Shown here: in pieces, positions 1 through 64,000 of the stretch | Layout: the number at the start of each line of letters is the position of its first letter | How positions within the stretch are numbered: the stretch's first letter is position 1 | Source of the DNA: a virus | Virus record (IMG/VR): IMGVR_UViG_3300036944_001324 | Coordinates: 207,655 to 271,654 of that record | DNA length: 64,000 bases | Direction: 5' to 3' (one strand) | The notes under the pieces: generated by a model | The model's input: only the letters and a program-made list of their open reading frames with translations | Told to the model about the DNA's origin: nothing | The model's database searches: none | Made by a program: the position numbers and the translations under genes

Positions 1-1
1 G

Positions 2-1561
2 ATGGAACTGTTTAAACCAAGGGATCTTGGTAACTGGTCAGCTATGCGATTCGCTCATCTTTCTTGTGGGGCTCAATTTGCTTTGGCTGAGTGGCTCTGG
101 TGTTTTTCAGTTTTAAGACACTATCGTGAAAAAAGAGTTGCAGAACTCTACGAATCTCCAACTCTACGCTATTTCTTCGAAGATGGTTTTTACAGGCCAG
201 CTGATCCCGTTAGCGTCGATATCGCTACGCCTCGTGAGTACGGATTTTCTAACAGATTTACTAGACGATCCCGAGAAATGCGCACGGAGTTTGTAGGGCA
301 ACATTTTTCCATCGTGCCGAAACTGCGAAATCCAGATTTTGATAAAGGATGGGCATCGTCTACTGAAGACGATACCGAAACCTACGCCACGTACGCATAC
401 AGAACTGAAATATTTCACAACGCCATAAAGAAAATGACAAATCAAGCACCTCAAGCGCAAAACAACAACCTGACGACCGACGAACTTTACGTTCTGGCCA
501 TCATCCGACCTAACATCATGACGTCGGAAAACTACGCTTCGACGTTCATCCGTGACAACGATGTGTTTTTCACGTATGAACACATGGACCCTTCCAAAAA
601 GGTCATGTTATCCAATGTGGACGGCTGGAAGGCTTTCTATGCCGATCGTTTCCCAGGTTGCACAGTCAGCGTAGAGAAAGGCGTTCACAAGGGCGATGAA
701 GTGCATTCACTGCGGTTTGTAGTGATGACGTCAGAACGAAAAATGGTATTGGTCTGGCTGGTGGCTGGGGATACCTATTCCCTCCACTACAAAAATCTGA
801 AAGACGTCGAGGACCTGGTTAAATACATGCAAGGTATGCATGTGCCTAAAAAGCGAACCATCGTCCGCTGCTACTCAGGTGGCGACAAACTGATCACCAG
901 CTCGGTGACTGTTGATGGTAAGTACCAAATTCATGATGAGTTCTACCCGATGGTGGAACATATCGGCGGTATGAACGCTGTTCTGGACGGGTTCAAGAAG
1001 TCTTCCAGCAACCTGATGATCTTGGCGGGTCAATGGGGTGGTGGTAAGAGCGCTTTGTTCCAAGCATTGTGCTACAGCGACGAAAACGAAGCCAACAAGT
1101 ACTACCTCATAGACGACCCCGCGGTGTATTCCGACTCTGCTTTGTTTTCTTCATTGATCGGTAAGATCGAAACTAACACCCGTGAGGGCGTTACGTCGTA
1201 TCTGTTCCTGGAGGAAGCAGACGACTACATCCGCAGCAAGAAGAACAACCCCTTCTTGTCTCGTCTGGCCGCCTTGACGGCCGGTGCGGCGCCTCTCAAG
1301 CTCAAGATCATGACCGCCACTAACGACAGCAGCGAAAGCGAGATCGACAGCGCTCTCACGCGCGGCGGGCGCCTCTACGCGATGATCAAGTTCGGTCTGT
1401 TGACGCCCGAGCAAGCCAACACTTCTCGTGCAGTTTTGGATCTGAAACCACGTGAGTTCGACAAGAACGTTACGTTGGCTGAGGCGCTGACAGAAGCTCC
1501 GATCATCACCGGCGCTGGAACCACCAAGTCCAACCGCATTGCTGTGGGTTTCACATCGTGA
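2..1561 (+). CDS. AAA-type P-loop ATPase
   Basis: A 519-residue protein whose C-terminal half is a P-loop ATPase. The Walker A motif GQWGGGKS is at residues 343-350, and a hydrophobic strand ending in LFLEEADD near residue 405 fits Walker B. A later segment with TATND and an arginine-containing TRGGR fits sensor-1 and arginine-finger positions of AAA proteins. The N-terminal 330 residues resemble nothing I recognise. The ATG lies at the window edge, so upstream sequence is unseen and the true start could be further left. The stop overlaps the GTG of the next gene. The substrate is unknown; remodelling of a phage complex is inference. Confidence 0.8.
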   Translation: MELFKPRDLGNWSAMRFAHLSCGAQFALAEWLWCFSVLRHYREKRVAELYESPTLRYFFEDGFYRPADPVSVDIATPREYGFSNRFTRRSREMRTEFVGQHFSIVPKLRNPDFDKGWASSTEDDTETYATYAYRTEIFHNAIKKMTNQAPQAQNNNLTTDELYVLAIIRPNIMTSENYASTFIRDNDVFFTYEHMDPSKKVMLSNVDGWKAFYADRFPGCTVSVEKGVHKGDEVHSLRFVVMTSERKMVLVWLVAGDTYSLHYKNLKDVEDLVKYMQGMHVPKKRTIVRCYSGGDKLITSSVTVDGKYQIHDEFYPMVEHIGGMNAVLDGFKKSSSNLMILAGQWGGGKSALFQALCYSDENEANKYYLIDDPAVYSDSALFSSLIGKIETNTREGVTSYLFLEEADDYIRSKKNNPFLSRLAALTAGAAPLKLKIMTATNDSSESEIDSALTRGGRLYAMIKFGLLTPEQANTSRAVLDLKPREFDKNVTLAEALTEAPIITGAGTTKSNRIAVGFTS

Positions 1562-1866
1562 AAACATACCATCGAGAAAAACTGACTGGTAAAACTTCTT
1601 ACCGGGAAGGTATTTTCGGTGGTTTGGTACTGACTGTGGAAGTAAAAGAGCAGACTGCAACAGGTACGCTCTTTTACGGCCTCGTGCCAGCCCCGCCGCC
1701 GTTTCATTACACCAATGAGCAAAAAGCTCAATGGAATCGAGAACAGTACGTCAAGACAGAAGACTCCTGGACTACTGTTCGAACTTTCTATCGGGATGCC
1801 AAGAAATCCGACATGGTTTTCTTGGAGCAACTAAAGAACCAAGGGCAAGAAAATGCAGATCAATAA
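1558..1866 (+). CDS. hypothetical protein, 102 aa
   Basis: Small protein of no family I recognise. It begins at a GTG that shares bases with the stop of the preceding ATPase, so the two are probably translationally coupled. It is rich in Lys, Thr and Tyr and has no membrane segment. Its end overlaps the start of the next ATPase gene by 14 bases, which ties all three into one transcription unit. Confidence 0.7.
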   Translation: MKTYHREKLTGKTSYREGIFGGLVLTVEVKEQTATGTLFYGLVPAPPPFHYTNEQKAQWNREQYVKTEDSWTTVRTFYRDAKKSDMVFLEQLKNQGQENADQ

Positions 1867-2584
1867 AGTGGCTCAGCGCCGTAAGCGACACCTGGCAGCT
1901 CGTCAAGTATCGCTGTTCAAACATTCGTATGTTTTGTACGATAACGCTCCTGAGGTGAAGTACGACACAAAACGCGGACCCGTCATCATTGCTGGTGAAC
2001 GCCAAACAGGTAAAACAGTAGCACTGATGCAGATGGCTATCGATCTCGTGCGAAACACACCGCATCCAGTAAGGGGAAAACGAAACCTGATTGTTATCTC
2101 TGTTAGTAACGAGGTCGTTGATAGCATTTGGTGTTTGCTCTACTCGCTGATGCTCACAGGTGTTCCTGGCAAACAGATCACAGGACCACGTACTTCTGAA
2201 ATGCTGTTGAAACAATGGCTCAAGAGTTTCAAGATTGACGTTGTGATTGGGTCAGAGCGCGCACTCAACATAGAGCCAACTAATTACGAAGTCATCCACA
2301 GACTCAACGACGCGCCAGAGCAGCACGGCACGATGTGGCCCGGGATGGGGTATTTCGTTCCGGGTGTACGCTGTACGACTATAGCGAAATACAAGCGCGA
2401 ACAAGCGTTCTCTTACGAATGTTCGATGAGATTCTTGTTCGCTTCTCAAATCGTAATCGAGACTTCAATAATCGGTAACGATGAAATCGGACACATGGTC
2501 AGAGGCACGCTTGCACGCGCGCAGACTATGCCGACTGGTCATAGTTTCACCATTGGCTTCCTTCCCAAGAAGACCAATGGCTGA
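1853..2584 (+). CDS. P-loop NTPase
   Basis: A 243-residue protein with a clear Walker A motif, GERQTGKT, at residues 48-55 after the strand VIIAG. A second hydrophobic strand, LIVISVSN, follows about 35 residues later, and VVIGSERAL may be the Walker B strand. A basic N-terminus (QRRKRHLAARQ) precedes the ATPase core. The order resembles small phage ATPases that act on nucleic acid, but no diagnostic helicase or packaging motif is visible. It lies in an overlapping cluster with the AAA ATPase upstream. Confidence 0.75.
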   Translation: MQINKVAQRRKRHLAARQVSLFKHSYVLYDNAPEVKYDTKRGPVIIAGERQTGKTVALMQMAIDLVRNTPHPVRGKRNLIVISVSNEVVDSIWCLLYSLMLTGVPGKQITGPRTSEMLLKQWLKSFKIDVVIGSERALNIEPTNYEVIHRLNDAPEQHGTMWPGMGYFVPGVRCTTIAKYKREQAFSYECSMRFLFASQIVIETSIIGNDEIGHMVRGTLARAQTMPTGHSFTIGFLPKKTNG

Positions 2585-2768
2585 TCCCTCCACATGGGTA
2601 TACAGACCCCGTTACGGCGGGCTCTTAGATGACATCACACATCAACTCAAGCAAAGGAATGAAGATGCCCATACGCGATCACGAATCGAATCGTCAACGC
2701 CAACCACGGCGTTTCAGTCGCAAGGTCCGCAAGACGCTGCAAAACGCTTACCGGAAGTACCTCAATGA
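2577..2768 (+). CDS. possible small protein, 63 aa
   Basis: The ATG lies inside the end of the preceding ATPase gene (ATGGCTGA arrangement, also seen at 14839). The product begins MADPSTWVYRPRYGG and would fill an otherwise empty 80-base gap. Its second half overlaps the next gene in a different frame, where its composition is poorer, and it has no strong ribosome site. It may be a short real gene or an accident. Confidence 0.4.
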   Translation: MADPSTWVYRPRYGGLLDDITHQLKQRNEDAHTRSRIESSTPTTAFQSQGPQDAAKRLPEVPQ

Positions 2769-2967
2769 TTCCCGGGCAAAGATCCGTGAAGATATCCGAC
2801 GACTGATGCAGTTGAACCGTACCATCGTCCTGAAGAATCGCAAGCGTTCCAACAAGATCGGCATAGCCGCACAACCTTGCTCTTCTTATCGCGAGAAGAA
2901 TCCCGAGTTTGGTAACATCGTCATCATTGACTGTCACGGCAGTCACATGATCAGCAAAGCGGGATAA
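2665..2967 (+). CDS. small basic protein, 100 aa
   Basis: The start was chosen because AAAGGA at 2653-2658 is well spaced from this ATG. The protein is strongly basic in its first 65 residues (QRQPRRFSRKVRK, LKNRKRSNK), which suggests nucleic-acid binding. The C-terminus is more hydrophobic (NIVIIDCHGSH). I know no family for it. It follows the P-loop protein in the same direction. Confidence 0.65.
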   Translation: MPIRDHESNRQRQPRRFSRKVRKTLQNAYRKYLNDSRAKIREDIRRLMQLNRTIVLKNRKRSNKIGIAAQPCSSYREKNPEFGNIVIIDCHGSHMISKAG

Positions 2968-3025
2968 CCATGTCAAAATGACCATCAATGAACTGTTGGT
3001 CCAAGAAATAAACGGGTAAAAATCA

Positions 3026-3412
3026 ATGACATCAAATTTACTGATTGTTTGGGTATTCCTAGTATCGATTACAGCCGTCGTTGCTGCTGTCAGTGCGGTG
3101 AAGTTCAAGCTGGACGTTGCAGAGTTTTTTGCCGTGGGGTTTGTCGCTCTGATTTTGATGCCTGCTCTTTACTTACAACTAATGGCGCTGTATCAGTCAC
3201 TGACTGTTCAAGAATACAGGATGTTTATCGATGCTTCCATATTCCCTGCACAGGCCGTGTGGTTCGGGTTCATGCTGGGGGTCATGGCGGTTTGGATGCT
3301 CTGGATATTCACCGGTAAACATTCACAAAAAGCCCTCTTCATCTCACTTGCCATCGTTACGGTGATTGGTGTCGTTTCGGCGTCAATTATTCATTTTGTT
3401 CTCACTAAGTAA
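3026..3412 (+). CDS. four-helix membrane protein
   Basis: A 128-residue integral membrane protein with four predicted helices, near residues 5-25, 35-55, 75-98 and 104-126. Charged residues fall in the short loops. No family is recognised. It is followed after five bases by another small membrane protein and then by an SPFH-like lipoprotein, so the three may form an envelope-acting cassette. Confidence 0.7.
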   Translation: MTSNLLIVWVFLVSITAVVAAVSAVKFKLDVAEFFAVGFVALILMPALYLQLMALYQSLTVQEYRMFIDASIFPAQAVWFGFMLGVMAVWMLWIFTGKHSQKALFISLAIVTVIGVVSASIIHFVLTK

Positions 3413-3417
3413 CTCCC

Positions 3418-3627
3418 ATGGAAAAACATATCAAATTCCTGCGCTTCATCGCCTTTATCCTGTTCATGGGGTTTCTTTACTTCGTGTTCAGAGCCTATGA
3501 CACCGGATGGATTTTCAACGTGAGTATTGGAACGTTCTTCCTGCTCGCTTTGGCGATCTCTACCGTTGTTTACTTCTTCATCGGGCCTGCACTCAAGTGG
3601 CTCTTCCCAACCAAGGACAAAAAGTGA
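3418..3627 (+). CDS. two-helix membrane protein, 69 aa
   Basis: A small protein with two membrane helices (about residues 8-25 and 33-58) and a short basic tail (PTKDKK). Its stop TGA shares bases with the GTG start of the lipoprotein gene downstream, which implies coupled translation. Its role is unknown; the context suggests it works at the host inner membrane. Confidence 0.7.
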   Translation: MEKHIKFLRFIAFILFMGFLYFVFRAYDTGWIFNVSIGTFFLLALAISTVVYFFIGPALKWLFPTKDKK

Positions 3628-4340
3628 TCAAAACTTTGAAACTGTTTTCTCTGCTGCTGGTTGCAGCTTTTCTGGTGGCTTGTAACAAGGCGCCCAGCAA
3701 CGTACACGTGATCAACACCACGGACTGTGGGGTCACTTGGAAGCAGATCCCTACGGGGTCTGCGGTGCCCAAGACCCCGATGCATTGCGAGTACAACGTC
3801 GCGTTGCCTAACTGGCCGATGGCCGGTGATGCCGAGTTCCGAACACAGTTCCAAAAGAACGTGATGGCCAAGGTACGCATCAGCTACACGTACGAGATCG
3901 ATGATCCTGTTATGTACGTGAAGGAAGCACGCTACCTCGGCAAAATGGGCGGGTCTCTCGAACTGTCGGCCAGCAGCGTTGGTGATCAGTACGAGCTGGC
4001 CGAGAACATCATCATCGACAAACGCTTTCGTGAGATCATGACCGAGATCACACGCAACATCGATGTGATCACGTTTGACTCAGCCAAGCTCGAAGCCCAG
4101 GTGGAAAAAGAAATCACCGATCACCTGAAGAAGAACGGCATCAGTATGGGTGACATCGCTATGGTGATCGAGCTCGATGAGTTGACGCGTCTTTCCATCG
4201 ATACGGTGACGGCCATTCGTTTGTTCGAATCGGCTGGTGCTGCGGAAGTGGGGCGTGAAGTTCTCAAAGGTCGCGCTAGCGCTACCCGCATCATCGTCAG
4301 CAACGATCAACCGTCCAAACAAGCTAGTTCCAAAGACTAG
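3624..4340 (+). CDS. SPFH/band 7-like lipoprotein
   Basis: The GTG start overlaps the previous stop and is preceded by AAGGACA. The 238-residue product has a lipoprotein signal ending LLVAAFLVAC, so Cys20 is the likely lipidated residue. What follows has the order of an SPFH (prohibitin/stomatin, band 7) domain: KVRISYTYEIDDPVMYV, then a segment like the family's RE-helix (RFREIMTEI), then KEITDHLKKNGISMGDI near residues 155-170. A helical Ala-rich tail (ESAGAAEVGREVLKG) matches the coiled segment after SPFH domains. SPFH proteins build membrane rings or scaffolds. A lipid-anchored phage version could act on the periplasmic face; this is inference. Confidence 0.65.
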   Translation: MIKTLKLFSLLLVAAFLVACNKAPSNVHVINTTDCGVTWKQIPTGSAVPKTPMHCEYNVALPNWPMAGDAEFRTQFQKNVMAKVRISYTYEIDDPVMYVKEARYLGKMGGSLELSASSVGDQYELAENIIIDKRFREIMTEITRNIDVITFDSAKLEAQVEKEITDHLKKNGISMGDIAMVIELDELTRLSIDTVTAIRLFESAGAAEVGREVLKGRASATRIIVSNDQPSKQASSKD

Positions 4341-4362
4341 CGTTTCCCGAAAGAAGTTTCGC

Positions 4363-4533
4363 ATGAATCCTCAAGGAATGCCATTCGCTTCGTACATGAT
4401 CGAAAGACTCATGAACGCGGTGTACAACAGCAAAGGTGCCGTGATGGCGCAGAAGGGGTCCACCGGACCTCCTGCAGCCCAGGAGAAGCATCTTGCAAAA
4501 ACATCATCGCGGCGAACGCCGCTTCCAAACTGA
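4363..4533 (+). CDS. possible small protein, 56 aa
   Basis: Short reading frame in the gap between the SPFH-like gene and the cysteine-rich gene, with a weak AAGAAG site ahead of the ATG. It begins MNPQGMPFASYMIERLMNAV and has a Pro/Ala-rich end. It overlaps the next gene by about 40 bases in another frame. No family is recognised. Confidence 0.45.
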   Translation: MNPQGMPFASYMIERLMNAVYNSKGAVMAQKGSTGPPAAQEKHLAKTSSRRTPLPN

Positions 4534-4762
4534 ACGCCTGAAAAAGAAGCGTCAGTTCTATTGGGGTTATAGTCCAGATAGCCCTTTTGAAGAAACGCGA
4601 GTTATGTCTATTATCCAATTGTCACGAGTGGTACAGAATCCTGCTATCTGCTCGTGTGGTCTTTGTGGTCACGCAGCCCGTGGTTACTATGGAAATGGTT
4701 GGGAAGGCAAAACTGTGCAAGAACTGTCAGATCTGGAAGTGATTCGTAAACATCTGGTCTGA
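4493..4762 (+). CDS. small basic zinc-binding-like protein
   Basis: An 89-residue product starting at TTG behind AGGAGAAG (4481-4488). The N-terminus is Arg/Lys-rich (RRFQTERLKKKRQFYWGY), and a CSCGLCGH cluster follows near residues 54-61. It ends with a conserved-looking TVQELSDLEV. This layout (basic helix, CSC..CG, TLQEL) matches a family of short phage and bacterial proteins I have seen, all of unknown function. The cysteines suggest a metal site. Confidence 0.7.
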   Translation: MQKHHRGERRFQTERLKKKRQFYWGYSPDSPFEETRVMSIIQLSRVVQNPAICSCGLCGHAARGYYGNGWEGKTVQELSDLEVIRKHLV

Positions 4763-4780
4763 TTACACTAGCAGCATAAA

Positions 4781-4804
4781 ACGAGGTGGGGAAACCCACC
4801 TCGT
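4781..4804 (+). terminator. hairpin terminator with TATGCCG flank
   Basis: A ten-base stem, ACGAGGTGGG/CCCACCTCGT, with loop GAAA. GCATAAA lies just before it and TATGCCGTCT just after. It closes the first gene cluster and belongs to the hairpin family seen across the window. Confidence 0.85.
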
Positions 4805-4840
4805 ATGCCGTCTGTAAATGCTTGCTAATAAATAAATCTT

Positions 4841-4860
4841 GGTCATATATGATCGCTGTG
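4841..4860 (+). promoter_or_regulatory. candidate phage promoter, ATATAT class
   Basis: GGTCATATATGATCGCTGTG lies 38 bases ahead of the next gene and right after a terminator. It aligns with seven other sites sharing A(T/C)A(T/C)AT and a G about nine bases further on. No separate -35 box is evident. Confidence 0.6.
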
Positions 4861-4898
4861 CGTTAAGTCGCCATTCACTATTTTTAAAGGAAGTCGTT

Positions 4899-6185
4899 AT
4901 GACAAAAGTAGGACAAAAGAAAGCCGATAAGACTGAAGCGGTAACCAGTGCAGCAACTGGTCCAGAACTGACCACAGCAGCAACGCTGGGCAGTGAATTC
5001 AAAATGAGTGGTGCGAGCGTTACCAAGCATCTCGAAAATGCCAAGGTGCCAGTCGCATCTACCATGGTGTCCGGCAAGCGTAACTTTGTCTTCTACGACA
5101 AGGCCAAAGCCACAGCCGCTATCAAAGCACAGATCGCTGAGAAGGCCAGGATCGAAGCTGAGAAGGCACGGGCTAAGGAAGCTGCAAAACAGCGTACAGC
5201 TGAAAAGTCCGAGTCGAAGCCTGCAGAACAAACAGCAATAGCTGTTCCGGGTGACGTCAGCAGAATTGCGGCCAACGTTGGCGCTCTGCAGGATCTGGTA
5301 ATGCTGCATCAGGACATCGCGACCAAGCAGTTCGATCTCCTGAACATGAAGGCGGACCGCCTGGAAAAGAAGCAAGTCAACCTCGACAAGGACGTGTTGG
5401 CCGCTGCTGTGAAAACGGCAATGGGTGACGGTCTGGCAACTGTGACTTCTGCTATTCGCCGTCAGCGCGAAGATGCTGACAAGGAGTTCAATGCTCAGCG
5501 TTTGGCTGTCGAGGCGCAGTTTGTGAAAGTCACCAGCCAGCTCGATAACTTGCTTCAGCGGGTTTCGGCCTTGACAGATGTTGTTGGTGCGTTGGAAAAC
5601 ACCATCCTCGCCATTCACACAGCTCCGGAGCCACAAGCTCCTATTGCTGAGTCCAACAAGAGCGGGGAGGCGAATCAGGAACAACATTTTTTTCAAAGCG
5701 GCCAGGGCGACAAGCCAGAAGTACCAAAGGATCAAAACTCCTCGCATAAAGACGCGGACGTTGTTCCTGCAGGTTCTGGTAAAGCTCGGCGCCAACTTGA
5801 ACAGGTCCTACGTGATGGACAGTTCGGCAAAGGCACAGACGCGATTAGTGGCGATTATCAAAAATCACCAAGCGATGAAAAAGCTGTTACGGATGCCGGA
5901 CCAAAGCCTCGAGTCCTGATCTTGGGTCTGCACGACAATAAGGTCCGTCATATCGCTAGCTTTAAAAGCAAGCTCGATATGACGATTTTCAACCCTGATG
6001 AAGCAACCACTCGGATGGGTAAGACACCTCCAAAGGCGGACTACATTATCCAGATGATCGATTACATCTCTCACACCGTCAGCAACAAAGTTGACGCTGG
6101 ATTGGAGAGCATTCTGATCAGTGGTGGATTGTCGACGCTGCGTCGTGAGCTCAACAAGATCGTGAAAAAGCACCAGCCGGCATAA
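4899..6185 (+). CDS. coiled-coil protein with DUF2325-like C-terminus
   Basis: A 428-residue protein; the start is set by AAAGGAAG at 4886-4893. Residues 28-75 look like a helix-turn-helix-like module (GSEFKMSGASVTKHLE). Residues 75-110 are a charged Ala/Lys/Glu helix, and 130-245 look like coiled coil. A polar linker follows to about 335. The last 90 residues (PRVLILGLHDNKV, then YIIQMIDYISHTVSNKV, then ILISGGLSTLRREL) have the pattern of DUF2325, a small Rossmann-like domain of unknown role. It has its own promoter-like site and terminator, so it is a single-gene unit. A structural or DNA-organising role is possible but unproven. Confidence 0.7.
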   Translation: MTKVGQKKADKTEAVTSAATGPELTTAATLGSEFKMSGASVTKHLENAKVPVASTMVSGKRNFVFYDKAKATAAIKAQIAEKARIEAEKARAKEAAKQRTAEKSESKPAEQTAIAVPGDVSRIAANVGALQDLVMLHQDIATKQFDLLNMKADRLEKKQVNLDKDVLAAAVKTAMGDGLATVTSAIRRQREDADKEFNAQRLAVEAQFVKVTSQLDNLLQRVSALTDVVGALENTILAIHTAPEPQAPIAESNKSGEANQEQHFFQSGQGDKPEVPKDQNSSHKDADVVPAGSGKARRQLEQVLRDGQFGKGTDAISGDYQKSPSDEKAVTDAGPKPRVLILGLHDNKVRHIASFKSKLDMTIFNPDEATTRMGKTPPKADYIIQMIDYISHTVSNKVDAGLESILISGGLSTLRRELNKIVKKHQPA

Positions 6186-6191
6186 AAGGTA

Positions 6192-6217
6192 GCTAGGGAA
6201 GCTTTTGCTTCCCTAGC
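6192..6217 (+). terminator. rho-independent-like terminator
   Basis: A perfect eleven-base stem, GCTAGGGAAGC/GCTTCCCTAGC, with a TTTT loop, followed after 12 bases by a run of six T. It ends the DUF2325-like gene's unit. Confidence 0.85.
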
Positions 6218-6258
6218 CTTCTATTCAATTTTTTGTTTCAAAGATAGTGAGAATCGCA

Positions 6259-7092
6259 ATGAATCAAGAAGTTAAAATTACTGTTCTCAAAGCAGTACGT
6301 CAGCCTAAGCCACTTACCGCAAGAGCACCCGCATCTTCTCTACAAGAACACCGACTGGCTTTCTTGGCAGCGAATAACAAGAGTGGCTTTGCACTAGATG
6401 AACTAGGTTCAGATGTACAGAAAGTTGACAGTCTCTTCGACGTCTTCTTTTTGGTGCGAAGCGTTCAGACGTTAGACAAACCTTTTATAGATCTCTTGAT
6501 AAAAAGAATCAAGTGTATTTTGAACAGCAACAGTTTAGACTGCGGAAGAAACGACGCTCGGACGATTATCTACAGGACGCTTGGTTTTCCATCTAAAAAA
6601 GCGTTTGACGCCGCCTGCGTCAAGAAAAACTACCAAGAGTTCTGGGTAAACCCCAAGTACATGGCACCAATGTCTGACTTCAACCTGGAAAAGGAAATCG
6701 TTAGATCAGATCCAAATACAGAGGCTTTCCTTGGTCGTATAAATGACGGCTTTAAGAAGTCTGGAGAGAGGGCCTTTTACCCGGATCTGCCTTGGAAACA
6801 AGTTCTATCATTAATCGAGCTGTTATTGGAACACCAGGGTAAGGTGCCGCAGCAGAAAGTTCGAAACGTGAGTCGGGTGATTACTCAACAGAGTAAAAAT
6901 GTAATTCACCACACTGAGGCGCTGACGATTCTTGCGAGGCTTTTAGGCTACGAAACGTGGCCCAAAGCGTTCAATTCGACTGCAGGCGGTTTCATCAAGT
7001 GTCGCCGGTATCCTCACTTCTATACCAAGCTTCTTGAGGAGTTTGGTCATCTAAGCATGAAAAATCAGTACAAAGAAAATGACAGCAAATAA
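6259..7092 (+). CDS. hypothetical protein with repeated LGY/LGF motif
   Basis: A 277-residue protein. The ATG at 6259 is preferred over an in-frame GTG 12 bases earlier because the GTGAG of that region makes a better ribosome site. Two segments resemble each other: DARTIIYRTLGFPSKKAFDAA (about 98-118) and EALTILARLLGYETWPKAFNS (about 223-243), so the protein may be an internal duplication of a helical module. Similar LGY.TW.A motifs occur in bacterial toxin-related and phage proteins, but I cannot name a family. Confidence 0.65.
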   Translation: MNQEVKITVLKAVRQPKPLTARAPASSLQEHRLAFLAANNKSGFALDELGSDVQKVDSLFDVFFLVRSVQTLDKPFIDLLIKRIKCILNSNSLDCGRNDARTIIYRTLGFPSKKAFDAACVKKNYQEFWVNPKYMAPMSDFNLEKEIVRSDPNTEAFLGRINDGFKKSGERAFYPDLPWKQVLSLIELLLEHQGKVPQQKVRNVSRVITQQSKNVIHHTEALTILARLLGYETWPKAFNSTAGGFIKCRRYPHFYTKLLEEFGHLSMKNQYKENDSK

Positions 7093-7345
7093 AACTGTTA
7101 AAGCACTAGTCATTGTTCGTCACTGGATCACCGACCATGTTGTTCGAGACACCGTCGAATTCGATACAGAGATTGACACGACAGACGAGACCCTGGCGGT
7201 TGCCAAGGTTATCGATAATTACACAGCTTTCTTGTGTAATGAGACCAAGGTCAAGAAGAACCCCGAGTACGACTGGGCGCAAGCCTACGTCAAGGCCAAG
7301 ACAGATGAGTTGACCCGCTGCTACCTTGAAGTGGTCATTGTTTAG
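7079..7345 (+). CDS. hypothetical protein, 88 aa
   Basis: Overlaps the end of the preceding gene by 14 bases. An acidic middle (VEFDTEIDTTDETLA) is flanked by beta-type strands (VKALVIVRHW, LTRCYLEVVIV). The composition suggests a small alpha/beta protein. No family is recognised. Confidence 0.65.
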   Translation: MTANKTVKALVIVRHWITDHVVRDTVEFDTEIDTTDETLAVAKVIDNYTAFLCNETKVKKNPEYDWAQAYVKAKTDELTRCYLEVVIV

Positions 7346-7363
7346 TTAAAGGAAGAATGAGTT

Positions 7364-7978
7364 ATGAAAAACGCTGTAAAAATATATCCTGTCTTCAAAG
7401 ACACCGGATCGTCTCCTACTGCTGATGCGTTTGTAGACGCATCTGTGCTGTGCCCTTGGCCGTTCCTGCTCCCTGATGGAAGCAGCGGGCTTACCAGCGC
7501 CCTGAAGGTTAACAAGGCTGTCGATCTGATTGGCATTTCACAAAGTGAAGACATGCTGAAGTCAGGTCTGACGAGGATTAGTGACTGTATTGCTCCTGAT
7601 ATCTACATCGGGAGCATTGTCGCGAACCTTCGCACCATCGACGCCTTCGGGGTGTACATCATCGACACGTCCGAAAACCCTCAAAGGAACTTTGTTGCCC
7701 ATCCCGACAGCAACGACAAAATACGGCATCTCAAGATGCGCGCTAACCACATTGTCAACTTGAAAGGACATCTTGTTGAATTTGCTGTCTTGTTGTCCGG
7801 GCAGGTTAAGTTGGACACGGGTGAGTTCGAAGTTACACCCCTTGGTATCGAATTAGTGGGTGTTACCAATAGCGACGGAGATGGCGTTAGTGACGCCACC
7901 AAAGCCAATTTCGAACAGCTCGTAAAACGAATCCAAATTCTGGGCGTCGTACCCGTTTTCTCGTTGGTCGACGCCTAG
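7364..7978 (+). CDS. hypothetical protein, 204 aa
   Basis: A good AAGGAAG ribosome site at 7350-7355 sets the start. A mixed alpha/beta, soluble protein without transmembrane segments or recognised motifs. It contains several short hydrophobic strands (LVEFAVLLSGQVKL, IELVGVTNSDGDGV), and the acidic NSDGDGVSD stretch could bind a cation, though this is weak. Confidence 0.7.
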   Translation: MKNAVKIYPVFKDTGSSPTADAFVDASVLCPWPFLLPDGSSGLTSALKVNKAVDLIGISQSEDMLKSGLTRISDCIAPDIYIGSIVANLRTIDAFGVYIIDTSENPQRNFVAHPDSNDKIRHLKMRANHIVNLKGHLVEFAVLLSGQVKLDTGEFEVTPLGIELVGVTNSDGDGVSDATKANFEQLVKRIQILGVVPVFSLVDA

Positions 7979-8001
7979 CCTTACGTTTGTGAAAGGTTAA
8001 A

Positions 8002-8478
8002 ATGTCTAATCAAACTAAGACGGGTCGAACGTTTAATGACCTTGACATCGGTTCCATGTATGCTTACGCGGCGCCTTCTCCAGAAATAGCTGCGCGTGAT
8101 AAGGAAAACAAAACACGCAAGACGTGTGACATTCACCTTAAACGCATCGCAGATGAACGCAAGGAATACTTCAGTCAAAACGGCCTGGAGGAAACTTATA
8201 CCCACTCTGACGCCCCTGAGGTCACGATCATTTCTTGGAGCGCATACGCCGGTCGCTACCAAGAGATGCTGCTGACAGAGTGCCTGAAGGCTGGCATAAC
8301 ACTGTCTTGGGACGAATCTATCGCCATCATCGACGAGCTAGTGGCTAATACCAGCGATATCCCCGGAATGGATGCCGATCCGAAGGAATGGGTAGCTAAC
8401 GCCATGAAGCTCAACAAACTCATGAAGGCAGGCGTTGAGCTTGTTGTTAACTTTCTTTCACCACGCGCCGCAAAATAA
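8002..8478 (+). CDS. hypothetical protein, 158 aa
   Basis: Soluble, mostly helical protein with a charged middle (RDKENKTRKTCDIHLKRIAD). The start follows AAAGG by a normal distance. A hairpin terminator lies 24 bases after the stop, making it the last gene of the 6.2-8.5 kb cluster. No family is recognised. Confidence 0.7.
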   Translation: MSNQTKTGRTFNDLDIGSMYAYAAPSPEIAARDKENKTRKTCDIHLKRIADERKEYFSQNGLEETYTHSDAPEVTIISWSAYAGRYQEMLLTECLKAGITLSWDESIAIIDELVANTSDIPGMDADPKEWVANAMKLNKLMKAGVELVVNFLSPRAAK

Positions 8479-8479
8479 T

Positions 8480-8550
8480 GGGTCAGCTTTGACGCCATAC
8501 AGGAGGACCTTTCGGGGTCCTCCTTTTATGTCGATTCTATTTTTTCTTGG
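8480..8550 (+). repeat. terminator-promoter cassette, copy 1
   Basis: About 71 bases beginning GGTCAGCTTTGAC, running through a GGAGGACC hairpin, TTTTATGTCGATTC and a T-rich tract. It is repeated almost exactly at 10018-10089. The copies differ at a few positions around CGCCATAC/CATCATAT and in the hairpin loop. Each copy is followed directly by an ATATAT-class promoter-like site. Confidence 0.85.
8502..8523 (+). terminator. hairpin terminator
   Basis: An eight-base stem, GGAGGACC/GGTCCTCC, with loop TTTCGG, followed by TTTTATGTCG and an AT-rich stretch. Part of the duplicated cassette. Confidence 0.85.
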
Positions 8551-8568
8551 TCACATATGCTTTCTGGG
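8549..8568 (+). promoter_or_regulatory. candidate phage promoter, ATATAT class
   Basis: GGTCACATATGCTTTCTGGG directly follows the terminator cassette. It matches the shared pattern A(T/C)A(T/C)AT and a downstream G. The next gene starts 86 bases further on. Confidence 0.55.
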
Positions 8569-8653
8569 AGATAGAGAGAAAAAATCTTTAAAGCATAGTT
8601 GAGTGTTGGTCGCATCAACTGTGTTCCCCTTTCACAGACTACAGGAGACAGTC

Positions 8654-8941
8654 ATGGCTACAATCGCATCCCTTATCGATACCGTGGGTAATGGTATCGG
8701 CGCCTTGAATAAGGATCTCGCATGGCGAGACTCTATTCATACGCGTGTATATGCAGCTGTCAAGGCTGACTTATACTTCCCCATCTTTAGCCACCCTAAT
8801 TCCAAGGGTGCTATGGATTGTGCTGACTTCGTTCTGCGCGGTCAGGGCGGTATCGTGGAAATCGACCATAATCGCAAGATGGCCGAACACCACGTCCAAG
8901 TGCTGGAATGCGAAATGGCTGTCAGAGCCGTCGCAGCATAA
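8654..8941 (+). CDS. hypothetical protein, 95 aa
   Basis: The start was chosen at the ATG behind AGGAGA (8643-8648), in place of an upstream in-frame codon. A small soluble protein (MATIASLIDTVGNGIG...) with no family I recognise. It sits alone between a promoter-like site and a small hairpin at 8956-8977 (ACCACTA/TAGTGGT). Confidence 0.7.
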   Translation: MATIASLIDTVGNGIGALNKDLAWRDSIHTRVYAAVKADLYFPIFSHPNSKGAMDCADFVLRGQGGIVEIDHNRKMAEHHVQVLECEMAVRAVAA

Positions 8942-9022
8942 CCAGTACAGCTCACACCACTAGAGCATATTAGTGGTATAAACTTCATTCATTTTTAACT
9001 GTCCACTTTAAGGAGTATCCTC

Positions 9023-9349
9023 ATGTTCGAATCTTTCAATGCCGATTTCTTCGGCATGTGTCTTTTGTTCGGCTTGGCTTGTCAGCTGAGTATCGAAGTC
9101 CTGGTCTTTGGTTGGGAACGAGGTTCGCGGCGGCTGAATAAGGAAATCTGGGTGGACTTGCTCAAAACCCAGAAAAACAAACGCCGCATTAGTTGCGCGT
9201 TTGTTTTGTCGTTTGCAGCTGTGTGGGTGTTTGGGTTCTTCATGTTCCCATTGGAAATAGCAGTAGCGACCTTGATTTGTAGTTTGTCTTGGGTTGTCAG
9301 CTTGTACTTCACCTACTGCGGCGGTGCTGAGTCATTCGCCGAACGCTAA
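9023..9349 (+). CDS. three-helix membrane protein
   Basis: A 108-residue protein with membrane helices near residues 10-28, 57-73 and 78-97. A basic loop (RGSRRLNKE, KNKRR) lies between helices 1 and 2, suggesting that loop is cytoplasmic. The leader TTAAGGAGTATCCTCAT (9008-9024) is repeated exactly at 10152-10168 ahead of another gene. Confidence 0.7.
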   Translation: MFESFNADFFGMCLLFGLACQLSIEVLVFGWERGSRRLNKEIWVDLLKTQKNKRRISCAFVLSFAAVWVFGFFMFPLEIAVATLICSLSWVVSLYFTYCGGAESFAER

Positions 9350-9360
9350 CTTCAGCGTTC
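9341..9360 (+). terminator. hairpin overlapping a stop codon
   Basis: The stem GAACGCT/AGCGTTC with a six-base loop includes the stop codon of the preceding membrane-protein gene. A run of six T follows ten bases later. A possible terminator, weaker than the others. Confidence 0.55.
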
Positions 9361-9439
9361 ATTCACAGCTTTTTTCCTGCCCTGCTATTAAAGGGATTAG
9401 GCATGGAATACCTCCAGCCATTTTCTAAAGGAAAAATAT

Positions 9440-10000
9440 ATGCTCGACTCTAAGACCATCGCCCGCGCCGCCGCCGAAGGGTACACACTCAGAGACGTCA
9501 TCGCAGCGGGTCGCGTTCAAGCCAAGCGTAATGTCTCGGACGGTTGCTGCCCGGGTTTTGGCAACCGCATAAACGTCAACCACCAAGAACTCGCTGAAGA
9601 AATTTACGGACACTGCCAATACGTAGGTGGCTACATCTACTCAGGCACTACTTGGCGCCTGGACAAGCAGAGGCTTGATGTTTACGGCTATAGAAACTCT
9701 AGCCGAGTGGGCGAGAGTGTCGACCCACTCCGCACACTGGAAGAACTTGTAAGAGTTCTTCAATCCGCTCCTGTCGGAGCACGTATTGAAAGTAGTCATA
9801 GCTCCATCAATAACCGTTCGTCTGAAACGCTGGTAAAAACGGCGACTGGGTGGAAATCCATTCATGCTCACGACAGCGGGTGGGAATGCGGGGAAGAATT
9901 GCACTGGCACAACTTCCACGAAGTGGCGGCCATCATGGGTGTGGCTCCATCGAACACCTTTATCGCAGTATTCGACGAAGCGCGGAAGAGGTGCTACTGA
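9440..10000 (+). CDS. hypothetical protein, 186 aa
   Basis: An AAAGGAAAAA site precedes the ATG. The N-terminus is helical (TIARAAAEGYTLRDVIAAGR) and a Cys pair lies in DGCCPGFG near residue 35. The C-terminal half has many His and Trp residues (GWKSIHAHDSGWECGEELHWHNFHE broken by charged residues), which could form a metal site. No family is recognised. Confidence 0.65.
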   Translation: MLDSKTIARAAAEGYTLRDVIAAGRVQAKRNVSDGCCPGFGNRINVNHQELAEEIYGHCQYVGGYIYSGTTWRLDKQRLDVYGYRNSSRVGESVDPLRTLEELVRVLQSAPVGARIESSHSSINNRSSETLVKTATGWKSIHAHDSGWECGEELHWHNFHEVAAIMGVAPSNTFIAVFDEARKRCY

Positions 10001-10017
10001 ATAAGAGGCTCCCGTGC

Positions 10018-10089
10018 GGGGTCAGCTTTGACATCATATAGGAGGACCCTTCGGGGTCCTCCTTTTATGTCGATTCTATTTTTTCTTGG
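10018..10089 (+). repeat. terminator-promoter cassette, copy 2
   Basis: Second copy of the 71-base element at 8480-8550. Its hairpin at 10041-10062 (GGAGGACCC/GGGTCCTCC) is one base pair longer. TTTTATGTCGATTC and the T-rich tract are identical to copy 1, and a promoter-like site follows directly. Confidence 0.85.
10041..10062 (+). terminator. hairpin terminator
   Basis: A nine-base stem, GGAGGACCC/GGGTCCTCC, followed by TTTTATGTCG. It lies inside the duplicated cassette and ends the transcript of the 186-residue protein gene. Confidence 0.85.
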
Positions 10090-10107
10090 CGATATATACC
10101 AGTTGTG
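10088..10107 (+). promoter_or_regulatory. candidate phage promoter, ATATAT class
   Basis: GGCGATATATACCAGTTGTG directly follows cassette copy 2 and matches the shared spacing of ATATAT to a downstream G. The next gene starts 63 bases later. Confidence 0.6.
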
Positions 10108-10169
10108 AGATACAGGAAGAGTGGTTCTTCCTGGTCTCTTTGTTCAAACCCTTAAGGAGTATCCTCATC

Positions 10170-10655
10170 ATGACTACAGTAAACAAATTCTCGTTCGAGA
10201 ACCAAAACCGCGCAAACAACTTGCGTGATAATATGATTGACGCCATCATTGATGCTGTCGATTTCTCTCCTTTCGCTACGGCTGGGGAGATTGTTGCTGA
10301 GTACCTGGGCAACAAGGGCTTGCGCGATTACGCGCATTCTCAAGTAGGTGGTATTGCGTATTTTGAAGGTGGTAATGCGCTGGAGCGTCTGAGTAAACTG
10401 GTGGACCCAGAACTCGTGACACAAAACTTGGCAATGTTCGCCAGTGCTCTTCGTGACGCCGACAATGCAACAGTCGCTAAAGTTGCCGCCGAAATGTCTG
10501 ATGACAATCATGACAGTTCGGAAGGTGTGTTTGGTGGGTATTTGTCGGTGAAAGGCTTCGAGGCCGAGTTGCTGGAAGTGCTGAGCACTGATGTCATCGG
10601 ATCGATTCGTAACGGTTTGATCACCAAGCAACACCAAGAAGAATTCGCCAAGTAA
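10170..10655 (+). CDS. hypothetical protein, 161 aa
   Basis: The start is set by AAGGAG in the leader repeated from 9008. A soluble, helical, acidic protein (MTTVNKFSFENQNRANNL...). No family is recognised. It stands alone between a promoter-like site and a strong terminator, so it is a monocistronic unit that could be made in quantity. Confidence 0.7.
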   Translation: MTTVNKFSFENQNRANNLRDNMIDAIIDAVDFSPFATAGEIVAEYLGNKGLRDYAHSQVGGIAYFEGGNALERLSKLVDPELVTQNLAMFASALRDADNATVAKVAAEMSDDNHDSSEGVFGGYLSVKGFEAELLEVLSTDVIGSIRNGLITKQHQEEFAK

Positions 10656-10666
10656 TTCCATCTAGG

Positions 10667-10688
10667 GGATCAGGCATCTGCCTGATCC
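10667..10688 (+). terminator. rho-independent terminator
   Basis: A nine-base stem, GGATCAGGC/GCCTGATCC, with loop ATCT, followed immediately by TTTTTCTATTTC. Confidence 0.9.
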
Positions 10689-10714
10689 TTTTTCTATTTC
10701 AATAAGGGTTTTCC

Positions 10715-11467
10715 ATGTTTTCCAAAATGAAAGTTTTGTTGGTTGTGTTGTTTGCTTCTGTTATGACTGCTTGCGGTGGTGGCGGAAGTCCTGAGGTGGA
10801 AGCTGAACTCAGTAGCTCCAAGTCGTATTCTTACGTAACTGCTTCTGTGGATGTCGTTGGTGATTCCATCTCCATTGGTGTGAATACGGAAGTGTCACCC
10901 ATCATGCGTTTGACTGAATACCGTCCTAACTGGGCGGTTGTTCACCATTCAGCTGGTGGGTTGCAACTCGACACCATGATTGCTGGTTACTCGGAACCAA
11001 CACCTGGCGCTCATCCGATCTATTTCCCGATGGGTCCTCAACTGCCATTCCCGCAAGTGCAGCGCAGCAGCCGCTATGTTGTGATTGCTTTGGGTGTGAA
11101 TGATGCTTTGAACAACAGCACGATGCAAGAGGCTGTGCGGTTTGAACACAACATGCGTTACGTTATCCGTACGTTGGTTGCAGAAAACCGTGTGCCTGTT
11201 CTCACTGGTGTTCCCAATCTGGCTGTGAACCCTGTGTTTCTGAAGCATTACAACAACGTCACGTTGATGCTGGCTCAGGAATACGGTTTGGTGCACGCTG
11301 GCTGGGGTGAAGCTTACGGGATCGAAGGCGTAGGTAGTGACGGCATCCACCCCCACCAAGGTGGCTCTGACATGCTCGCTGGTCGCCTCATCCGCGCTAT
11401 CGACCAAGCTATCGAGCTTGACAACGCTGGTGTCTACGCCAACATCCAAATGTTGGCCATGAAGTAA
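10715..11467 (+). CDS. SGNH/GDSL hydrolase lipoprotein
   Basis: A 250-residue exported lipoprotein. The signal VLLVVLFASVMTAC places the lipidated Cys at residue 20, followed by a Gly-rich linker. The mature part carries the SGNH hydrolase blocks: GDSIS with nucleophile Ser51, GVND at 127-130 (block III) and SDGIHPH with Asp209 and His212 (block V). A Gly at 81-82 could be the block II oxyanion glycine. The family removes acyl or acetyl groups from lipids, polysaccharides or peptidoglycan. Anchored in the envelope, it could alter O-acetylated surface polymers or lipids during infection; the substrate is inference. Terminators on both sides suggest independent expression. Confidence 0.85.
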   Translation: MFSKMKVLLVVLFASVMTACGGGGSPEVEAELSSSKSYSYVTASVDVVGDSISIGVNTEVSPIMRLTEYRPNWAVVHHSAGGLQLDTMIAGYSEPTPGAHPIYFPMGPQLPFPQVQRSSRYVVIALGVNDALNNSTMQEAVRFEHNMRYVIRTLVAENRVPVLTGVPNLAVNPVFLKHYNNVTLMLAQEYGLVHAGWGEAYGIEGVGSDGIHPHQGGSDMLAGRLIRAIDQAIELDNAGVYANIQMLAMK

Positions 11468-11489
11468 ATGATGATGGCTCTGAACACAT

Positions 11490-11505
11490 CCAGTCTTAGG
11501 ACTGG
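11490..11505 (+). terminator. short hairpin terminator
   Basis: CCAGTC/GACTGG with loop TTAG, followed about 20 bases later by TTCTTTTTCTTTTG. A weaker terminator between the SGNH lipoprotein and the membrane protein. Confidence 0.6.
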
Positions 11506-11542
11506 GTGTGGGCAGCTATCTTCTTTTTCTTTTGAGGTGACT

Positions 11543-11827
11543 ATGCATGGATTTGACTTGACACCGCTTTGGTGGTGGTTTGGTTTCTTGGGGATCTACA
11601 TCGTTCTTTTTGTGATGCGGAAACTACCACCTCTCAAAGACAAGCCTTTGTTGTACTACTTCTTGCTGCTCGGTAGCTACGGCTTCATTACCTTGGCGTT
11701 CTACGTAAAGTTCAACTACAACTTCACAGTGATCGCCGTGTCGTTTTTGGCGTGGTTCATCATCACTGGCTTTAAGCTCGCACTACGCGCTTATGTGAAC
11801 CATCAGGCACGGAACTATCGTCGCTAG
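11543..11827 (+). CDS. three-helix membrane protein, 94 aa
   Basis: The start was chosen behind TGAGGTGA. Helices lie near residues 8-25, 37-55 and 59-80, with the basic tail NHQARNYRR probably in the cytoplasm. No family is recognised. It is next to the SGNH lipoprotein, so it may also act at the envelope. Confidence 0.7.
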   Translation: MHGFDLTPLWWWFGFLGIYIVLFVMRKLPPLKDKPLLYYFLLLGSYGFITLAFYVKFNYNFTVIAVSFLAWFIITGFKLALRAYVNHQARNYRR

Positions 11828-11839
11828 TAAAAGAATATC

Positions 11840-11863
11840 ACCAAGAGGGTAGCACCTCTTGGT
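11840..11863 (+). terminator. hairpin terminator with TATGCCG flank
   Basis: A nine-base stem, ACCAAGAGG/CCTCTTGGT, then TTTATGCCGTCTATTTCTTTTTT. A typical member of the window's hairpin family. Confidence 0.9.
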
Positions 11864-11930
11864 TTTATGCCGTCTATTTCTTTTTTGGTTTGCTATCAGC
11901 ATCCAAGCCCTATTTAGATCAAGTTTTTTC

Positions 11931-11950
11931 AGTGATATATCATCGTTAGG
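11931..11950 (+). promoter_or_regulatory. candidate phage promoter, ATATAT class
   Basis: AGTGATATATCATCGTTAGG lies 30 bases before the MazG-like gene and behind a terminator. The ATATATCATCG core is nearly the same as that at 17051. Confidence 0.65.
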
Positions 11951-11979
11951 ATAGGTACCCACTATTGAAAGATCAATCA

Positions 11980-12354
11980 ATGTCTACATTTACTCTTCAC
12001 GGCTACCAAGTGGCCGTTGCTTCTTGGCTTCGCAAATGCTTCGGTGTACAACTGGCCGCCGATAAAGAAGAACGCAACCAGCGCTTCTTCGAAGAGGCCT
12101 GTGAGCTGGTCCAAGCCAACGGAATGAGTCAGAGTGCAGCGCACCGGCTCGTCGATTACGTCTACGGTCGTGAAGTTGGCGAAGTCTCTCAGGAGATTGC
12201 GGGCGTGATGGTTTCGTTGTCGGCTTTGGCCGAGACAGCCGGCGTTAGCGTCAGTGAGGCAGCCAATACAGAACTGGAACGCATCAATCGTCCCGAGATG
12301 ATCGTGAAGATCAACGAAAAGCAAAAGCTCAAACCGCGTTTCTTGAATCAGTAA
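11980..12354 (+). CDS. MazG-like NTP pyrophosphohydrolase
   Basis: A 124-residue all-alpha protein. RNQRFFEEACELVQA (about 28-42) carries the EExxEL metal-binding helix of the MazG/all-alpha NTP-PPase family. HRLVDYVYGREVGEVSQEIAGVMVSL then gives the second ExxQE/GDV-like helix typical of the phage subfamily. Such enzymes hydrolyse nucleoside triphosphates to monophosphates, and phage versions are proposed to tune nucleotide pools or alarmones. The gene sits at the head of a cluster behind a promoter-like site, with a HAD-fold protein next. Confidence 0.85.
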   Translation: MSTFTLHGYQVAVASWLRKCFGVQLAADKEERNQRFFEEACELVQANGMSQSAAHRLVDYVYGREVGEVSQEIAGVMVSLSALAETAGVSVSEAANTELERINRPEMIVKINEKQKLKPRFLNQ

Positions 12355-12376
12355 TAAACAAAACTAAGGAGGTCCG

Positions 12377-13255
12377 ATGAATATATCTTTAGACTGGGAT
12401 GGGACAGTTACAGCGGAATCGACTGGTTTCGCCAACTTTGTCAACGACATGAGGGCACTTGGTCACAAGGTCTATATCGTGACCATGCGGTACCCTTCGG
12501 AATGTGTTCGTGACCCCATGATGCGCAGATGGGCCCACGGTGTGGATGGAATCATCCCCACTTCGCGACGTGCGAAAAAAGAAGTTCTGGACGAGCTGAA
12601 TATTAAAGCTCATATTTACATCGACGACCATCCCGAAGCTGTGAATAAGAGCGCTGCAGAGCTTTGGGATAAGCCAAGTCCTGAAGGTACTGTTTTCATC
12701 GTTGACCAAGTCACTGGTGAGAACGTCCTGATGGAACTGGATGACCCTGAAGATGAAAGCTTGATCGATGCGATGGAAAAAGTCCGGGAAAAGCTGCTGC
12801 TTCCTCCACCCCCCAAGCTCTCGCCGGCTATTGCGGTGAACAACACCAGTTCCGTCCCATCAAGCCTGGATGGAAAGGGCTACCGTGTCAAGCTGGGTGT
12901 GTTTGGCGTCACTGGTTCCCAGGGTAACTTCATACCGCCGTTGACTGAAGAAACGTTGCAGAATAAAAAGCAATGGCCAGTTGTAGAGTCTGGCGTGTGT
13001 AGCTTGCGCGCTATGAAGGATTTCTCTATTCCGTTTGACCTGGTTGTTGGTCGCGTCAGTAACCTTACTGCAACGATGGTTGAAGGTGTGCAAGAGGTCT
13101 ACGGCGATCTGGTTGTTTTCAACAACGACAGCTTCTTGAATAAGGCGCTGCAAGAAGAAAATCTGGAGTTGCAGTTCGGACCTTACTACCTTAAGGATGC
13201 TAACGGCGTTTTCCACAGTTTGATCGGTTGGGGCGTTAGCGTCGTTACCCCTTAA
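12377..13255 (+). CDS. HAD-superfamily N-terminal domain protein
   Basis: A 292-residue protein. The first 110 residues form a small HAD phosphatase-like domain: motif I LDWDGT (Asp6, Asp8), motif II IVTMR with Thr36, a motif III Lys near 67-68, and motif IV IDDHPE (Asp83, Asp84). The remaining 160 residues, after a Pro-rich linker (LLPPPPKL), form a beta-rich domain I do not recognise. Small HADs of this type act on nucleotides or sugar phosphates. The AAGGAGG site is one of the strongest in the window. Together with the MazG-like gene it suggests nucleotide clean-up. Confidence 0.75.
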   Translation: MNISLDWDGTVTAESTGFANFVNDMRALGHKVYIVTMRYPSECVRDPMMRRWAHGVDGIIPTSRRAKKEVLDELNIKAHIYIDDHPEAVNKSAAELWDKPSPEGTVFIVDQVTGENVLMELDDPEDESLIDAMEKVREKLLLPPPPKLSPAIAVNNTSSVPSSLDGKGYRVKLGVFGVTGSQGNFIPPLTEETLQNKKQWPVVESGVCSLRAMKDFSIPFDLVVGRVSNLTATMVEGVQEVYGDLVVFNNDSFLNKALQEENLELQFGPYYLKDANGVFHSLIGWGVSVVTP

Positions 13256-13270
13256 ACTTTAACCGGCATA

Positions 13271-13295
13271 AGAGCCTTGCACGACGCAAGGCTCT
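13271..13295 (+). terminator. hairpin terminator
   Basis: A ten-base stem, AGAGCCTTGC/GCAAGGCTCT, loop ACGAC, then TGTGTATTTTTC. GGCATA precedes it, as in most of the family. Confidence 0.85.
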
Positions 13296-13330
13296 GTGTA
13301 TTTTTCATTGACAAGTAAAGGAAATTCATC

Positions 13331-13732
13331 ATGTTGATCATTCAAAACATCTCGATCAAAGACAAGGTTCTGATCGTCGGTGCCAGCAGCCGTGAGATCA
13401 TCTCCAGCAAAGCAGACTTTGTCTCTGCTCAGCCAGAACCTATCTTGGTTTTGCAACTTGACTTCGGTAACGGTGACCCACTGACGTCAATGGGCATCAC
13501 CAAGGAGTTGGTGGAAAAGCTTGATACTCCTTGCCAGGTATTTCTGGGCATCGCGCAGAACACGTGGAGTGATCTGCCGGTCACCATCAATGAGTTGAAC
13601 GTAATGATCAGCGAACTTGTCGTTAACGACGACAAAGTGGTTTTCAATAAGTACACTGGTATTCTGGCGGAAGCCAATCCATTCCACAAGTACCGTGTTG
13701 CTACGCCTGAATTCATTTCTGAACCAAATTAG
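13331..13732 (+). CDS. hypothetical protein, 133 aa
   Basis: A soluble alpha/beta protein with alternating strands (VLIVGASSREII, PILVLQLDFG). An AAAGGAAA site precedes the ATG. First gene of a dense run of small genes to 17.0 kb. No family is recognised. Confidence 0.7.
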   Translation: MLIIQNISIKDKVLIVGASSREIISSKADFVSAQPEPILVLQLDFGNGDPLTSMGITKELVEKLDTPCQVFLGIAQNTWSDLPVTINELNVMISELVVNDDKVVFNKYTGILAEANPFHKYRVATPEFISEPN

Positions 13733-13740
13733 GAGTAGTC

Positions 13741-13965
13741 ATGGAAGCGTTTGTTTTGGTCTGGATGATTGCGGTTGGTAACTCAACGAACACCAACACC
13801 TACAAGGTGGACTCAGGCACTGCCCCCTTCCCATCCGAGGTAGCTTGCCTGACAGCCCAAAAGAACATACTGACTGACATGGATAAATACAACAAAATGA
13901 CTGAACGCAAATTCAGTATCCACGTCATTTCCATGGACTGTTACGGAAATAAGAGGACCAAGTAA
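13741..13965 (+). CDS. hypothetical small protein, 74 aa
   Basis: AGGAG precedes the ATG. The first residues are hydrophobic (EAFVLVWMIAVGN) and may be a signal or anchor. Two Cys (ACLTAQ, MDCYGN) could form a disulfide if exported. The stop shares an A with the next ATG (TAATG). Confidence 0.6.
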   Translation: MEAFVLVWMIAVGNSTNTNTYKVDSGTAPFPSEVACLTAQKNILTDMDKYNKMTERKFSIHVISMDCYGNKRTK

Positions 13966-14348
13966 TGAGCACGCAAAATTCTGTCACTTTGTCTGCTGAA
14001 GAAGCCAGGGTTGTCTTTGTGCAACACGTAGCTGGTGTTGTCGAATACTGGGAAAACGAAAAGGGTTCACTCACCAACCGTGAAAGACTCGAAGGTGTAG
14101 CATTCAGTATTCTCACTGCCTTGGATGGTAGTGGATTAACGATGCCGCCTTTTACCGTACGACCCATTCCTGACGAAAAAGGCGGTTTTGATTTCTTTGG
14201 AACTGTCTGGCCGGATAAAGACCTCGGTGGAGGTCTGCACGATATCTTTGATCGGGAGCTTAAAAAGAAACCGGAAGAAAGAACCGAGCTGCAGGGTGTT
14301 CTGAAAAGATTCCGGGCCGAGATGGATAACTTTCGCGAAACGCTGTAA
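13965..14348 (+). CDS. hypothetical protein, 127 aa
   Basis: Coupled to the previous gene by TAATG. A soluble protein with a helical N-terminal half and a charged C-terminus (DRELKKKPEERTELQG). The pattern GVAFSILTALDGSG followed by acidic residues resembles small phage proteins of unknown role. No firm family. Confidence 0.7.
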   Translation: MSTQNSVTLSAEEARVVFVQHVAGVVEYWENEKGSLTNRERLEGVAFSILTALDGSGLTMPPFTVRPIPDEKGGFDFFGTVWPDKDLGGGLHDIFDRELKKKPEERTELQGVLKRFRAEMDNFRETL

Positions 14349-14363
14349 CTAGGAAAAGTCAAA

Positions 14364-14846
14364 ATGAACATAGCCAAACTGCACCGCGTCTACCCTCTGA
14401 CGAACGTTTTTATCAACGACGGTTGTCTTACGCTGGAGTCAACCTATCGGATGCGTTTCAATCGTACTTCGGGAAGTCTGGATCTTCCCGATTACGACGT
14501 AACACCGTCCACAAAACAGTTGCGTCTGAACCTGGAGCCCATCGGTGACAACGAAGTACTGGTTGTTGTTGACACCTCTAACAGACAGCTGGCGGGTATT
14601 GAGGGTTTCTACGGGTTTTGCTTTTCGGTTGATCTTTCTGCAATCACTGAAGAACAATGCAAAATCTTGTTCAGTATCTCTCATGGCGGGAAATACCCCT
14701 CAGTTCTTGCAAAGTTCGGATACAAAAGTGTCCAACTGGTCGTGCACGAAATCCATGAAAAGGATTCTGGTGTTGATTACAACAGCCGGATCTGCACAAT
14801 CAGCAACAACGCATATATCGCATTCATAGGTGCTTCAAATGGCTGA
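14364..14846 (+). CDS. hypothetical protein, 160 aa
   Basis: Beta-rich soluble protein without signal or membrane segments. The next gene's ATG lies inside its last codons (ATGGCTGA), implying coupling. No family is recognised. Confidence 0.7.
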   Translation: MNIAKLHRVYPLTNVFINDGCLTLESTYRMRFNRTSGSLDLPDYDVTPSTKQLRLNLEPIGDNEVLVVVDTSNRQLAGIEGFYGFCFSVDLSAITEEQCKILFSISHGGKYPSVLAKFGYKSVQLVVHEIHEKDSGVDYNSRICTISNNAYIAFIGASNG

Positions 14847-15060
14847 AAAGAATAAGGCTGATATGCCGCAAATTCAACCAGTCGAACGCAATGAATTGCT
14901 CGAAGCTCTTAGCGAGATGGTTCGCAAGGGTGAGCCGGTTAATATTCACGAGGCCATTGCAGTGGCTGAATACCAATCACGGTTTCAGCAAGCACGTGAA
15001 GCCAAGAAGACCCAGACCCTCTGGGGTCGTTTCTTGGCGTTCTTCAATCACCAGAAATAA
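14839..15060 (+). CDS. hypothetical small helical protein, 73 aa
   Basis: Mostly helical and charged (NELLEALSEMVRKGEP, RFQQAREAKKTQ). The ATG at 14839 is preferred to a GTG three codons earlier because of AGGTG spacing. Ends WGRFLAFFNHQK, an amphipathic tail. No family is recognised. Confidence 0.6.
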   Translation: MAEKNKADMPQIQPVERNELLEALSEMVRKGEPVNIHEAIAVAEYQSRFQQAREAKKTQTLWGRFLAFFNHQK

Positions 15061-15072
15061 CAAGGACAAGAC

Positions 15073-15486
15073 ATGAGAAACGTTGTAATGAGAAGGCTTG
15101 GTAAAGAAGGTATGTCCAACTTGCGGACATACTGGAACCATTCTGACTTCCCTTCTGTATTGAAACAAGTGCAAAAGGACTTTCTGGACATGACAGCCAT
15201 GAAGTCCGTGAGCGGCAAACCGTACGTTGTACTGTGTCTGTTGTTCATCCATGCCATTCAAAAACTGATCGCGTTTGAGGCTGGCAAAGACGTCGATGAG
15301 TGTTTGCTGCATGAAGCAGTGGCTATCGCTGTTTACGTCACGTCTGTAAAACCAAGATCCGTTACACCTAATCGGTACTACACGTTGGTAACGACAATGA
15401 TGGATCTGCAACGACACGATGAAACTTTCAACAAACTCATCGATGCTTTTCTAACCTGGGATGAAACTGAAGGAAGAAGACCGTGA
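15073..15486 (+). CDS. hypothetical protein, paralogue of 15822
   Basis: A 137-residue helical protein. Residues 20-90 align with the product of 15822-16226: YWNHSDFPSVLKQVQKDFLD matches YWTRPVFQSLLRDVRKDFLE, and LLHEAVAIAVYV matches LLYEAIGIGGFY. The shared region is mainly helices with conserved hydrophobic faces. Function unknown; a local duplication is the likely origin. Confidence 0.75.
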   Translation: MRNVVMRRLGKEGMSNLRTYWNHSDFPSVLKQVQKDFLDMTAMKSVSGKPYVVLCLLFIHAIQKLIAFEAGKDVDECLLHEAVAIAVYVTSVKPRSVTPNRYYTLVTTMMDLQRHDETFNKLIDAFLTWDETEGRRP

Positions 15487-15553
15487 AACACAAGGGCTGA
15501 ACGCGAATAAGTCGTTCTATTCCATATACAACATCTGTTTCAACTACTGAACA

Positions 15554-15799
15554 ATGTCGACTGAAAACAAAGAAAAGCGTTTTATCGCTGGAAGCAGATC
15601 TGAGTTTTTTAACGGTCTTCAAGGACCGTCAGTATTTTATCCGTTAAAGCAACACATCGTGAGAGAGAATCTCACGATCGTTGAGCAGGAGAACAGACTA
15701 ATACTCAGAGCAAGAGATGCTACTGGCGGTTACTACAGTGGGGACGACTTCACGATGTACGTCGGAAAGCCGTATAAAGGTACCGTTGGCGATAGCTAA
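15554..15799 (+). CDS. hypothetical small protein, 81 aa
   Basis: Lies between the two paralogues. There is no clear ribosome site before the ATG. Basic start (STENKEKRFIAGSRSEF), then beta-type segments. Plausible as coding because it fills a 330-base gap with a good frame, but the start is uncertain. Confidence 0.5.
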   Translation: MSTENKEKRFIAGSRSEFFNGLQGPSVFYPLKQHIVRENLTIVEQENRLILRARDATGGYYSGDDFTMYVGKPYKGTVGDS

Positions 15800-15821
15800 A
15801 CAAACACGAGGAAAACAAAAC

Positions 15822-16226
15822 ATGAGAAAAGAAGCAGTTGATAAAAACTTTGGCTCGGCCCTGGAGGCATATTGGACCAGGCCTGTATTCCAGTCTTTAC
15901 TTCGAGATGTTCGCAAAGACTTCCTCGAAGCGACAGGTCTATCTACCCTTGCCGGCGTACCTTTCGTAGTTGCGTGCCTTTTGTTGGCTTCAACCATGGA
16001 TCGTCTGGCCGCCGGGTACAGTGGATCATCAACCCGTGATGATAGCCTGCTGTACGAAGCTATCGGCATTGGTGGTTTCTACTGGGGCGGTAACCCACGG
16101 CACCCACAAGGGACACGCTATGGTTCGTTGGTATATGCTGTCAGCTCTGCGCAGTCTGCTAACAAGGATTTCCGGGCGTTTTGTGACTCTTTCATTGCTG
16201 AAGTCTTTCAGGACATAAAACCATGA
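15822..16226 (+). CDS. hypothetical protein, paralogue of 15073
   Basis: A 134-residue protein starting behind GAGGAAAA. It shares the YW..-F..(L/V)-.V.KDFL core and the LL.EA.-I pattern with the 15073 product. The stop overlaps the next start (ATGA). No family is recognised. Confidence 0.75.
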   Translation: MRKEAVDKNFGSALEAYWTRPVFQSLLRDVRKDFLEATGLSTLAGVPFVVACLLLASTMDRLAAGYSGSSTRDDSLLYEAIGIGGFYWGGNPRHPQGTRYGSLVYAVSSAQSANKDFRAFCDSFIAEVFQDIKP

Positions 16227-16600
16227 CGTTCACCTGGTCCCGTAAAGGCGGTTACGAGTGCTCTAGCACTGGTGACAAACGCTTCTCTGCTTTCCATGCC
16301 AAAATGCCAGATGGTCGCACGATCGAGCATCACTACCAATGTGATGTAAAAGGATACCAACCTGGCGGTCGTGACTGGAAACTTGGTAAAGGCAAGCCAC
16401 CACTGACACCAATGACTCCTGAAGCCCTCTACGAGGCCTACAAGGCCTTGTGGGTGACGTGGGCTAAGGCTAACCCTCACCTGATGATGGAACTGCGTTC
16501 TAAGGCCTTAGAGCACAACTGCCTTCTCAGCGACATGTACGCTACTACATCGGTCAATCAGGCTCATGCCTTGGCCGACTTACTCAACGAAGGATACTGA
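16223..16600 (+). CDS. conserved-type phage protein, 125 aa
   Basis: The first half (GGYECSSTGDKRFSAFHAKM, then IEHHYQCDVKGYQPGG, then LGKGKPP) followed by a helical tail (LWVTWAKANPHLMMEL) is a pattern I have seen in small proteins of unrelated large phages, all of unknown function. The conserved Cys, His and Tyr residues suggest a structured or catalytic core. Coupled to the previous gene by ATGA. Confidence 0.7.
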   Translation: MTFTWSRKGGYECSSTGDKRFSAFHAKMPDGRTIEHHYQCDVKGYQPGGRDWKLGKGKPPLTPMTPEALYEAYKALWVTWAKANPHLMMELRSKALEHNCLLSDMYATTSVNQAHALADLLNEGY

Positions 16601-16601
16601 C

Positions 16602-17027
16602 ATGCCTCAAGAAAAAGAAATAGAAGAAGCCAACGCACGTTTGTCCGTTAATGTTAGCGTACTTCTCGCAAAGAGAATACTGGTCACGCGTGACAACACG
16701 TCGTTCAATCCCGAAATAACCCACGACAGTGTGTACGACTTTCTGGACGACATTCTTACCGTATTCAACTTCATACCTAATCTTGGTACCTCCGGCATCA
16801 AGAAAATGCAGGTCGGTGTGCTCGAAGGTAACACCGGATTTGAATGGATCTTCCTTTTAAACAACGGGGAAAAGTGCGGCACTGTCATGAAAGCTGATCC
16901 GGAGTTCTTTGTGAGTGTGCTGGAAAATTGGTGTAACTGGGGTAACTGGGGAAAACCAGAAGACAAAGATTACCTCATCTCTGAACTCGGTAACTTCCAT
17001 AAGCAGTTGCTTAGAGTTGATTTCTGA
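16602..17027 (+). CDS. hypothetical protein, 141 aa
   Basis: Starts one base after the previous stop, behind AAGGA. Mixed alpha/beta, acidic; contains WCNWGNWG near the C-terminus. Last gene of the 13.3-17.0 kb run, with a promoter-like site 24 bases after the stop. No family is recognised. Confidence 0.65.
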   Translation: MPQEKEIEEANARLSVNVSVLLAKRILVTRDNTSFNPEITHDSVYDFLDDILTVFNFIPNLGTSGIKKMQVGVLEGNTGFEWIFLLNNGEKCGTVMKADPEFFVSVLENWCNWGNWGKPEDKDYLISELGNFHKQLLRVDF

Positions 17028-17050
17028 GATTGGTGATTTAAAGAAAGCCT

Positions 17051-17070
17051 GGCGACATATCATCGTTTGG
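17051..17070 (+). promoter_or_regulatory. candidate phage promoter, ATATAT class
   Basis: GGCGACATATCATCGTTTGG lies 47 bases ahead of the next gene. It shares the ATATCATCGTT core with 11931. Unlike most sites of this class it is not preceded by a terminator hairpin. Confidence 0.55.
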
Positions 17071-17116
17071 AGGAACAGCACATCCTCCAAACATCCTCAA
17101 CTTCCAACTTCCTCAG

Positions 17117-17755
17117 ATGAACGCTAAACGTCAACGTCACAACACGAAATCCAAGGAAAGCGCCTCGCAAGAGCGAATGGCGCATTTCGCTTTCCTCTAT
17201 GGTGACATCCGAGAGCAGGTGAACTCGGTGGGTTACGAGAGTAACCTTGCAGGTAAGGAGCTTGCACGTTTTTGCGTGCGTGCTGGGTTAGGTGGTCATG
17301 AGCGCGATCAGGCAGTGTTCCTGTACACCACGTTGTGCCACGTGGGCGTCTGGGTCAAGCAAGCTATTGAATCCGCCGAGATCAATGCCAATAGCAAGGT
17401 GCGGCATCTGAAGGCTTTGCGGCACAACTTGTCAGTGGTAACGATTCCGTATCCACCCATGCTGAACATGGAGCCCTACATCGCGAATCTGCGTGGGTTC
17501 TACGAGGCAGCGGATTTTTACGGGCGTGAGAAGTTAAAGCGGATCTATCTGATCCAGCATCCGAAAGAAATCAAGACGCGTGTAGTGTTCGACGAGCATC
17601 GCACGTTTCAAACGGACGAGTTGATCCAGGGTGTTATTACCCTGGAGATGGCTCGTCACGCCGGTCACCGCATCAAACTCGGTGACTTCGATGACAAGGT
17701 GCAATGGTTCAACGCATTGCTCGAATCTATCAAACCTAAGGAAAGAAAGAACTAA
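17117..17755 (+). CDS. hypothetical protein, 212 aa
   Basis: A soluble protein with a basic N-terminus (NAKRQRHNTKSKESASQ) and a helical body. It contains a Tyr/Pro-rich stretch (VVTIPYPPMLNMEPYI). No motif is recognised. The stop overlaps the following ATG (TAATG). Confidence 0.7.
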   Translation: MNAKRQRHNTKSKESASQERMAHFAFLYGDIREQVNSVGYESNLAGKELARFCVRAGLGGHERDQAVFLYTTLCHVGVWVKQAIESAEINANSKVRHLKALRHNLSVVTIPYPPMLNMEPYIANLRGFYEAADFYGREKLKRIYLIQHPKEIKTRVVFDEHRTFQTDELIQGVITLEMARHAGHRIKLGDFDDKVQWFNALLESIKPKERKN

Positions 17756-18411
17756 TGCTCGTACTCCTGTTGTGGTTCGGGTTGGTTCCTAAGGGACAAG
17801 CTATGAAAATGAATCCAGTTAAATTGGTGATCGGAACCATGATAGGAGTTTTGCTCTTCGTGATGGTGTTTCCGTTCATCTTGATGTTTGAGTTGTTCTG
17901 GAGAATGACGCCACACGTCAAGACGTCTAAGCGTGTTATTGCTTTGGCTGCTCAGTTTGAGTCAGAGGTAACCAAGATCAATCTGAGCACGACAAGCAAC
18001 ACGGCAGCGTTTGAAGCTGTGACTGCTTTGGCTAGACAGCCGCATTACAAAGAACTGGTGCAGCGTAGATCGTTGTACCTAGGCATCATGACTATTGCAA
18101 GCTACCTTCTTCCTCCCGAGAAGTTCAAGAAGGATGAGTTTGTAGTAGGTTATTTTGCGCAGATGGGTGCAGGGTTACTTACTGGCAAACCCAAAGAGCT
18201 ACACATCGCGAACATGTTCGCCAGGGCTCGCAGCGCCAGTGATGTGGCGGTAGCTTTGATCTACTCTGGATCGCTTGTGGAAGAAGACTTCCGTAGGCAT
18301 TTTGCAGGCACAAATCCGCAGCATGTGTGTGACTTCCTTGCAGCCAGCATCGATGAAGTTCTCGCGATGCCTAACGTGGAAAAATACAAAGAGCCGGGAC
18401 CATGTGGTTGA
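17755..18411 (+). CDS. single-span membrane protein
   Basis: Up to 218 residues. One strong membrane helix (VIGTMIGVLLFVMVFPFILM) lies near residues 25-45, followed by a soluble helical domain. Two starts are possible: the TAATG-coupled ATG at 17755, behind AAGGAAAG, and an ATG at 17803, behind AAGGGA, that puts the helix closer to the N-terminus. I list the longer form. Confidence 0.65.
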   Translation: MLVLLLWFGLVPKGQAMKMNPVKLVIGTMIGVLLFVMVFPFILMFELFWRMTPHVKTSKRVIALAAQFESEVTKINLSTTSNTAAFEAVTALARQPHYKELVQRRSLYLGIMTIASYLLPPEKFKKDEFVVGYFAQMGAGLLTGKPKELHIANMFARARSASDVAVALIYSGSLVEEDFRRHFAGTNPQHVCDFLAASIDEVLAMPNVEKYKEPGPCG

Positions 18412-18842
18412 AGTTTGTTGACTGGTTGAAGACCAGCGTACTGCGTGTCGAAGAGCTCCATTGGATCGAGCGACCTAACTCGTTCGCCAAAACGCTCAAG
18501 AAAATCATCACGGAACAAGCCAGTGGTTACATGCGTGATGTTCACTTCCAGGTGAACCACGTGAACAACCGGACACTGATCAAGGGTTCGGCAACCATGA
18601 CGCTCTTCGACGGTGAATACACTTTCGAGGACATCGTCTATTTTGATGGTGTGCTCGGTAGGACGAGCTTACACATGACCATCAAATGCGAAGCCATTTA
18701 CCACGGAGTGATACCGTCGATGAATGTGAAGCTTCGTGTGAACGACAAGGTTTTCAGTGGTGTAGTGGGTCTTACCATGCGTTTCAAACGCGGGCTTGAT
18801 GTACTGCATTTGAAACATTCTCGAAATAGCACTTCCCACTAA
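18402..18842 (+). CDS. hypothetical protein, 146 aa
   Basis: Overlaps the preceding gene by ten bases. The N-terminus is amphipathic (WLKFVDWLKTSVLRVEEL); the rest is beta-rich (NRTLIKGSATMTLFDG). No family is recognised. It is closed by a hairpin terminator. Confidence 0.7.
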   Translation: MWLKFVDWLKTSVLRVEELHWIERPNSFAKTLKKIITEQASGYMRDVHFQVNHVNNRTLIKGSATMTLFDGEYTFEDIVYFDGVLGRTSLHMTIKCEAIYHGVIPSMNVKLRVNDKVFSGVVGLTMRFKRGLDVLHLKHSRNSTSH

Positions 18843-18855
18843 CCTAAAGCAATCA

Positions 18856-18879
18856 GGAGAGGCTATCTGCGGCCTCTCC
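18856..18879 (+). terminator. hairpin terminator with TATGCCG flank
   Basis: An eight-base stem, GGAGAGGC/GCCTCTCC, followed by TTTTATGCCGACTAC. Confidence 0.85.
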
Positions 18880-18911
18880 TTTTATGCCGACTACAAAGAA
18901 AGGCTAACGCC

Positions 18912-19418
18912 ATGCACAACTTCCTGAACTTTCCTCGTCTGGTTTTCGACGCTGTTTTCAGCAACAACCTTAAAGACGACAAACCAGGTTACTGGACAAC
19001 CACCAAGATGGGTGTAGTGACGATGGATGTCACTAACGAGGATTTCTTGGCATCTCTGAAAAAACAGTTGATCCAAAAAGAGCTCATCGACCATGAACAA
19101 TCGGTTAACGTCGAATACTCATTCCTCAGTAGTGAACAAGCGGTTGTCAAGCCAGACGTCGGGCCTGAAAACTTCAGATGGTCAGGCTTCATTCGACTGG
19201 ACATTCGGGCCGGCGGTAAGTACGCTACTATCACGTTCTTACCGGGATTAGATGTAGCGGTGAACGTTCCGTTCTATTATCACTGGTTCCACGAGGGGGT
19301 AGTCACTGGTGACACATGTCTTTACTTCGGACAAGAGGACATGGATGATCCAGAAGAGCTGCGGGCTTTACTGGCAGAACACATCGCCCATTACATCGCG
19401 CAATCTCACGACGTATAA
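18912..19418 (+). CDS. paralogue family A, member 1
   Basis: A 168-residue protein. The core, MGVVTMDVTNEDFLASLKK then FIRLDIRAGGKYATITF, aligns with the product of 20129-20596 (MGVRSVPVTSEMIVSKLQK, VLDIRAGGIYHTFKF) and more loosely with 19424-19906. All three end with a helical segment (LLAEHIAHYIAQ here). The family is unknown to me; it looks like a single alpha/beta domain. Confidence 0.75.
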   Translation: MHNFLNFPRLVFDAVFSNNLKDDKPGYWTTTKMGVVTMDVTNEDFLASLKKQLIQKELIDHEQSVNVEYSFLSSEQAVVKPDVGPENFRWSGFIRLDIRAGGKYATITFLPGLDVAVNVPFYYHWFHEGVVTGDTCLYFGQEDMDDPEELRALLAEHIAHYIAQSHDV

Positions 19419-19423
19419 AAATC

Positions 19424-19906
19424 ATGAATCAAGAAGCATTGAATAAACTCACTCCTGGTTTCTTCTTCCAGCGTTTTCTTCAGGACATCGATCCTGATAA
19501 ACAAACTCCCACAACTCGGCACTGCACGAGACTGATGACTGCTCAAGTCACCGAACCGTTTTTTCTGAACGAACTCAGGACCAAGATTAACGCCAGAAGT
19601 AAGACGCCAGTAGGTGCACTGGAAGTCGGGTTTACTTTCTACGATGTTCCTACGGAAACTCCGTTTTGTGAAAACGGTGGATTTGTCATTTCTGTAAGAG
19701 TGAATAACAAGTACGCCATGCTTAGTTTTTCTTCAAACATGGACTGGTACGATCATTCGTTAGGGAATTTGAAATCTGAACCTAGTTTCGCAATTATGCG
19801 ATATGACTTAGTTACTGACGACCCTAACAGGCTTCGTTCCAAGCTAGCTGAATACATTGCTACTCATTTGGTGGAGTATGTCTTTATTGATTGGGTGCAA
19901 TCATGA
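19424..19906 (+). CDS. paralogue family A, member 2
   Basis: A 160-residue protein starting six bases after member 1. It shares the order of member 1 (TAQVTEPFFLNELRTKI, FVISVRVNNKYAMLSF, and the C-terminal KLAEYIATHLVEY). Less conserved than members 1 and 3. Function unknown. Confidence 0.7.
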   Translation: MNQEALNKLTPGFFFQRFLQDIDPDKQTPTTRHCTRLMTAQVTEPFFLNELRTKINARSKTPVGALEVGFTFYDVPTETPFCENGGFVISVRVNNKYAMLSFSSNMDWYDHSLGNLKSEPSFAIMRYDLVTDDPNRLRSKLAEYIATHLVEYVFIDWVQS

Positions 19907-20118
19907 CTTTTCACTACACCTACAACGAGATCAATGTCCAACGTCACGACGTTGGTTTCATCGTCAAACAAGTCAAGTCTGTTTTGGCCAGTAAACGTGT
20001 CCGATCCATCTGTCTGAACCAGCTGCCGGACGACAACGGCCAGTTGTACACCACTGAGCAAGCTTCGAGAATCATTGACGCCGTCGTTAACGATTCACTT
20101 TACTACCACTACCCGTAA
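19903..20118 (+). CDS. hypothetical small protein, 71 aa
   Basis: ATGA overlap with family A member 2. Alpha/beta, with a Tyr/His-rich start (TFHYTYNEINVQRHD). Lies between two family A genes but does not share their core. No family is recognised. Confidence 0.6.
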   Translation: MTFHYTYNEINVQRHDVGFIVKQVKSVLASKRVRSICLNQLPDDNGQLYTTEQASRIIDAVVNDSLYYHYP

Positions 20119-20128
20119 AAGACAAATC

Positions 20129-20596
20129 ATGAACAACGAATTCAACTACGCTGCGCAATTTCACAGGCTGTTTCTGCATGATCCTGATGTTGCTCTGGTC
20201 GGTCACACTTCAGTGATGGGTGTGCGGTCTGTTCCCGTGACCAGTGAAATGATCGTCTCGAAACTCCAAAAGAAACTGGTTGATCTGAAAGTGATCAAAC
20301 CTGAAGACACAGTCCAAATGGAGCTGTCCTACTTCGACCATCGCTACACCGCTGTCACGCCCGAGAAATTCGAAGAAGGTGGTGGAATGGTGCTGGATAT
20401 TCGTGCCGGTGGTATTTATCACACTTTCAAGTTTAACCCACGTCAAGAGCATGATCGTGATTTTGTGTTCTGGTGTTTGCGCAGGCGGCTGGACGCTGAT
20501 CCAATGGAGATCGAACTCAACAAAATGCACAACGCCGATCGCGAATCAATGCACGAAAGCATTGTCAATTTGATCGTCGAGTATTTCACCGATTGA
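20129..20596 (+). CDS. paralogue family A, member 3
   Basis: A 155-residue protein closest to member 1 (shared LDIRAGG motif followed by an aromatic-rich strand, and a C-terminal helix HESIVNLIVEYF). Eight bases upstream of the DNA ligase start, so probably in the same transcript. Confidence 0.75.
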   Translation: MNNEFNYAAQFHRLFLHDPDVALVGHTSVMGVRSVPVTSEMIVSKLQKKLVDLKVIKPEDTVQMELSYFDHRYTAVTPEKFEEGGGMVLDIRAGGIYHTFKFNPRQEHDRDFVFWCLRRRLDADPMEIELNKMHNADRESMHESIVNLIVEYFTD

Positions 20597-20603
20597 AAAA
20601 CAA

Positions 20604-22676
20604 ATGACAAACGAAGAACAAGAGTATCTCAAGATCAACGAGAAGCTGCGTGAGGCCGCGCCAGCGTACTACGTTGAAGACAAGCCCATCATGACCGATG
20701 CCGAATACGATCAATTGATCGTTCGTGCTCGCGAATTGGAAAAGCGTGTTGATAAAGCGATCGTCGATGCTGAACGCCTGAAGGGTACGCCACTGTACGA
20801 CGTGGTTGGATCTGTTGCCAAGGGTCTTAAGCCTGCTAAGCATGAGACACCTATGCTCAGTTTGCGTACTGAGACGAATACTTCCGATGAACCCATCCGT
20901 AATTTCCTGCTGAAAGTGGGAAAGCGGCTGGACGAACTTGGTTTTCCACCGAATTGTACCAGTTACTGTGCTGAGTACAAATTTGACGGACTGGCTTTGA
21001 GCCTCAAGTACAGGGATGGAAAACTTCTCCGTGCAGTTACCCGTGGCGACGGTTACGAAGGTGAAAACGTTACGCATAACGCTCTCGTCGTTAAAGGCAT
21101 ACCTACGACTATCGGTCTGAAGCGGGATCTGGAAGTTCGTGGTGAAGTGATGATGACTAAAGAGATGTTTGCTAGTTTGAATAAGCAAGCATTGATAAGC
21201 GGAAGTCGTGTCTTTGTAAACCCGCGTAACGCTGCCGCTGGTTCCATGCGACTTCTCGATTCGAATGAATGCAAACGACGCGGACTAATCTTTGTTGCTT
21301 ACAGCGCCATAGGGCCTGCGGTTGATATGGAAACCGACAGCCATCTCTATCGCATATTGACCTTGGAAAACCTGGGTTTTGAAATCGGGCTTACACCTCT
21401 ACGTACTAAAACACCAGAGCGACTAGCGGAGTTCTACCAAAAGACTCTCAATGAACGGACCACAATACCGTTTGAAATCGATGGGGTAGTCTACAAAGTC
21501 GACTCTATCGAGCAACAAGAAAAGCTTGGTGTCATCGGTAAAGAACCTGTCTGGGCAATTGCTCACAAGTTCCCACCGGAGGAAGCCACCACCAGACTCG
21601 AGAGCATCGACATCCAAGTCGGGCGCACTGGCAAGTTCACTCCCGTCGCCAAGTTGAAGCCTATCTTCGTGGGTGGCGTTACTGTATCGAGCGTGACGCT
21701 CAGTAACATCTTCGACGTGCGTCGCAAGGACATCCGTCCAGGCGATACGGTGTTCGTTCGTCGTGCTGGTGACGTGATCCCTGAGATCACGACACGAGCC
21801 AACCGTAAGCGTGATGGTTACGTTCCTAACTTCCAGATGCCTCCCCAGTGTCCGGTTTGCGGCGGACTTGCTATCCGTTTCAAAGGCGAAAGCAACTACC
21901 AATGCACCAACAAGTACGAGTGTCCGGCGCAACTCTCTGGCTCCATCTTGCATTACGTCAGTCGTGCCTGTATGGACATCGAGGGTTTTGGTGAAGAGAC
22001 GGTTGACCTGTTGACGAAAGAAGGCTACGTGCGTTCATTCGTTGACTTGTACCGCTTGACACCACAGATCCTTACAGAAGTAGGATTGGGTCCGAAGAAA
22101 GGACAGAACCTGCTCGACGCCATCGATGGTTCTCGTGTGAACTCTCTAGCTCGTTTCATCTACGGGCTGGGTATTCGCTATGTGGGTGCCAACACTTCCA
22201 AGATTCTTGCTAATCGTTTCAAGACGATCGGTGCGCTCTTTGAAGCCAAGCGGGAAGAACTCATCAACCTGCCTGACATGGGGCCCGTTACAACGGACTC
22301 CGTGGTTTCCTACATCGGCAACGCGCACAGGCGAGCGTTGGTGTTTGAGACCATTGCGGTGGGTAAGTTGATTCTGACCACCGTAGAGCAACCTCCAAAG
22401 CCCGTAGGACCGCTCACAGGCCAATCTTTCGTGGTGTCTGGACGGTTGACACACTACGAAGCGATAGAGCCTTCTAAGACCCGTGAAGCCTTCATTGATG
22501 TTTTGGAGGATCTGGGTGCTTCTGTCACCGATAAGGTGAATAAAGATACAACGGCACTTATCATAGGTGAGAAACCTTCGAGCAAGTTAGCCAAAGCGAA
22601 AGCTCTGGGCATCCGTGTTATGACAGACAAGGAAGCCATGGAACAGTTCATGAACCTGGAAGTCTCCACGTTCTAA
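20604..22676 (+). CDS. ligA: NAD-dependent DNA ligase
   Basis: A 690-residue protein with the full domain order of bacterial LigA. The N-terminal Ia domain holds the NAD-binding YY..D.P..(T/S)DAEYD pattern (YYVEDKPIMTDAEYD). The adenylation motif KFDG places the AMP-accepting lysine at 126, with RGDGYEGENVT following. Next come the OB fold (VGRTGKFTPVAKL), a four-Cys zinc finger (CPVCGG ... CTN...CPAQ) near 415-440, the helix-hairpin-helix region and a C-terminal BRCT domain (LTGQSFVVSGRLTH) from about 590. It seals 3'-OH/5'-P nicks using NAD. The length is close to bacterial enzymes (about 670), and all domains appear intact. Confidence 0.97.
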   Translation: MTNEEQEYLKINEKLREAAPAYYVEDKPIMTDAEYDQLIVRARELEKRVDKAIVDAERLKGTPLYDVVGSVAKGLKPAKHETPMLSLRTETNTSDEPIRNFLLKVGKRLDELGFPPNCTSYCAEYKFDGLALSLKYRDGKLLRAVTRGDGYEGENVTHNALVVKGIPTTIGLKRDLEVRGEVMMTKEMFASLNKQALISGSRVFVNPRNAAAGSMRLLDSNECKRRGLIFVAYSAIGPAVDMETDSHLYRILTLENLGFEIGLTPLRTKTPERLAEFYQKTLNERTTIPFEIDGVVYKVDSIEQQEKLGVIGKEPVWAIAHKFPPEEATTRLESIDIQVGRTGKFTPVAKLKPIFVGGVTVSSVTLSNIFDVRRKDIRPGDTVFVRRAGDVIPEITTRANRKRDGYVPNFQMPPQCPVCGGLAIRFKGESNYQCTNKYECPAQLSGSILHYVSRACMDIEGFGEETVDLLTKEGYVRSFVDLYRLTPQILTEVGLGPKKGQNLLDAIDGSRVNSLARFIYGLGIRYVGANTSKILANRFKTIGALFEAKREELINLPDMGPVTTDSVVSYIGNAHRRALVFETIAVGKLILTTVEQPPKPVGPLTGQSFVVSGRLTHYEAIEPSKTREAFIDVLEDLGASVTDKVNKDTTALIIGEKPSSKLAKAKALGIRVMTDKEAMEQFMNLEVSTF

Positions 22677-22686
22677 ACGTCATATC

Positions 22687-22711
22687 GCCAGCAGCTTATC
22701 GGGCTGCTGGC
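22687..22711 (+). terminator. rho-independent terminator
   Basis: A nine-base stem, GCCAGCAGC/GCTGCTGGC, followed directly by TTTTTCTATC. Ends the family A-ligase transcript. Confidence 0.9.
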
Positions 22712-22753
22712 TTTTTCTATCTCTCTCCAACCAAAGCAAAGGAAACTATCATC

Positions 22754-23860
22754 ATGGAAACCAACATCATCACCACCGCAGGACATATGGCTCTGGATGC
22801 AGCCATGGAGCATGTTGCGGAACACCACCCAGTTCGCACCGGTCCTGTCACGGACGCAACCATTAAGTCTGAGACCATCATCAAAAAGGCAACGCCCCAC
22901 GTGGCGATTGCTTACAACCCCTATTCGCTCGACAGCCTGATGGGTGCGGCGCAAGCCATTTTCCATCCAGACTACCACAAGGCAAGGCTGGTTCCTTACA
23001 ACCAGTTCGCATCGACCGACACGCTGATGAACTACACCAAGATCCTGTTCGTTGGTGTGGAAATCACGCAACTGGATTTCGCCGCCCTGATGTCTGGTAC
23101 GCAGATGAGTGTGCAGTTGGTCGCTTACCGTGACAGCTATTCCTGGATGGACGAGAAGTCCCTCAAGAAACTGGGCGACCGTGTAACGTTCTTGCGTCCC
23201 AGTGACGAGTTTGTCAACGAACTGTTGGCCCGTACTGATAACACGGCGACAAAGATCGTTCAGTTCTGGGTGGACAAGTCCGGTGAAGGCCGGGTGCCGG
23301 GCGTTCTGTACAACCTGACGTCGTTGGTATCACGGATGGTGAGCCAAAGCTATCCTATCCTTTCGTTCCATGTGGACCTCAATGAAGGTACGATGGAATC
23401 CGAAGAAGAGATGTCCAACAAGGCACGCATTCACGATGCGGTTGCCAAGCTGCGCACAGCTCTGGGATCGGTAGAGCCCATGAACGAAGTCCTCGGCCTG
23501 ACTTTCAAGGCCGATGTCGACGCTTACCTGTCGCACTTTCGCCATGTCCGCTACACGCTCACGCGTTCACTGCGGATGATGGCGTTTCGTCAGGCTACTG
23601 GTGCGTTGTCGTCTACCGTGATCGAGTTGCCAGTCGTCCCAGCCAGTGAGATGACGCACAGCGACATTTTGCACGCTGCTTTGCAACACTATAAGGAAGT
23701 GGTGACTTATGAAGATGTTCGTGAGTATCGCATCTGGCGCATTTATTCGGAGAAAGCGCAAGACCGTCAAAAGCTCGTGCACATCTTCAAGCCTGTGATG
23801 GTGTGGAGTGAAGGCGCTGTGCTTTGTGCGCTGACACACACCACTACGTCAACTGCGTGA
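22754..23860 (+). CDS. DHH-phosphoesterase-like protein lacking catalytic residues
   Basis: A 368-residue protein whose first 150 residues follow the layout of the DHH phosphoesterase at 47446. AIAYNPYSLDSLMGAAQAI parallels the DCLDG strand-helix, LVPYNQFASTDTLMNYTKILFVGVE parallels the segment ending VMVDF, and LVAYRDSYSWMD stands where the DHH motif should be. None of the metal-binding Asp/His residues is kept, and no GGGHxxAAG is visible. It may be an inactive relative; this is my reading of pattern, not a database match. It has its own strong ribosome site and a terminator on each side. Confidence 0.55.
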   Translation: METNIITTAGHMALDAAMEHVAEHHPVRTGPVTDATIKSETIIKKATPHVAIAYNPYSLDSLMGAAQAIFHPDYHKARLVPYNQFASTDTLMNYTKILFVGVEITQLDFAALMSGTQMSVQLVAYRDSYSWMDEKSLKKLGDRVTFLRPSDEFVNELLARTDNTATKIVQFWVDKSGEGRVPGVLYNLTSLVSRMVSQSYPILSFHVDLNEGTMESEEEMSNKARIHDAVAKLRTALGSVEPMNEVLGLTFKADVDAYLSHFRHVRYTLTRSLRMMAFRQATGALSSTVIELPVVPASEMTHSDILHAALQHYKEVVTYEDVREYRIWRIYSEKAQDRQKLVHIFKPVMVWSEGAVLCALTHTTTSTA

Positions 23861-23865
23861 TTGTT

Positions 23866-23887
23866 GCAAGGGGGTTACTCCCCTTGC
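23866..23887 (+). terminator. hairpin terminator
   Basis: An eight-base stem, GCAAGGGG/CCCCTTGC, with loop GTTACT. It has no T-run and no TATGCCG flank. Confidence 0.7.
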
Positions 23888-23915
23888 ACGTTACGACTTA
23901 CTTGGATAAAATAAA

Positions 23916-24500
23916 ATGCAACCTAATTTGATGAATCTGAGTAACGATCAAACGTGCCGACTCTTCACCGGCATTATGAGTGAAGGCGCTGCTCAAGACC
24001 CCGGCTTGGTTCATTCCATGGCTGACTTCTTCTGGAAGACCACCGATAACTACCAAATGTTCTCAGGTGGGGTGTACTTTCGGGATGTGGTTGGTAATGC
24101 GTTGTGCTCCAGCTTTGCTATCAGTGTTCTCAAGAACACCATGCTGATCACCAATTGTCACTTTGTTGATCCCTTAGAGCTCCCAACTCCCACCGGCGTG
24201 GTGACCATTGACCATCGGATGGTGCCTTGCTTTTTGGAAAAGCGACATGAAGAAGATCCCCGCACTGCAACGCGGATTTACTTCAACCCAGAAAGCAAGC
24301 ATTTCGTATCGGTGAACATTGTCTACGAAGGTGATGCTGCACCAGGGCCTTTTTCAGACACTGCTAAATTCAAGTTCTATCGGGTCTATCCAGCGTGCAT
24401 CCATGCACCTTACGAGATCTTCGAGGTCCTGTCTACGTTACTGTGTCCCGATATTGAACCACCTGAAATCTTGCAGTCCATGTATCGACCCCTTCACTGA
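23916..24500 (+). CDS. hypothetical protein, 194 aa
   Basis: A soluble alpha/beta protein without a clear ribosome site (AT-rich leader only). It contains several Cys and His but no recognised motif. It stands alone between two hairpins, just before the tail-fibre module, which does not itself indicate a function. Confidence 0.65.
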   Translation: MQPNLMNLSNDQTCRLFTGIMSEGAAQDPGLVHSMADFFWKTTDNYQMFSGGVYFRDVVGNALCSSFAISVLKNTMLITNCHFVDPLELPTPTGVVTIDHRMVPCFLEKRHEEDPRTATRIYFNPESKHFVSVNIVYEGDAAPGPFSDTAKFKFYRVYPACIHAPYEIFEVLSTLLCPDIEPPEILQSMYRPLH

Positions 24501-24555
24501 TGTTATTTGAGTAGTCATGCACGGCGAAACAGGAAGAATCCTTTGACTCTTTCAT

Positions 24556-24595
24556 ACCCAACTACTTGCTCCTTCAATGGGGTGAGTAGTTGGGT
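24556..24595 (+). terminator. long-loop hairpin terminator
   Basis: An eleven-base stem, ACCCAACTACT/AGTAGTTGGGT, with an 18-base loop, followed by TATTCCCTGTTTCTTTTTT. Confidence 0.8.
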
Positions 24596-24625
24596 TATTC
24601 CCTGTTTCTTTTTTGGTCCTCAATA

Positions 24626-25828
24626 ATGCCTTATCCAACCCCCAACTATAGCTTGGCCGTTATGGCTAAGACGGCGATTCAGTTCTTTGAACAGAATACC
24701 GTACTGGCCGATTTGCAAATTGGTCAAGAGACTGACACCAAACGTTTCAAAATTGGTGATGGTGTCACTGCGTGGAATACGCTCCCCTACGCTGTACAGG
24801 GCAACGAGAACAGCATCTGGGTAGGGTTGTCTCCTGATGTAGGCAACCTGCTGGAGCTCACGCTCGCTCGCAATGGCTTCTACCTGAACCCAGTTACGTT
24901 CGACGGCACGACGGTGCTCAACCAATCCATCGATGGAACGCTGACAGACATCACGCCGTACTTGACGGCTAACCAACAGCTGGCTGGCTTCGTAGCGGCT
25001 GGTTTGATGATTCGCAAAGTCGTCCTGGCTCTGGGTGCTGACTGGAATCTGAATACCACTGACCCCATTCCCGCAACAACCGTCACGCAAGCCATTGACT
25101 CCGTCTCTGATGCTTTGACTTCGCTTGCGGGAACTGTTAGTGGTTTGATCAACGACTCTGCTGTTAGCGCTTCGACCACCTACTCTTCGACCAAGATCGG
25201 TACGCTGGTAAATGATGCCATCGCTGCGATCATTGGTGCCGCACCTGAAGCTCTGAACACAGTCTACGAACTAGCTGCCGCTCTCGGTAACAATCCCGAT
25301 CTGGTGACGAACATCGTTACTGAGTTGGGACAGACTGTGAAGATCACAGCGCAAACCCTGACGGCCCCGCAACAAGCCCAGGCTCGAACCAATATCGGCG
25401 CAGCTTCTGCAGCTGATCTGGGTAGCCCGGATGAGAACACTTTGACTCTGGAAGCAAAGTACCTGTACGAAAAGTCAATCGCTACAGGCGGTATCGAGAT
25501 CACAATCGAACCCAATCCATTGGTCATTGTGAAGACCGCTCCATTTGTGGCTAAAGTCATCTCTGATGGAAGTGTTCATCGAGAAGGTATTTACGCACTG
25601 GATACTTCTGGCGGGTCCTTCATCACACAAATGCCTGCAAACCCACTGCCGGGTGATGAGGTGGAATACCTCGACTACAACGGGACTTTCGATACGGGAC
25701 CTGCTGAGCTCTCTCCTAACGGGAAGAAGTTCATGGGACTTAACGAGAGTTACATTCTCAATCAAAAGAACCGAGGCCGCCGCTTCAAGTTCGTTGATGA
25801 GGACAAAGGTTGGATGCCAATGGCCTAA
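24626..25828 (+). CDS. tail fibre protein with Mtd-type N-terminus
   Basis: A 400-residue tail fibre protein. Residues 10-50 (FFEQNTVLADLQIGQETDT then RFKIGDGVTAWNTLPYA) match the N-terminal fold of phage tropism determinants and many fibres, a small beta-prism used for attachment or trimerisation. The middle is Ala/Thr-rich with helical repeats (AAALGNNPDLVTNI) and the familiar fibre segment QAQARTNIGAAS. The C-terminal 120 residues form a beta-rich tip with YLDYNGTFDTG. It probably takes part in host recognition. It meets the minus-strand fibre gene tail to tail across a shared terminator. Confidence 0.85.
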   Translation: MPYPTPNYSLAVMAKTAIQFFEQNTVLADLQIGQETDTKRFKIGDGVTAWNTLPYAVQGNENSIWVGLSPDVGNLLELTLARNGFYLNPVTFDGTTVLNQSIDGTLTDITPYLTANQQLAGFVAAGLMIRKVVLALGADWNLNTTDPIPATTVTQAIDSVSDALTSLAGTVSGLINDSAVSASTTYSSTKIGTLVNDAIAAIIGAAPEALNTVYELAAALGNNPDLVTNIVTELGQTVKITAQTLTAPQQAQARTNIGAASAADLGSPDENTLTLEAKYLYEKSIATGGIEITIEPNPLVIVKTAPFVAKVISDGSVHREGIYALDTSGGSFITQMPANPLPGDEVEYLDYNGTFDTGPAELSPNGKKFMGLNESYILNQKNRGRRFKFVDEDKGWMPMA

Positions 25829-25835
25829 CGACATA

Positions 25836-25861
25836 AAGAGCCTCCCTTTTGGGAGGCTCTT
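25836..25861. terminator. bidirectional terminator between fibre genes
   Basis: A perfect eleven-base stem, AAGAGCCTCCC/GGGAGGCTCTT, with loop TTTT, flanked by ACATA and TATGCTG. It lies between convergent genes and can serve both strands. Confidence 0.9.
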
Positions 25862-25868
25862 ATGCTGC

Positions 25869-27215
25869 TTATCCACCAAACCGCATTCCGATGGGTGCTT
25901 TCATACGGACGTACTCATCGAATTGCTTCTGAAGCTTTTCATGCTTCTCTGTCAGTTCTTGGAGAGCTTTCACCAAGACAGGAACAATAGAAGATTCGTT
26001 GATCTTCAATTTCTCCAATTGACTGGTGTCAACGATCACTGGTTTGTCGCCTTCGAGTTCCAGGATGTCTTGGGCAAGCCATCCGTAACGAACTACCCCG
26101 ACACCAATGTCTGAATCACGGTTCTCGCGATAACGATAAGCGACAGGCTTGAGCTTCATCACAAAGTCAAGGCCGTGTTGAACGTCAGTGATGTCTGTCT
26201 TGTCGCGTTTGTCAGACACAATGGTCCAGGAGACCTTGACGTAAGCGTGCTCCACCGAAGAGGAACCAACCACGACACGGTTGTTCTCACTGGTCACGTC
26301 CATGACAGGGGAGTAAACACCCGCGTTGTTGACACCACCGAGGATGATGTTGCCACTACCTGTCGACAAACGAGCACCCGCAGACGAGCCCAGACCGATG
26401 TTGTTGTTGCCGCCAATCAAAGAACGAAGTGCTTGGGCACCGACAGCTGTGTTGCCGTTACCAGTACCGCTAGCGAGTAGAGCTTCGAAGCCGAAGGCTA
26501 CGTTGTAACTACCCATGTAGTTAAACCGCATGGAATGGTAACCGGACGCAACGTTACCAACACCTTGCAGGTTGTTGTGCATGGACTCTTTACCAACCGC
26601 TACGTTAAAGCGACCAGTGCTGTTGTCCCGCAATGCAAGAGAGCCAATGGCTGTGTTGTCGGAACCCGTGGTGTTGCGACCAAGGGACAAATTACCAATA
26701 GCGGTATTGTCATCACCCGTAGTCAGTTTGCCAAGAGCACCATTTCCAACAGCTGTAGTGTTGGAGGCTTCGGATGAAGATCCGATAGCGCGGGCACCAA
26801 CGGCGGTGTTGTTGTTACCGGTGGTGTTGAGTGTGAGAGCACGTGCACCCAATGCCGTATTGTTGTTCCCGGTGACGTTCAGAGTCAAACTGGAGTAGCC
26901 GAGCGAAGTGTTGTAACTGCCGGTGGTATTCTCACGAAGAGAAGCAAAACCAACCGCAGAGTTCTCTTTGCCGACGGTGGATTCTTTGAGCGCTGCGAAA
27001 CCAATAGCCGTTTGGCCATGAATGTTTATTGCCGACGACAAAGTAAAATGACCCACGGCAACGTTGCCGTCACCGAATGAGTTATTCATCAGGGCGCAGC
27101 GCCCGATAGCCGTGTTGTTGTTCCCGGTAGTCAGAGCTGCAAGGGATGCATAACCGAAGGTTGTATTTGTTCCTGCAGTTGGCGTGCTACTCGTTTGTTG
27201 ATTGCTATCAGCCAT
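25869..27215 (-). CDS. YadA-like repeat tail fibre with peptidase S74 chaperone
   Basis: A 448-residue protein. Residues 15-300 contain more than fifteen copies of a degenerate 14-residue repeat of the type TGNNNTA(I/V)G..AL, the left-handed beta-roll repeat of trimeric YadA/Hia-like adhesin heads. The last 120 residues are an intramolecular chaperone domain of the peptidase S74 type: SDKRDKTDI near residue 334 carries the catalytic Ser and Asp/Lys neighbourhood, then a conserved YGWLAQDIL segment and a C-terminal coiled coil (ELTEKHEKLQKQFDEY). S74 domains trimerise the fibre and then cut themselves off. First-rank host-binding candidate. Confidence 0.9.
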   Translation of the reverse strand: MADSNQQTSSTPTAGTNTTFGYASLAALTTGNNNTAIGRCALMNNSFGDGNVAVGHFTLSSAINIHGQTAIGFAALKESTVGKENSAVGFASLRENTTGSYNTSLGYSSLTLNVTGNNNTALGARALTLNTTGNNNTAVGARAIGSSSEASNTTAVGNGALGKLTTGDDNTAIGNLSLGRNTTGSDNTAIGSLALRDNSTGRFNVAVGKESMHNNLQGVGNVASGYHSMRFNYMGSYNVAFGFEALLASGTGNGNTAVGAQALRSLIGGNNNIGLGSSAGARLSTGSGNIILGGVNNAGVYSPVMDVTSENNRVVVGSSSVEHAYVKVSWTIVSDKRDKTDITDVQHGLDFVMKLKPVAYRYRENRDSDIGVGVVRYGWLAQDILELEGDKPVIVDTSQLEKLKINESSIVPVLVKALQELTEKHEKLQKQFDEYVRMKAPIGMRFGG

Positions 27216-27234
27216 TGATATTTCTCTTAATGGG

Positions 27235-27579
27235 TTAGATCAGCACTTCATCAACCAACTGGTCGAAACCGTTGTAGGTCAAGGTGAATGTGCGTTGAAC
27301 CAGCATGGTAGTTCCATCCACGTCGTAGATGGTGTCAGTGCGACGCGTGTAACGGTTGCTACCGTCTGGCAGAGAAAACACTGCTGTTTTCGCAGTGGTT
27401 CCATCAGTACGTTTCCACGTCGTGGTAACAAAGATACCATTGGCATCACGACCGGTACGGTAGACCGACAAACCATCAGTTACAACACCCAGCGAAAGGG
27501 CGTTGACTTTCTTACTGACAAGACCAACGTCTCGCCCGACGGAACCAATGCGATTCGAAAGTTCAGTCCAAAGAGACAT
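27235..27579 (-). CDS. tail-fibre-associated small protein, 114 aa
   Basis: AAGGAAAA lies before the ATG on the minus strand. A short helical start (LWTELSNRIGSVGRDV) leads into a beta-rich domain (TTTWKRTDGTTAKTAV, TDTIYDVDGTTMLVQRTF). Similar short proteins accompany fibre genes in many phages and may be fibre tips or accessory structural proteins. It is co-directional with, and just upstream of, the YadA-like fibre. Confidence 0.7.
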   Translation of the reverse strand: MSLWTELSNRIGSVGRDVGLVSKKVNALSLGVVTDGLSVYRTGRDANGIFVTTTWKRTDGTTAKTAVFSLPDGSNRYTRRTDTIYDVDGTTMLVQRTFTLTYNGFDQLVDEVLI

Positions 27580-27593
27580 GATTTATTTTTCCT

Positions 27594-28277
27594 TTACCAG
27601 ACGATGGCACGAATAGCCTCAATGGTGGCTGCTTGTGCGATTTGTTGTTTGAGGGTTTGGGCCTTGGAGAAGTTGTACAAGCCCTGCATATACATGGCAC
27701 TGTAGAACTCTGTCCAGTCCGCAAGGGTTGCTACTTGAACGTAGCTGTCATCCATGGCCTTCCAACCACCAGGCCAGCCAGGTGGAAGGGCGTTGCGCAG
27801 CAAGATGCTTCCGTTAGTTCCATCGATGTCCGAACGAGACAAAGGATCGCATGCGATCTTCTTGCCTTTGAACATGAAGAACGAATTGTTGGCAGCAAGG
27901 CGCTGCGCGTTGATTTCTTTGTCTTTGGTATTGCGAAGATCGGTCAGGTACGCATCGAGTTCTTCGAGGGTAGGTTGTCGGTTACCCCACGGATACTCAG
28001 AGGGCATCTCTGGTGGGGTTGCGATGTCTTCAACGGGTGGCAGTTCAAGAGCCAGCCAAGCGAGACCTTGTTCAATGGCATTGTTAAGGGGAGTCAAATC
28101 TTCGTTTGTCCAGATGGGGCGTGCTACCACGTTTTGCAAGTGGGTCACGTTGTTCTTGAGAGATGCAATGTCTGCTTCTGACTTGGTCTCATCCGCAAGA
28201 ATGCGGTTGATGGTCGAGACACTAAAGAGTGCCGATGTCAGTTCTTGAGCAGCACTGCGTTGAATATTGGGCAACAT
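27594..28277 (-). CDS. DUF4376-containing tail-associated protein
   Basis: A 227-residue protein; the start is set by AGGAA nine bases before the ATG. The C-terminal 110 residues (RNTKDKEINAQRLAANNSF, KKIACDPLSRSDIDG, LPPGWPGGWKAMDD, then the terminal helix IAQAATIEAIRAIVW) fit DUF4376, a domain common at the ends of phage fibre and fibre-assembly proteins. The N-terminal half is helical with a Pro-rich linker. Likely a fibre component or chaperone; first gene of the minus-strand fibre operon. Confidence 0.75.
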   Translation of the reverse strand: MLPNIQRSAAQELTSALFSVSTINRILADETKSEADIASLKNNVTHLQNVVARPIWTNEDLTPLNNAIEQGLAWLALELPPVEDIATPPEMPSEYPWGNRQPTLEELDAYLTDLRNTKDKEINAQRLAANNSFFMFKGKKIACDPLSRSDIDGTNGSILLRNALPPGWPGGWKAMDDSYVQVATLADWTEFYSAMYMQGLYNFSKAQTLKQQIAQAATIEAIRAIVW

Positions 28278-28564
28278 AACAGGGGATTCCTCGTATGCGG
28301 TTAAAGGTTGGAACGCTTGAAGCAAATAGGTCGAACTATAGCAGTGCGTTCGCTGCAGCACATAAAACGCTTGGGCTGAACATTCTAGAGATGCAGGTGG
28401 TGATGTGAGTTCGGGAGAAGGTGTGTGGCGTCTATGACTGAAGTCATAAAATACAAGAACAAATGGAGTGCTTGGTCTAAAATTATATCTGGCTTCTAAT
28501 GGTTGTTATCATTGGAACTTTTATGAGATCAATCTTAACCAAACACTAATTAGAGGTTTTTCAA
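28278..28564. other. divergent intergenic region, 287 bases
   Basis: Separates the minus-strand fibre operon from the plus-strand NlpC/P60-like gene, so it should hold promoters for both. A T/A-rich stretch (AAAATTATATCTGGC) at about 28478 is the only promoter-like part I see. A 21-codon frame starts near 28434 but has no ribosome site. Nothing else is identifiable. Confidence 0.5.
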
Positions 28565-29155
28565 GTGAAACTCTTGTCCTACAAAGTCATTCGCCCTGGC
28601 TTTCAAGCGCTCGGAAGCATCAGCGTACGCATTCGTCTTCGCAGCCCATTGTCGCACACTGAAGTGATGTATGAGCCTGGTGATGGCGTGGACCATCTGA
28701 TGCCGGACGGTACCTGTGATCCTGATGAAAACGGTGCTTACTGGTGCGCGTCTTCGACGGCAGCTGAAAAGCTGCCTCACTATGACAATCTGAAGTTCAC
28801 CAATCGCCGCGCTGGTAAGTTCGGCGGTGTGCGCTTCAAGCGTATCGTTCCAAAGCCAGACCACTGGCTGATCCAAGACGTGTTGGGATTTGATCCTGTC
28901 AAATCCGCTCAATGGTTCTTCAACAACCTCGGCATGGCCTACGACTGGAAACACATTCTGTCGTTCATCGCTGTGGGTTGGAACTGGGTGTTCCGTCAAA
29001 GTCACGACAAGGTTACCTGTACAGAAGCGTGCGCTGCATCTTTCGGGTTTCCCGAGGCAGACAACTTCGATCCCAAGAATCTGCCGCCGGTTGTTGAGCG
29101 TGTCAATCGCTTGATGGCGGAGTTGTTCAACCAAATGAAAAAGTCTGGTGAGTAA
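28565..29155 (+). CDS. permuted NlpC/P60-like cysteine peptidase
   Basis: A 196-residue protein starting at GTG behind AGAGG. SHTEVMYE places a candidate catalytic His at 31, after a strand, and KVTCTEACAASFGF places the candidate catalytic Cys at 152. GGVRFKRI and WFFNNLGMAYDW lie between. His first and Cys second is the permuted papain-like order (YiiX/YebB type) of the NlpC/P60 clan. Similar proteins sit beside tail-fibre genes in many phages. Possible roles are peptidoglycan cleavage or processing of a fibre component; the substrate is inference. Confidence 0.7.
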   Translation: MKLLSYKVIRPGFQALGSISVRIRLRSPLSHTEVMYEPGDGVDHLMPDGTCDPDENGAYWCASSTAAEKLPHYDNLKFTNRRAGKFGGVRFKRIVPKPDHWLIQDVLGFDPVKSAQWFFNNLGMAYDWKHILSFIAVGWNWVFRQSHDKVTCTEACAASFGFPEADNFDPKNLPPVVERVNRLMAELFNQMKKSGE

Positions 29156-29187
29156 GAACTGGACGTTCAATCTAAACGGAACAAGCA

Positions 29188-30048
29188 ATGTTCGATAATT
29201 TGATTTTTCGTTACGGCACTGTAACAGGTCCCGGTACGTCCACCAACAATGCGCTTGTACTGTGGGATGGGACCAGTGGAACGCTGATCAAAAACAGTAC
29301 CGTGACGGTCCCGACCAGTGGCTTTCTGGGTGACGTCGTTGGGCCGGCGAGTACTACCAACAACGCGGTGGCACTCTGGGACGGTACCAGCGGTAGGCTG
29401 TTGAAGAACGGGACGCTAACTCTTCCAACCAGCGCTATCGTCGGTATCAGCGACACACAAGCACTCACTAACAAAACGGTAAGAGTCGCCGACAATACTA
29501 GCGCATGGTCTGGTGCAGCTTTTCTAGAGGTAAAGTCAACACCAGCGACGGAAGCAGCAGGCGGCACCGGCGGGGCTTTCATGAGCTTTCACCGGTCAAG
29601 TGCTCATGCTGTTAACCTTGGTCTGGACGCTAACAACGTCTTTAAGATCTCCGGATGGTCACTTGGTAGTCTAGTCCCGTGGTCAGTTACGCACTCAGGT
29701 GTCATGCAAGTGTACCGGGCAGTTTATTTCGGTATGTATAATAGCGTGATTGCAAATACTGCTGCAACTACTGTTGACTTTTCACTGGGTCAAAAAGCTC
29801 ACTTGACTTTGCAAGCTAGTACCACTATATCGTGCACTTTCCCAGGCATAGGTAATTACCAGATCCTGATGATTCAAGACGGTACTGGAAACCGAACGAT
29901 AACATGGGGTGCCGGTCTCGCACCTTTGTACGTTGGTAGTGCCTCAGCACCGGCTATAAATCTAGCCGCAAACACTATTACGCTGGTGTCAATTTATTGG
30001 TCATCCGCTAATGCATTTATCGCTGTCAGCAAAGTGAATGCTGCGTAA
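29188..30048 (+). CDS. tail fibre protein with GPxSTTNNA repeats
   Basis: A 286-residue protein. Two consecutive copies of a 34-residue repeat near the N-terminus (TGPGTSTNNALVLWDGTSG, VGPASTTNNAVALWDGTSG) match the common phage-fibre repeat. They are followed by DTQALTNKTV, a typical fibre linker, and a beta-rich C-terminal domain. Host-range or accessory fibre. Coupled to the next gene by TAATG. Confidence 0.8.
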   Translation: MFDNLIFRYGTVTGPGTSTNNALVLWDGTSGTLIKNSTVTVPTSGFLGDVVGPASTTNNAVALWDGTSGRLLKNGTLTLPTSAIVGISDTQALTNKTVRVADNTSAWSGAAFLEVKSTPATEAAGGTGGAFMSFHRSSAHAVNLGLDANNVFKISGWSLGSLVPWSVTHSGVMQVYRAVYFGMYNSVIANTAATTVDFSLGQKAHLTLQASTTISCTFPGIGNYQILMIQDGTGNRTITWGAGLAPLYVGSASAPAINLAANTITLVSIYWSSANAFIAVSKVNAA

Positions 30049-30539
30049 TGGCTTCCGCAACTCTTACCTTAACAGTTAGTTCTTCCACTGGTTGGGTCAA
30101 TCCCACCAATGCGTTTGTATCTAACAACGCTTACGCCTCGTACAGCAGCGTTACTACATCAGGTACTAATTTTTATTTTCGGTTCACCACGAACGCCGCT
30201 ACTCTTTTACCGGCGAATGCAGTTATAACTGGTGTTCGGATGGATGTCGAGTACAGGACAAATAACGCGACGCCTCAACCTCGTTTCTGTGCAGGTCCCG
30301 GTGATTTTGGCGGTACTGCAAACCCAGTCGTGGTGACAACCACCGATGTTGTGTATGTTTTTGGCGGACCAGGTAATACTCTTGGTGCTGTAACGCGTGA
30401 CGACGTCTCCACCGCTAGTATTCAATTCGGAAACAACGCTGCGGGCACCTCTGTTCACTACATCGACAACGTTGTCATGTACGTGGACTGGGAACTACCT
30501 AAAGCCGGCAACACTCTTTTTCATGGAGAGAACTTTTGA
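30048..30539 (+). CDS. probable tail fibre or virion surface protein
   Basis: A 163-residue, Thr/Ser/Val-rich, low-charge beta protein (SATLTLTVSSSTGWVNP) with a possible jelly-roll pattern ending MYVDWELP. The composition is like fibre tips and surface domains. It is coupled at both ends to neighbouring genes of the fibre module. Confidence 0.6.
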   Translation: MASATLTLTVSSSTGWVNPTNAFVSNNAYASYSSVTTSGTNFYFRFTTNAATLLPANAVITGVRMDVEYRTNNATPQPRFCAGPGDFGGTANPVVVTTTDVVYVFGGPGNTLGAVTRDDVSTASIQFGNNAAGTSVHYIDNVVMYVDWELPKAGNTLFHGENF

Positions 30540-31069
30540 TGTTCTACGAACCATCCTCTAAAAAGACCTATGCAAGTATCCAGGACTTCAAACTGGAATA
30601 CAGGAACACTTCGTTCGGTGAACTCGACACAGAAGAAGAACGCAATGTCTTCGGTCTGTTCACCCTTCACGACGTTCGCCCGACTTACGACAGCAAGCTT
30701 CAAGTCATTGAAGAAGGCGGTATTGTTAACCGGTCGGGTCTGTGGTATAAAAACTACACGGTTAAAGACAAGCAGCTCAGTCACGAAGATCGAGCTCGTA
30801 TTTTCAACCAGCGTTTTAATGGCGCGTTGATTGCTTTGTTCGATGAAACTGCAAATGAGCGTGACTACGACACACATACGACCTGTTTGATGCGAGCCGG
30901 TTATCCCAACCCGTGGCAAAAGGAAGCTCAAGCCTTCGGTACATGGATGGACGGCTGTAACGAAGCTGCGTACAAGATCATGAATCAGATCACTGTTGGT
31001 GAAAAGGCAATCCCCAAGGATGTCAAAGAACTGATCAGTAGTTTTCCCAAGATGGTCTGGCCTGACTAA
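30539..31069 (+). CDS. hypothetical protein in fibre module, 176 aa
   Basis: GGAGAG precedes the ATG, which follows a TTG codon overlapping the previous stop. A soluble acidic protein; N-terminal IQDFKLEYRNTSFGELD then a segment like fibre-assembly chaperones (VIEEGGIVNRSGLWYKNYTV). Position suggests a role in fibre assembly; not recognised. Confidence 0.6.
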   Translation: MFYEPSSKKTYASIQDFKLEYRNTSFGELDTEEERNVFGLFTLHDVRPTYDSKLQVIEEGGIVNRSGLWYKNYTVKDKQLSHEDRARIFNQRFNGALIALFDETANERDYDTHTTCLMRAGYPNPWQKEAQAFGTWMDGCNEAAYKIMNQITVGEKAIPKDVKELISSFPKMVWPD

Positions 31070-31078
31070 GACAGCACT

Positions 31079-32026
31079 GTGTTCATTCTCAGTGGAAGGC
31101 AACGCATCTTTGTCTCGATAGCGGCTTATCGAGATAGTGAAGCGCCTGCCACGGTACGTGATTTACTGGAGAAGGCCGACAGACCTCATCTGGTCAAGAT
31201 CGGCATTCTCAATCAGATTTGTCCCAAAGAAGACATCCGCTGCAAAGTAGGTGGCTGGACAAATGTTCAAGAGCGTATCGTTGACTACACGGAGTCCAAA
31301 GGAGCGTGCTGGGCACGCTCCTACATATGGACGAATCTCCTTGAAGACGAAGACTTCGTTCTTCAGATAGACAGCCATAGTCGCTTTGACCATGGCTGGG
31401 ACACAACGCTGCTTAAAACTTTCGAGAAGCTTCAAGACGCTTCAGCGGTACTTACCCATTACCCGATGCGGTACGACCCCTTGACGAACGTTAAGAGCGC
31501 TCAGATGTACACTCGCTTTGACATCCAGAGTTTCAACCAATACGGGTTCCCTGTTATTAGCTCGGCGGCGTTGGCACTGAAAGACGCACCGGTAACACCT
31601 GCTAAAACAGCTTTCATAGCTGGTGGTTGTTTGTTCACACGGGCAAGAACCATCAAGAACGTTCCGTACGATCCCCATCTATACTTCCAAGGTGAGGAGA
31701 TCAACTACGCAATCCGGTTGTGGACACATGGTCACAACCTGTACTTGCCTAACAAGCCCTTCATGTACCATGACTACGGTAATGGTCGTGCAAGGCGTAT
31801 GCATTGGCAGGATGTACAGCGATGGAAGCAGATGAACGATCTGTCCATCATGCGAAACAAGCATGTTCTTGATCTTGGTATTGCTACTGACCCAGCTTCG
31901 TTGATTGATATCGACAAGTACAGTCTTGGTAAACACCGCACCCTGTCAGATTGGGAGCGATTCTCTGGCGTCTATTTGAGAGCCCAGACCTTGACTGAAA
32001 AAGCCAAGACTGGTTCATTCCAGTGA
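31079..32026 (+). CDS. GlcNAc-type glycosyltransferase
   Basis: A 315-residue protein starting at GTG. RIFVSIAAYRDSEAPATVRDL and VKIGILNQI at the N-terminus, ACWARSYIW, the metal/donor motif LQIDSHSRFDHGWD near residue 100, and AFIAGGCLFTRA fit the GlcNAc glycosyltransferase family of Skp1-type enzymes (Pfam GlcNAc, GT60). The family transfers GlcNAc from UDP-GlcNAc. In a fibre module it could glycosylate a virion protein or a host surface target; neither is shown here. Confidence 0.8.
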   Translation: MFILSGRQRIFVSIAAYRDSEAPATVRDLLEKADRPHLVKIGILNQICPKEDIRCKVGGWTNVQERIVDYTESKGACWARSYIWTNLLEDEDFVLQIDSHSRFDHGWDTTLLKTFEKLQDASAVLTHYPMRYDPLTNVKSAQMYTRFDIQSFNQYGFPVISSAALALKDAPVTPAKTAFIAGGCLFTRARTIKNVPYDPHLYFQGEEINYAIRLWTHGHNLYLPNKPFMYHDYGNGRARRMHWQDVQRWKQMNDLSIMRNKHVLDLGIATDPASLIDIDKYSLGKHRTLSDWERFSGVYLRAQTLTEKAKTGSFQ

Positions 32027-32065
32027 TTTTCAGCAATACATTATCTATAGGACGAAAGCATAAGA

Positions 32066-32089
32066 AGCCCAGGCTTTGCGGCCTGGGCT
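32066..32089 (+). terminator. hairpin terminator with TATGCCG flank
   Basis: A nine-base stem, AGCCCAGGC/GCCTGGGCT, with loop TTTGCG. GCATAAG precedes it and CTATGCCGTCTTG follows. Confidence 0.9.
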
Positions 32090-32126
32090 CTATGCCGTCT
32101 TGTCAATCAAAGCGAAAGAAAGTAAC

Positions 32127-32654
32127 ATGAAAGATAAATTTCAACCCCTGTCAACTGCCGGATATTTGCTAGCAGTTGTTGTTCATAACTGGCACATTCT
32201 CTTCGGGAAAATGCAGCTGATGTTTTATAAGCTCTTCGACCAAATGGAGTGCTTTTGGTACGTTCGGGTTCGGCGGTTTGGTAGTAAGAGTGATTACCAT
32301 CTCGGCAAGATGGCTTCCAACATAAAGAACGACCCTCAGGCAAGTAAAGAGCTTCAGCGTCAGTCTATGATCTTCTCGTTGGTCTCGTTGCTTTACGCAC
32401 ATCCTCACGACATTCACAAAGTAATGCGGGTTTTCTATCCACTGATGTACATGCGTTTTGCATGGCGGAAATGGTTCTTCCAACGAATGGAGATCGTGTT
32501 TGCTGTTGAAGATGAGAAAGATTTGTTGCGGGCTGGTGATCTTTTGGGATTTGGCTTCCGTGCCAAAATCCAAAGCCGTTATGGTCTTGACATCCTCAAC
32601 GAATACGAATCCAAAGGAAACCTTCATGAACTTCTCAGTCAAAAAACTCAATGA
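32127..32654 (+). CDS. hypothetical protein, 175 aa
   Basis: Helical and aromatic-rich, with basic patches (WYVRVRRFGSKSDY, YMRFAWRKWFFQRM). The N-terminal hydrophobic helix (AGYLLAVVVHNWHILF) may associate with a membrane. Its last codons overlap the next gene's start. No family is recognised. Confidence 0.65.
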   Translation: MKDKFQPLSTAGYLLAVVVHNWHILFGKMQLMFYKLFDQMECFWYVRVRRFGSKSDYHLGKMASNIKNDPQASKELQRQSMIFSLVSLLYAHPHDIHKVMRVFYPLMYMRFAWRKWFFQRMEIVFAVEDEKDLLRAGDLLGFGFRAKIQSRYGLDILNEYESKGNLHELLSQKTQ

Positions 32655-33066
32655 TGCCTCCGTTCTCGTTCTGATGGAGTGCGACACTCCACACTTCAAA
32701 GGACTGATGCTCTATCCGTTGCCGTTCCTCGGTGAGAACGATGATGATGACGTCTGTAAGTTGGTAGCTGAACATCCAACTAAAAAAGTAGATGATTCAC
32801 ATAAAGGCGATCTCGACTATCACGTTATATTTAACCTGACGCCGTATAGCGAGTCTGTTGCTCAACTGTTTATGGTGTTTGGTATTCGAACATCTACTGG
32901 ATTGCTGGCCTTGGCCTGCAATAGCAACGTTCACGATTACATCGTTCAAAACGCCGGTATTGCAGATTACAAAGTCCTGCCAGCTACTGACCAAATTCAC
33001 GGTATATTCGATACCATCGATCCGCTGAAGATCGCCAAGTTCGCGTCGATAATCCGAACAGTCTGA
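32626..33066 (+). CDS. hypothetical protein, 146 aa
   Basis: AAAGGAAA precedes the ATG, which lies 29 bases inside the preceding gene. Alpha/beta, with an acidic loop (GENDDDDVCK). No family is recognised. Confidence 0.65.
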   Translation: MNFSVKKLNDASVLVLMECDTPHFKGLMLYPLPFLGENDDDDVCKLVAEHPTKKVDDSHKGDLDYHVIFNLTPYSESVAQLFMVFGIRTSTGLLALACNSNVHDYIVQNAGIADYKVLPATDQIHGIFDTIDPLKIAKFASIIRTV

Positions 33067-33100
33067 TCATCCGCATAACCAATGAAAAAGAGAGATTAAC

Positions 33101-33757
33101 ATGCCCTTCGAATTGACTTTCGTGTTGCCAAAGATCGCTTTGTTTTACAGTGGGGTCACGGTGTATCATACCTACATTGGGAACATGTTGCGAGGTGGGG
33201 AATCTTCCCGGATGTTCACTCTGCACCCCAAAAACCATAAGCACAAGTTCTCTGCCGTGGTGAATTCCAGCCAGATAGGTAAAGACCCCATCACTTGCAT
33301 CAAGGAGATGATCGATTACGGTATCGAGACCTATACCACATTCGATACCGAAAGCGGTGAGTACCTCATCTATCGCACTTACGAAGTGCTGGTGGCTAAC
33401 GATCAGTTGCTCGGCAAATTCTTCTCGAGTATGCATCGCAATTTCTACCATCGAAAAGACTCCAACATCTCTAACATGGCTCAGGAAATCATGGATGACA
33501 ATGAAATGTCGGACATGCTGCGCCAGCTCGGCGGCTTGTACGGCCTGAAGGACAAAAGCATCGAGGAGATCCTGCAGTTCCTCGCAAGGAACCGAATTGT
33601 GCATTTGCTGTTGCTGATGTATTACGACAGCGGAGCCAGCGTTGTCGACATTTGCGCTAAGTTCGACTTGGAGCATTACGACAAAGCGCAAACCGTTATC
33701 GACGCATGGCGAGTTCTTATGCAGGTTCTCGAAAAGCTTGCTGGGAGTACCGAATGA
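33101..33757 (+). CDS. hypothetical protein, 218 aa
   Basis: Soluble, mostly helical C-terminal half (NMAQEIMDDNEMSDMLRQLG, SIEEILQFLARN). The N-terminal part is beta-rich with a basic stretch (HPKNHKHKFS). ATGA overlap with the next gene. No family is recognised. Confidence 0.7.
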   Translation: MPFELTFVLPKIALFYSGVTVYHTYIGNMLRGGESSRMFTLHPKNHKHKFSAVVNSSQIGKDPITCIKEMIDYGIETYTTFDTESGEYLIYRTYEVLVANDQLLGKFFSSMHRNFYHRKDSNISNMAQEIMDDNEMSDMLRQLGGLYGLKDKSIEEILQFLARNRIVHLLLLMYYDSGASVVDICAKFDLEHYDKAQTVIDAWRVLMQVLEKLAGSTE

Positions 33758-34329
33758 CCACACAGTCGAAGATGCTGCAAGCCGGCAAGAACATGGCTTT
33801 CCTGTGTAAGAAAGACCTTGTACGCATCTACTTGCCGTTGATGGTTAACATCCATTCCTGGAAAGTAGGTGAGTCTTGGAAAAGGACCGCCCTTACCACA
33901 TGCACGAGCCAACTCATTGATGAGTTTGGAATGGAGTTGATGATGATTGCTGAGCAGTGTGGATGGAAGAATTGGCATCAAGCCGATTTTGTCCATTATC
34001 TGACAAGTGGTGATCTCGGTTGGTACATCGCTAGTTGGATACTGGAAACCTCTCCAGCGGTCAGTCGTTTTGATTACGAAGATAACCAGCTCGTATGCTA
34101 CAGCAAACATTATCAGATAGATACACGGTCTGAGGAGTATGGTCTTGGATCATTTCAGTTTGCCTGTGCCGTCTACGCAGGCATGTTTGCTGACAACCTC
34201 AAAAACAAGGAGGCTCAAAAAGCCAAGTTGTTCGGCGGTGGTCACACACACTACATGAAGCTTTGGCCGGGTATGTCACAGCGCAACATTTTGGAAGAAA
34301 TGACTAACGCTACTCCAACGCTGATTTGA
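33754..34329 (+). CDS. hypothetical protein, 191 aa
   Basis: Coupled by ATGA to the preceding gene. Trp- and Tyr-rich, helical (WKVGESWKRTALTTCTSQL). Ends a four-gene cluster (32.1-34.3 kb) closed by a hairpin. No family is recognised. Confidence 0.7.
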   Translation: MTTQSKMLQAGKNMAFLCKKDLVRIYLPLMVNIHSWKVGESWKRTALTTCTSQLIDEFGMELMMIAEQCGWKNWHQADFVHYLTSGDLGWYIASWILETSPAVSRFDYEDNQLVCYSKHYQIDTRSEEYGLGSFQFACAVYAGMFADNLKNKEAQKAKLFGGGHTHYMKLWPGMSQRNILEEMTNATPTLI

Positions 34330-34345
34330 CATTCATTCATCATAA

Positions 34346-34371
34346 AAGGCAAGGGTTCATTCCCTTGCCTT
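34346..34371 (+). terminator. hairpin terminator with TATGTCG flank
   Basis: A ten-base stem, AAGGCAAGGG/CCCTTGCCTT, with loop TTCATT, followed by ATGTCGTTTAATC. Confidence 0.9.
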
Positions 34372-34403
34372 ATGTCGTTTAATCTACCATCGAAAGAATT
34401 ACC

Positions 34404-35267
34404 ATGTCCACGTTACACGCCGAAATGAGTTACGCACTCACAACAGCTTCAGTAGCTCTTGATGATTTTACCGGTGCCGGAGGTAATTATCAAAACTACA
34501 TATCGGCTCTTAAAGAAGTAGAGCGTCTGATTCGGCTTGAGATGCAAACATCAAGGTTTATTTCAGAAAACGCTACTCTGAAAAATACAGAATCTCTTTG
34601 TAGTGAGTTGGAACTCACTACAGAACAAAAGGGGATTTTGTGGACAGCCATGAAATCCAATTACGTTCAATTGGAAAAGGATGGTGTCTTTTGGAACATC
34701 GACGGTGTTGATGTTGTTATGGGAACGTTGACGCTGACACCTTTGTACGGCGTCGGTGGCGATGTGGTGAAACCATTCACGTTCAGTGTTGCGAGCATGA
34801 GCGTTCCAAACATGACTTTCTGCGCCATTGTTAAGTTTGAAGTGGGTGGAACTCCCAACGGACTGATACACCTGGTAGATCGGCTCGAGATGCTTGATAA
34901 CAATCTGAAGAAGATCTACGAGCACGCGCGCGTTGTGCAAAACGACCCCGTCAATACGGAAGTCTGTGAACTTTTCAAAGAAACTCTTGCGGCTATTCCT
35001 CGTGTGTTGACCGGGCCGACTGACGGTACCAACCACGCCATTCGTATCTGGTACAACGAGCAAGGTTGGAACGATAATTTCGTCATGCAACTTTTTAACT
35101 ATTGCGGGAAATGCAGTGGCTGGAGCAGCATGATTGAAGATCACATGCGGGGAGGGCGTGTTTACAACATGGCAGAATTGTGTCGTCAAGAGCTCCGGCA
35201 AATCCTGAGCATGATGAAAGAACGAGTTGAACAACTGGCAAAGGAACACAACCATGACCACCTCTGA
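34404..35267 (+). CDS. paralogue family B, member 1 (287 aa)
   Basis: An N-terminal helical region is followed by a beta-rich stretch (residues 90-150: LEKDGVFWNIDGVD, LTLTPLYGVGGD, AIVKFEV) that I find again, degenerate, in the genes to 42.7 kb. A long helical C-terminal region follows. The shared core is W-x-I-x-x-V-D then a Pro-Leu turn and a terminal strand with a hydrophobic-E-V/F ending. Function unknown. Confidence 0.65.
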   Translation: MSTLHAEMSYALTTASVALDDFTGAGGNYQNYISALKEVERLIRLEMQTSRFISENATLKNTESLCSELELTTEQKGILWTAMKSNYVQLEKDGVFWNIDGVDVVMGTLTLTPLYGVGGDVVKPFTFSVASMSVPNMTFCAIVKFEVGGTPNGLIHLVDRLEMLDNNLKKIYEHARVVQNDPVNTEVCELFKETLAAIPRVLTGPTDGTNHAIRIWYNEQGWNDNFVMQLFNYCGKCSGWSSMIEDHMRGGRVYNMAELCRQELRQILSMMKERVEQLAKEHNHDHL

Positions 35268-35697
35268 AACCAAACAAAACCCGATCACCACTCTGGCCGC
35301 AGCCTGCACTGCATTCAAAAATGCAGTTCTTACATATGACCTCTCTATGGTAGACGGCGGTAACGTCCAAGGTGCCATCAGTGGCGTTATTGGACATGCT
35401 GAGAATGTTCGTCATGCTGCTGATACTCTTTGCGCTGAATTCGAGCGTAATGACAATCCGACGACAGATGACGTCTTTCAGGCAGCCAACAATGCTGCGT
35501 TCATTCGTACCAAAGACGGTGAACCTTGGTTGCGCATTGACGCCGTTGACGGTGGTGTGGATGGTGATGTGGTGTATCCACTCACCATCTTGGCCCACGA
35601 TGAGAACACCGAAGCAGGAGGTGCGCAGCGCTTGTTGATCGACGAGATCGATCCCAAGGCGGTGAGCTTCCAGCGCCTCGTGGAATTCAAACTCTAA
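35254..35697 (+). CDS. paralogue family B, member 2 (147 aa)
   Basis: AAAGGAAC precedes the ATG; overlaps member 1 by 14 bases. The C-terminal 75 residues (TKDGEPWLRIDAVDGG, GDVVYPLTILAH, FQRLVEFKL) match the beta-rich core of member 1. The N-terminal 70 residues are helical. Function unknown. Confidence 0.65.
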   Translation: MTTSETKQNPITTLAAACTAFKNAVLTYDLSMVDGGNVQGAISGVIGHAENVRHAADTLCAEFERNDNPTTDDVFQAANNAAFIRTKDGEPWLRIDAVDGGVDGDVVYPLTILAHDENTEAGGAQRLLIDEIDPKAVSFQRLVEFKL

Positions 35698-35712
35698 CAA
35701 CTGGGTAAAACA

Positions 35713-36114
35713 ATGAGTGAACAAACAGCGCAAATGAGAGCTTTTAGTGAGCTTCTGCCGGTTGTGAATGAAACGATAGAACAGTTTCGCTACCGCGGTG
35801 TGATTGCACCCAAATACAAGGTTGTTATTAACGACCTTATTGTCTTCATGGAAGCAGCAGTTGTCCTGGATGAAACTGGGCTCGGGCTGAACACCCATGC
35901 AAGCTCTAAACGTTTCACAGAACTGGGACTGAAAGAGTCATTCTTGCGGTTCTACTGGGAGGCATTGCAGTTCTTCACCAACTGGAAGTACTCTCGCGAG
36001 CGCGGTGTGTTGGTGACTGAAGAAGAAACTGAATCGCAAATGCGACTGGCTTTCGTCTACCTGAACCACATCGTCAGTGTGTTGGGTGAAATCCCATCTA
36101 TCCGTCCTGCTTAA
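35713..36114 (+). CDS. hypothetical helical protein, 133 aa
   Basis: All-helical, acidic, without the beta-rich core of its neighbours. It could be the helical half of the same family (compare the N-terminal helices of 34404), but the similarity is too weak to claim. Confidence 0.65.
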   Translation: MSEQTAQMRAFSELLPVVNETIEQFRYRGVIAPKYKVVINDLIVFMEAAVVLDETGLGLNTHASSKRFTELGLKESFLRFYWEALQFFTNWKYSRERGVLVTEEETESQMRLAFVYLNHIVSVLGEIPSIRPA

Positions 36115-36140
36115 AAGCAGAAAATCATTCATCATTACTT

Positions 36141-36169
36141 ACGCATGCAATTGTTTCAATTGCATGCGT
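36141..36169 (+). terminator. perfect 13-bp hairpin terminator
   Basis: ACGCATGCAATTG/CAATTGCATGCGT with loop TTT, followed by TTATAATC. Unlike most of the set it has no GGCATA/TATGCC flank, although GCATGC lies within the stem. Confidence 0.85.
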
Positions 36170-36192
36170 TTATAATCAACGTAAAGAAAATC

Positions 36193-36846
36193 ATGGCACA
36201 AATTCGCATGTCTCCTGAAAATGTTAAACGTGTTCTAGCTACGGCCAAACTCGCCACGCATTGCCGATTGAGTAATGACCCGATGTGGTACAAAATCGTT
36301 TCTGTGGATGACAAAGTTCACGGTGACATCCATCTGGCTCATCCTCTTGATCCCTCCAACCAAGCCACAAACATAATTTACGTGAAGATGAACACAGACC
36401 CGTCTCAGATCCTCTTTTGCAACATTGCAGAAGTTCCTCTGGTTGGTCCAGCACTTACACCAGCGCAAGAGCTTTTCCAAAAGCTCTTCGATCTCAAACA
36501 AGAGATGTTGGGAATTACCAAAAGCATTTCATCCATTAAACACCTCGACAAAGAGTCTTACAAAGAGTGCCTTTTTGGGATGTACCAGGCGTTGGCTGTG
36601 CCAACTAAGCGGATTGGTGTTACCGATAACAAGGCAGCCTACGACTGGTTTGTTTCTCAGGGTTGTTCTCTAACCACCACCGCTGTGGCCATTGCTTTGT
36701 GTGATGAAATCTATTCACACTGGCGAGCCATGGTTACAAAGACAATGCTATTCCAAGTAAAACAATCTGGTTACGACGATTGGGAACGTCGATTCAAGCT
36801 GATAGACCTCATTATGGAAGATCTGAATAAGCCTCACACAGCATAA
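36193..36846 (+). CDS. paralogue family B, member 3 (217 aa)
   Basis: The start was taken at the ATG inside the leader GTAAAGAAAATC. It has the same length as the product of 36901 and aligns with it throughout: VKRVLATAKLATHCRLSND to VKRVLATAKVATHCKPANT, YKIVSVDDKVHGD to NKIVSVDEEDYF, LIDLIMEDLNKP to LIDLIMEDLKKA. Residues 30-85 carry the family's beta-rich core. A recent tandem duplicate of unknown function. Confidence 0.8.
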   Translation: MAQIRMSPENVKRVLATAKLATHCRLSNDPMWYKIVSVDDKVHGDIHLAHPLDPSNQATNIIYVKMNTDPSQILFCNIAEVPLVGPALTPAQELFQKLFDLKQEMLGITKSISSIKHLDKESYKECLFGMYQALAVPTKRIGVTDNKAAYDWFVSQGCSLTTTAVAIALCDEIYSHWRAMVTKTMLFQVKQSGYDDWERRFKLIDLIMEDLNKPHTA

Positions 36847-36847
36847 G

Positions 36848-36872
36848 AGCAGAGGGCGCAACGCCCTCTGCT
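36848..36872 (+). terminator. hairpin terminator
   Basis: An eleven-base stem, AGCAGAGGGCG/CGCCCTCTGCT, with loop CAA, followed by TTACTGCG. GCATAAG precedes it. Confidence 0.85.
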
Positions 36873-36900
36873 TTACTGCGCAACTTATCCAAATAAAGTC

Positions 36901-37554
36901 ATGAATCAAACTGCCATCTCCCCCAAAGACGTAAAGCGTGTGCTGGCTACTGCTAAAGTAGCGACCCATTGCAAACCGGCCAACACTACTGTCTGGAACA
37001 AGATCGTTAGTGTTGATGAAGAGGACTACTTCATCTACCTTGCTGACCCACTCGATCGGTCGAATCAAATCACTTCGTCTATTGAAGTGCGTTTGTTGTA
37101 TGGTCCAGACCAGTTGGTGTTTGCAAACATTCAAGAAGTTGAATTAGTGACCCCGGACACCAAGCCCGGCGAAGTGTTGCTTTTTCAATTGCATGAAATC
37201 AAACGTGATATGAGCGCCATCATTACCAACGTGACTCGTTTCGATAAAGTGAAGCGCAAAGATTACCACGAATGTATTGATCGCTTGTACTACGCGTTGA
37301 TGTCGACGGTAAAGGTCGGTGTTTTTGAGAAAGAGACTTACAGCTGGTTTCGAAGTCAGCGTTGCTCTTTCACGACTGCAAGTCTGGCTGTCTTGCTTTA
37401 TAAAGAGACGAACACTCACCGAAATACGCTCTATAACAAGAACGTGAGCAATTACTCACTGCAGGAAGGGTTCAGCAACTGGGGCCGCTGGTTCAAGTTG
37501 ATCGACCTAATCATGGAAGACTTGAAAAAGGCTTTCCCACTCACACAACTGTAA
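36901..37554 (+). CDS. paralogue family B, member 4 (217 aa)
   Basis: Tandem duplicate of the preceding gene. Shared features include the N-terminal VKRVLATAK-ATHC block, the KIVSVD strand, the LDRSNQ turn and the C-terminal helix. The two genes are separated by one terminator, so each may be a separate transcript. Function unknown. Confidence 0.8.
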   Translation: MNQTAISPKDVKRVLATAKVATHCKPANTTVWNKIVSVDEEDYFIYLADPLDRSNQITSSIEVRLLYGPDQLVFANIQEVELVTPDTKPGEVLLFQLHEIKRDMSAIITNVTRFDKVKRKDYHECIDRLYYALMSTVKVGVFEKETYSWFRSQRCSFTTASLAVLLYKETNTHRNTLYNKNVSNYSLQEGFSNWGRWFKLIDLIMEDLKKAFPLTQL

Positions 37555-37561
37555 GCATAAA

Positions 37562-37586
37562 AGCAAGGGGCGTAAAGCTCCTTGCT
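37562..37586 (+). terminator. hairpin terminator with TATGCCG flank
   Basis: A ten-base stem with one G-T pair, AGCAAGGGGC/GCTCCTTGCT, loop GTAAA, then ATGCCGTTAATCC. GCATAAA precedes it. Confidence 0.85.
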
Positions 37587-37615
37587 ATGCCGTTAATCCA
37601 TCGAAAGACTGTCAA

Positions 37616-38164
37616 ATGAAAATACCTGGACTCAAACACTACCAGTTCGACCCTGAGGTCGTCTGTGCGTATTACTTCTCGGCAGCCGCTCACGCTTCCG
37701 TCAAGCAAAAGCGCAACTACACAGGCGAGCCTTACATCGTCCATCCAGCCGGCGTGCTGGAGATACTGATGCAGGCATGCCCTGACAAGGTCACTAACGC
37801 GGTCGCTAAGGCCGCTTTGTTGCACGATACAACAGAAGATACCGGGGTGACTCCTGAATTGATTCTGCAGCTGTTTGGTCAACAGGTGCATGGTTTCGTG
37901 AAGTACCTGAGCAAGGCTACTACTTCCAGCTTCGGCAATCGTGCCGAACGCCAAGCTGTTGAAGTGGCACGTATGCATAAGGCGCCTGAAGAAGTGCAGA
38001 ACGTCAAAGCCTCTGACCTCATCCACAACCGCCGCAGTATTGCGCTGCATGATCCAGGCTTCTTGCAAGTGTTCGACTACGAAGCTCACCAGTTGTTTGC
38101 TGCTATGCAGTTGGTGGATCGACGCTTGGTTGCACTGTGGGAGAAGGAAACATCCACCGAATAA
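37616..38164 (+). CDS. HD-domain ppGpp hydrolase-like protein
   Basis: A 182-residue protein with the layout of a single-domain alarmone hydrolase (RelA/SpoT HD domain; Mesh1-like small hydrolases). RNYTGEPYIVHPAGV gives His43, AALLHDTTEDTG gives His70-Asp71 and Glu74-Asp75, and VKASDLIHN gives Asp134. These are the Mn-binding and catalytic positions of the family. No synthetase or TGS domain is present. The enzyme removes the 3'-pyrophosphate of (p)ppGpp. In a phage it could keep the host from entering the stringent response; that role is inference. Confidence 0.85.
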   Translation: MKIPGLKHYQFDPEVVCAYYFSAAAHASVKQKRNYTGEPYIVHPAGVLEILMQACPDKVTNAVAKAALLHDTTEDTGVTPELILQLFGQQVHGFVKYLSKATTSSFGNRAERQAVEVARMHKAPEEVQNVKASDLIHNRRSIALHDPGFLQVFDYEAHQLFAAMQLVDRRLVALWEKETSTE

Positions 38165-38179
38165 CGGAGATACAAAACA

Positions 38180-38920
38180 ATGACTCATTCCCTCAAAGTA
38201 CGTTGGGCTATTGCTGCGGCTATCGCTAAGGCGACTCACATTCGCATAGACGACCAAAAGGAGTTGCGCATTACAAGCAACAGTTCCGACGGCACGAGCG
38301 TTACTGTCCAAGACCCCAATTACCCGGACAAGATCATCAAGATCGATCTGGATAATCGCAGTCTTGACAGTCTGAAGTTCTGGACTATGACTCCTGTCGT
38401 CATTCCTAATAACGAGCCGCTGGTGGCCTACTACGAGCTCCTATGTTTTAATCTGGCCGTCGGGTTCTCCGACAAGCAAGGTATCGTGGAGCTTAAGGAA
38501 TCTGTGTTTCAGGTTTGGGAAGACGACATCGAACTGCGCGGCATGCCCAAGAACGGTGCCAAGATACAGATGGCTTATCACGGCTTACCAGACAGTGTCT
38601 ACTCCGCCAGCCACCAGATGCGCGACATCTTGGATGATCCCAACTTCTTGAAGCACAACCAAGCCTACGTGCTGACCATCTGCGTGTTCACAGTAGCCCG
38701 TGCATTGCGTGAGCTGCTGCGTAACAAGGGCTTTAATCTTTCCAACCTCCATCCCGAGATGCCGCTCATCCTGGACATCCCCGCCGATTGGGAAGCCTGT
38801 CGCATCCACAACCTGTGGTGTGGGATCTCTGGTGCTGAGGAGAAAGTGGTCGAACGTGGTCAACTGTTCGAATCCAAAATGGAAAAAGTCGTGGAGGGGG
38901 TTGGGGGGAGGACTCTCTAA
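38180..38920 (+). CDS. hypothetical protein, possible family B member (246 aa)
   Basis: The first 80 residues are beta-rich (HIRIDDQKELRITSNSSDG, PDKIIKIDLDNRS), a degenerate form of the family B core. The rest is helical (YVLTICVFTVARALRELLRN) with a Pro-rich WEACRIHNLW segment. The last gene before the long gene-free region. Function unknown. Confidence 0.6.
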   Translation: MTHSLKVRWAIAAAIAKATHIRIDDQKELRITSNSSDGTSVTVQDPNYPDKIIKIDLDNRSLDSLKFWTMTPVVIPNNEPLVAYYELLCFNLAVGFSDKQGIVELKESVFQVWEDDIELRGMPKNGAKIQMAYHGLPDSVYSASHQMRDILDDPNFLKHNQAYVLTICVFTVARALRELLRNKGFNLSNLHPEMPLILDIPADWEACRIHNLWCGISGAEEKVVERGQLFESKMEKVVEGVGGRTL

Positions 38921-38940
38921 CGCTTCGCTAGTAACTGTCG

Positions 38941-38962
38941 CTTTTACGTTACCACGTAAAAG
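38941..38962 (+). terminator. hairpin terminator
   Basis: A nine-base stem, CTTTTACGT/ACGTAAAAG, with loop TACC, followed by CTCTTTCAATCTCTTAG. Probably ends the 38180 transcript. Confidence 0.7.
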
Positions 38963-39229
38963 CTCTTTCAATCTCTTAGATTTCTAATTGAGTTATGAAC
39001 GTTAGTTCATGATTCTCTTAGGAACTTTGAGGTATCTACTCAGGGGTTCCTATACCCCTGAGAGTTCGTATAAGGCCTTATAAAGCCGACATAAAAGCAG
39101 GAGGGTACACTGACCCTCCTGCTGTAGGTAATAACGCCTTATACGAGCTTTACAGTAGAGACTCGTAGACGAAGTCTACAGTCTCATATCCAGCATGGAC
39201 AAAAATGTCCATGCTCTCTTTATATCTTA

Positions 39230-39410
39230 TGCGCAAGTCGTCGAGCTTTTTCGGCGACTGAGAGAGTACACGGAACATGGACAGCCCGCAGGGATGGACA
39301 GTGGAGAGTACGAACGAAGGAGCATACCAGGGAGAGAGCGTAAGCGATCACACTGAGATACTTCGCCGGGTAGCTACGTATCTCAGATAAGGGGCGTTAG
39401 CCCCTTTTTT
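39230..39410 (+). ncRNA. candidate structured RNA with own terminator
   Basis: Purine-rich stretch bounded by a fully paired stem GTCGTCGA/TCGGCGAC (39237-39258, one G-T pair) and a nine-base stem CTGAGATAC/GTATCTCAG (39353-39386), ending in a textbook terminator GGGGC/GCCCC plus six T (39391-39410). No start codon with a ribosome site is seen inside. Not a tRNA: no TPsiC or anticodon arm can be drawn. The 5' end is a guess. Confidence 0.4.
39391..39410 (+). terminator. rho-independent terminator in gene-free region
   Basis: GGGGC, loop GTTA, GCCCC, TTTTTT. There is no coding gene for 470 bases upstream, so it must end a non-coding transcript or serve as a backstop. Confidence 0.85.
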
Positions 39411-39420
39411 ATTCTTATTC

Positions 39421-39478
39421 TTATTCTCCATATGATTGTTTACTTAGTAAACCTAATTAGACATTCGGTGGAGAATAA
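39421..39478. repeat. nested inverted repeat
   Basis: TTATTCTCCA (39421-39430) and TGGAGAATAA (39469-39478) enclose a second palindrome, GTTTAC/GTAAAC (39438-39452). AT-rich, preceded by repeated TTATTC. Resembles a protein-binding or cruciform site. Confidence 0.6.
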
Positions 39479-39674
39479 TATCTATCCAGCGTTGGAGAGC
39501 TTATAAACGCTGTTACAATGACCCTTGTTTACAAGAGAATGACTATTGGATCGACATTAAGTCGACAGATCGAGCAGGTGTGCTACGTTACACCTGCGCT
39601 GTAACCCTAGCCTAAGAGCTTGGAGAGCAGTAGATCAAAAAAGTTCTTATGTTCAACAAACGAGAGAGTCAAAC

Positions 39675-40349
39675 ATGACAAACAACCAACACGCCAACGC
39701 TGAGAAGATTGAAGTTCAAATTCAAGGTATTTATTTCATAGCGGGCTTGATCAAAGATCAGTGCCAGAAGCTGTACATGCAAGACCCTCAGGTGTTCTTG
39801 GATGACATGCCCACTACGTTCAGCGTATTGGATCTCCTGCAGACCGCTATGGATTCAGTGAGTAACAACCTGGATAGGTACTTCGGTCCTTATGCGGCGT
39901 TTAACGAGCCTCAGCTGACTGATATCGTTTTGGAAACAACTGAAGCGGTTAACCGCTGCCGCGCTGCGTTCATTGTGGACGAATACCCTGTGGACATGCT
40001 GGAGTACCGTGAAACGATGTTGTACAAGCTGCCGCACGTGTACGCTGGTTTGATAGGGTATGCTGAGCAGCTCAAGTACATGCTCGAAGCTGGTAAGGAT
40101 CGGGGTCGTATTAGTCCTCGCAGTGTTTCTCGTGTAGTGTTCGATTTTTATCTGGATGCTATCTTCGAGAAGATCAAGACCAACACCCATGTGTTCATGC
40201 ATGGTCGTTGGTGGAAGATTGAGAAGTGCGAGATCGATCCTACCGATCGTAGCTTGTTTGAGTTGCATCTGGACTTCGATCCTTTGAAGAAGGTTGTGAG
40301 TTCTGCTCATAGCTTGCCTTTGATCTATAAGGCTGCTTTCAAGCGTTAA
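39675..40349 (+). CDS. hypothetical protein, possible family B member (224 aa)
   Basis: A helical first 160 residues, then HGRWWKIEKCEIDPTD and LHLDFDPLKK, which resemble the family B core placed at the C-terminus. GAGAGAG lies before the ATG. Closed by a strong hairpin. Function unknown. Confidence 0.65.
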   Translation: MTNNQHANAEKIEVQIQGIYFIAGLIKDQCQKLYMQDPQVFLDDMPTTFSVLDLLQTAMDSVSNNLDRYFGPYAAFNEPQLTDIVLETTEAVNRCRAAFIVDEYPVDMLEYRETMLYKLPHVYAGLIGYAEQLKYMLEAGKDRGRISPRSVSRVVFDFYLDAIFEKIKTNTHVFMHGRWWKIEKCEIDPTDRSLFELHLDFDPLKKVVSSAHSLPLIYKAAFKR

Positions 40350-40355
40350 ACTGGT

Positions 40356-40385
40356 AGCCCTAGGGAGTTGGCGCTCCCTAGGGCT
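40356..40385 (+). terminator. hairpin terminator with TATGCCG flank
   Basis: A twelve-base stem, AGCCCTAGGGAG/CTCCCTAGGGCT, followed by TTTATGCCGTCTACGG. Confidence 0.9.
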
Positions 40386-40468
40386 TTTATGCCGTCTACG
40401 GGGCTTTTAGAGGCCTTGTAGGTATGTATGTGAGTGTTATTTTTAAATTGTAAAAAGGAAATGAAATC

Positions 40469-41680
40469 ATGAGCGCACATATGCAAATCGCTGAACTTCA
40501 TATGCTGGGTCTTTACCTGAAGGTAGTGCGAGACCGGATTGATGCTTCTGCGTCTTCAGATCAACTCTTCCATCCTAAAGCGGAGCTGTATATCCGTAAC
40601 ACGATGATCTTGCTTCACGAGGTTGGTTACAAGAGACTGTTTGACTGGATGAACGACGACGATAAACAGATCGTTGTTCAAACAGCAAAAGAGTTGGAGT
40701 TGTGGTTCGATCCATCAACGGATAAGAAACTCAGGCACGTTTGGTTCAAACTCACGATGACTGCATGCTTGACTTACATAAAGGACAAAATCGAGACTTA
40801 CCTGGAAGATCTGATACGTTCAACTGTGTTCTTCGGTAATCGACACGTTGCTGAAGAAGCACAAGAAGTGAAAGAACCTTCTATCGAAGAAAAGGTAGCT
40901 GAGTTCCTCGAACAAGCTCAGGACCACAAGTACCTTGTTCTGAAACACAACAACTCCACACAGGTCTATGAAATCGACCATGTGTGTAGAACCATGGACG
41001 GCGGCCAACCCAGTGTTATAGCTGTGCGTAGTGTTGAAAGTGATGGGAAAACAGCTAACGCAATTACTTTCTTTATAGCGGCTGTGTTGCTTGGCTCTTA
41101 TGAGATCAGCTTTTTGGACTCACTACCGTCAGGCAAGATCGATGGTGAAGCATTGAGCAAATCAATCACTTCACTGGGTAAAACGTGGGATGATGCAAAA
41201 ACGACATCTTTCATGGAGGAACTCAAACACGCCATGTACGTTGAGATGCCGAGTTCGGACGGGCTTCGTTTGGTCTGGAAGAAAATACGCCAAATTGAAG
41301 GTATTGAGAAAGGCGTTCGTGCGACTGTTATTCACCTGTCGTCATTTGACCCGTTGGATACACACGTGGATGCTTATCCACTGATTAGTCTTCCTGTTCC
41401 AAAGCTGCGGTTAAAAAGGCACGCACCTGTTGACGAAGACATTCTCAAAAAGTGGAGTGAGTTTATTGGCGACATTACACGAACCAGCGATAACAACGCG
41501 TTGGTGAGCGTGTACAAACCTACCGCTCAGCGCTTTCTGCATATAGTGGATGTATCGCATCCTGACGCGGTAAACGAGCGTTCTCTTGGAATACTTGATC
41601 CAATCACCAAAACATCACTTGTGTGTAGTTTGTCTGATCTCATCTTGTCTGGGTGGGTCTTACCAGTGGAGCCCAAGTAA
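40469..41680 (+). CDS. hypothetical protein, possible family B member (403 aa)
   Basis: A helical N-terminal region of about 130 residues, an acidic linker (EEAQEVKEPSIEEK), then two beta-rich regions: KYLVLKHNNSTQVYEID near 153-169, and a second after residue 260. It is the largest of the local set and may hold two copies of the core. Function unknown. Confidence 0.6.
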   Translation: MSAHMQIAELHMLGLYLKVVRDRIDASASSDQLFHPKAELYIRNTMILLHEVGYKRLFDWMNDDDKQIVVQTAKELELWFDPSTDKKLRHVWFKLTMTACLTYIKDKIETYLEDLIRSTVFFGNRHVAEEAQEVKEPSIEEKVAEFLEQAQDHKYLVLKHNNSTQVYEIDHVCRTMDGGQPSVIAVRSVESDGKTANAITFFIAAVLLGSYEISFLDSLPSGKIDGEALSKSITSLGKTWDDAKTTSFMEELKHAMYVEMPSSDGLRLVWKKIRQIEGIEKGVRATVIHLSSFDPLDTHVDAYPLISLPVPKLRLKRHAPVDEDILKKWSEFIGDITRTSDNNALVSVYKPTAQRFLHIVDVSHPDAVNERSLGILDPITKTSLVCSLSDLILSGWVLPVEPK

Positions 41681-41684
41681 ATGA

Positions 41685-41729
41685 AAGCTAGTCACATGCG
41701 TAGAGTTCTTTTATGTACGTGACTAGCTT
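41685..41729 (+). terminator. long-loop hairpin
   Basis: An eleven-base stem, AAGCTAGTCAC/GTGACTAGCTT, with a 23-base loop containing TTCTTTTATG. Lies directly after the stop at 41680. Confidence 0.65.
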
Positions 41730-41787
41730 ATTTCACAGTTCAAAAACAATCGTTTGCTATCCCAAACAATCCGTTAAGGAATCCATC

Positions 41788-42747
41788 ATGGAAAACATCA
41801 ACTTCCCCGCTCTTCGTTCTTTTCTGCTAGCTCTCATCGAGTTGACGTTTTTGCCTTCCAAACGTACAGACTTGATTTTTGAAGCACGCCGGATGCGTGA
41901 AATGCTCGGTGACATGATCAACAAGCTGACGCCACAACCCACACAACAAGAGCTGGACAAACGCATCGATGCATTGCGTAAAGTCGCTAAAGACTCATCG
42001 CATTACAGTACCGACGGAAACCTGGTACTGAAAATCATGTTGGTCACCGAAACCGGCATTACGGTGCGTGCTAACCCAGTTAGCACAGAACAGACCATCG
42101 ACTACAAAGACATGGACATCGCAACTACCAAGTTCTACAAGACCAACATGGTGGAAGTAACGTTCAACGACATGACCATCCAACCTAACCAGGAAGGTCC
42201 TTCAGCGATTGATCAATTGCGCGGACTTGCTGAAACGCAGTTCGATCCTGTCCAAGCCAGGAAAGTTGAGTTGCCTCAGGCATGCGAACTTCTCACAGAC
42301 AAAAAGCTAGCCATGCTCGACCAGTTGTCTGCTACCGTGTCGGACTCGAAATTAATCTCGCTGGTAGAAGAGACCACAGACCAAACAAAGATGGTGGACG
42401 TCGCTAGCCTCGCTCTTTATGTCGACAACGGCCTTGGCGCGCTGTTGAATGCAATTGGTTTGGAAGTTCACATTCCAGTCACTGACGGCCTTTCGTCTGA
42501 ACAACTGCTCGTCACAATTGAAAATGCAATACCAAATCCGGTTGCAGTGTATAACAATCCTGACGCGGTGAAAGTTCGCGCTCGCCTGATACGGCTGTTC
42601 TTGGCTATCAACCCGCTCATCAATTCCGTTAGCAAAAGCAATTCCAAACTCACTTTGTCAGCGTACAGTGAAATGGTCTCTAAGACCCTCGCAGCGCTTG
42701 CTGGGTTGCGCAAGGAACTCGTGACCGAGTACAACAACAAAACGTAA
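41788..42747 (+). CDS. hypothetical protein, possible family B member (319 aa)
   Basis: AAGGAA precedes the ATG. Helical start, a beta-rich stretch near residues 75-130 (NLVLKIMLVTETGITVRANP, MVEVTFNDM) like the family core, then a long helical region. Function unknown. Confidence 0.6.
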   Translation: MENINFPALRSFLLALIELTFLPSKRTDLIFEARRMREMLGDMINKLTPQPTQQELDKRIDALRKVAKDSSHYSTDGNLVLKIMLVTETGITVRANPVSTEQTIDYKDMDIATTKFYKTNMVEVTFNDMTIQPNQEGPSAIDQLRGLAETQFDPVQARKVELPQACELLTDKKLAMLDQLSATVSDSKLISLVEETTDQTKMVDVASLALYVDNGLGALLNAIGLEVHIPVTDGLSSEQLLVTIENAIPNPVAVYNNPDAVKVRARLIRLFLAINPLINSVSKSNSKLTLSAYSEMVSKTLAALAGLRKELVTEYNNKT

Positions 42748-42764
42748 ATCAACAAGACGGCATA

Positions 42765-42790
42765 ACGGAGAGGGGTTGCACCCTCTCCGT
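42765..42790 (+). terminator. hairpin terminator with GGCATA flank
   Basis: A ten-base stem, ACGGAGAGGG/CCCTCTCCGT, with loop GTTGCA. CGGCATA precedes it and TTCTATGCATGATTTATTTTTTT follows. Confidence 0.9.
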
Positions 42791-42815
42791 TTCTATGCAT
42801 GATTTATTTTTTTAT

Positions 42816-42835
42816 GATGATATATAATGACTAGG
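42816..42835 (+). promoter_or_regulatory. candidate phage promoter, ATATAT class
   Basis: GATGATATATAATGACTAGG directly follows the terminator and T-run. It matches the shared pattern. The next gene begins 98 bases on. Confidence 0.6.
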
Positions 42836-42933
42836 TAAGAGACCAAGATCGCATGGCGTTTCTTGGTCATTTATGGCGGTTGTTTAAACACTACTACTAT
42901 CATAGTAGACCATTTAGTAAAGAGATTCAGATC

Positions 42934-43323
42934 ATGAACACATCCACTCGTAACCTACTTCTGAGCGATGCCCAGCGTGAGATCATGCGACCCATGTCGC
43001 TCAGCATCAGCCAGGCGCTGCTTGTTGGTCAGTTGTACGGTACTGCTGCTTGCCTCTTCTGGCAGGCAGTTGACGTCGTCATTCTTGAACGTGATGAAGA
43101 AGGACCTGTTCCAGAGGGCTGGGAAGACTACTACCAAGACTGCCTTGACTTGGTGGAGAGCTACAAGATCCTCAACATCCCTCAACTTGAGATCGTCTGG
43201 AAGATGCTTCTGCGCGCGCGCGGTATGAGTGGCCCTGATTTGGTCGTCATGCTCTCTACGCTGGAATTGCACCATTCCGCCCAGCGAACCCGTCAAAACG
43301 CTGGGCAGTTTACCCAAGGGTAA
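42934..43323 (+). CDS. hypothetical helical protein, 129 aa
   Basis: The start was chosen at MNTSTRN; a longer in-frame form would begin inside the leader. All-helical, with a small hydrophobic stretch (ALLVGQLYGTAACLFW). GC-richer third positions than neighbours. It lies behind a promoter-like site. No family is recognised. Confidence 0.7.
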   Translation: MNTSTRNLLLSDAQREIMRPMSLSISQALLVGQLYGTAACLFWQAVDVVILERDEEGPVPEGWEDYYQDCLDLVESYKILNIPQLEIVWKMLLRARGMSGPDLVVMLSTLELHHSAQRTRQNAGQFTQG

Positions 43324-43406
43324 ACCACTTCACTAAACAAGTCGTTAGAGACAATCTAAGTCTCAACGATAACACAACACACTTACACTTTTCAATAGGT
43401 CTAAAA

Positions 43407-44171
43407 ATGAAATCGATTCGTTTTCTTTTGATCGCAGTTGTTGCTTTGCTGGTCGCTTGCGATGGTGGTTCTTTGTACAACGTACCATCCCTGAACAACT
43501 TCGACTTCAAGTACATGTCGGAATTCGCACAACCCTACAGCGCACTTGACAACGGTAAGCCACTGATTCTGCACAGTCGGTTTATTTGGACCGGTGAGCA
43601 CGGTGAAATCATGCCTGAAGAGCAGCATGCCGTACTTGCTTTCACGCAGCAAGCTGCTAGTGGTTGGAAGAACAACTACGGTGAGACGCTCTGGAGCCAC
43701 GGGGCGGGTGCTTTCGTGGGTGAACAAGGTCTGGAGATGGAACTGTGGTTTCGTGAGGACAAGAACGGTAACGGCTTCGAAGATGATGCCGCTAACGCCT
43801 ACGTGTGGAACCAACGTGAAGGCCGCTGTGCTCGCGATGTTGCTGGCGAACTCAAGGACGGTGTGAGATGCCTTGATGACAAAAGCAATCCAGACGGTTT
43901 TATCACCAGCGCTCCTGACTTTGTCCTGCGAAAAGGCGTGCCTTACATTCTGCGCATCGAACTGCAACCCGGTAACAACGGTCGCATGTCCTTGACTGCC
44001 GAGTTGTACACGTCTTCTCCCATGGGTGGTTTCGATTTGGTGCAGCGTGGTCTGGTGTGGTTTAACCGCGCCGATCATTTCCCAGTCCCTCAACAAAACC
44101 TGTCAGCCTCTGTAGCCAGAACCCCTGGTGAAGTTGGTGAATCAGTCGTTGAATTCATGATGTTCAACTAA
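43407..44171 (+). CDS. predicted lipoprotein, 254 aa
   Basis: The signal FLLIAVVALLVACDGG ends in a lipobox with Cys18. Asp at the next position (CD) would favour inner-membrane retention if the host uses the enterobacterial +2 rule. The mature protein is beta-rich with an acidic EF-hand-like loop, REDKNGNGFEDDA (about 115-127), which could bind calcium. No family is recognised. The third lipoprotein in the window. Confidence 0.75.
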   Translation: MKSIRFLLIAVVALLVACDGGSLYNVPSLNNFDFKYMSEFAQPYSALDNGKPLILHSRFIWTGEHGEIMPEEQHAVLAFTQQAASGWKNNYGETLWSHGAGAFVGEQGLEMELWFREDKNGNGFEDDAANAYVWNQREGRCARDVAGELKDGVRCLDDKSNPDGFITSAPDFVLRKGVPYILRIELQPGNNGRMSLTAELYTSSPMGGFDLVQRGLVWFNRADHFPVPQQNLSASVARTPGEVGESVVEFMMFN

Positions 44172-44185
44172 TTGGTAAAAAGAAA

Positions 44186-44584
44186 ATGTCTATCAAACCA
44201 GTCACGTTGCCAGAGCTTTTGTTGGTTCCGGTCGGCATTTACCACATCACCACCCCTGTGAAGTTTCTCTGGTTTTTTACCAGAGTGATTGATCAAGGGT
44301 GGGTTGATGTGAGAGTTGATGAAAGTGGAGAACGGGGTTTTCTGTGGACATCAAACAAAGACTACCATTGGCGGTTCGGTAATGAACCGGCCAAGAGCAT
44401 CACCATCAAAACCAATGGAAGAGTAGTCTGCTACATGGAAAGTGCGATCTCCATGTGGATTAAATGGGGATATGGAAAAGGTGGTGAAGAGGAACTAAAA
44501 CGAGCCAACCATTTCGCACAGTGGCTGGCTTATCACCTTACAAAGAAAGCCAAAGATGATACAGGGAAATACGAAGATAATTGA
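44186..44584 (+). CDS. hypothetical protein, 132 aa
   Basis: Aromatic-rich, beta-type middle (GFLWTSNKDYHWRFGNEP) and a basic C-terminal helix. Its stop shares bases with a possible TTG start (44581) and lies inside the 44556 frame. No family is recognised. Confidence 0.65.
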   Translation: MSIKPVTLPELLLVPVGIYHITTPVKFLWFFTRVIDQGWVDVRVDESGERGFLWTSNKDYHWRFGNEPAKSITIKTNGRVVCYMESAISMWIKWGYGKGGEEELKRANHFAQWLAYHLTKKAKDDTGKYEDN

Positions 44585-45014
44585 TAACATCCTGGAATTC
44601 AAAGACTGCCCCGTTCTTTGCGTTGTTGACAGCATACCTGGTGATTTCCCTAATCGCCAGCGTGTTGAATTATCACCAGCTGAGAGACCACTTGTGTTGG
44701 CCGGTGCTTACAACAGCAACTTCCCTCCTGGTGGGGTACTACCTGATCACCGGGTTGTGTCTACGACTTTTGTAGACACGATAACGGGTGTCATCACGAT
44801 CCCGGCCGACGCTGGTACAGAGATGAGGGCGAGTATTCACATGGGGCCTAACGAGGTCGTCATGAACTACATCAACGTTGATGGTGAAAAGATCGCTCTT
44901 GTACAGCGTCATTTCACCGGTGAGTCTTTTCCCGTTATAGGCCGCAAGTCCAAGCGAAAAGATACACCTGCTCAACAAAACTACCTCAACTTGCGTAAGG
45001 GTTGGAATCGGTGA
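44556..45014 (+). CDS. hypothetical protein, up to 152 aa
   Basis: The C-terminal half (from about residue 68) looks real: VSTTFVDTITGVITIPADAG and AQQNYLNLRKGWNR resemble the start and end of the next gene's product (NVSTTNFDVSTGG, SNQAYLQLRNRRGR). The N-terminal half competes with a membrane-protein frame at 44581-44775. The true start may therefore be the GTG at 44757, giving an 85-residue protein. Confidence 0.6.
   Translation: MIQGNTKIIDNILEFKDCPVLCVVDSIPGDFPNRQRVELSPAERPLVLAGAYNSNFPPGGVLPDHRVVSTTFVDTITGVITIPADAGTEMRASIHMGPNEVVMNYINVDGEKIALVQRHFTGESFPVIGRKSKRKDTPAQQNYLNLRKGWNR
44581..44775 (+). CDS. possible two-helix membrane protein, 64 aa
   Basis: TTG start sharing bases with the previous stop (TTGA). 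The product has two clean hydrophobic helices (APFFALLTAYLVISLIASVL and PVLTTATSLLVGYYLITGL) joined by a polar loop. It overlaps the 44556 frame completely, so only one of the two can be right in this stretch. I slightly favour this one on composition. Confidence 0.5.
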   Translation: MITSWNSKTAPFFALLTAYLVISLIASVLNYHQLRDHLCWPVLTTATSLLVGYYLITGLCLRLL

Positions 45015-45217
45015 ATGTCTCAACTACAAATTTTGATGTTTCGACTGGCGGGGTCTACGTCAGTACTGCTGTAGTTACCATCAGTGACAAAAGCTTGGCA
45101 TCAGTCACTAACTACACCCCACCCCCTGAAAGCATTGTCAAAGCTGAGCTGCGTGAAAAACGCAGGCTTCTGAGCAATCAGGCATACCTTCAACTGCGTA
45201 ACCGGCGTGGCCGGTGA
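45011..45217 (+). CDS. hypothetical small protein, 68 aa
   Basis: GTG start overlapping the previous stop, behind AAGGG. Similar in ends to the preceding product, so the two are probably duplicates: Ser/Thr/Val-rich N-terminus, Pro-rich hinge (NYTPPPES), basic C-terminus (QLRNRRGR). Confidence 0.6.
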   Translation: MNVSTTNFDVSTGGVYVSTAVVTISDKSLASVTNYTPPPESIVKAELREKRRLLSNQAYLQLRNRRGR

Positions 45218-45228
45218 TAGGAATAAAC

Positions 45229-45549
45229 ATGGAAAACGAAGACGATGTTGGACTATCTCAACCACCGCGTGTCATGATTGTCGATGGCGGCTCTCGTCAT
45301 CGTTCAACCATGGATGATCTCACCCGTGCTTTGAGGGATAGTGAAAATGGTATTACCATAGTCACGGGGTCGGACACTGATAGAAGAACTCTCAGCGATG
45401 GTTTGCGTAGGTCTTTGACTCGTTCTATCTTGCTGACTGGGCTGCATGTAACGGCTACTGTCATGGCAAGCACCGGAAACAAGGTCTTATCTGACCAGGG
45501 CAACAAGCCGTACTACCGGCAATTTGAGAAGAAGGGACGAAAGAAATGA
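45229..45549 (+). CDS. hypothetical protein, 106 aa
   Basis: TAGGAAT precedes the ATG. Polar, Arg/Asp-rich (VTGSDTDRRTLSDGLRRS) with a basic tail (QFEKKGRKK). The stop overlaps the next start (ATGA). No family is recognised. Confidence 0.6.
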   Translation: MENEDDVGLSQPPRVMIVDGGSRHRSTMDDLTRALRDSENGITIVTGSDTDRRTLSDGLRRSLTRSILLTGLHVTATVMASTGNKVLSDQGNKPYYRQFEKKGRKK

Positions 45550-45974
45550 ACATCACGTTCACCGCCACGACTCAGAGTTCGGAAGTAAGCCTGGCTTTGG
45601 CTAAGTTGATTACCAATTCTCCTGAAAAGACACTGGATGAGATTATCTCGGATCTGATCCTTGGCGCTGCTTCCACTGTCAAACGCGTTCCAGATAAAGA
45701 CGAGCTGTTGCCAGATGTGATCGCGGTCACCGAGTTCATATTGGAAAACATCAGACCGACCAACAACACTCGTATTGATGACTGGGTCGACACCTGTTAC
45801 AAACGCGGTGTTGTTACCAAGAATTACAAAGACGATAGCTTTTCGATGAGACGCCTCGTTGAATGGATCATAGACGAACTCGCAATTCGAACAAATGGTC
45901 TCATTACCAAAAACGATGTATTTGCTTCAAAAGGCTACGTCACAGTGAGCTACAAGTACAAACCAGGAAAATAG
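45546..45974 (+). CDS. hypothetical protein, 142 aa
   Basis: Coupled by ATGA. Helical, with a Lys/Tyr-rich C-terminus (GYVTVSYKYKPGK). No family is recognised. Confidence 0.65.
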   Translation: MNITFTATTQSSEVSLALAKLITNSPEKTLDEIISDLILGAASTVKRVPDKDELLPDVIAVTEFILENIRPTNNTRIDDWVDTCYKRGVVTKNYKDDSFSMRRLVEWIIDELAIRTNGLITKNDVFASKGYVTVSYKYKPGK

Positions 45975-45982
45975 TCACTACT

Positions 45983-46771
45983 ATGCCCAATAAATCCAAT
46001 CCGCCCAGACGCAAGATCAAAAAAGCCACCCGTCACATGGCCTACCTCTCTGGTTTGCCATTGAACAGCTGGCGTCAAGCCCTCAAGTCGAAAGCAGCGT
46101 TGCGTAACATCGACAAGATGCTTAAAGCGAATGCTTTCTATCCGGTCGGGATCGAGGGTACCTCCAGAGATCTACCGATGACGATGACTCTCGAAGTTCA
46201 ATACGAAGGACCCGTCGAGAATGCAACGAAGCCTGTTGCTTATTCCGGTCTCGTGAATTTGGATGATGTTCCACGCATGAAACCGATGACCCCGGAAAAG
46301 TTCCGGGAAATGTTCGGCAGCCTGAAGGCCATACTCGCAAACGCCCCTACCGGGATCATAGGTCTTGATCAACCCAAGCAAGATCTTCCGGATTACGATA
46401 ACGACGAGTTCAAAACCCCCAAAGAAGAGGATCTCAAAGAACTGATGAAACGTACCAGCGAATTTGCAAAAAAGCATCAGATTTCAACGATCCTCACAAC
46501 ACCAGGTCGTCGTGATGAATCCATATCGCGATTCCTTACCGATTGGATTTCTGCTGGGGTGACCCACAATCCTGAGCTCCTTTTCAACGATCGCCCTTTA
46601 ATTGTTCAACAGACGAAGAAACGCGCTGAAGGACCGATGGTATTTGGCGATCCACAGTACATCTACCAAATTCCTACCTCACTGAAAGATCTCACTGATG
46701 AACAACCAGGACCAACTGAACCACCTCCAGGAATTGATCCAGTTCCTGGAGATCCAGAACAAGGGACTTAG
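45983..46771 (+). CDS. hypothetical protein with Pro-rich tail (262 aa)
   Basis: A basic start (PNKSNPPRRKIKKATRHM) that resembles the N-terminus of the product at 47082 (TPTRKNIKRMTRRL, then A..-F..-SKA-LRN), suggesting a shared module. The last 25 residues are Pro/Gly-rich and overlap the next gene for 74 bases in another frame, so this tail is shaped by the overlap. Function unknown. Confidence 0.65.
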   Translation: MPNKSNPPRRKIKKATRHMAYLSGLPLNSWRQALKSKAALRNIDKMLKANAFYPVGIEGTSRDLPMTMTLEVQYEGPVENATKPVAYSGLVNLDDVPRMKPMTPEKFREMFGSLKAILANAPTGIIGLDQPKQDLPDYDNDEFKTPKEEDLKELMKRTSEFAKKHQISTILTTPGRRDESISRFLTDWISAGVTHNPELLFNDRPLIVQQTKKRAEGPMVFGDPQYIYQIPTSLKDLTDEQPGPTEPPPGIDPVPGDPEQGT

Positions 46772-47081
46772 TCACTGGGCGAAGCATCGCAACACGGCGT
46801 GGTTGACAACAACCATCGATCGTCTGAAAGCACACGCTCACTCAACTGTTGGTGTTGAACCTCTGAAATCCACCATCGCATTTCAGAACGAGTTTCGTTC
46901 TTTCTTGGTCACGTGGTTAAAGCGTGTCCAGGCTAACACTTCGAAACAGACCAATGCTGGTCTGGATAACGAAGTTCACAACCAGCAAAAAATCATCGCT
47001 GGTGTCTATCTGCGTCAGCTCATCCGCGTCCACAAAGAGCTCATCGAAGCCTTAGACAACAAACCACAGAAAGAGAACTAA
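46698..47081 (+). CDS. hypothetical helical protein, 127 aa
   Basis: Begins 74 bases inside the preceding gene. Its overlap part is a good amphipathic helix (LNHLQELIQFLEIQ). All-helical throughout, ending in a Lys-rich tail. No family is recognised. The stop is directly followed by the next ATG. Confidence 0.65.
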   Translation: MNNQDQLNHLQELIQFLEIQNKGLSHWAKHRNTAWLTTTIDRLKAHAHSTVGVEPLKSTIAFQNEFRSFLVTWLKRVQANTSKQTNAGLDNEVHNQQKIIAGVYLRQLIRVHKELIEALDNKPQKEN

Positions 47082-47435
47082 ATGCGCAAAATTACTCCGA
47101 CACGCAAGAACATCAAACGCATGACGCGTCGTCTGGCTGGTCGAGCACACATCCAAATCAGTGCAGCCCGGCAAGTCTTTCGTTCTAAAGCAACCCTTCT
47201 GCGCAATTTGGAGCTCGTTCGTGACGCTTGGAAGATCTGTCCAGAAGACGGCACCAACAAGGACCAACCCCACGAACGACTGTCGGTTGGGAACGACGTG
47301 TATGTCGTCTACCGCTACGGTGAACCTGTCTTCACTTGGACGGAAGCCCACTCTATCGGTCGCTTTGGCGACATTAAACAATGGGCTGGCGCGCTGCTGG
47401 AAACCCAAATTGACCCAACTCACCGACTCAACTGA
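47082..47435 (+). CDS. hypothetical basic protein, 117 aa
   Basis: The N-terminus (RKITPTRKNIKRMTRRLAG, then ARQVFRSKATLLRNLE) is shared in outline with the 45983 product (KIKKATRHMAYLSG, WRQALKSKAALRNID). The C-terminal part is alpha/beta. Possibly nucleic-acid binding from its charge. Function unknown. Confidence 0.65.
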   Translation: MRKITPTRKNIKRMTRRLAGRAHIQISAARQVFRSKATLLRNLELVRDAWKICPEDGTNKDQPHERLSVGNDVYVVYRYGEPVFTWTEAHSIGRFGDIKQWAGALLETQIDPTHRLN

Positions 47436-47445
47436 AAAGAAAATC

Positions 47446-48525
47446 ATGACCACCAAACGCCTCGCTATCCCCAATACCGCCATCCTCACGAACATCGACG
47501 AAAACGATGGAATCGACGTGATGCGTCTCTGCTTTGAAGATCCAGAGAAGGACATGAAGGTCATCTACCACAAAGACTGCTTGGACGGCACGGTTGCCTC
47601 TCTTGTAGCTTGGCTGATGAGCGAAAGCAAATGCGATGTGTTACCTATGTCGTACCAAGACACAGTTCACGATGATCTCCTGAGCGCCGAAAAACTCTAC
47701 GTGATTGTCATGGTGGATTTCTGTCTTCCACCAGACGTTCTCAAAGCGCTGGCCGCTCACGGCCATGACGTGATTGTTATCGATCACCATGGCTCAGCCA
47801 TCGACAAGATCATGGCTATCCCGAAGGAAGAGACCAATTTCTGGTACTTCCTGGCTTCCGATAACTTGGCGATGACGAACGAGCAAAAGCAGTCTGGCGG
47901 CAGTCTCGCTTTAAAGTTCTTCCAATACATCAATGTCTACAACAGTGCGATGTGTAAAGACGGTGGGTTGGAGCGGCTCGTATCACTGGCGCGTGAGCAC
48001 GATCTGTGGCTGCATGGCGGCGATCCTTCTACCGACGCCATGGCGCTGGCTTACTGGCATAAGAACAAGTGCTTCGAAGACTTGCAACAGATCTGGCACG
48101 ATACCAACCTCACGGTAGAAGCCGTCGACGAACTGGTGGCCGAAGGTCGTGTGCATTTGGACAAAGCGGTCTCTGAAATCAACGAAGTGATCAAATGTGG
48201 TTGCTTGGTTGAAATCAACGGTAACCGGGCATGGTTGTTCTACTGCGAACGTGCTTACACCTCGCTGGCCGGCTCGATTGTCAATCGAATTTACGATATC
48301 GCTATCTCCTTCTACAAGGAAGGCGACAAGTTCAAGATGAGCATCCGCACCGCCGACGGTTCTTTTGCGGACGCGAGTAAGCTCGCCGCCGTCTACGGTG
48401 GAGGCGGGCATAAGCACGCTGCGGGTTTCTACACGGATGTCTATCCCGCTGTGCTCCTCAAGCGTTCACCACCCCCACCTGTTGCTTTGGCACCTAATGT
48501 GGTAATCAACCCCAACCAAGCCTAA
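47446..48525 (+). CDS. DHH/DHHA1 phosphoesterase
   Basis: A 359-residue protein. KVIYHKDCLDGTVASLVAW (Asp in DCLDG), VMVDFCLP, and VIDHHGS with Asp113-His114-His115 are the metal-binding motifs I-III of the DHH family. VYGGGGHKHAAGF (about 317-328) is the DHHA1 substrate-binding motif. The family includes oligoribonucleases (NrnA-type), cyclic-dinucleotide phosphodiesterases and RecJ; the short length and domain order fit an NrnA/GdpP-like enzyme better than RecJ. It could recycle short RNA or degrade signalling dinucleotides. Confidence 0.88.
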   Translation: MTTKRLAIPNTAILTNIDENDGIDVMRLCFEDPEKDMKVIYHKDCLDGTVASLVAWLMSESKCDVLPMSYQDTVHDDLLSAEKLYVIVMVDFCLPPDVLKALAAHGHDVIVIDHHGSAIDKIMAIPKEETNFWYFLASDNLAMTNEQKQSGGSLALKFFQYINVYNSAMCKDGGLERLVSLAREHDLWLHGGDPSTDAMALAYWHKNKCFEDLQQIWHDTNLTVEAVDELVAEGRVHLDKAVSEINEVIKCGCLVEINGNRAWLFYCERAYTSLAGSIVNRIYDIAISFYKEGDKFKMSIRTADGSFADASKLAAVYGGGGHKHAAGFYTDVYPAVLLKRSPPPPVALAPNVVINPNQA

Positions 48526-48534
48526 ACGGCATAA

Positions 48535-48558
48535 ACGAGGGGCAGTGAAGTCCCTCGT
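48535..48558 (+). terminator. hairpin terminator with GGCATA flank
   Basis: A seven-base stem, ACGAGGG/CCCTCGT, with a ten-base loop, followed by ATTTTTAG. CGGCATAA precedes it. Confidence 0.8.
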
Positions 48559-48576
48559 ATTTTTAGAAAGAAAATC

Positions 48577-49182
48577 ATGGGTCACACCACTGGTATTTTG
48601 TTTGACTTGACCTTCAAGTCTGACACCCCTGAAACGATACTGGACGTGTTCCGGCATCTCGTATTCTGTCCGGAATACCTAGGCAGCTATAATTACATCA
48701 GCGAATCACAACGCGCCTTCAACCAACTACTCATGCGTTGTCCTGAGACTGTGGTTGGTCCGTTGTTCCATCCAGAGACTAAACTCAACGAGAAACTGTT
48801 GATTTTCACGACCTGTCTGAATCACAACATCAATGGTTGGAACGGTCGGGACTTCAACGAGGAAACACGTCGCTTTCGCTCGGCCGGCGATTGCAAGCTC
48901 CAGGAATACGGTGACATCGTCGACATCCTTGACGTGTTTACCCCGTACCTCGTCCTGAAGGACACCGGCACGATCTGTGCCAGGTCGCTACACGAACACG
49001 ACTCACAAGAAACAGTCTATTGGTTTGACCATATTGGTTTTTGTGCTAGTGGAGGCTACCGGTATGACAGTCGTGACAAGAACTACCCCAATCGAGAAAA
49101 GCGACCAGATCGCTGGATTCTCGACGGCCCTTTCCAACCACCCATGGACTTCCTCGTCTTGCAGCGGGCAGGTCTGAATTAG
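48577..49182 (+). CDS. hypothetical protein, 201 aa
   Basis: Soluble alpha/beta protein (GHTTGILFDLTFKSDTPE). It contains several Cys and His (HLVFCPEYLG, FTTCLNHNINGW, HIGFCASGGYR) but no recognised motif. First gene of the 48.6-53.9 kb run. Confidence 0.7.
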   Translation: MGHTTGILFDLTFKSDTPETILDVFRHLVFCPEYLGSYNYISESQRAFNQLLMRCPETVVGPLFHPETKLNEKLLIFTTCLNHNINGWNGRDFNEETRRFRSAGDCKLQEYGDIVDILDVFTPYLVLKDTGTICARSLHEHDSQETVYWFDHIGFCASGGYRYDSRDKNYPNREKRPDRWILDGPFQPPMDFLVLQRAGLN

Positions 49183-49193
49183 GGAACAACGAA

Positions 49194-49760
49194 ATGACTA
49201 AGAAACCAGTTATCGAATTTCAAAAACTCTCCCCAGGAATTTACAAGATATTGTCACAGCCTGGGTTTAGTGGCGCTATCATGGATTGGGGTGGTGCTTC
49301 AGCAGCGCAATTGCCTCAGAAGTTCATGCCGATCGTTCGTACTTCCCTGCCAGCTACCTTTAAGTTTGAGCTGGTAGAGGACGGTGTTCTCTACAAACAC
49401 GTCCTGGTAACACAACAGAATGTACCTGGTTGGGACGATATCCCCCAAAAACCAAAGCTGTTCTTCCACACCTATCCAGACGCGCTCGCTTACGTTAGTC
49501 GAATCAACAATCCGCTGGTTCAGGACCTCTTGACTAATCCGGTGTTGTTGGATCAAGCCGCTGGGTTTATCGATAGCTGCGCGCCCGGTACAGACATCGC
49601 CAAGGAACTGCGCGCTGTAGCAAGAGCTCTGCATGACGGCAAGCCTTACGCAATCTGCTCTAATGATGATTGCGTTTGGTCTGATCACGTCGATGTTCAG
49701 GAGATTGTCGATTACACCGACTGTCCTAAATGCGGGAAACTCGCCGACATCAAACGTTAA
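49194..49760 (+). CDS. family C protein with C-terminal zinc ribbon
   Basis: A 188-residue protein. The N-terminal 60 residues (GIYKILSQPGFSGAIMDWGG ... LPATFKFEL) carry the repeated module found in the next genes: Y-x-(I/V) strand, G-(F/V)-x-x-A, W, then a P-(A/T)-x-x-x-F strand. The C-terminus has CSNDDC and CPKCG, a zinc-ribbon arrangement. Function unknown; nucleic-acid or protein binding through the ribbon is possible. Confidence 0.7.
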   Translation: MTKKPVIEFQKLSPGIYKILSQPGFSGAIMDWGGASAAQLPQKFMPIVRTSLPATFKFELVEDGVLYKHVLVTQQNVPGWDDIPQKPKLFFHTYPDALAYVSRINNPLVQDLLTNPVLLDQAAGFIDSCAPGTDIAKELRAVARALHDGKPYAICSNDDCVWSDHVDVQEIVDYTDCPKCGKLADIKR

Positions 49761-49785
49761 CACCGTACAAAAGAAAGAGGGAAGC

Positions 49786-50256
49786 ATGACAACACTCGTC
49801 CTGAAATTGATGGCCACTGATGAAGCGCCATTCAGCAAAGAAAAACGTGACGCTGAATTCAAGCTGATCAAGACCGCGCTCAGCGAGATGGTGCACGGGC
49901 GCGGCACCTTCCAACACGTCCAGATCATCGCCAACGCGCTGAACTACGTCCACTGCTTCAATGCCCACGGCCTCATCGGTGAGGACATTGAGGAAACCCA
50001 TGGTGCAGCGGCCAAAGCCTTGGCAGAAGTGACCAAGAAGTTCCCCTACACCATCACCTGGGATCAATACGAAAAGATCCAAGTGGTGATGGGTTACTGG
50101 TCTGACATCCTGGAAGCCGCTACAGAAAACCTCGTGCGCAGCATCCAGCACGAAGTAGAAACAACCAGCGAAGCGGCTCAAGCTCGGCGCAGTGTCGAAC
50201 GTTTGCGTGGCTCTCGTCGTTCTCACCGTAAACCAAAAAAGAAAGCGAAGAAGTAA
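49786..50256 (+). CDS. hypothetical protein with histone-like tail, 156 aa
   Basis: AGAGGGAAG precedes the ATG. A helical body of 130 residues and a very basic C-terminus (RRSVERLRGSRRSHRK then KKKAKK) suggest nucleic-acid binding. No family is recognised. Confidence 0.65.
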   Translation: MTTLVLKLMATDEAPFSKEKRDAEFKLIKTALSEMVHGRGTFQHVQIIANALNYVHCFNAHGLIGEDIEETHGAAAKALAEVTKKFPYTITWDQYEKIQVVMGYWSDILEAATENLVRSIQHEVETTSEAAQARRSVERLRGSRRSHRKPKKKAKK

Positions 50257-50258
50257 TC

Positions 50259-50840
50259 ATGAACACAGAATCACAATTCGAACACTTGAATCGTCACAAG
50301 TACTTCGTTAAGTCAGAGCAGGGTATTCACGACGCGCTACAGCACTGGGTGAAGAACGTCTGCAGTTCGATTTACCTCATGGAAGGCGTATATATCAAAG
50401 GCGTCAACTTTGAACTGAGGGATGAATTTCTTCCTGCTGTCATCGCTTTTTCTCGGCTGCCTCATCATCCGGACAGTTCCGTTACCAACGTCGTTGTGTT
50501 CCGTTTTCCCGATGTTGTCGACGTCGACCGACACAAGTCAGTCGTGAGCATCGAGGTCGCAGCAACGAAGTTAACCGACGGTTACTACGTCGGTGACAAC
50601 ATGTACGTAGTGATGGTCGAGAGTGGCGTACTTGCGGCTGCTGCCCACTTTGCTGCTTATCAAAATCGCGATGAGTTCCTGCCTTGCGAAATCGTCAAAG
50701 AGATGATTTACCCAAGGATGATGAGTTTCCATTCTGAAGATGAAGACGGCTACGTCTCAGTCAACAGCGTGCAGCTCCCTGCAAACTTCAACGGCACCCT
50801 GGATCAATTAGCTCAACAGATCATCGAGACTCCCGTATGA
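50259..50840 (+). CDS. family C protein, 193 aa
   Basis: Shares the module twice: KYFVKSEQGIHDALQHWVKN ... LPAVIAF near the N-terminus and, more loosely, MYVVMVESGVLAAAAHFAAY ... FLPCEIV after residue 120. Function unknown. Nearest relatives are the neighbouring genes. Confidence 0.65.
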   Translation: MNTESQFEHLNRHKYFVKSEQGIHDALQHWVKNVCSSIYLMEGVYIKGVNFELRDEFLPAVIAFSRLPHHPDSSVTNVVVFRFPDVVDVDRHKSVVSIEVAATKLTDGYYVGDNMYVVMVESGVLAAAAHFAAYQNRDEFLPCEIVKEMIYPRMMSFHSEDEDGYVSVNSVQLPANFNGTLDQLAQQIIETPV

Positions 50841-50895
50841 GTGACCTACTTTACATCGCCCTGAGTGCAAACCCTTACAGCAAGGATCAAACAAA

Positions 50896-51393
50896 ATGCC
50901 ATCTAATTCGCTACCACCATTCGAATACGAGCACGCATCCCACATTGCACGCAACGCTTACATTATCCGTACGCGTGCAGGGTTTGAGCAAGCTTTGCGC
51001 CACTGGCATGGTGAGATGACCTCAGTGTTGTTGGTCTCCAAAACACAAGGGTATCCTGCCAAGTATCCTGCCCTTGTCCACTTCACCGATGGTGAAATCG
51101 GCTACTTCGGTTTCGATGCGAAGAATTTCCATCCCATCGATACCCGTCACGTCACCGTTAATTGTTCGCACATTCCCTTCGAAAAAGTGAGTGACGGCGT
51201 TTATCGCATCCTTACACCACACGGCGTTGCCCAAGCCCTCGGTGATTGGGTAGGTCCAGAGTACCGTAACAGGTCTGCTCTCTACAAGTACGTTAACGGC
51301 GTGCCGCGAACGTTCCCAACAGTACTCAAGTTCGAGCGCCTTGATGAACCAATGCCTAAAGTGATCATCTCCATCATCAACACATCCGACTGA
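50896..51393 (+). CDS. family C protein with two modules, 165 aa
   Basis: AAGGATC precedes the ATG. Two tandem copies of the module: AYIIRTRAGFEQALRHWHGE ... YPALVHF, and GVYRILTPHGVAQALGDWVG ... FPTVLKF. The clean internal duplication makes this the best template for defining the domain. Function unknown. Confidence 0.7.
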   Translation: MPSNSLPPFEYEHASHIARNAYIIRTRAGFEQALRHWHGEMTSVLLVSKTQGYPAKYPALVHFTDGEIGYFGFDAKNFHPIDTRHVTVNCSHIPFEKVSDGVYRILTPHGVAQALGDWVGPEYRNRSALYKYVNGVPRTFPTVLKFERLDEPMPKVIISIINTSD

Positions 51394-51394
51394 A

Positions 51395-51742
51395 ATGAAA
51401 AAGCTCCTACTCTTTCTCTGTTTGTTCTTTCCTGTCCTTTCCATAGGCCAGACGAGCACCGATACCAACTCTGTGCTCAAGGCTTCTAAAAGCCTCGACG
51501 GCGTTATTGTGAGGTGGCAGTTATTTTACGGTCCCCGTAATAACTGCGCTGGCAGCCCTTGTGACCCCGGTGGTGAGAATGTTCACTATGTTGTCGTCAT
51601 AGACACCAAAGAAGGTGTATTTAGTGTGCGTCAATTACTTCGCCCTGTTCGGCAAGGCATGTTCGCTTCCAATTCCGGTCAGGGAGAAAAGGCGACACTC
51701 CATCAGTTTCCCGATGGCTCGATAGTCGTATTGGAAAAGTAG
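51395..51742 (+). CDS. predicted secreted protein, 115 aa
   Basis: A Sec-type signal (KKLLLFLCLFFPVLSIGQ) is followed by a small mature domain of about 95 residues with two Cys (NNCAGSPCDPGG) that could form a disulfide in the periplasm. No family is recognised. It lies between two family C genes. Confidence 0.65.
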   Translation: MKKLLLFLCLFFPVLSIGQTSTDTNSVLKASKSLDGVIVRWQLFYGPRNNCAGSPCDPGGENVHYVVVIDTKEGVFSVRQLLRPVRQGMFASNSGQGEKATLHQFPDGSIVVLEK

Positions 51743-51750
51743 TAACATTC

Positions 51751-52242
51751 ATGTCTACAAACCACCCACTCCCTAATTACGAACATGTAGGTGGAAACAT
51801 CTACATCGTCAGAACCCAAGCAGGGTTCAGACAAGCTCGCAGACATTGGGGAGATTGCATCTCTGGTATGGAAGGGAATGATGGCGACAGCTATCCGACC
51901 AGTTACCCCTCCCTTGTTACTTTCAGTGCGGAGTATCGAGGCTACCATTACACGCACGTTCACGCCGTTCATCTGAACAAGGCTTTTCCCATCATCAATA
52001 AACACCAGGCTATTCAAATGGAAGACAACACAACCGAACAACAAAAACCTTACCGCGTCTGCGCTAACCTGGACCAGCTCCAGAAAATCGGCCTGGACAA
52101 AAAGCATCCATGGACTCGTCAATATCCAGACAAGCTTCCCAATAGCGTGGTCTGCTGGTTTGCTACCAAAGAAGAAGCCATCGAGGTATACAACACGCTC
52201 TGGCGTCAGAAGCTCGTGACCTTCCGTAACTGGCTCGACTGA
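51751..52242 (+). CDS. family C protein, 163 aa
   Basis: The N-terminal module is close to that of 50896: IYIVRTQAGFRQARRHWGD ... YPSLVTF. The C-terminal half differs (a W/P-rich stretch then EEAIEVYNTLWRQKL). Function unknown. Confidence 0.7.
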   Translation: MSTNHPLPNYEHVGGNIYIVRTQAGFRQARRHWGDCISGMEGNDGDSYPTSYPSLVTFSAEYRGYHYTHVHAVHLNKAFPIINKHQAIQMEDNTTEQQKPYRVCANLDQLQKIGLDKKHPWTRQYPDKLPNSVVCWFATKEEAIEVYNTLWRQKLVTFRNWLD

Positions 52243-52294
52243 ACATTTTCCGACTTCAGAGAGCCGCCAAGATGTGTCGTAGAAGGTGGTCCAA

Positions 52295-52642
52295 TTGGTT
52301 AAGCAAATAAACTCCATCATTATCACGGTGGTGAATCTCAAAAACAATCCACCTCCTGGAACAATACGTTGCGGTCGGCCTACTCCCCTTGGAAATCCTT
52401 TTCCGATGAAGAGCGAGGCCGATCGTGATAACGTCTGCGATAACTATCGCAGCTACTACTATCAAAAGAAAGCGCAGAGCGATCCCGCAATGGGTGAGAT
52501 GTTTTGTTGTCTCATGGATCACGCCATTGCTACCGGTGTTTTGAACATCGGTTGTTTTTGTGCTCCCGCTCGCTGTCACCTTGACACTGTCAAAGAAGAC
52601 CTCATCTACGAGCTTACTAAGCTCGGTTTCACTGTTTCCTAA
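52295..52642 (+). CDS. DUF4326 protein
   Basis: A 115-residue protein. TTG at 52295 is preferred because AGAAGG lies eight bases upstream; a GTG at 52286 is also in frame. TVVNLKNNPPPGTIRCGRPT, PLGNPFPMKSEADRDNVCDN, and NIGCFCAPARCHLDTV match the three conserved blocks of DUF4326 (GNPF; CwCaP..CH). The Cys/His set looks like a metal site. Common in phages; function unknown. Confidence 0.85.
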   Translation: MVKQINSIIITVVNLKNNPPPGTIRCGRPTPLGNPFPMKSEADRDNVCDNYRSYYYQKKAQSDPAMGEMFCCLMDHAIATGVLNIGCFCAPARCHLDTVKEDLIYELTKLGFTVS

Positions 52643-52660
52643 CAACAACCCCAAATCAAA

Positions 52661-52951
52661 ATGAGCAATACTCCAGCCCAACAAAGCCTCGCAGACAACA
52701 CCCTCACGCATGAAGATCAGCAAATCGTCCGGGATTTCTGTGATTTGATAGAAGCCCGAATGGTCGCTGGTGCCATCAAGGGTTGGCGGGACTGGCAAAA
52801 CAACGTCGATTTTCCAGATTCCAAACTTCTGAGCTTGCTGTACAAAGCACTGCATGAAGGTGATTGGGGGAGCGTGGCAGCGTACGCCATGATGGCCCAG
52901 GCCCGCGGTCTGGAAACGGGAGCTGTTGCAACTGAAAAAGGACGTAACTAG
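52661..52951 (+). CDS. hypothetical helical protein, 96 aa
   Basis: All-helical, with one acidic stretch (LTHEDQQIVRDFCDLIEA). Lies directly upstream of a winged-helix-like gene with two bases between them. No family is recognised. Confidence 0.65.
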   Translation: MSNTPAQQSLADNTLTHEDQQIVRDFCDLIEARMVAGAIKGWRDWQNNVDFPDSKLLSLLYKALHEGDWGSVAAYAMMAQARGLETGAVATEKGRN

Positions 52952-52953
52952 AA

Positions 52954-53199
52954 ATGGCTCTTCGCGCTTCATCCATTGAACGCTACAAATCAGCGTTTCC
53001 CGCCACCAAGCCTGAATTGGCTGAACGTCTCGGTGTCACCATCGGTCGCGCACAGCAGATCGTGGACGCCTTGAAAGAAGCCAAGCTGGTGGAAGAATCT
53101 GGTCACACCATCAACGGAGCAGGCGGCCTGGTGCAACGCTTTGCTTTGGTGGGACAACCCGCACCTGAAAACAATCTCGACATCAAGGACAAGCCATGA
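52954..53199 (+). CDS. small winged-helix-like protein, 81 aa
   Basis: TKPELAERLGVTIGRAQQIVDALKEAKLVE has the spacing of a winged helix-turn-helix (helix, turn at RLGVTI, recognition helix, wing with VQRFALVG). A possible transcription regulator. The stop overlaps the next start (ATGA). Confidence 0.65.
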   Translation: MALRASSIERYKSAFPATKPELAERLGVTIGRAQQIVDALKEAKLVEESGHTINGAGGLVQRFALVGQPAPENNLDIKDKP

Positions 53200-53885
53200 A
53201 AAAGAAAACTGCCAAACCTACCGTGAACCGTGAAACGTTCATCTGGAACGTTGTTCAACACGCACAAGAACTGGGTAAGCGCCCCATCGTCAACAAGAAC
53301 GACCTGGTCTTCCCAGAACACGAACTGCAAACCATCAACTCATTGCACGAACGGGTTCTCTCGCTCATCGCGCAGTTCGAGATCGGCGCAAGTGTTTTCG
53401 ACAATGAAGCCAAGCCAGTCGATTTGAACCTGGTCTTGAACTGGGATCACTTCATTATGACTGATTTGGTGGAGCGTTCGCAGCGCTACACGGCGCGCAG
53501 TTTCTACTACGCCCGTGCCTTCCATGAAGTCATCGGTATTGCTGTGGCCGTCGCGGATGCATTCCTCGGCCTGATGGACGCACCAGCCACCATGGACTAC
53601 GCACCCAATATGCAAATCCACGGCTCCGGTGACAAAGGCAAGCCAATCACCTGGATCGCTCGTGTCAAAACCACGGCTGAGGCCTACCACCATGCGCGTT
53701 TCGAATACACAGCGCAAGCTTTCCTGAAAAAGCTGCGCACGGTAAGCCTGGATGCCCCTGAGCTCGGTGACGAACACCACCGCCAGATCCATGAGTTCAT
53801 GATGGATGCCCTCGGCGTCATGTCTGTGGCCGTTTGTGTTTCCAAGATCTACTCCGACAAGAAGTGGGTCGTCTGCAAGGACTAA
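53196..53885 (+). CDS. hypothetical protein, 229 aa
   Basis: Helical; many His and Tyr in the middle (YHHARFEYTAQAF, DEHHRQIHEFM). The His-rich helices might bind metal, but the order matches no family I know. Last gene of its cluster, closed by a two-part hairpin. Confidence 0.65.
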   Translation: MKKKTAKPTVNRETFIWNVVQHAQELGKRPIVNKNDLVFPEHELQTINSLHERVLSLIAQFEIGASVFDNEAKPVDLNLVLNWDHFIMTDLVERSQRYTARSFYYARAFHEVIGIAVAVADAFLGLMDAPATMDYAPNMQIHGSGDKGKPITWIARVKTTAEAYHHARFEYTAQAFLKKLRTVSLDAPELGDEHHRQIHEFMMDALGVMSVAVCVSKIYSDKKWVVCKD

Positions 53886-53904
53886 ACTCCCAAACAGCAT
53901 AAAG

Positions 53905-53937
53905 CCCACCAGAGCCTCTTTTGAGGTTTCTGGTGGG
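53905..53937 (+). terminator. two-tier hairpin terminator
   Basis: An outer stem CCCACCAGA/TCTGGTGGG and an inner stem CCTC/GAGG with loop TTTT. AGCATAAA precedes it and AGCTATGCC follows, with T-rich sequence after. The next 220 bases to 54162 hold no clear gene; a weak AT-rich stretch is all I see. Confidence 0.85.
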
Positions 53938-54162
53938 TAGCTATGCCTTTTGTTTTTTCGTTCCTTGTAACGCTATTTAGGGGCTTTACAGAAGGTCTTT
54001 ATTTCACGGTTCTATTGGAGCATTGACTCAAAATAACGTAACCCAGGTCAGATAGGAAGACAAGAGAACATGATATGCATTTTTGAACACCTTCGATAAA
54101 TAAGCGTGTCAAAGATCCTCAGAATTTCCTCCTTTCATCTTCTTCTCTTTAGAGCACCACCC

Positions 54163-54444
54163 ATGCCTGAAACCTCCATCATCGCTCGCGCCCGTCACGC
54201 TTTTCGTAACCTCGCCAACGGCATGTACTTGAGCAAGCGTGAGGACGTTATCCCGTTCTTCGATCAACTCCTGCCTACCCTGGACGAACTGCCTGACGTC
54301 GTCAGCCTTGAACTGTGCGCCAAGTGGGAACAACTCAAACCCCACTACGAAGCCATCGGCGGCATCGAACAAGCCAAGACGGTCGATACCGTCTTGCGTG
54401 AGCGTGCCCTGCGTTACCTCAGCACCGCGAGCAGTATCAGCTAA
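54163..54444 (+). CDS. hypothetical helical protein, 93 aa
   Basis: MPETSIIARARHAFRNLANG and a helical, charged body. A longer form from a GTG at 54106 is possible but lacks a ribosome site. GC-rich third positions. No family is recognised. Confidence 0.65.
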   Translation: MPETSIIARARHAFRNLANGMYLSKREDVIPFFDQLLPTLDELPDVVSLELCAKWEQLKPHYEAIGGIEQAKTVDTVLRERALRYLSTASSIS

Positions 54445-54465
54445 AAGGCTGACCTGATAAGACAA

Positions 54466-54783
54466 GTGAAAATACTTCACAGTTTGGCTGTGATGGGTGC
54501 TGTTGTTATTGGTCTGTCGGTTGCGCAAACCAAGGCTGAAAACGAAAGCTACGAATACGACGTGCTCGAACGCGCTATTCCAGAACCCAGTGACGGTCCA
54601 TTCAAAGACAAAGACGAAGAAATCGAACACCTTCGCTCTTTAGTCGGTAAAATGCGTGATGAGATCATCAACCGCAACGATGAAATCTACATGCTGCGTG
54701 CCTCAGAGCGTCACGCTACCAAAGCAGCTGACTCCTGCACCAACGGTCAGTACAGCGATCAATTCCGGTTTAACACGAAGTGA
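54466..54783 (+). CDS. secreted coiled-coil protein, 105 aa
   Basis: GTG start. A Sec-like signal (KILHSLAVMGAVVIGLSVAQTKA) is followed by an acidic domain and a heptad-type helix (EEIEHLRSLVGKMRDEIINR). A periplasmic coiled coil fits a spanin-like or adaptor role, but there is no lipobox and no partner is seen, so the function is open. Confidence 0.6.
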   Translation: MKILHSLAVMGAVVIGLSVAQTKAENESYEYDVLERAIPEPSDGPFKDKDEEIEHLRSLVGKMRDEIINRNDEIYMLRASERHATKAADSCTNGQYSDQFRFNTK

Positions 54784-54790
54784 GGTAATC

Positions 54791-55459
54791 ATGGGTGCTA
54801 GTTTGCGATCTCCGTCGGTTTCCAATGTGGAACTGTTGTCTGTTCTTGAGGTCCAGATACCGCGCATCCGAGCGGCGTTTCAGCTGCACACTCCAATCAT
54901 GCTGAGTCTGACTGAGTGGGAACAAGATACCCTTACCAGCATCGACGCCAAGCTTCAAAAAAGAGACAAAACCCAAAGAACCAGTGTTGATGAAGCACTG
55001 CGTCTTTTCTCTGCTGCCAATCTTCGCAACGAATCCTTGGCTGAAAGCCAAATCGAAACAGAGCGAGCAGAACTCCTCACATGTCTGATGGTCATTCGTG
55101 AATTCTCACAAATGAAAACATCTCTGGATACTGTGCTCAACACGTACCAACTGCCTTTTAAGGCATTGGTCGATCGTGTTGTATCTCGCTCCGCAAGTTA
55201 CGCTACAGCTGATGAACTTCACCAGTACTACGGCGTCTTCACGCAGTCGGTGCGTAAGTTCGCAACCCACCTACAAACATGTCAGGAACTCGCTGGCCGG
55301 GTAATGGATTACCAACCCTTCTTCAGCGACATGGTGTCGAACATGATCGAGCTTAACTGTGCGTCAACTGACGCTTACAACGCTCTGGTCAAACTCAACC
55401 ATATCCACCACAAGAACCTCGAGTACGTCAACAGATCGTATTCCAGCGTTAACTACTAG
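54791..55459 (+). CDS. hypothetical helical protein, 222 aa
   Basis: TGAGGTAA precedes the ATG. All-helical. Its last 40 codons are found again, damaged, at 57079-57143, so this gene was part of a duplicated block. It converges on the minus-strand pair at 55.5-57.0 kb across a shared terminator. Possibly a structural protein, from its company. Confidence 0.7.
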   Translation: MGASLRSPSVSNVELLSVLEVQIPRIRAAFQLHTPIMLSLTEWEQDTLTSIDAKLQKRDKTQRTSVDEALRLFSAANLRNESLAESQIETERAELLTCLMVIREFSQMKTSLDTVLNTYQLPFKALVDRVVSRSASYATADELHQYYGVFTQSVRKFATHLQTCQELAGRVMDYQPFFSDMVSNMIELNCASTDAYNALVKLNHIHHKNLEYVNRSYSSVNY

Positions 55460-55460
55460 G

Positions 55461-55502
55461 GCGACATAAGCAGGGAGCTTTCGGGCTCCCTGCTTATGTC
55501 GC
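55461..55502. terminator. 18-bp perfect bidirectional hairpin, copy 1
   Basis: GCGACATAAGCAGGGAGC pairs completely with GCTCCCTGCTTATGTCGC around loop TTTCGG. This shows directly that the flanking GACATA/TATGTC elements are part of the stem. It lies between convergent genes. Confidence 0.9.
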
Positions 55503-55506
55503 TTAC

Positions 55507-55707
55507 TTAGCGAGGGTACCAAAACGACCAGAAAGCGGTAGCTTGCACTATGCATTGTCGGTGCAACGACTGTAGCGTTTTGTTCTGTCGGTGCAGCATG
55601 TGGTTAAAGTCTTCGGTTTCCCGATTGACTACATGGGAGCACGCCTTAGCACCATTGAGAATGCTGTTCTCAATGGCTTTGGTCGTCTAGTTTTTGATCC
55701 AGAGCAT
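55507..55707 (-). pseudogene. 66-codon paralogue of 57194 with in-frame amber
   Basis: Read on the minus strand from the ATG at 55707, codon 7 is TAG (55687-55689). After it the frame stays open to TAA at 55507 and aligns without gaps to the intact 66-residue product at 57194-57394: IENSILNGAKACSHV to VENSILNAAKVLSHV, and the shared end WSFWYPR. The lengths are identical. Glu at position 7 in the intact copy corresponds to TAG here (GAG to TAG). Either a recent pseudogene, a suppressed stop, or initiation at a later non-ATG codon. Confidence 0.75.
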
Positions 55708-55718
55708 CAAACAGACCC

Positions 55719-56984
55719 TTACTTCGTGTTCTTCAAACTCCACATGTAATAACTCATCAGTGCGTCAGCTGCTTTGAAATTGTGACGATAAACCCGCTGC
55801 GCGGCGTTGACCAGTTTGAACAACAAAATCGCGTACCTGATACGATAGCGGATAAACTTGATAGGTGACGTATAAATATGCAGGGTATTGAACCAAGATG
55901 AAACCACTGGGATTAGAAAGTTTCGACGCAACTCCCAAACAAAAGGTTTCACCTGGGTGTTGAAGTAGATGAACTGTTTGTTAATGTCTTCACCGATGTT
56001 GATCAGTGTGTCAATTTCTTTTTGAATAGAAACAGACGACTTTACTTTCAACTGTAGTGACTGAGGCAAATCACTTATTTCCCAAACACTGTTGTGATGA
56101 ATTGCAGCGCGTGCGAGCGTCTTCATCATGTCCGGAAGGTTATCCGTTTGACCTTGCACAGGGTCCATTACGGTTTCTTCACCGAAAATAGCGTCAGGAC
56201 CTGTCAAAGACAGCGTACCTGGAAAGAAATGGCTTTTCTCAAACGAGGCAGTAACTCGGTCGAAGTCAACGCTACCCTTTGTTTGATTCAAGAAAGAAGA
56301 AAACGTAGAACTTACTCCGGAAAGCATCATCACCATTCCGTCCACTGGGTCTTTCATTCGGTTGACGATATCTTGCAGCTCGCCAGCTGACTTCAAAGGC
56401 GTTTTGTCGCCTTTAGTCATATGAGCGATTGTTACGCGGTTTGTAAATAGTGCGTCAGTGGGCTCCCCAGAAACAGCACCTGCTGCGTTGCGAAGTTTGA
56501 TCGCCTGATTACGCCAGGATTGTTTGGTGCGGGTGATATAGTCGATTTCTGACGTCATCCGTTTAATCAGTGTGTCCAAATCGTTACCGTATTTCTTACC
56601 CACTTCATCAGCGGCTTCCGTAGCGTAGGCTATGACTTCTTTTGCAGTCATGCGTTTACCTTCAAAACGTTCGCTTGAAATGGAACGGGTCTTCACATCG
56701 TGACGTGAAAAGATAGCGTTCAGTGTTTCTTGAGCAAGGCTGAGTGAGGCTTCACTCAGCTCTCCGTCTGGATGTTTTTCAAGAACATCAGTAATTTCGA
56801 CCACGGTATCGATGTCGTTAAGCACGCGTTCGACAACGTTTGGCGCGTGATGGCCTTCGGCATCCACCTCACCGAAGAGTTCTTGCACATCGATACCAGC
56901 AACTTCGCTGATTTCGTCGCTGGAGCCTGTGGTCAACTCCACGCTGCTCTCCAAACCGAGAGAGCGACGCATAATAGCTTTCAT
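55719..56984 (-). CDS. internal-head-protein-like structural protein, copy 1
   Basis: A 421-residue protein paralogous to 57402-58670. Shared landmarks are RR(S/A)LGLES/ET at the N-terminus, (G)IDVQELFGEVDAEGHHAPNV, TGPDAIFGEETV near residue 265, TSPIKFIRYR near 380, and a C-terminus ending Y-x-WSL-x-N. The N-terminal MK..(R)RxLGLE start resembles virion proteins of large phages with cleavable propeptides (phiKZ inner-body type); that link is from memory and is inference. Mostly helical. Minus strand, against nearly all neighbours. Confidence 0.65.
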   Translation of the reverse strand: MKAIMRRSLGLESSVELTTGSSDEISEVAGIDVQELFGEVDAEGHHAPNVVERVLNDIDTVVEITDVLEKHPDGELSEASLSLAQETLNAIFSRHDVKTRSISSERFEGKRMTAKEVIAYATEAADEVGKKYGNDLDTLIKRMTSEIDYITRTKQSWRNQAIKLRNAAGAVSGEPTDALFTNRVTIAHMTKGDKTPLKSAGELQDIVNRMKDPVDGMVMMLSGVSSTFSSFLNQTKGSVDFDRVTASFEKSHFFPGTLSLTGPDAIFGEETVMDPVQGQTDNLPDMMKTLARAAIHHNSVWEISDLPQSLQLKVKSSVSIQKEIDTLINIGEDINKQFIYFNTQVKPFVWELRRNFLIPVVSSWFNTLHIYTSPIKFIRYRIRYAILLFKLVNAAQRVYRHNFKAADALMSYYMWSLKNTK

Positions 56985-57067
56985 GGAAATTCCTTGATAA
57001 AGGTTAGTAGGGATTTATTGCACAGGATTTAGACAGTAGAAAGCGTCTCTTACAACGTAAAAATCTC

Positions 57068-57087
57068 AATGATACATCATGGTGTCG
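57068..57087 (+). promoter_or_regulatory. candidate promoter ahead of gene remnant
   Basis: AATGATACATCATGGTGTCG. The 19 bases ending GATACAT (57059-57077) are identical to 58743-58761, which lies before an intact gene. Here the site now points into the remnant at 57079. Confidence 0.5.
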
Positions 57088-57143
57088 AACATGATCGAAC
57101 TTAGCTGTACATCAACAGATCGTATTCCAGCGTTAACTACTAA
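57079..57143 (+). pseudogene. remnant of a 54791-like gene
   Basis: Copies the last 40 codons of the 54791 gene: bases 57079-57116 match 55331-55368 with few changes. They then jump to the equivalent of 55433, losing 64 bases between two TCAAC direct repeats (55364-55368 and 55428-55432). The rest, to the stop region, matches. The loss changes the frame and the first 180 codons are absent, so it is a gene fragment. Confidence 0.8.
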
Positions 57144-57154
57144 GGCGGCATATA

Positions 57155-57182
57155 AAGCAGGGAGCCCGAAAGCTCCCTGCTT
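57155..57182. terminator. bidirectional hairpin, copy 2 with inverted loop
   Basis: The stem AAGCAGGGAGC/GCTCCCTGCTT and right flank TTATGTCGCTTACTTAGCG are the same as copy 1 at 55461. The loop is CCGAAA here and TTTCGG there, exact reverse complements. The left outer arm has diverged (GGCGGCATA). Confidence 0.85.
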
Positions 57183-57193
57183 ATGTCGCTTAC

Positions 57194-57394
57194 TTAGCGA
57201 GGGTACCAAAAAGACCAAGCAGCCATCGTTTGTTTCAAACAGTGGTTTTGCCAAGACTGAAACATCTTCATATTCCGATGGGTGATGTTGGACAGATCTT
57301 CCATCTCGCTTGTCGTGACGTGTGAGAGGACCTTGGCAGCGTTGAGAATCGAATTCTCAACCATTGCCGTCATCTCATTTTGCATCCATTTCAT
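57194..57394 (-). CDS. small protein, 66 aa, intact copy
   Basis: A Met/Asn/Gln-rich helical protein ending WSFWYPR, seven bases downstream of the 57402 structural gene on the same strand. The homologous copy at 55507 has the same place relative to its structural gene but carries an early TAG. The conserved pairing suggests it works with the structural protein. Confidence 0.7.
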   Translation of the reverse strand: MKWMQNEMTAMVENSILNAAKVLSHVTTSEMEDLSNITHRNMKMFQSWQNHCLKQTMAAWSFWYPR

Positions 57395-57401
57395 GAATGG
57401 C

Positions 57402-58670
57402 TTACTCGTTGTTTTCCAGGCTCCACTCGTAGTATCCGAGCATGCAGGTAGCTGCCTTGAAGTTCAGATCGAACATGTTTTCGACAGCGTCGATAACTTG
57501 ACCGAGCAGACGGGTGTAAAGTTGTTGAAAACGAATGAAACGAATAGGTGACGTCAGCATGTCCAGTTGGTTGTTGCCTTCGATCTGATTGTAATACTCA
57601 TTCAAGTATTTTGTGAATTCGCGATCCCGACGGTTGTAAAGATCAATAATCTCGTCACCGACCTTCACAAATGCACCGATGGAGCTTTTCATCTCGTTGA
57701 TCGTCAAAGGTGGGAGTGGCTTGATGTCCAGATCTTTGACCTTCCAAACATGAGTATGTTGGATCGTAATGGTCTTCATGATGGCCATCATTTCTTCAGC
57801 AGTGTTGGAAACACCACCGAAGTCAGAGATCACAGTCTCTTCACCGAAGAGTGCCTGAGGGCCAGTCACCGACAACATGCCGCGGTTGAACTTGCTTGGC
57901 GGGAAAGCTTTCGCAATGTCGTCGAAGTTGACTTTACCCTTTTCGCTGTTGAACCAGCTAAAGAGCGAGTAGAGACCCTCGAGGAACTCGCCACAACCCG
58001 TCAGGCTTTCCTGCGTCTGCAGGATATTCTTGTGCATTGCGTTGCCGTCGTGCAGTACGGTCTGGTCGCCCAGCGTCATGTACGCAATACGAATGTTGTT
58101 CGTGTACTGGGCGCCCGCTTTTGGAGCACCACGCGTGGAACCCAGTTGTTTCTGCAGACGCATTGCTTCTTTGCGCCACGTAGTGCGGCGGCGGAAGGCG
58201 TGCTGGGTGTTGACCTTCATGCGTTCCAAGAGATTTTTGGCGCCCTGAACAACACCTTCGCGAGCCATGGTGACCATGCTTTCTTGGGCGTAAGCAATGG
58301 CTTCCTTGGTCACGGCGCCTTGTCCCTTGGAGACAGCCTCCTTGGCGAAGTTCACGCCCGGCTTGATACCGTGGCGAGCGAAGATCGCTTGCAAGTTTTC
58401 CTGGGCAACTGCCAAAGCCACGGGAGTTGCGCCTTCGTCGCCGGTCTTCTTCAGAACGTCAACGATTTTCTGCACAGTCACCATGTCGGCTTCGATGATG
58501 TCGATCTTTTGCTTCGAGTTGTCAACGTTCGGAGCGTGGTGACCTTCCTTGTCCACTTCGCCGAACAGTTCAGCAACATCGACGCCAATGACGTCGGATT
58601 CTGGGCTTTCTGCAGAGGAGATGGTTACAGCGGTTTCCAGACCGAGAGCCCGGCGTGTGAATACTTTCAT
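57402..58670 (-). CDS. internal-head-protein-like structural protein, copy 2
   Basis: A 422-residue paralogue of 55719-56984 with the same landmarks: RRALGLETAV, GVDVAELFGEVDKEGHHAPNV, TGPQALFGEETV and TSPIRFIRFQ. Higher GC at third positions than copy 1 suggests stronger expression selection. Helical throughout. A long antisense frame on the plus strand is a shadow of its regular codon use. Likely a virion component, by family resemblance; not proven. Confidence 0.65.
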   Translation of the reverse strand: MKVFTRRALGLETAVTISSAESPESDVIGVDVAELFGEVDKEGHHAPNVDNSKQKIDIIEADMVTVQKIVDVLKKTGDEGATPVALAVAQENLQAIFARHGIKPGVNFAKEAVSKGQGAVTKEAIAYAQESMVTMAREGVVQGAKNLLERMKVNTQHAFRRRTTWRKEAMRLQKQLGSTRGAPKAGAQYTNNIRIAYMTLGDQTVLHDGNAMHKNILQTQESLTGCGEFLEGLYSLFSWFNSEKGKVNFDDIAKAFPPSKFNRGMLSVTGPQALFGEETVISDFGGVSNTAEEMMAIMKTITIQHTHVWKVKDLDIKPLPPLTINEMKSSIGAFVKVGDEIIDLYNRRDREFTKYLNEYYNQIEGNNQLDMLTSPIRFIRFQQLYTRLLGQVIDAVENMFDLNFKAATCMLGYYEWSLENNE

Positions 58671-58751
58671 GATTGATCCTGGTTGAGTTGTTTGGTGCTA
58701 TTTCAGCACAGGATTGGCACCTAATAAAACGGCAATATTGGAAAAAATCTC

Positions 58752-58771
58752 AATGATACATTATAGTTGAG
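58752..58771 (+). promoter_or_regulatory. candidate phage promoter, ATATAT class
   Basis: AATGATACATTATAGTTGAG, 30 bases ahead of the next gene, between divergent genes. Matches the pattern (ATACAT, later G). The opposite strand reads CTATAATG, which could be a -10-like element for the minus-strand gene. Confidence 0.55.
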
Positions 58772-58800
58772 AGACACACCATCAAAGAAAGGTTGTTACC

Positions 58801-59634
58801 ATGTCTTCTTTTAGCTACTACGTCCACCCCGCAACGCGCGATGAAATCTTCGCGCAGTTCTGTAACGTCAACATTGACCTGCAAGATTGCATGAACACAA
58901 GCAGGAAAGTAATCGACTCCGAACAGTACCTGTACGACTGGGTTCGTAAAACCATTCGTACCCGTGCTGATTATGTAATGCATCGCAATGCATTGCATGG
59001 CGTCCTGGATTACGGCTTGTTCTTGAGCATGCAGATCCCTGGAACCTCACAGGAGAATCATCGCATCCTGAGGTTGTTCGTATCCAGCATGTCAAAGCTG
59101 ATGGACGAACTGGCCAAAGAAAAGGGATTTAACACTCCGCCAGAAGTCACCGCCAAAGAAAAAGCACGTCAGGTGTTTCTTCAGATTGAGAAAATACCAC
59201 ACGGTGTTCTCAAGGCAGCCATGGAAAAGTGTGATATGTCGTACACCGAGTTTCTGCGCTCTGAAATCACGGTCGTTGCTCAGCACGCTGGGTTGACGCT
59301 TCACGAGTTCCTTGGCCCCACAACCGATCACGATACCTCGCCATCAATTGCTTTCATTCGCAAGGTACTCAAGCAATACGAAAGTAACGCTGAGAAAGTA
59401 CTTGGTGAACCGCAGCTGGCGTACGACAGGTACAACCACGTCCTGTTCCTAGTCAATCGCTGCCAAGAGTTCGTTTTCAATCCTTTGATTTTGAATGAAC
59501 TCAAGAAGGCATTGTCGTATATCACAACTGGTTGGCCGACATTTGTACAGGTGGTTCTGTCCTCTGTCGCTGACATGGATGTTCAGCTCGAAGCTGAGCT
59601 GACTGCGTTGCTGACCCCCAAGCCGGTTAAGTAA
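58801..59634 (+). CDS. hypothetical helical protein, 277 aa
   Basis: AAAGG precedes the ATG. All-helical protein (SSFSYYVHPATRDEIFAQF) with a charged middle. The next gene's ATG follows three bases after the stop region. It does not align with the 54791 product although both stood next to the duplicated unit. No family is recognised. Confidence 0.7.
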   Translation: MSSFSYYVHPATRDEIFAQFCNVNIDLQDCMNTSRKVIDSEQYLYDWVRKTIRTRADYVMHRNALHGVLDYGLFLSMQIPGTSQENHRILRLFVSSMSKLMDELAKEKGFNTPPEVTAKEKARQVFLQIEKIPHGVLKAAMEKCDMSYTEFLRSEITVVAQHAGLTLHEFLGPTTDHDTSPSIAFIRKVLKQYESNAEKVLGEPQLAYDRYNHVLFLVNRCQEFVFNPLILNELKKALSYITTGWPTFVQVVLSSVADMDVQLEAELTALLTPKPVK

Positions 59635-59636
59635 TC

Positions 59637-60083
59637 ATGGACATCATTGACGTCGTGCATTTCTACCGAGACAACTATCACTACCGTAGATTACAACCTA
59701 CGAGTGTTTTTTGCTTCGGTAGTAATTTGCTCGGAATCCATGGTGCCGGTAGCGCGCTAGACGCACGCAAGTATTTCGGCGCCAGGTTAGGTTGTGGCGA
59801 AGGCTTTACAGGTCGGTGTTATGCAATACCGACCAAAGCCGATCCCAAAACAATACGAAGCATTCAAGACATTCGGGATAGTGTAGAGCTCTTTAAGAAA
59901 GTAGCCCGCCACCATCCTGAAAAGAACTTCATAGTAACTCCCATTGGTACGGGTCTTAGTGGTTACGATCACCAAGAGATGGCCCAGTTGTTTCTGGACC
60001 TTCCTATCAACTGCGCAGTTACAAGGACGTGGGTGGACTATATCCCCCATGTTGAAAAAACAGACATCACAGACATAGTCTAA
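59637..60083 (+). CDS. macro-domain-like phage protein
   Basis: A 148-residue protein. SVFCFGSNLLGIHGAGSALDA, FGARLGCGEGFTGRCYAIPTK and FIVTPIGTGLSGYDHQEMAQLF match the blocks of a macro-domain-like family found in many phages (the A1S_2505-type phage non-structural proteins). Macro domains bind or hydrolyse ADP-ribose derivatives. A phage version might reverse host ADP-ribosylation or process nucleotide metabolites; unproven here. Confidence 0.75.
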   Translation: MDIIDVVHFYRDNYHYRRLQPTSVFCFGSNLLGIHGAGSALDARKYFGARLGCGEGFTGRCYAIPTKADPKTIRSIQDIRDSVELFKKVARHHPEKNFIVTPIGTGLSGYDHQEMAQLFLDLPINCAVTRTWVDYIPHVEKTDITDIV

Positions 60084-60127
60084 AAACACACAAACCATCA
60101 ACCATTTGATAAACATGAAAGCAAACC

Positions 60128-60550
60128 ATGAACCCATCCCCCTATTTCAAGGAAATCACCGACGCTGATTTCGTCCAAGAAGTCCAAAACGCTGAAGGCA
60201 TTGTGGTGCTGGTCTTCTACCGCGACAACTGCGGTTCTTGCAAGACCTTCCAACCTGTCTTGGAAGAGTTTGCGTCACAGTACCGCGGCCAAGTCAAGTT
60301 CGTTCGTCTGAACACCAACACCGGTGGTACCTACCACTCGCGCCGCCTGGCTGCCGCCGGCGAGCCAGCTACCTTTGTGATGTACAAAGGTAACCAAGAA
60401 GGCTCTTTTGTGGGTGCTGCATTGCCGAAGTACTTCCACCCCATCATGGCCGACATCTTCACGTCTTTGGCAAATCGCTTGGGTATTCCAGCTCCTATGG
60501 CGATCACCGAGCTGTCTACCGCAAATGCAGCAACCGTAACCAGTTCATAA
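60128..60550 (+). CDS. thioredoxin-like protein
   Basis: A 140-residue protein with a thioredoxin fold: GIVVLVFYRDNCGSCKTFQPVLEEFA places the redox pair at Cys35 and Cys38 (CGSC in place of the usual CGPC), followed by VKFVRLNTNT and the cis-Pro segment GEPATFVMYKG. The C-terminal 35 residues are an extra Ala/Thr-rich tail. Ribonucleotide reductase, encoded 2.4 kb downstream, needs a dithiol donor, so supplying it is a plausible job. Confidence 0.85.
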   Translation: MNPSPYFKEITDADFVQEVQNAEGIVVLVFYRDNCGSCKTFQPVLEEFASQYRGQVKFVRLNTNTGGTYHSRRLAAAGEPATFVMYKGNQEGSFVGAALPKYFHPIMADIFTSLANRLGIPAPMAITELSTANAATVTSS

Positions 60551-60569
60551 GAACGGTGCGAACGACATA

Positions 60570-60598
60570 AGAAGCCTGGCCGTAAAGGCCAGGCTTCT
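60570..60598 (+). terminator. hairpin terminator with GACATA/TATGCTG flank
   Basis: A twelve-base stem, AGAAGCCTGGCC/GGCCAGGCTTCT, with loop GTAAA, then ATGCTGTCTATCTTTC. Confidence 0.9.
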
Positions 60599-60654
60599 AT
60601 GCTGTCTATCTTTCTTTTTCAATTCTATGTATCATCTTTTTCATAGAAAACAAA

Positions 60655-62700
60655 ATGTTCATCATTGACACCATCAAACGCGCAGTCGGTTACGTTGAAG
60701 TCGAGCAGATCGATCGCCCTGGTAACTATCCGATCATTCGAGTTGTCGGCATCCGTGGCGACTTTCTTGCCAAGGATATTGGTCGCTACTACAGGACCTC
60801 CAAAGTAGCCACAGCTGTATTCGACAAAATAACAAAGAACTCTGTCACGCTCCCGGCATTCTTTGCCTTGGAGTTTGCCAAGTATTTGGAAGACGTGATT
60901 TCGGAACGTAACCACACTTACGTTCCCCGTCGCTCAGCCAAGGCAATACTTGATGGCCTCAAGACAGCCACCTGGCTCAAGAAGACTACAGAAGAAGTTC
61001 CAAGTCGCTTGGACTATTCCAAACTCTCCAATTTTTACTACGAACCAAAACCCTACCAACGTACATGGCTTGAGAAGTTCGAGAAAGTTGGTTACCAGTT
61101 CACGCTCAACGGCTCCATCCTTGATGCTGCCCCCGGCTCTGGTAAAACACTCTCCTCTCTTTTCTTGGTGGAGTGCTCTGATGCTGACGTGGTGATTATC
61201 ATCTCTCCTCAAAATGCTCTTCGACGAGTCTGGGTAAACACCCTTGAGACCGGGATGAAGAAAGCCCCAACTTGGTGGTGTAGCGATAAAGGTGGGGTAC
61301 CAGGTAATGAGAAATACCTGATCTTTCACTATGAAAAGCTGGCTGAGGCAGTTGCCCACCTGACCAAACTCAAAGGCAAGAAGATCGCCATCATTGTTGA
61401 TGAAAGCCATCACTTCAACAACGAGAAGTCTGGACGCACTCAGCTGTTGATCGAGCTGTGTAATAAGTCCGAAAGCAACACGATTGTCCTGCAGTCGGGA
61501 ACTCCTTTCAAAGCAGTCGGTGCCGAGATTGTTCCTGCCTTGTTCTGTATCGACCCCACGTTCAATGACGAATTGGCCGGCCGTTTCCGAAAGATCTACG
61601 CTGCCTCGGCCGACAAAGCTCTTGAGCTACTGATGCATCGGCTTGGGATGATTAGTCACAAGGTGACCAAAGCTGAACTGGGATTACAATCCCCAGTCAT
61701 CACCAACATTGGTGTTACTTTTGATGGTGCTGAAAAGTACACGCTGACGGAAGTAGCTAAAGAGATGAAGAAGTTCATTGAAGAACGCACCTCTTACTAC
61801 AAAGCTCGTCAGAAAGACGACGAGAGCTATTACTTGTCGGTATTGGAGAAACACGAGAAGACACTGCGTGGTCCTCAGATGACCGACTATAAACAGTATT
61901 TGCAGGATGTGAAGATCATTCGTAAGTCTGACCTGCGCAGTATTGGTGAGATCATCCAGCGTGCAAACAGCTACGAAAACCGCGTGATCATCCCTGGCTT
62001 GCAGCAAGGTGAGGTCGCACGCTTCAAGGAAGCCAAGACCATCTACAAATACGTAGTTCTCAAAATCCAAGGTGAATGCCTTGGTCAAGTACTTGGTCGC
62101 AAACGGATGGAGTGCTCCGTAGCTATCTCCAAGAACTTCGATTACGAAAAGTACATCGAATCCACCACCAAGAAAACGTTGATCTACACGATCTACGTAC
62201 AGGCTCTGGAATCAGCAGTGCAGCGCCTGAAGGACATCGAGTACCAGCCTTTGGCGGTCTACGGTGAAACCAACAAGAACTTAGCAAGTATTGTGGAGAT
62301 GTTCGAGAAGAAAGCCGAACTCAATCCATTGGTTGCAACATTCCACTCGTTGTCAACAGCCGTTCCACTCACAATGGCAGATGTAATGGTGATGCTGGAC
62401 GTTCCTTGGCGCGATTACATTTTGCAGCAGACCATCTCTCGTGTATCACGTCTGGGTGCAGATACGCAACCACGTATCTTCATTTGTAACTTGGTCACCG
62501 GAGAAGAACCTAACCTTTCCACAAGGACGGTTGATATTCTTCGCTGGTCACAGCAACAACTGGTTAAGATCACAGGACATGAGTCTCCGTATGCTCTGGA
62601 CGATAAAGCCATCACGGTTGAAGCTTACTCGATGCTCAACAAACCTCTTGATCTCATGACTGATGATCTGGAGTCCCGTTTCTTGGCGCGACTGGCGTAA
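60655..62700 (+). CDS. SF2 DEAD/SNF2-like helicase
   Basis: A 681-residue superfamily 2 helicase. Motif I is APGSGKT with Lys164, motif II is DESH at 249-252, motif III is SGTPF, and motif VI is QQTISRVSRLG near residue 595. Motif Ia (ISPQNAL) and motif V-like (ATFHSLSTAVPL) are also visible. The first 130 residues (a small domain before YQRTWLEKF, the Q-like motif) are specific to this protein. It probably unwinds or translocates on DNA during phage replication or transcription. Confidence 0.9.
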   Translation: MFIIDTIKRAVGYVEVEQIDRPGNYPIIRVVGIRGDFLAKDIGRYYRTSKVATAVFDKITKNSVTLPAFFALEFAKYLEDVISERNHTYVPRRSAKAILDGLKTATWLKKTTEEVPSRLDYSKLSNFYYEPKPYQRTWLEKFEKVGYQFTLNGSILDAAPGSGKTLSSLFLVECSDADVVIIISPQNALRRVWVNTLETGMKKAPTWWCSDKGGVPGNEKYLIFHYEKLAEAVAHLTKLKGKKIAIIVDESHHFNNEKSGRTQLLIELCNKSESNTIVLQSGTPFKAVGAEIVPALFCIDPTFNDELAGRFRKIYAASADKALELLMHRLGMISHKVTKAELGLQSPVITNIGVTFDGAEKYTLTEVAKEMKKFIEERTSYYKARQKDDESYYLSVLEKHEKTLRGPQMTDYKQYLQDVKIIRKSDLRSIGEIIQRANSYENRVIIPGLQQGEVARFKEAKTIYKYVVLKIQGECLGQVLGRKRMECSVAISKNFDYEKYIESTTKKTLIYTIYVQALESAVQRLKDIEYQPLAVYGETNKNLASIVEMFEKKAELNPLVATFHSLSTAVPLTMADVMVMLDVPWRDYILQQTISRVSRLGADTQPRIFICNLVTGEEPNLSTRTVDILRWSQQQLVKITGHESPYALDDKAITVEAYSMLNKPLDLMTDDLESRFLARLA

Positions 62701-62706
62701 CAGCAT

Positions 62707-62736
62707 AGAGACCTACCCGTAACTGGGTAGGTCTCT
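62707..62736 (+). terminator. hairpin terminator with TATGCCG flank
   Basis: A twelve-base stem, AGAGACCTACCC/GGGTAGGTCTCT, with loop GTAACT, followed by TATGCCGTCTATTTCTTTTTATG. Confidence 0.9.
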
Positions 62737-62989
62737 TATGCCGTCTATTTCTTTTTATGTCTTAAAACCGCTTAAAACAACCTACAAGGCAGCGTTGTCG
62801 ATCATCAGTACCAACCCCGCACCCAGTGACTAAAAACGTCCCTAAAGCCTGTATTTTTGGTCCGCCCAAAACCAAAAGCCACACCACCCCAATCATGTGT
62901 TGTACAGGAGGGGAGCGATATATCTCTCTCCAACCCTGAGCCCAATACCCACCAACTCTACCACCTCATTTAACCGATTATTTCGAGTA
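62737..62989 (+). promoter_or_regulatory. leader region of the NrdA gene
   Basis: About 250 bases without a credible gene, C/A-rich on the plus strand. GAGCGATATATCTCTCTCC at about 62913-62931 is a partial match to the ATATAT promoter class. No riboswitch fold could be drawn by eye. Confidence 0.4.
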
Positions 62990-64000
62990 ATGACTGATTT
63001 CGAAAACCCCGTCAAGACAGTAACCAAACGCAACGGTGAGCGCGAACCCGCAGACGCCATGAAGCTCGTCAAATGGAGCGAATGGGCAGCACGCAAACTC
63101 AACGGCCGTGTTCACTGGCCCACCATCGTTCGCAACGTGCTCATGCAGGCCTACGACGGTATTCCCACCGCCAAACTGCAGAACAACCTGATCAATGAAT
63201 GCCTGCGCCACGGCGACTGGGCACACAACGTGATGGCCGGTGGCCTGTGGGCCCCCACTCTCCAAAAAGAACTCTACGGTGACAAGATCCCGACAGTGCT
63301 GGAACACCATCGCAACTTGCAGCGCAAGGGCCTGATGAAAGTCATGCCTTACACGGACAGCGACTACGCCCTGATTGAAAGCTTTATCGATCACACCCGT
63401 GACTTCGACATGGCTCATTTCCAGATCAAGCAGAACTTTCGCAAGTATGCTATTCGGGACATGGTCACGGATAAGAGCTACGAGACGCCCCAGTTCATCT
63501 TCATGCGCATGGCGATGGAATTCGCCAGCATGGACCCCATCCAAGAACGCCTGACGCACGTCAAGAACTTCTACGAAGAATTCAGCATCAACGCGATCAA
63601 TGCACCGACCCCCAATTACCTGAACGCCGGCACCAAGCTCGACGGTTACGTCTCTTGCTGCCTGTACACGACCAACGACGACATTCCCTCCCTGTCAGTC
63701 GGTGACCACATCGCTTACCGCATGACGGCCATCGGCGCCGGCATTGGTGCGTTCATTCGCTCGCGCGGTCTGGGTGAAGGCGTACGTGGTGGCGCTATTC
63801 AGCACAACGGCAAGACACCGTATTTCGATTCCCAAGCAGGTGCAGTCAAAGCGAACATGCAGTCCGTTCGTGCAGGCGCCTGCACGTCTTACTACAACAT
63901 CTTCGACGTCGAAGCATCGGCCATCGCCCAGCTGCAAGATCCACGGGCTCCAGAAGACAAGCGCAACCGCAAGATCCACTTCGCGGTGAGCTATCATGGC
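62990..64000 (+). CDS. nrdA: ribonucleotide reductase large subunit, partial
   Basis: The first 337 codons, running off the right edge. An N-terminal ATP-cone-like domain (VTKRNGEREPADAMKLVKW) is followed by the class I alpha-subunit barrel: NAPTPNYLNAGT then YVSCCLYTT, where a Cys at 223/224 stands for the first redox-active cysteine, and GIGAFIRSRGLGEGVRGG after it. It reduces ribonucleotides to deoxyribonucleotides for phage DNA synthesis. Third positions are much more C/G-rich than in most of the window. The radical-carrying partner (NrdB) is not in view. Confidence 0.95.
   Translation, partial: MTDFENPVKTVTKRNGEREPADAMKLVKWSEWAARKLNGRVHWPTIVRNVLMQAYDGIPTAKLQNNLINECLRHGDWAHNVMAGGLWAPTLQKELYGDKIPTVLEHHRNLQRKGLMKVMPYTDSDYALIESFIDHTRDFDMAHFQIKQNFRKYAIRDMVTDKSYETPQFIFMRMAMEFASMDPIQERLTHVKNFYEEFSINAINAPTPNYLNAGTKLDGYVSCCLYTTNDDIPSLSVGDHIAYRMTAIGAGIGAFIRSRGLGEGVRGGAIQHNGKTPYFDSQAGAVKANMQSVRAGACTSYYNIFDVEASAIAQLQDPRAPEDKRNRKIHFAVSYHG

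Follow-up and report, generated by a model that had tools for sequence, protein, structure and literature searches.

A candidate structured non-coding RNA in the longest ORF-free stretch of a phiKZ-type jumbo phage

Few non-coding RNAs of phages are known; the Grad-seq study of phiKZ counts 21 that have been described (PMC8545117). UTR-derived non-coding RNAs built of stem-loops occur in phiKZ itself, one of ~100 nt from the 3'-UTR of PHIKZ298 and another of ~180 nt from the 5'-UTR of p40 (PMC8545117), and a TATG motif marks the late promoters of the same phage (PMC4666361). Here we describe a strongly folded, ORF-free stretch of ~490 nt that ends in a terminator and makes a concrete candidate for a further phage non-coding RNA.

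The window analysed, 64,000 nt long, comprises bases 207,655-271,654 of the virus record IMGVR_UViG_3300036944_001324 (271,654 nt in total); coordinates refer to the window unless the record is named. Its helicase (60655-62700) shares 42.5% identity with the counterpart in Pseudomonas phage Noxifer and 35-39% with those of the other listed phiKZ-type phages, on which grounds the sequence places the source among the phiKZ-type jumbo phages. Close relatives of the helicase, an HD protein, P0005 and the two genes flanking the gap (P0001 and P0002) were sought in phage, IMG/VR and bacterial-genome collections and none were found; P0001 and P0002 also have no counterpart in 50 distant relatives, whose best helicase identity is ~43%. 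ARAGORN detected no tRNA gene anywhere in the record, the window included, and hence no phage tRNA array. The window further encodes an NAD-dependent DNA ligase of 690 aa (20604-22676) that matches PHROG 3869 over nearly its full length.

The gap and its parts

The original prediction held that 38963-39674 carries no gene, and the ORF scan bears this out. The upstream ORF stops at 38920 and the downstream one starts at 39675, leaving a gap of 754 nt (38921-39674) in a genome whose called genes have a median spacing of 70 nt. Within it, 38988-39674 (687 nt) is the longest run without an ORF of at least 60 aa in the 271,654 nt scanned, the runner-up measuring 406 nt. Both neighbours lie on the + strand: P0002 upstream (38180-38920; 246 aa, coding score +46.8) has no Pfam or PHROG match and belongs to no known family, and P0001 downstream (39675-40349; 224 aa, coding score +41.7) has no Pfam match and a weak PHROG match of unknown function. 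ORFs inside the gap reach at most 53 aa, and under a 3-periodic coding model four small ones receive scores of -0.5 to -14, the called genes (median +0.18 per codon) serving as the yardstick. The 406-nt stretch (L011:4708-5113; record 164708-165113) lies in a divergent gap and is stabler on the + strand (z -4.3) than on the other (z -1.8).

Where at least nine inverted repeats had been announced, we count 14 pairs of at least 8 nt. Read on the + strand, the series opens with H1 (38940-38963; perfect 10-bp stem, 4-nt loop), the first hairpin past the P0002 stop, followed by the imperfect H2 (38971-39033; inverted-repeat scan and RNA fold) and by H3 (39039-39062; perfect 9-bp stem, 6-nt loop). 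The two-tier structure formerly placed at 39067-39145 is present with a wider span as H4 (39061-39151), whose 16-bp outer arms, two G-T pairs included, enclose an inner 11-bp hairpin (39096-39123). H5 (39158-39182; RNA fold), H6 (39192-39215; perfect 10-bp stem, then CTCTTTATATCTTATG, weakly terminator-like) and H7 (39236-39259; nine pairs, one of them G-T) lead to a purine-rich, weakly folded linker (39260-39337) with seven GGA and with GAGAG at 39260, 39262, 39304 and 39332. Behind it, H8 (39353-39386) precedes a canonical intrinsic terminator, AAGGGGCGTTAGCCCCTTTTTT, recovered by a terminator scan and with look-alikes in many phages. This terminator had been located at 39391-39410 with no coding gene before it; both points stand, the element covering 39389-39410 once its T-run is included and no scored gene lying ahead of it.

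Past the terminator, in what is presumed to be the leader of P0001, the nested palindrome lies just where it had been described (39421-39478; perfect 10-bp outer arms), and the genome has a single copy of its core GTTTACTTAG. A 7-bp hairpin on the + strand holds GGAGAG within its 12-nt loop (39487-39512; fold and motif count), and the leader also contains a perfect 8-bp hairpin (39574-39597). TCTTATGTTCAA (39645-39656, +), which is common to 39225-39236, is a weak candidate for a TATG-type mRNA start of the next gene, with a low motif score. The TATG sites at 39228 and 39648 (+) have TCTTATGnnCAA in common; their low motif scores led us to reject them as late promoters of the gap. A long-range stem closing 38921-38929 on 39338-39346 is not claimed, since its pairing partner shifts once the flanks are included.

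Short purine motifs recur on the + strand. GAGAG is present in 10 copies against 0.37-0.39 expected, five of them in the purine-rich 39260-39338 and a further one, at 39495, in the loop of a hairpin; 750-base windows elsewhere contain at most five. A-N-GGA occurs six times in 39231-39410, mostly in the linker, compared with 2.9 per 754 nt across the genome. Both motifs were picked after inspection, which makes any probabilities attached to them optimistic.

Fold strength, terminators and transcription starts

Folded as RNA, the gap reaches -291.8 kcal/mol on the + strand (z -12.6) and -263.6 kcal/mol on the - strand (z -8.6; 20 shuffles each), and the 300-nt fold window at 38947 is the genome's top outlier on both strands after G+C correction. 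Random genome pieces give z -1.9 +/- 1.9, and ordinary spacers of the same phage spliced together give z -9.1 +/- 2.6. Excess stability amounts to -0.125 kcal/mol/nt for the gap and -0.165 for 38921-39412, compared with -0.084 +/- 0.018 for the spliced spacers; perfect hairpins number 8 per kb in the gap, 4.8 in other spacers and 1.2 genome-wide. Ordinary spacers are also rich in hairpins, and the yardstick of the original prediction was too generous. The gap exceeds the phage's own spacers about 1.5-fold per base, and its length is its main oddity. Its helices contain eight G-T pairs on the + strand versus two A-C mismatches (G-T on the - strand), and the strand difference per fold window is at most 2.1 SD. 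The + strand carries the G-T excess, both flanking genes and the canonical terminator, which modestly favours a + strand RNA over a role at the DNA level.

The phage's spacers are hairpin-rich because many carry a shared module. TATG closely follows a hairpin in 74 of 222 intergenic hairpin-strand entries as opposed to 11 of 452 in genes, with the consensus TATGYYGT, and the hairpin-TATGYYG association recurs in relatives (odds ratio ~11). Members consist of a perfect hairpin of ~9-13 bp with TATGYYGT immediately behind it, in many cases in mirror image on either side, for example at 8501, 10040, 11840, 40356 and 62707 (+) and at 36848 and 60570 (-). Of the convergent gaps, 16 of 18 contain TATGYYG, compared with 54 of 146 between + genes and only 3 of 19 among the divergent ones; on account of this spread, the hairpin with TATGYYG behaves as a bidirectional transcription terminator, not as a promoter. 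Hairpin density alone is consequently no sign of a cluster of non-coding RNAs in such phages, as the shared module makes the spacers of the present one hairpin-rich by default. Among the hairpins of the gap only 39096-39123, on the - strand, is a perfect hairpin directly followed by TATGYYG; the others are not members. Together with TTTATGTCGG it forms a leftward terminator module running from 39123 to 39085, which also matches a terminator-like scan and has a motif score of 18.8 (99.6th percentile of genic TATG); its hairpin lies at the heart of H4. Other + spacers, too, have unpaired copies of the module on their antisense side.

Divergent gaps yielded a promoter-like motif, AAA..TTTYAGCGATAYATCATCGTTGTGAGATAG. 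Its 24 sites are without exception intergenic and on the + strand, and most lie 57-190 nt ahead of a gene (4833, 8541, 10080, 11923, 17043, 32024, 42808, 57060 and 58744, with 15 more in the record); it is probably a promoter for one of the RNA polymerases that the phage itself encodes. The gap contains none of these predicted promoters, the nearest being 32024 and 42808. A near-identical ribosome-binding context, (TTT)AAGGAGTATCCTCATG, precedes eight genes (9010, 10154 and six more in the record).

Searches for relatives of the gap by blastn against phages (with flanks and as the spacer alone), plasmids and the 50 distant relatives returned only look-alikes of the terminator and of a GC-rich hairpin, the terminator (39389-39410) being the part most often matched in known phages. 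Rfam gave no match at the gathering score and only chance matches below it, and a single-sequence covariance model of H3-H5 produced hairpin-level matches only in the 50 distant relatives. The covariance search in relatives that the original prediction had proposed thus brought out neither homologue nor covariation in these 50. The lack of a homologue does not refute an RNA, because close relatives are absent from the collections. A search of all viral contigs for the hairpin GCAGGAGGGT found seven loci, which look like intergenic hairpins where inspected; a 20-base exact match elsewhere was discarded, as it sits within an unrelated coding gene.

Long ORF-free gaps of relatives fold with z from ~0 to -7, and none is homologous to the present one. 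That of Xanthomonas phage LucasX (L015:11742-12548; 807 nt, unannotated) closes with the terminator module described above, here hairpin-TTATGCTGTC; its - strand folds well, GGAAAG and AAGTGCA recur in it, and the stretch is possibly another long non-coding RNA. A 397-nt gap in another relative (L025:15049-15445) has many hairpins and a strong + fold (z -7.3), and the long gap of a third (L034) contains a tRNA.

Competing explanations

We hold, with moderate confidence, that 38921-39410 gives rise on the + strand to a structured non-coding RNA or forms a very long structured 3'-UTR, and that a structured leader for the gene at 39675 comes after it. The stabler + fold, the G-T excess, the + strand terminator, the absence of a coding ORF and the phiKZ precedent speak for it, as do the record length of the ORF-free run, a fold strength beyond that of the phage's other spacers and the GAGAG excess. 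Against it stand the modest size of the strand difference, the hairpins of ordinary spacers, the lack of a learned promoter in the gap and the failure to find a homologue or covariation in the 50 distant relatives. Transcription passing through P0002, or coming from an unrecognised promoter, would enter the gap on the + strand; the polymerase would run through the row of stable hairpins and the purine-rich linker and halt at 39389-39410. The product could be a structured 3'-UTR of ~490 nt or, by processing or by internal initiation near 39231, an RNA of ~180 nt. Its hairpins would protect it and leave the GGA/GAGAG linker exposed for a protein or another RNA, and the last 264 nt would form a structured leader for P0001. 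As a 3'-UTR product the RNA would most likely begin upstream, with the P0002 transcript as its likeliest origin; that it is made and stable we infer, and its binding partner is a guess. Of the three ideas in the original prediction, which envisaged a cluster of small RNAs, an origin of replication or a packaging/segregation site, a phage non-coding RNA is the best supported, whereas separate small RNAs find no backing in a gap that contains none of the predicted promoters and whose + TATG sites score poorly.

The strongest competitor, unlikely yet deserving serious weight, is a passive spacer in which ordinary terminator and promoter hairpins have piled up, perhaps as the relic of lost small genes, and merely halt transcription from either side and shield mRNA ends without any separate RNA at work. 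Hairpins are normal in the phage's other spacers, two of those in the gap are terminators, one of the standard module and one plain, and neither blastn nor the covariance model found conservation in the 50 distant relatives. Yet most gap hairpins lack a terminator tail, the structure per base rises above that of other spacers and the GAGAG enrichment is unique to the gap; moreover, phages tend to lose useless DNA. The leftward module inside the gap is left unexplained by a single + RNA, and it would find a use in a sense-antisense pair, in which a + RNA ending at 39410 and a - RNA ending near 39085 overlap by ~325 nt and one RNA regulates its partner or the upstream gene. Terminators do point in both directions and the module acts like a terminator genome-wide, but the neighbouring genes are all on the + strand, no - strand promoter was found and the antisense modules of other + spacers can stand unpaired; we regard this pairing as improbable.

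A site acting as DNA, be it an origin of replication or one for packaging or segregation, would account for the hairpin density, the AT-rich stretch at 39403-39475 and a weak local maximum of cumulative GC skew at 41512, ~2 kb away. That maximum sits on a broad plateau, however, with the third-position change point at 47 kb, and the G-T pairs favour RNA; the origin proposed earlier is not borne out, as the skew shows no switch at the gap and there is no DnaA-box cluster and no iterons, and the packaging or segregation site proposed with it finds no support either. We give this explanation very little credence, and just as little to hidden small-protein genes, namely a 37-aa frame on the + strand (39277-39390) or a 42-aa frame on the - strand (39150-39278). 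Each frame is immediately followed by a terminator of matching direction and the 37-aa one has GAGAGAG 10 nt ahead of its ATG, but they score only -4.4 and -0.5, respectively, against the positive median of the called genes, homologues were sought for both and none found, and the 42-aa frame, which crosses near-perfect hairpins, has no Shine-Dalgarno sequence.

Comparison with known RNAs

The structured RNA that we favour has counterparts of several kinds. GOLLD and ROOL are found in phages. Together with OLE they are, like the candidate, long and heavily structured non-coding RNAs (PMC12286853); unlike them, the gap has no Rfam match, and its hairpins form locally, one after another, with no global fold supported. 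RNAs of type III toxin-antitoxin systems (ToxI type) likewise place a structured RNA and a terminator ahead of a gene, but they differ in their tandem direct repeats, of which the gap has only two-copy repeats of 10-13 nt, and the downstream protein here has no toxin-family match.

Titrating sRNAs of the CsrB/RsmZ type resemble the candidate in their repeated GGA in a single-stranded stretch beside a terminator. Such a decoy, with hairpin-guarded ends and a GGA/GAGAG linker titrating a host CsrA/RsmA-like regulator or a phage RNA-binding protein, is a highly doubtful extension of our reading. Where CsrB/RsmZ carry many A-N-GGA in hairpin loops, the copies here lie mostly in the linker and all GGA but one fall outside the loops; Rfam again gives no match, and a search of the phage genome found no CsrA gene. 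If it were true, a phiKZ-type phage would re-tune translation by an RNA rather than a protein.

The closest likeness is to the phiKZ RNAs. Both come from a phiKZ-type phage and lie in a coding-free intergenic stretch with stem-loops and a terminator at the end, where no small ORF is preceded by a strong Shine-Dalgarno sequence, and the gap folds above expectation. The candidate differs in its ~490 nt, its at least eight hairpins and the absence of homology in the searches. The kind of RNA is already known from phiKZ, and by analogy the present one would be a longer, orphan example.
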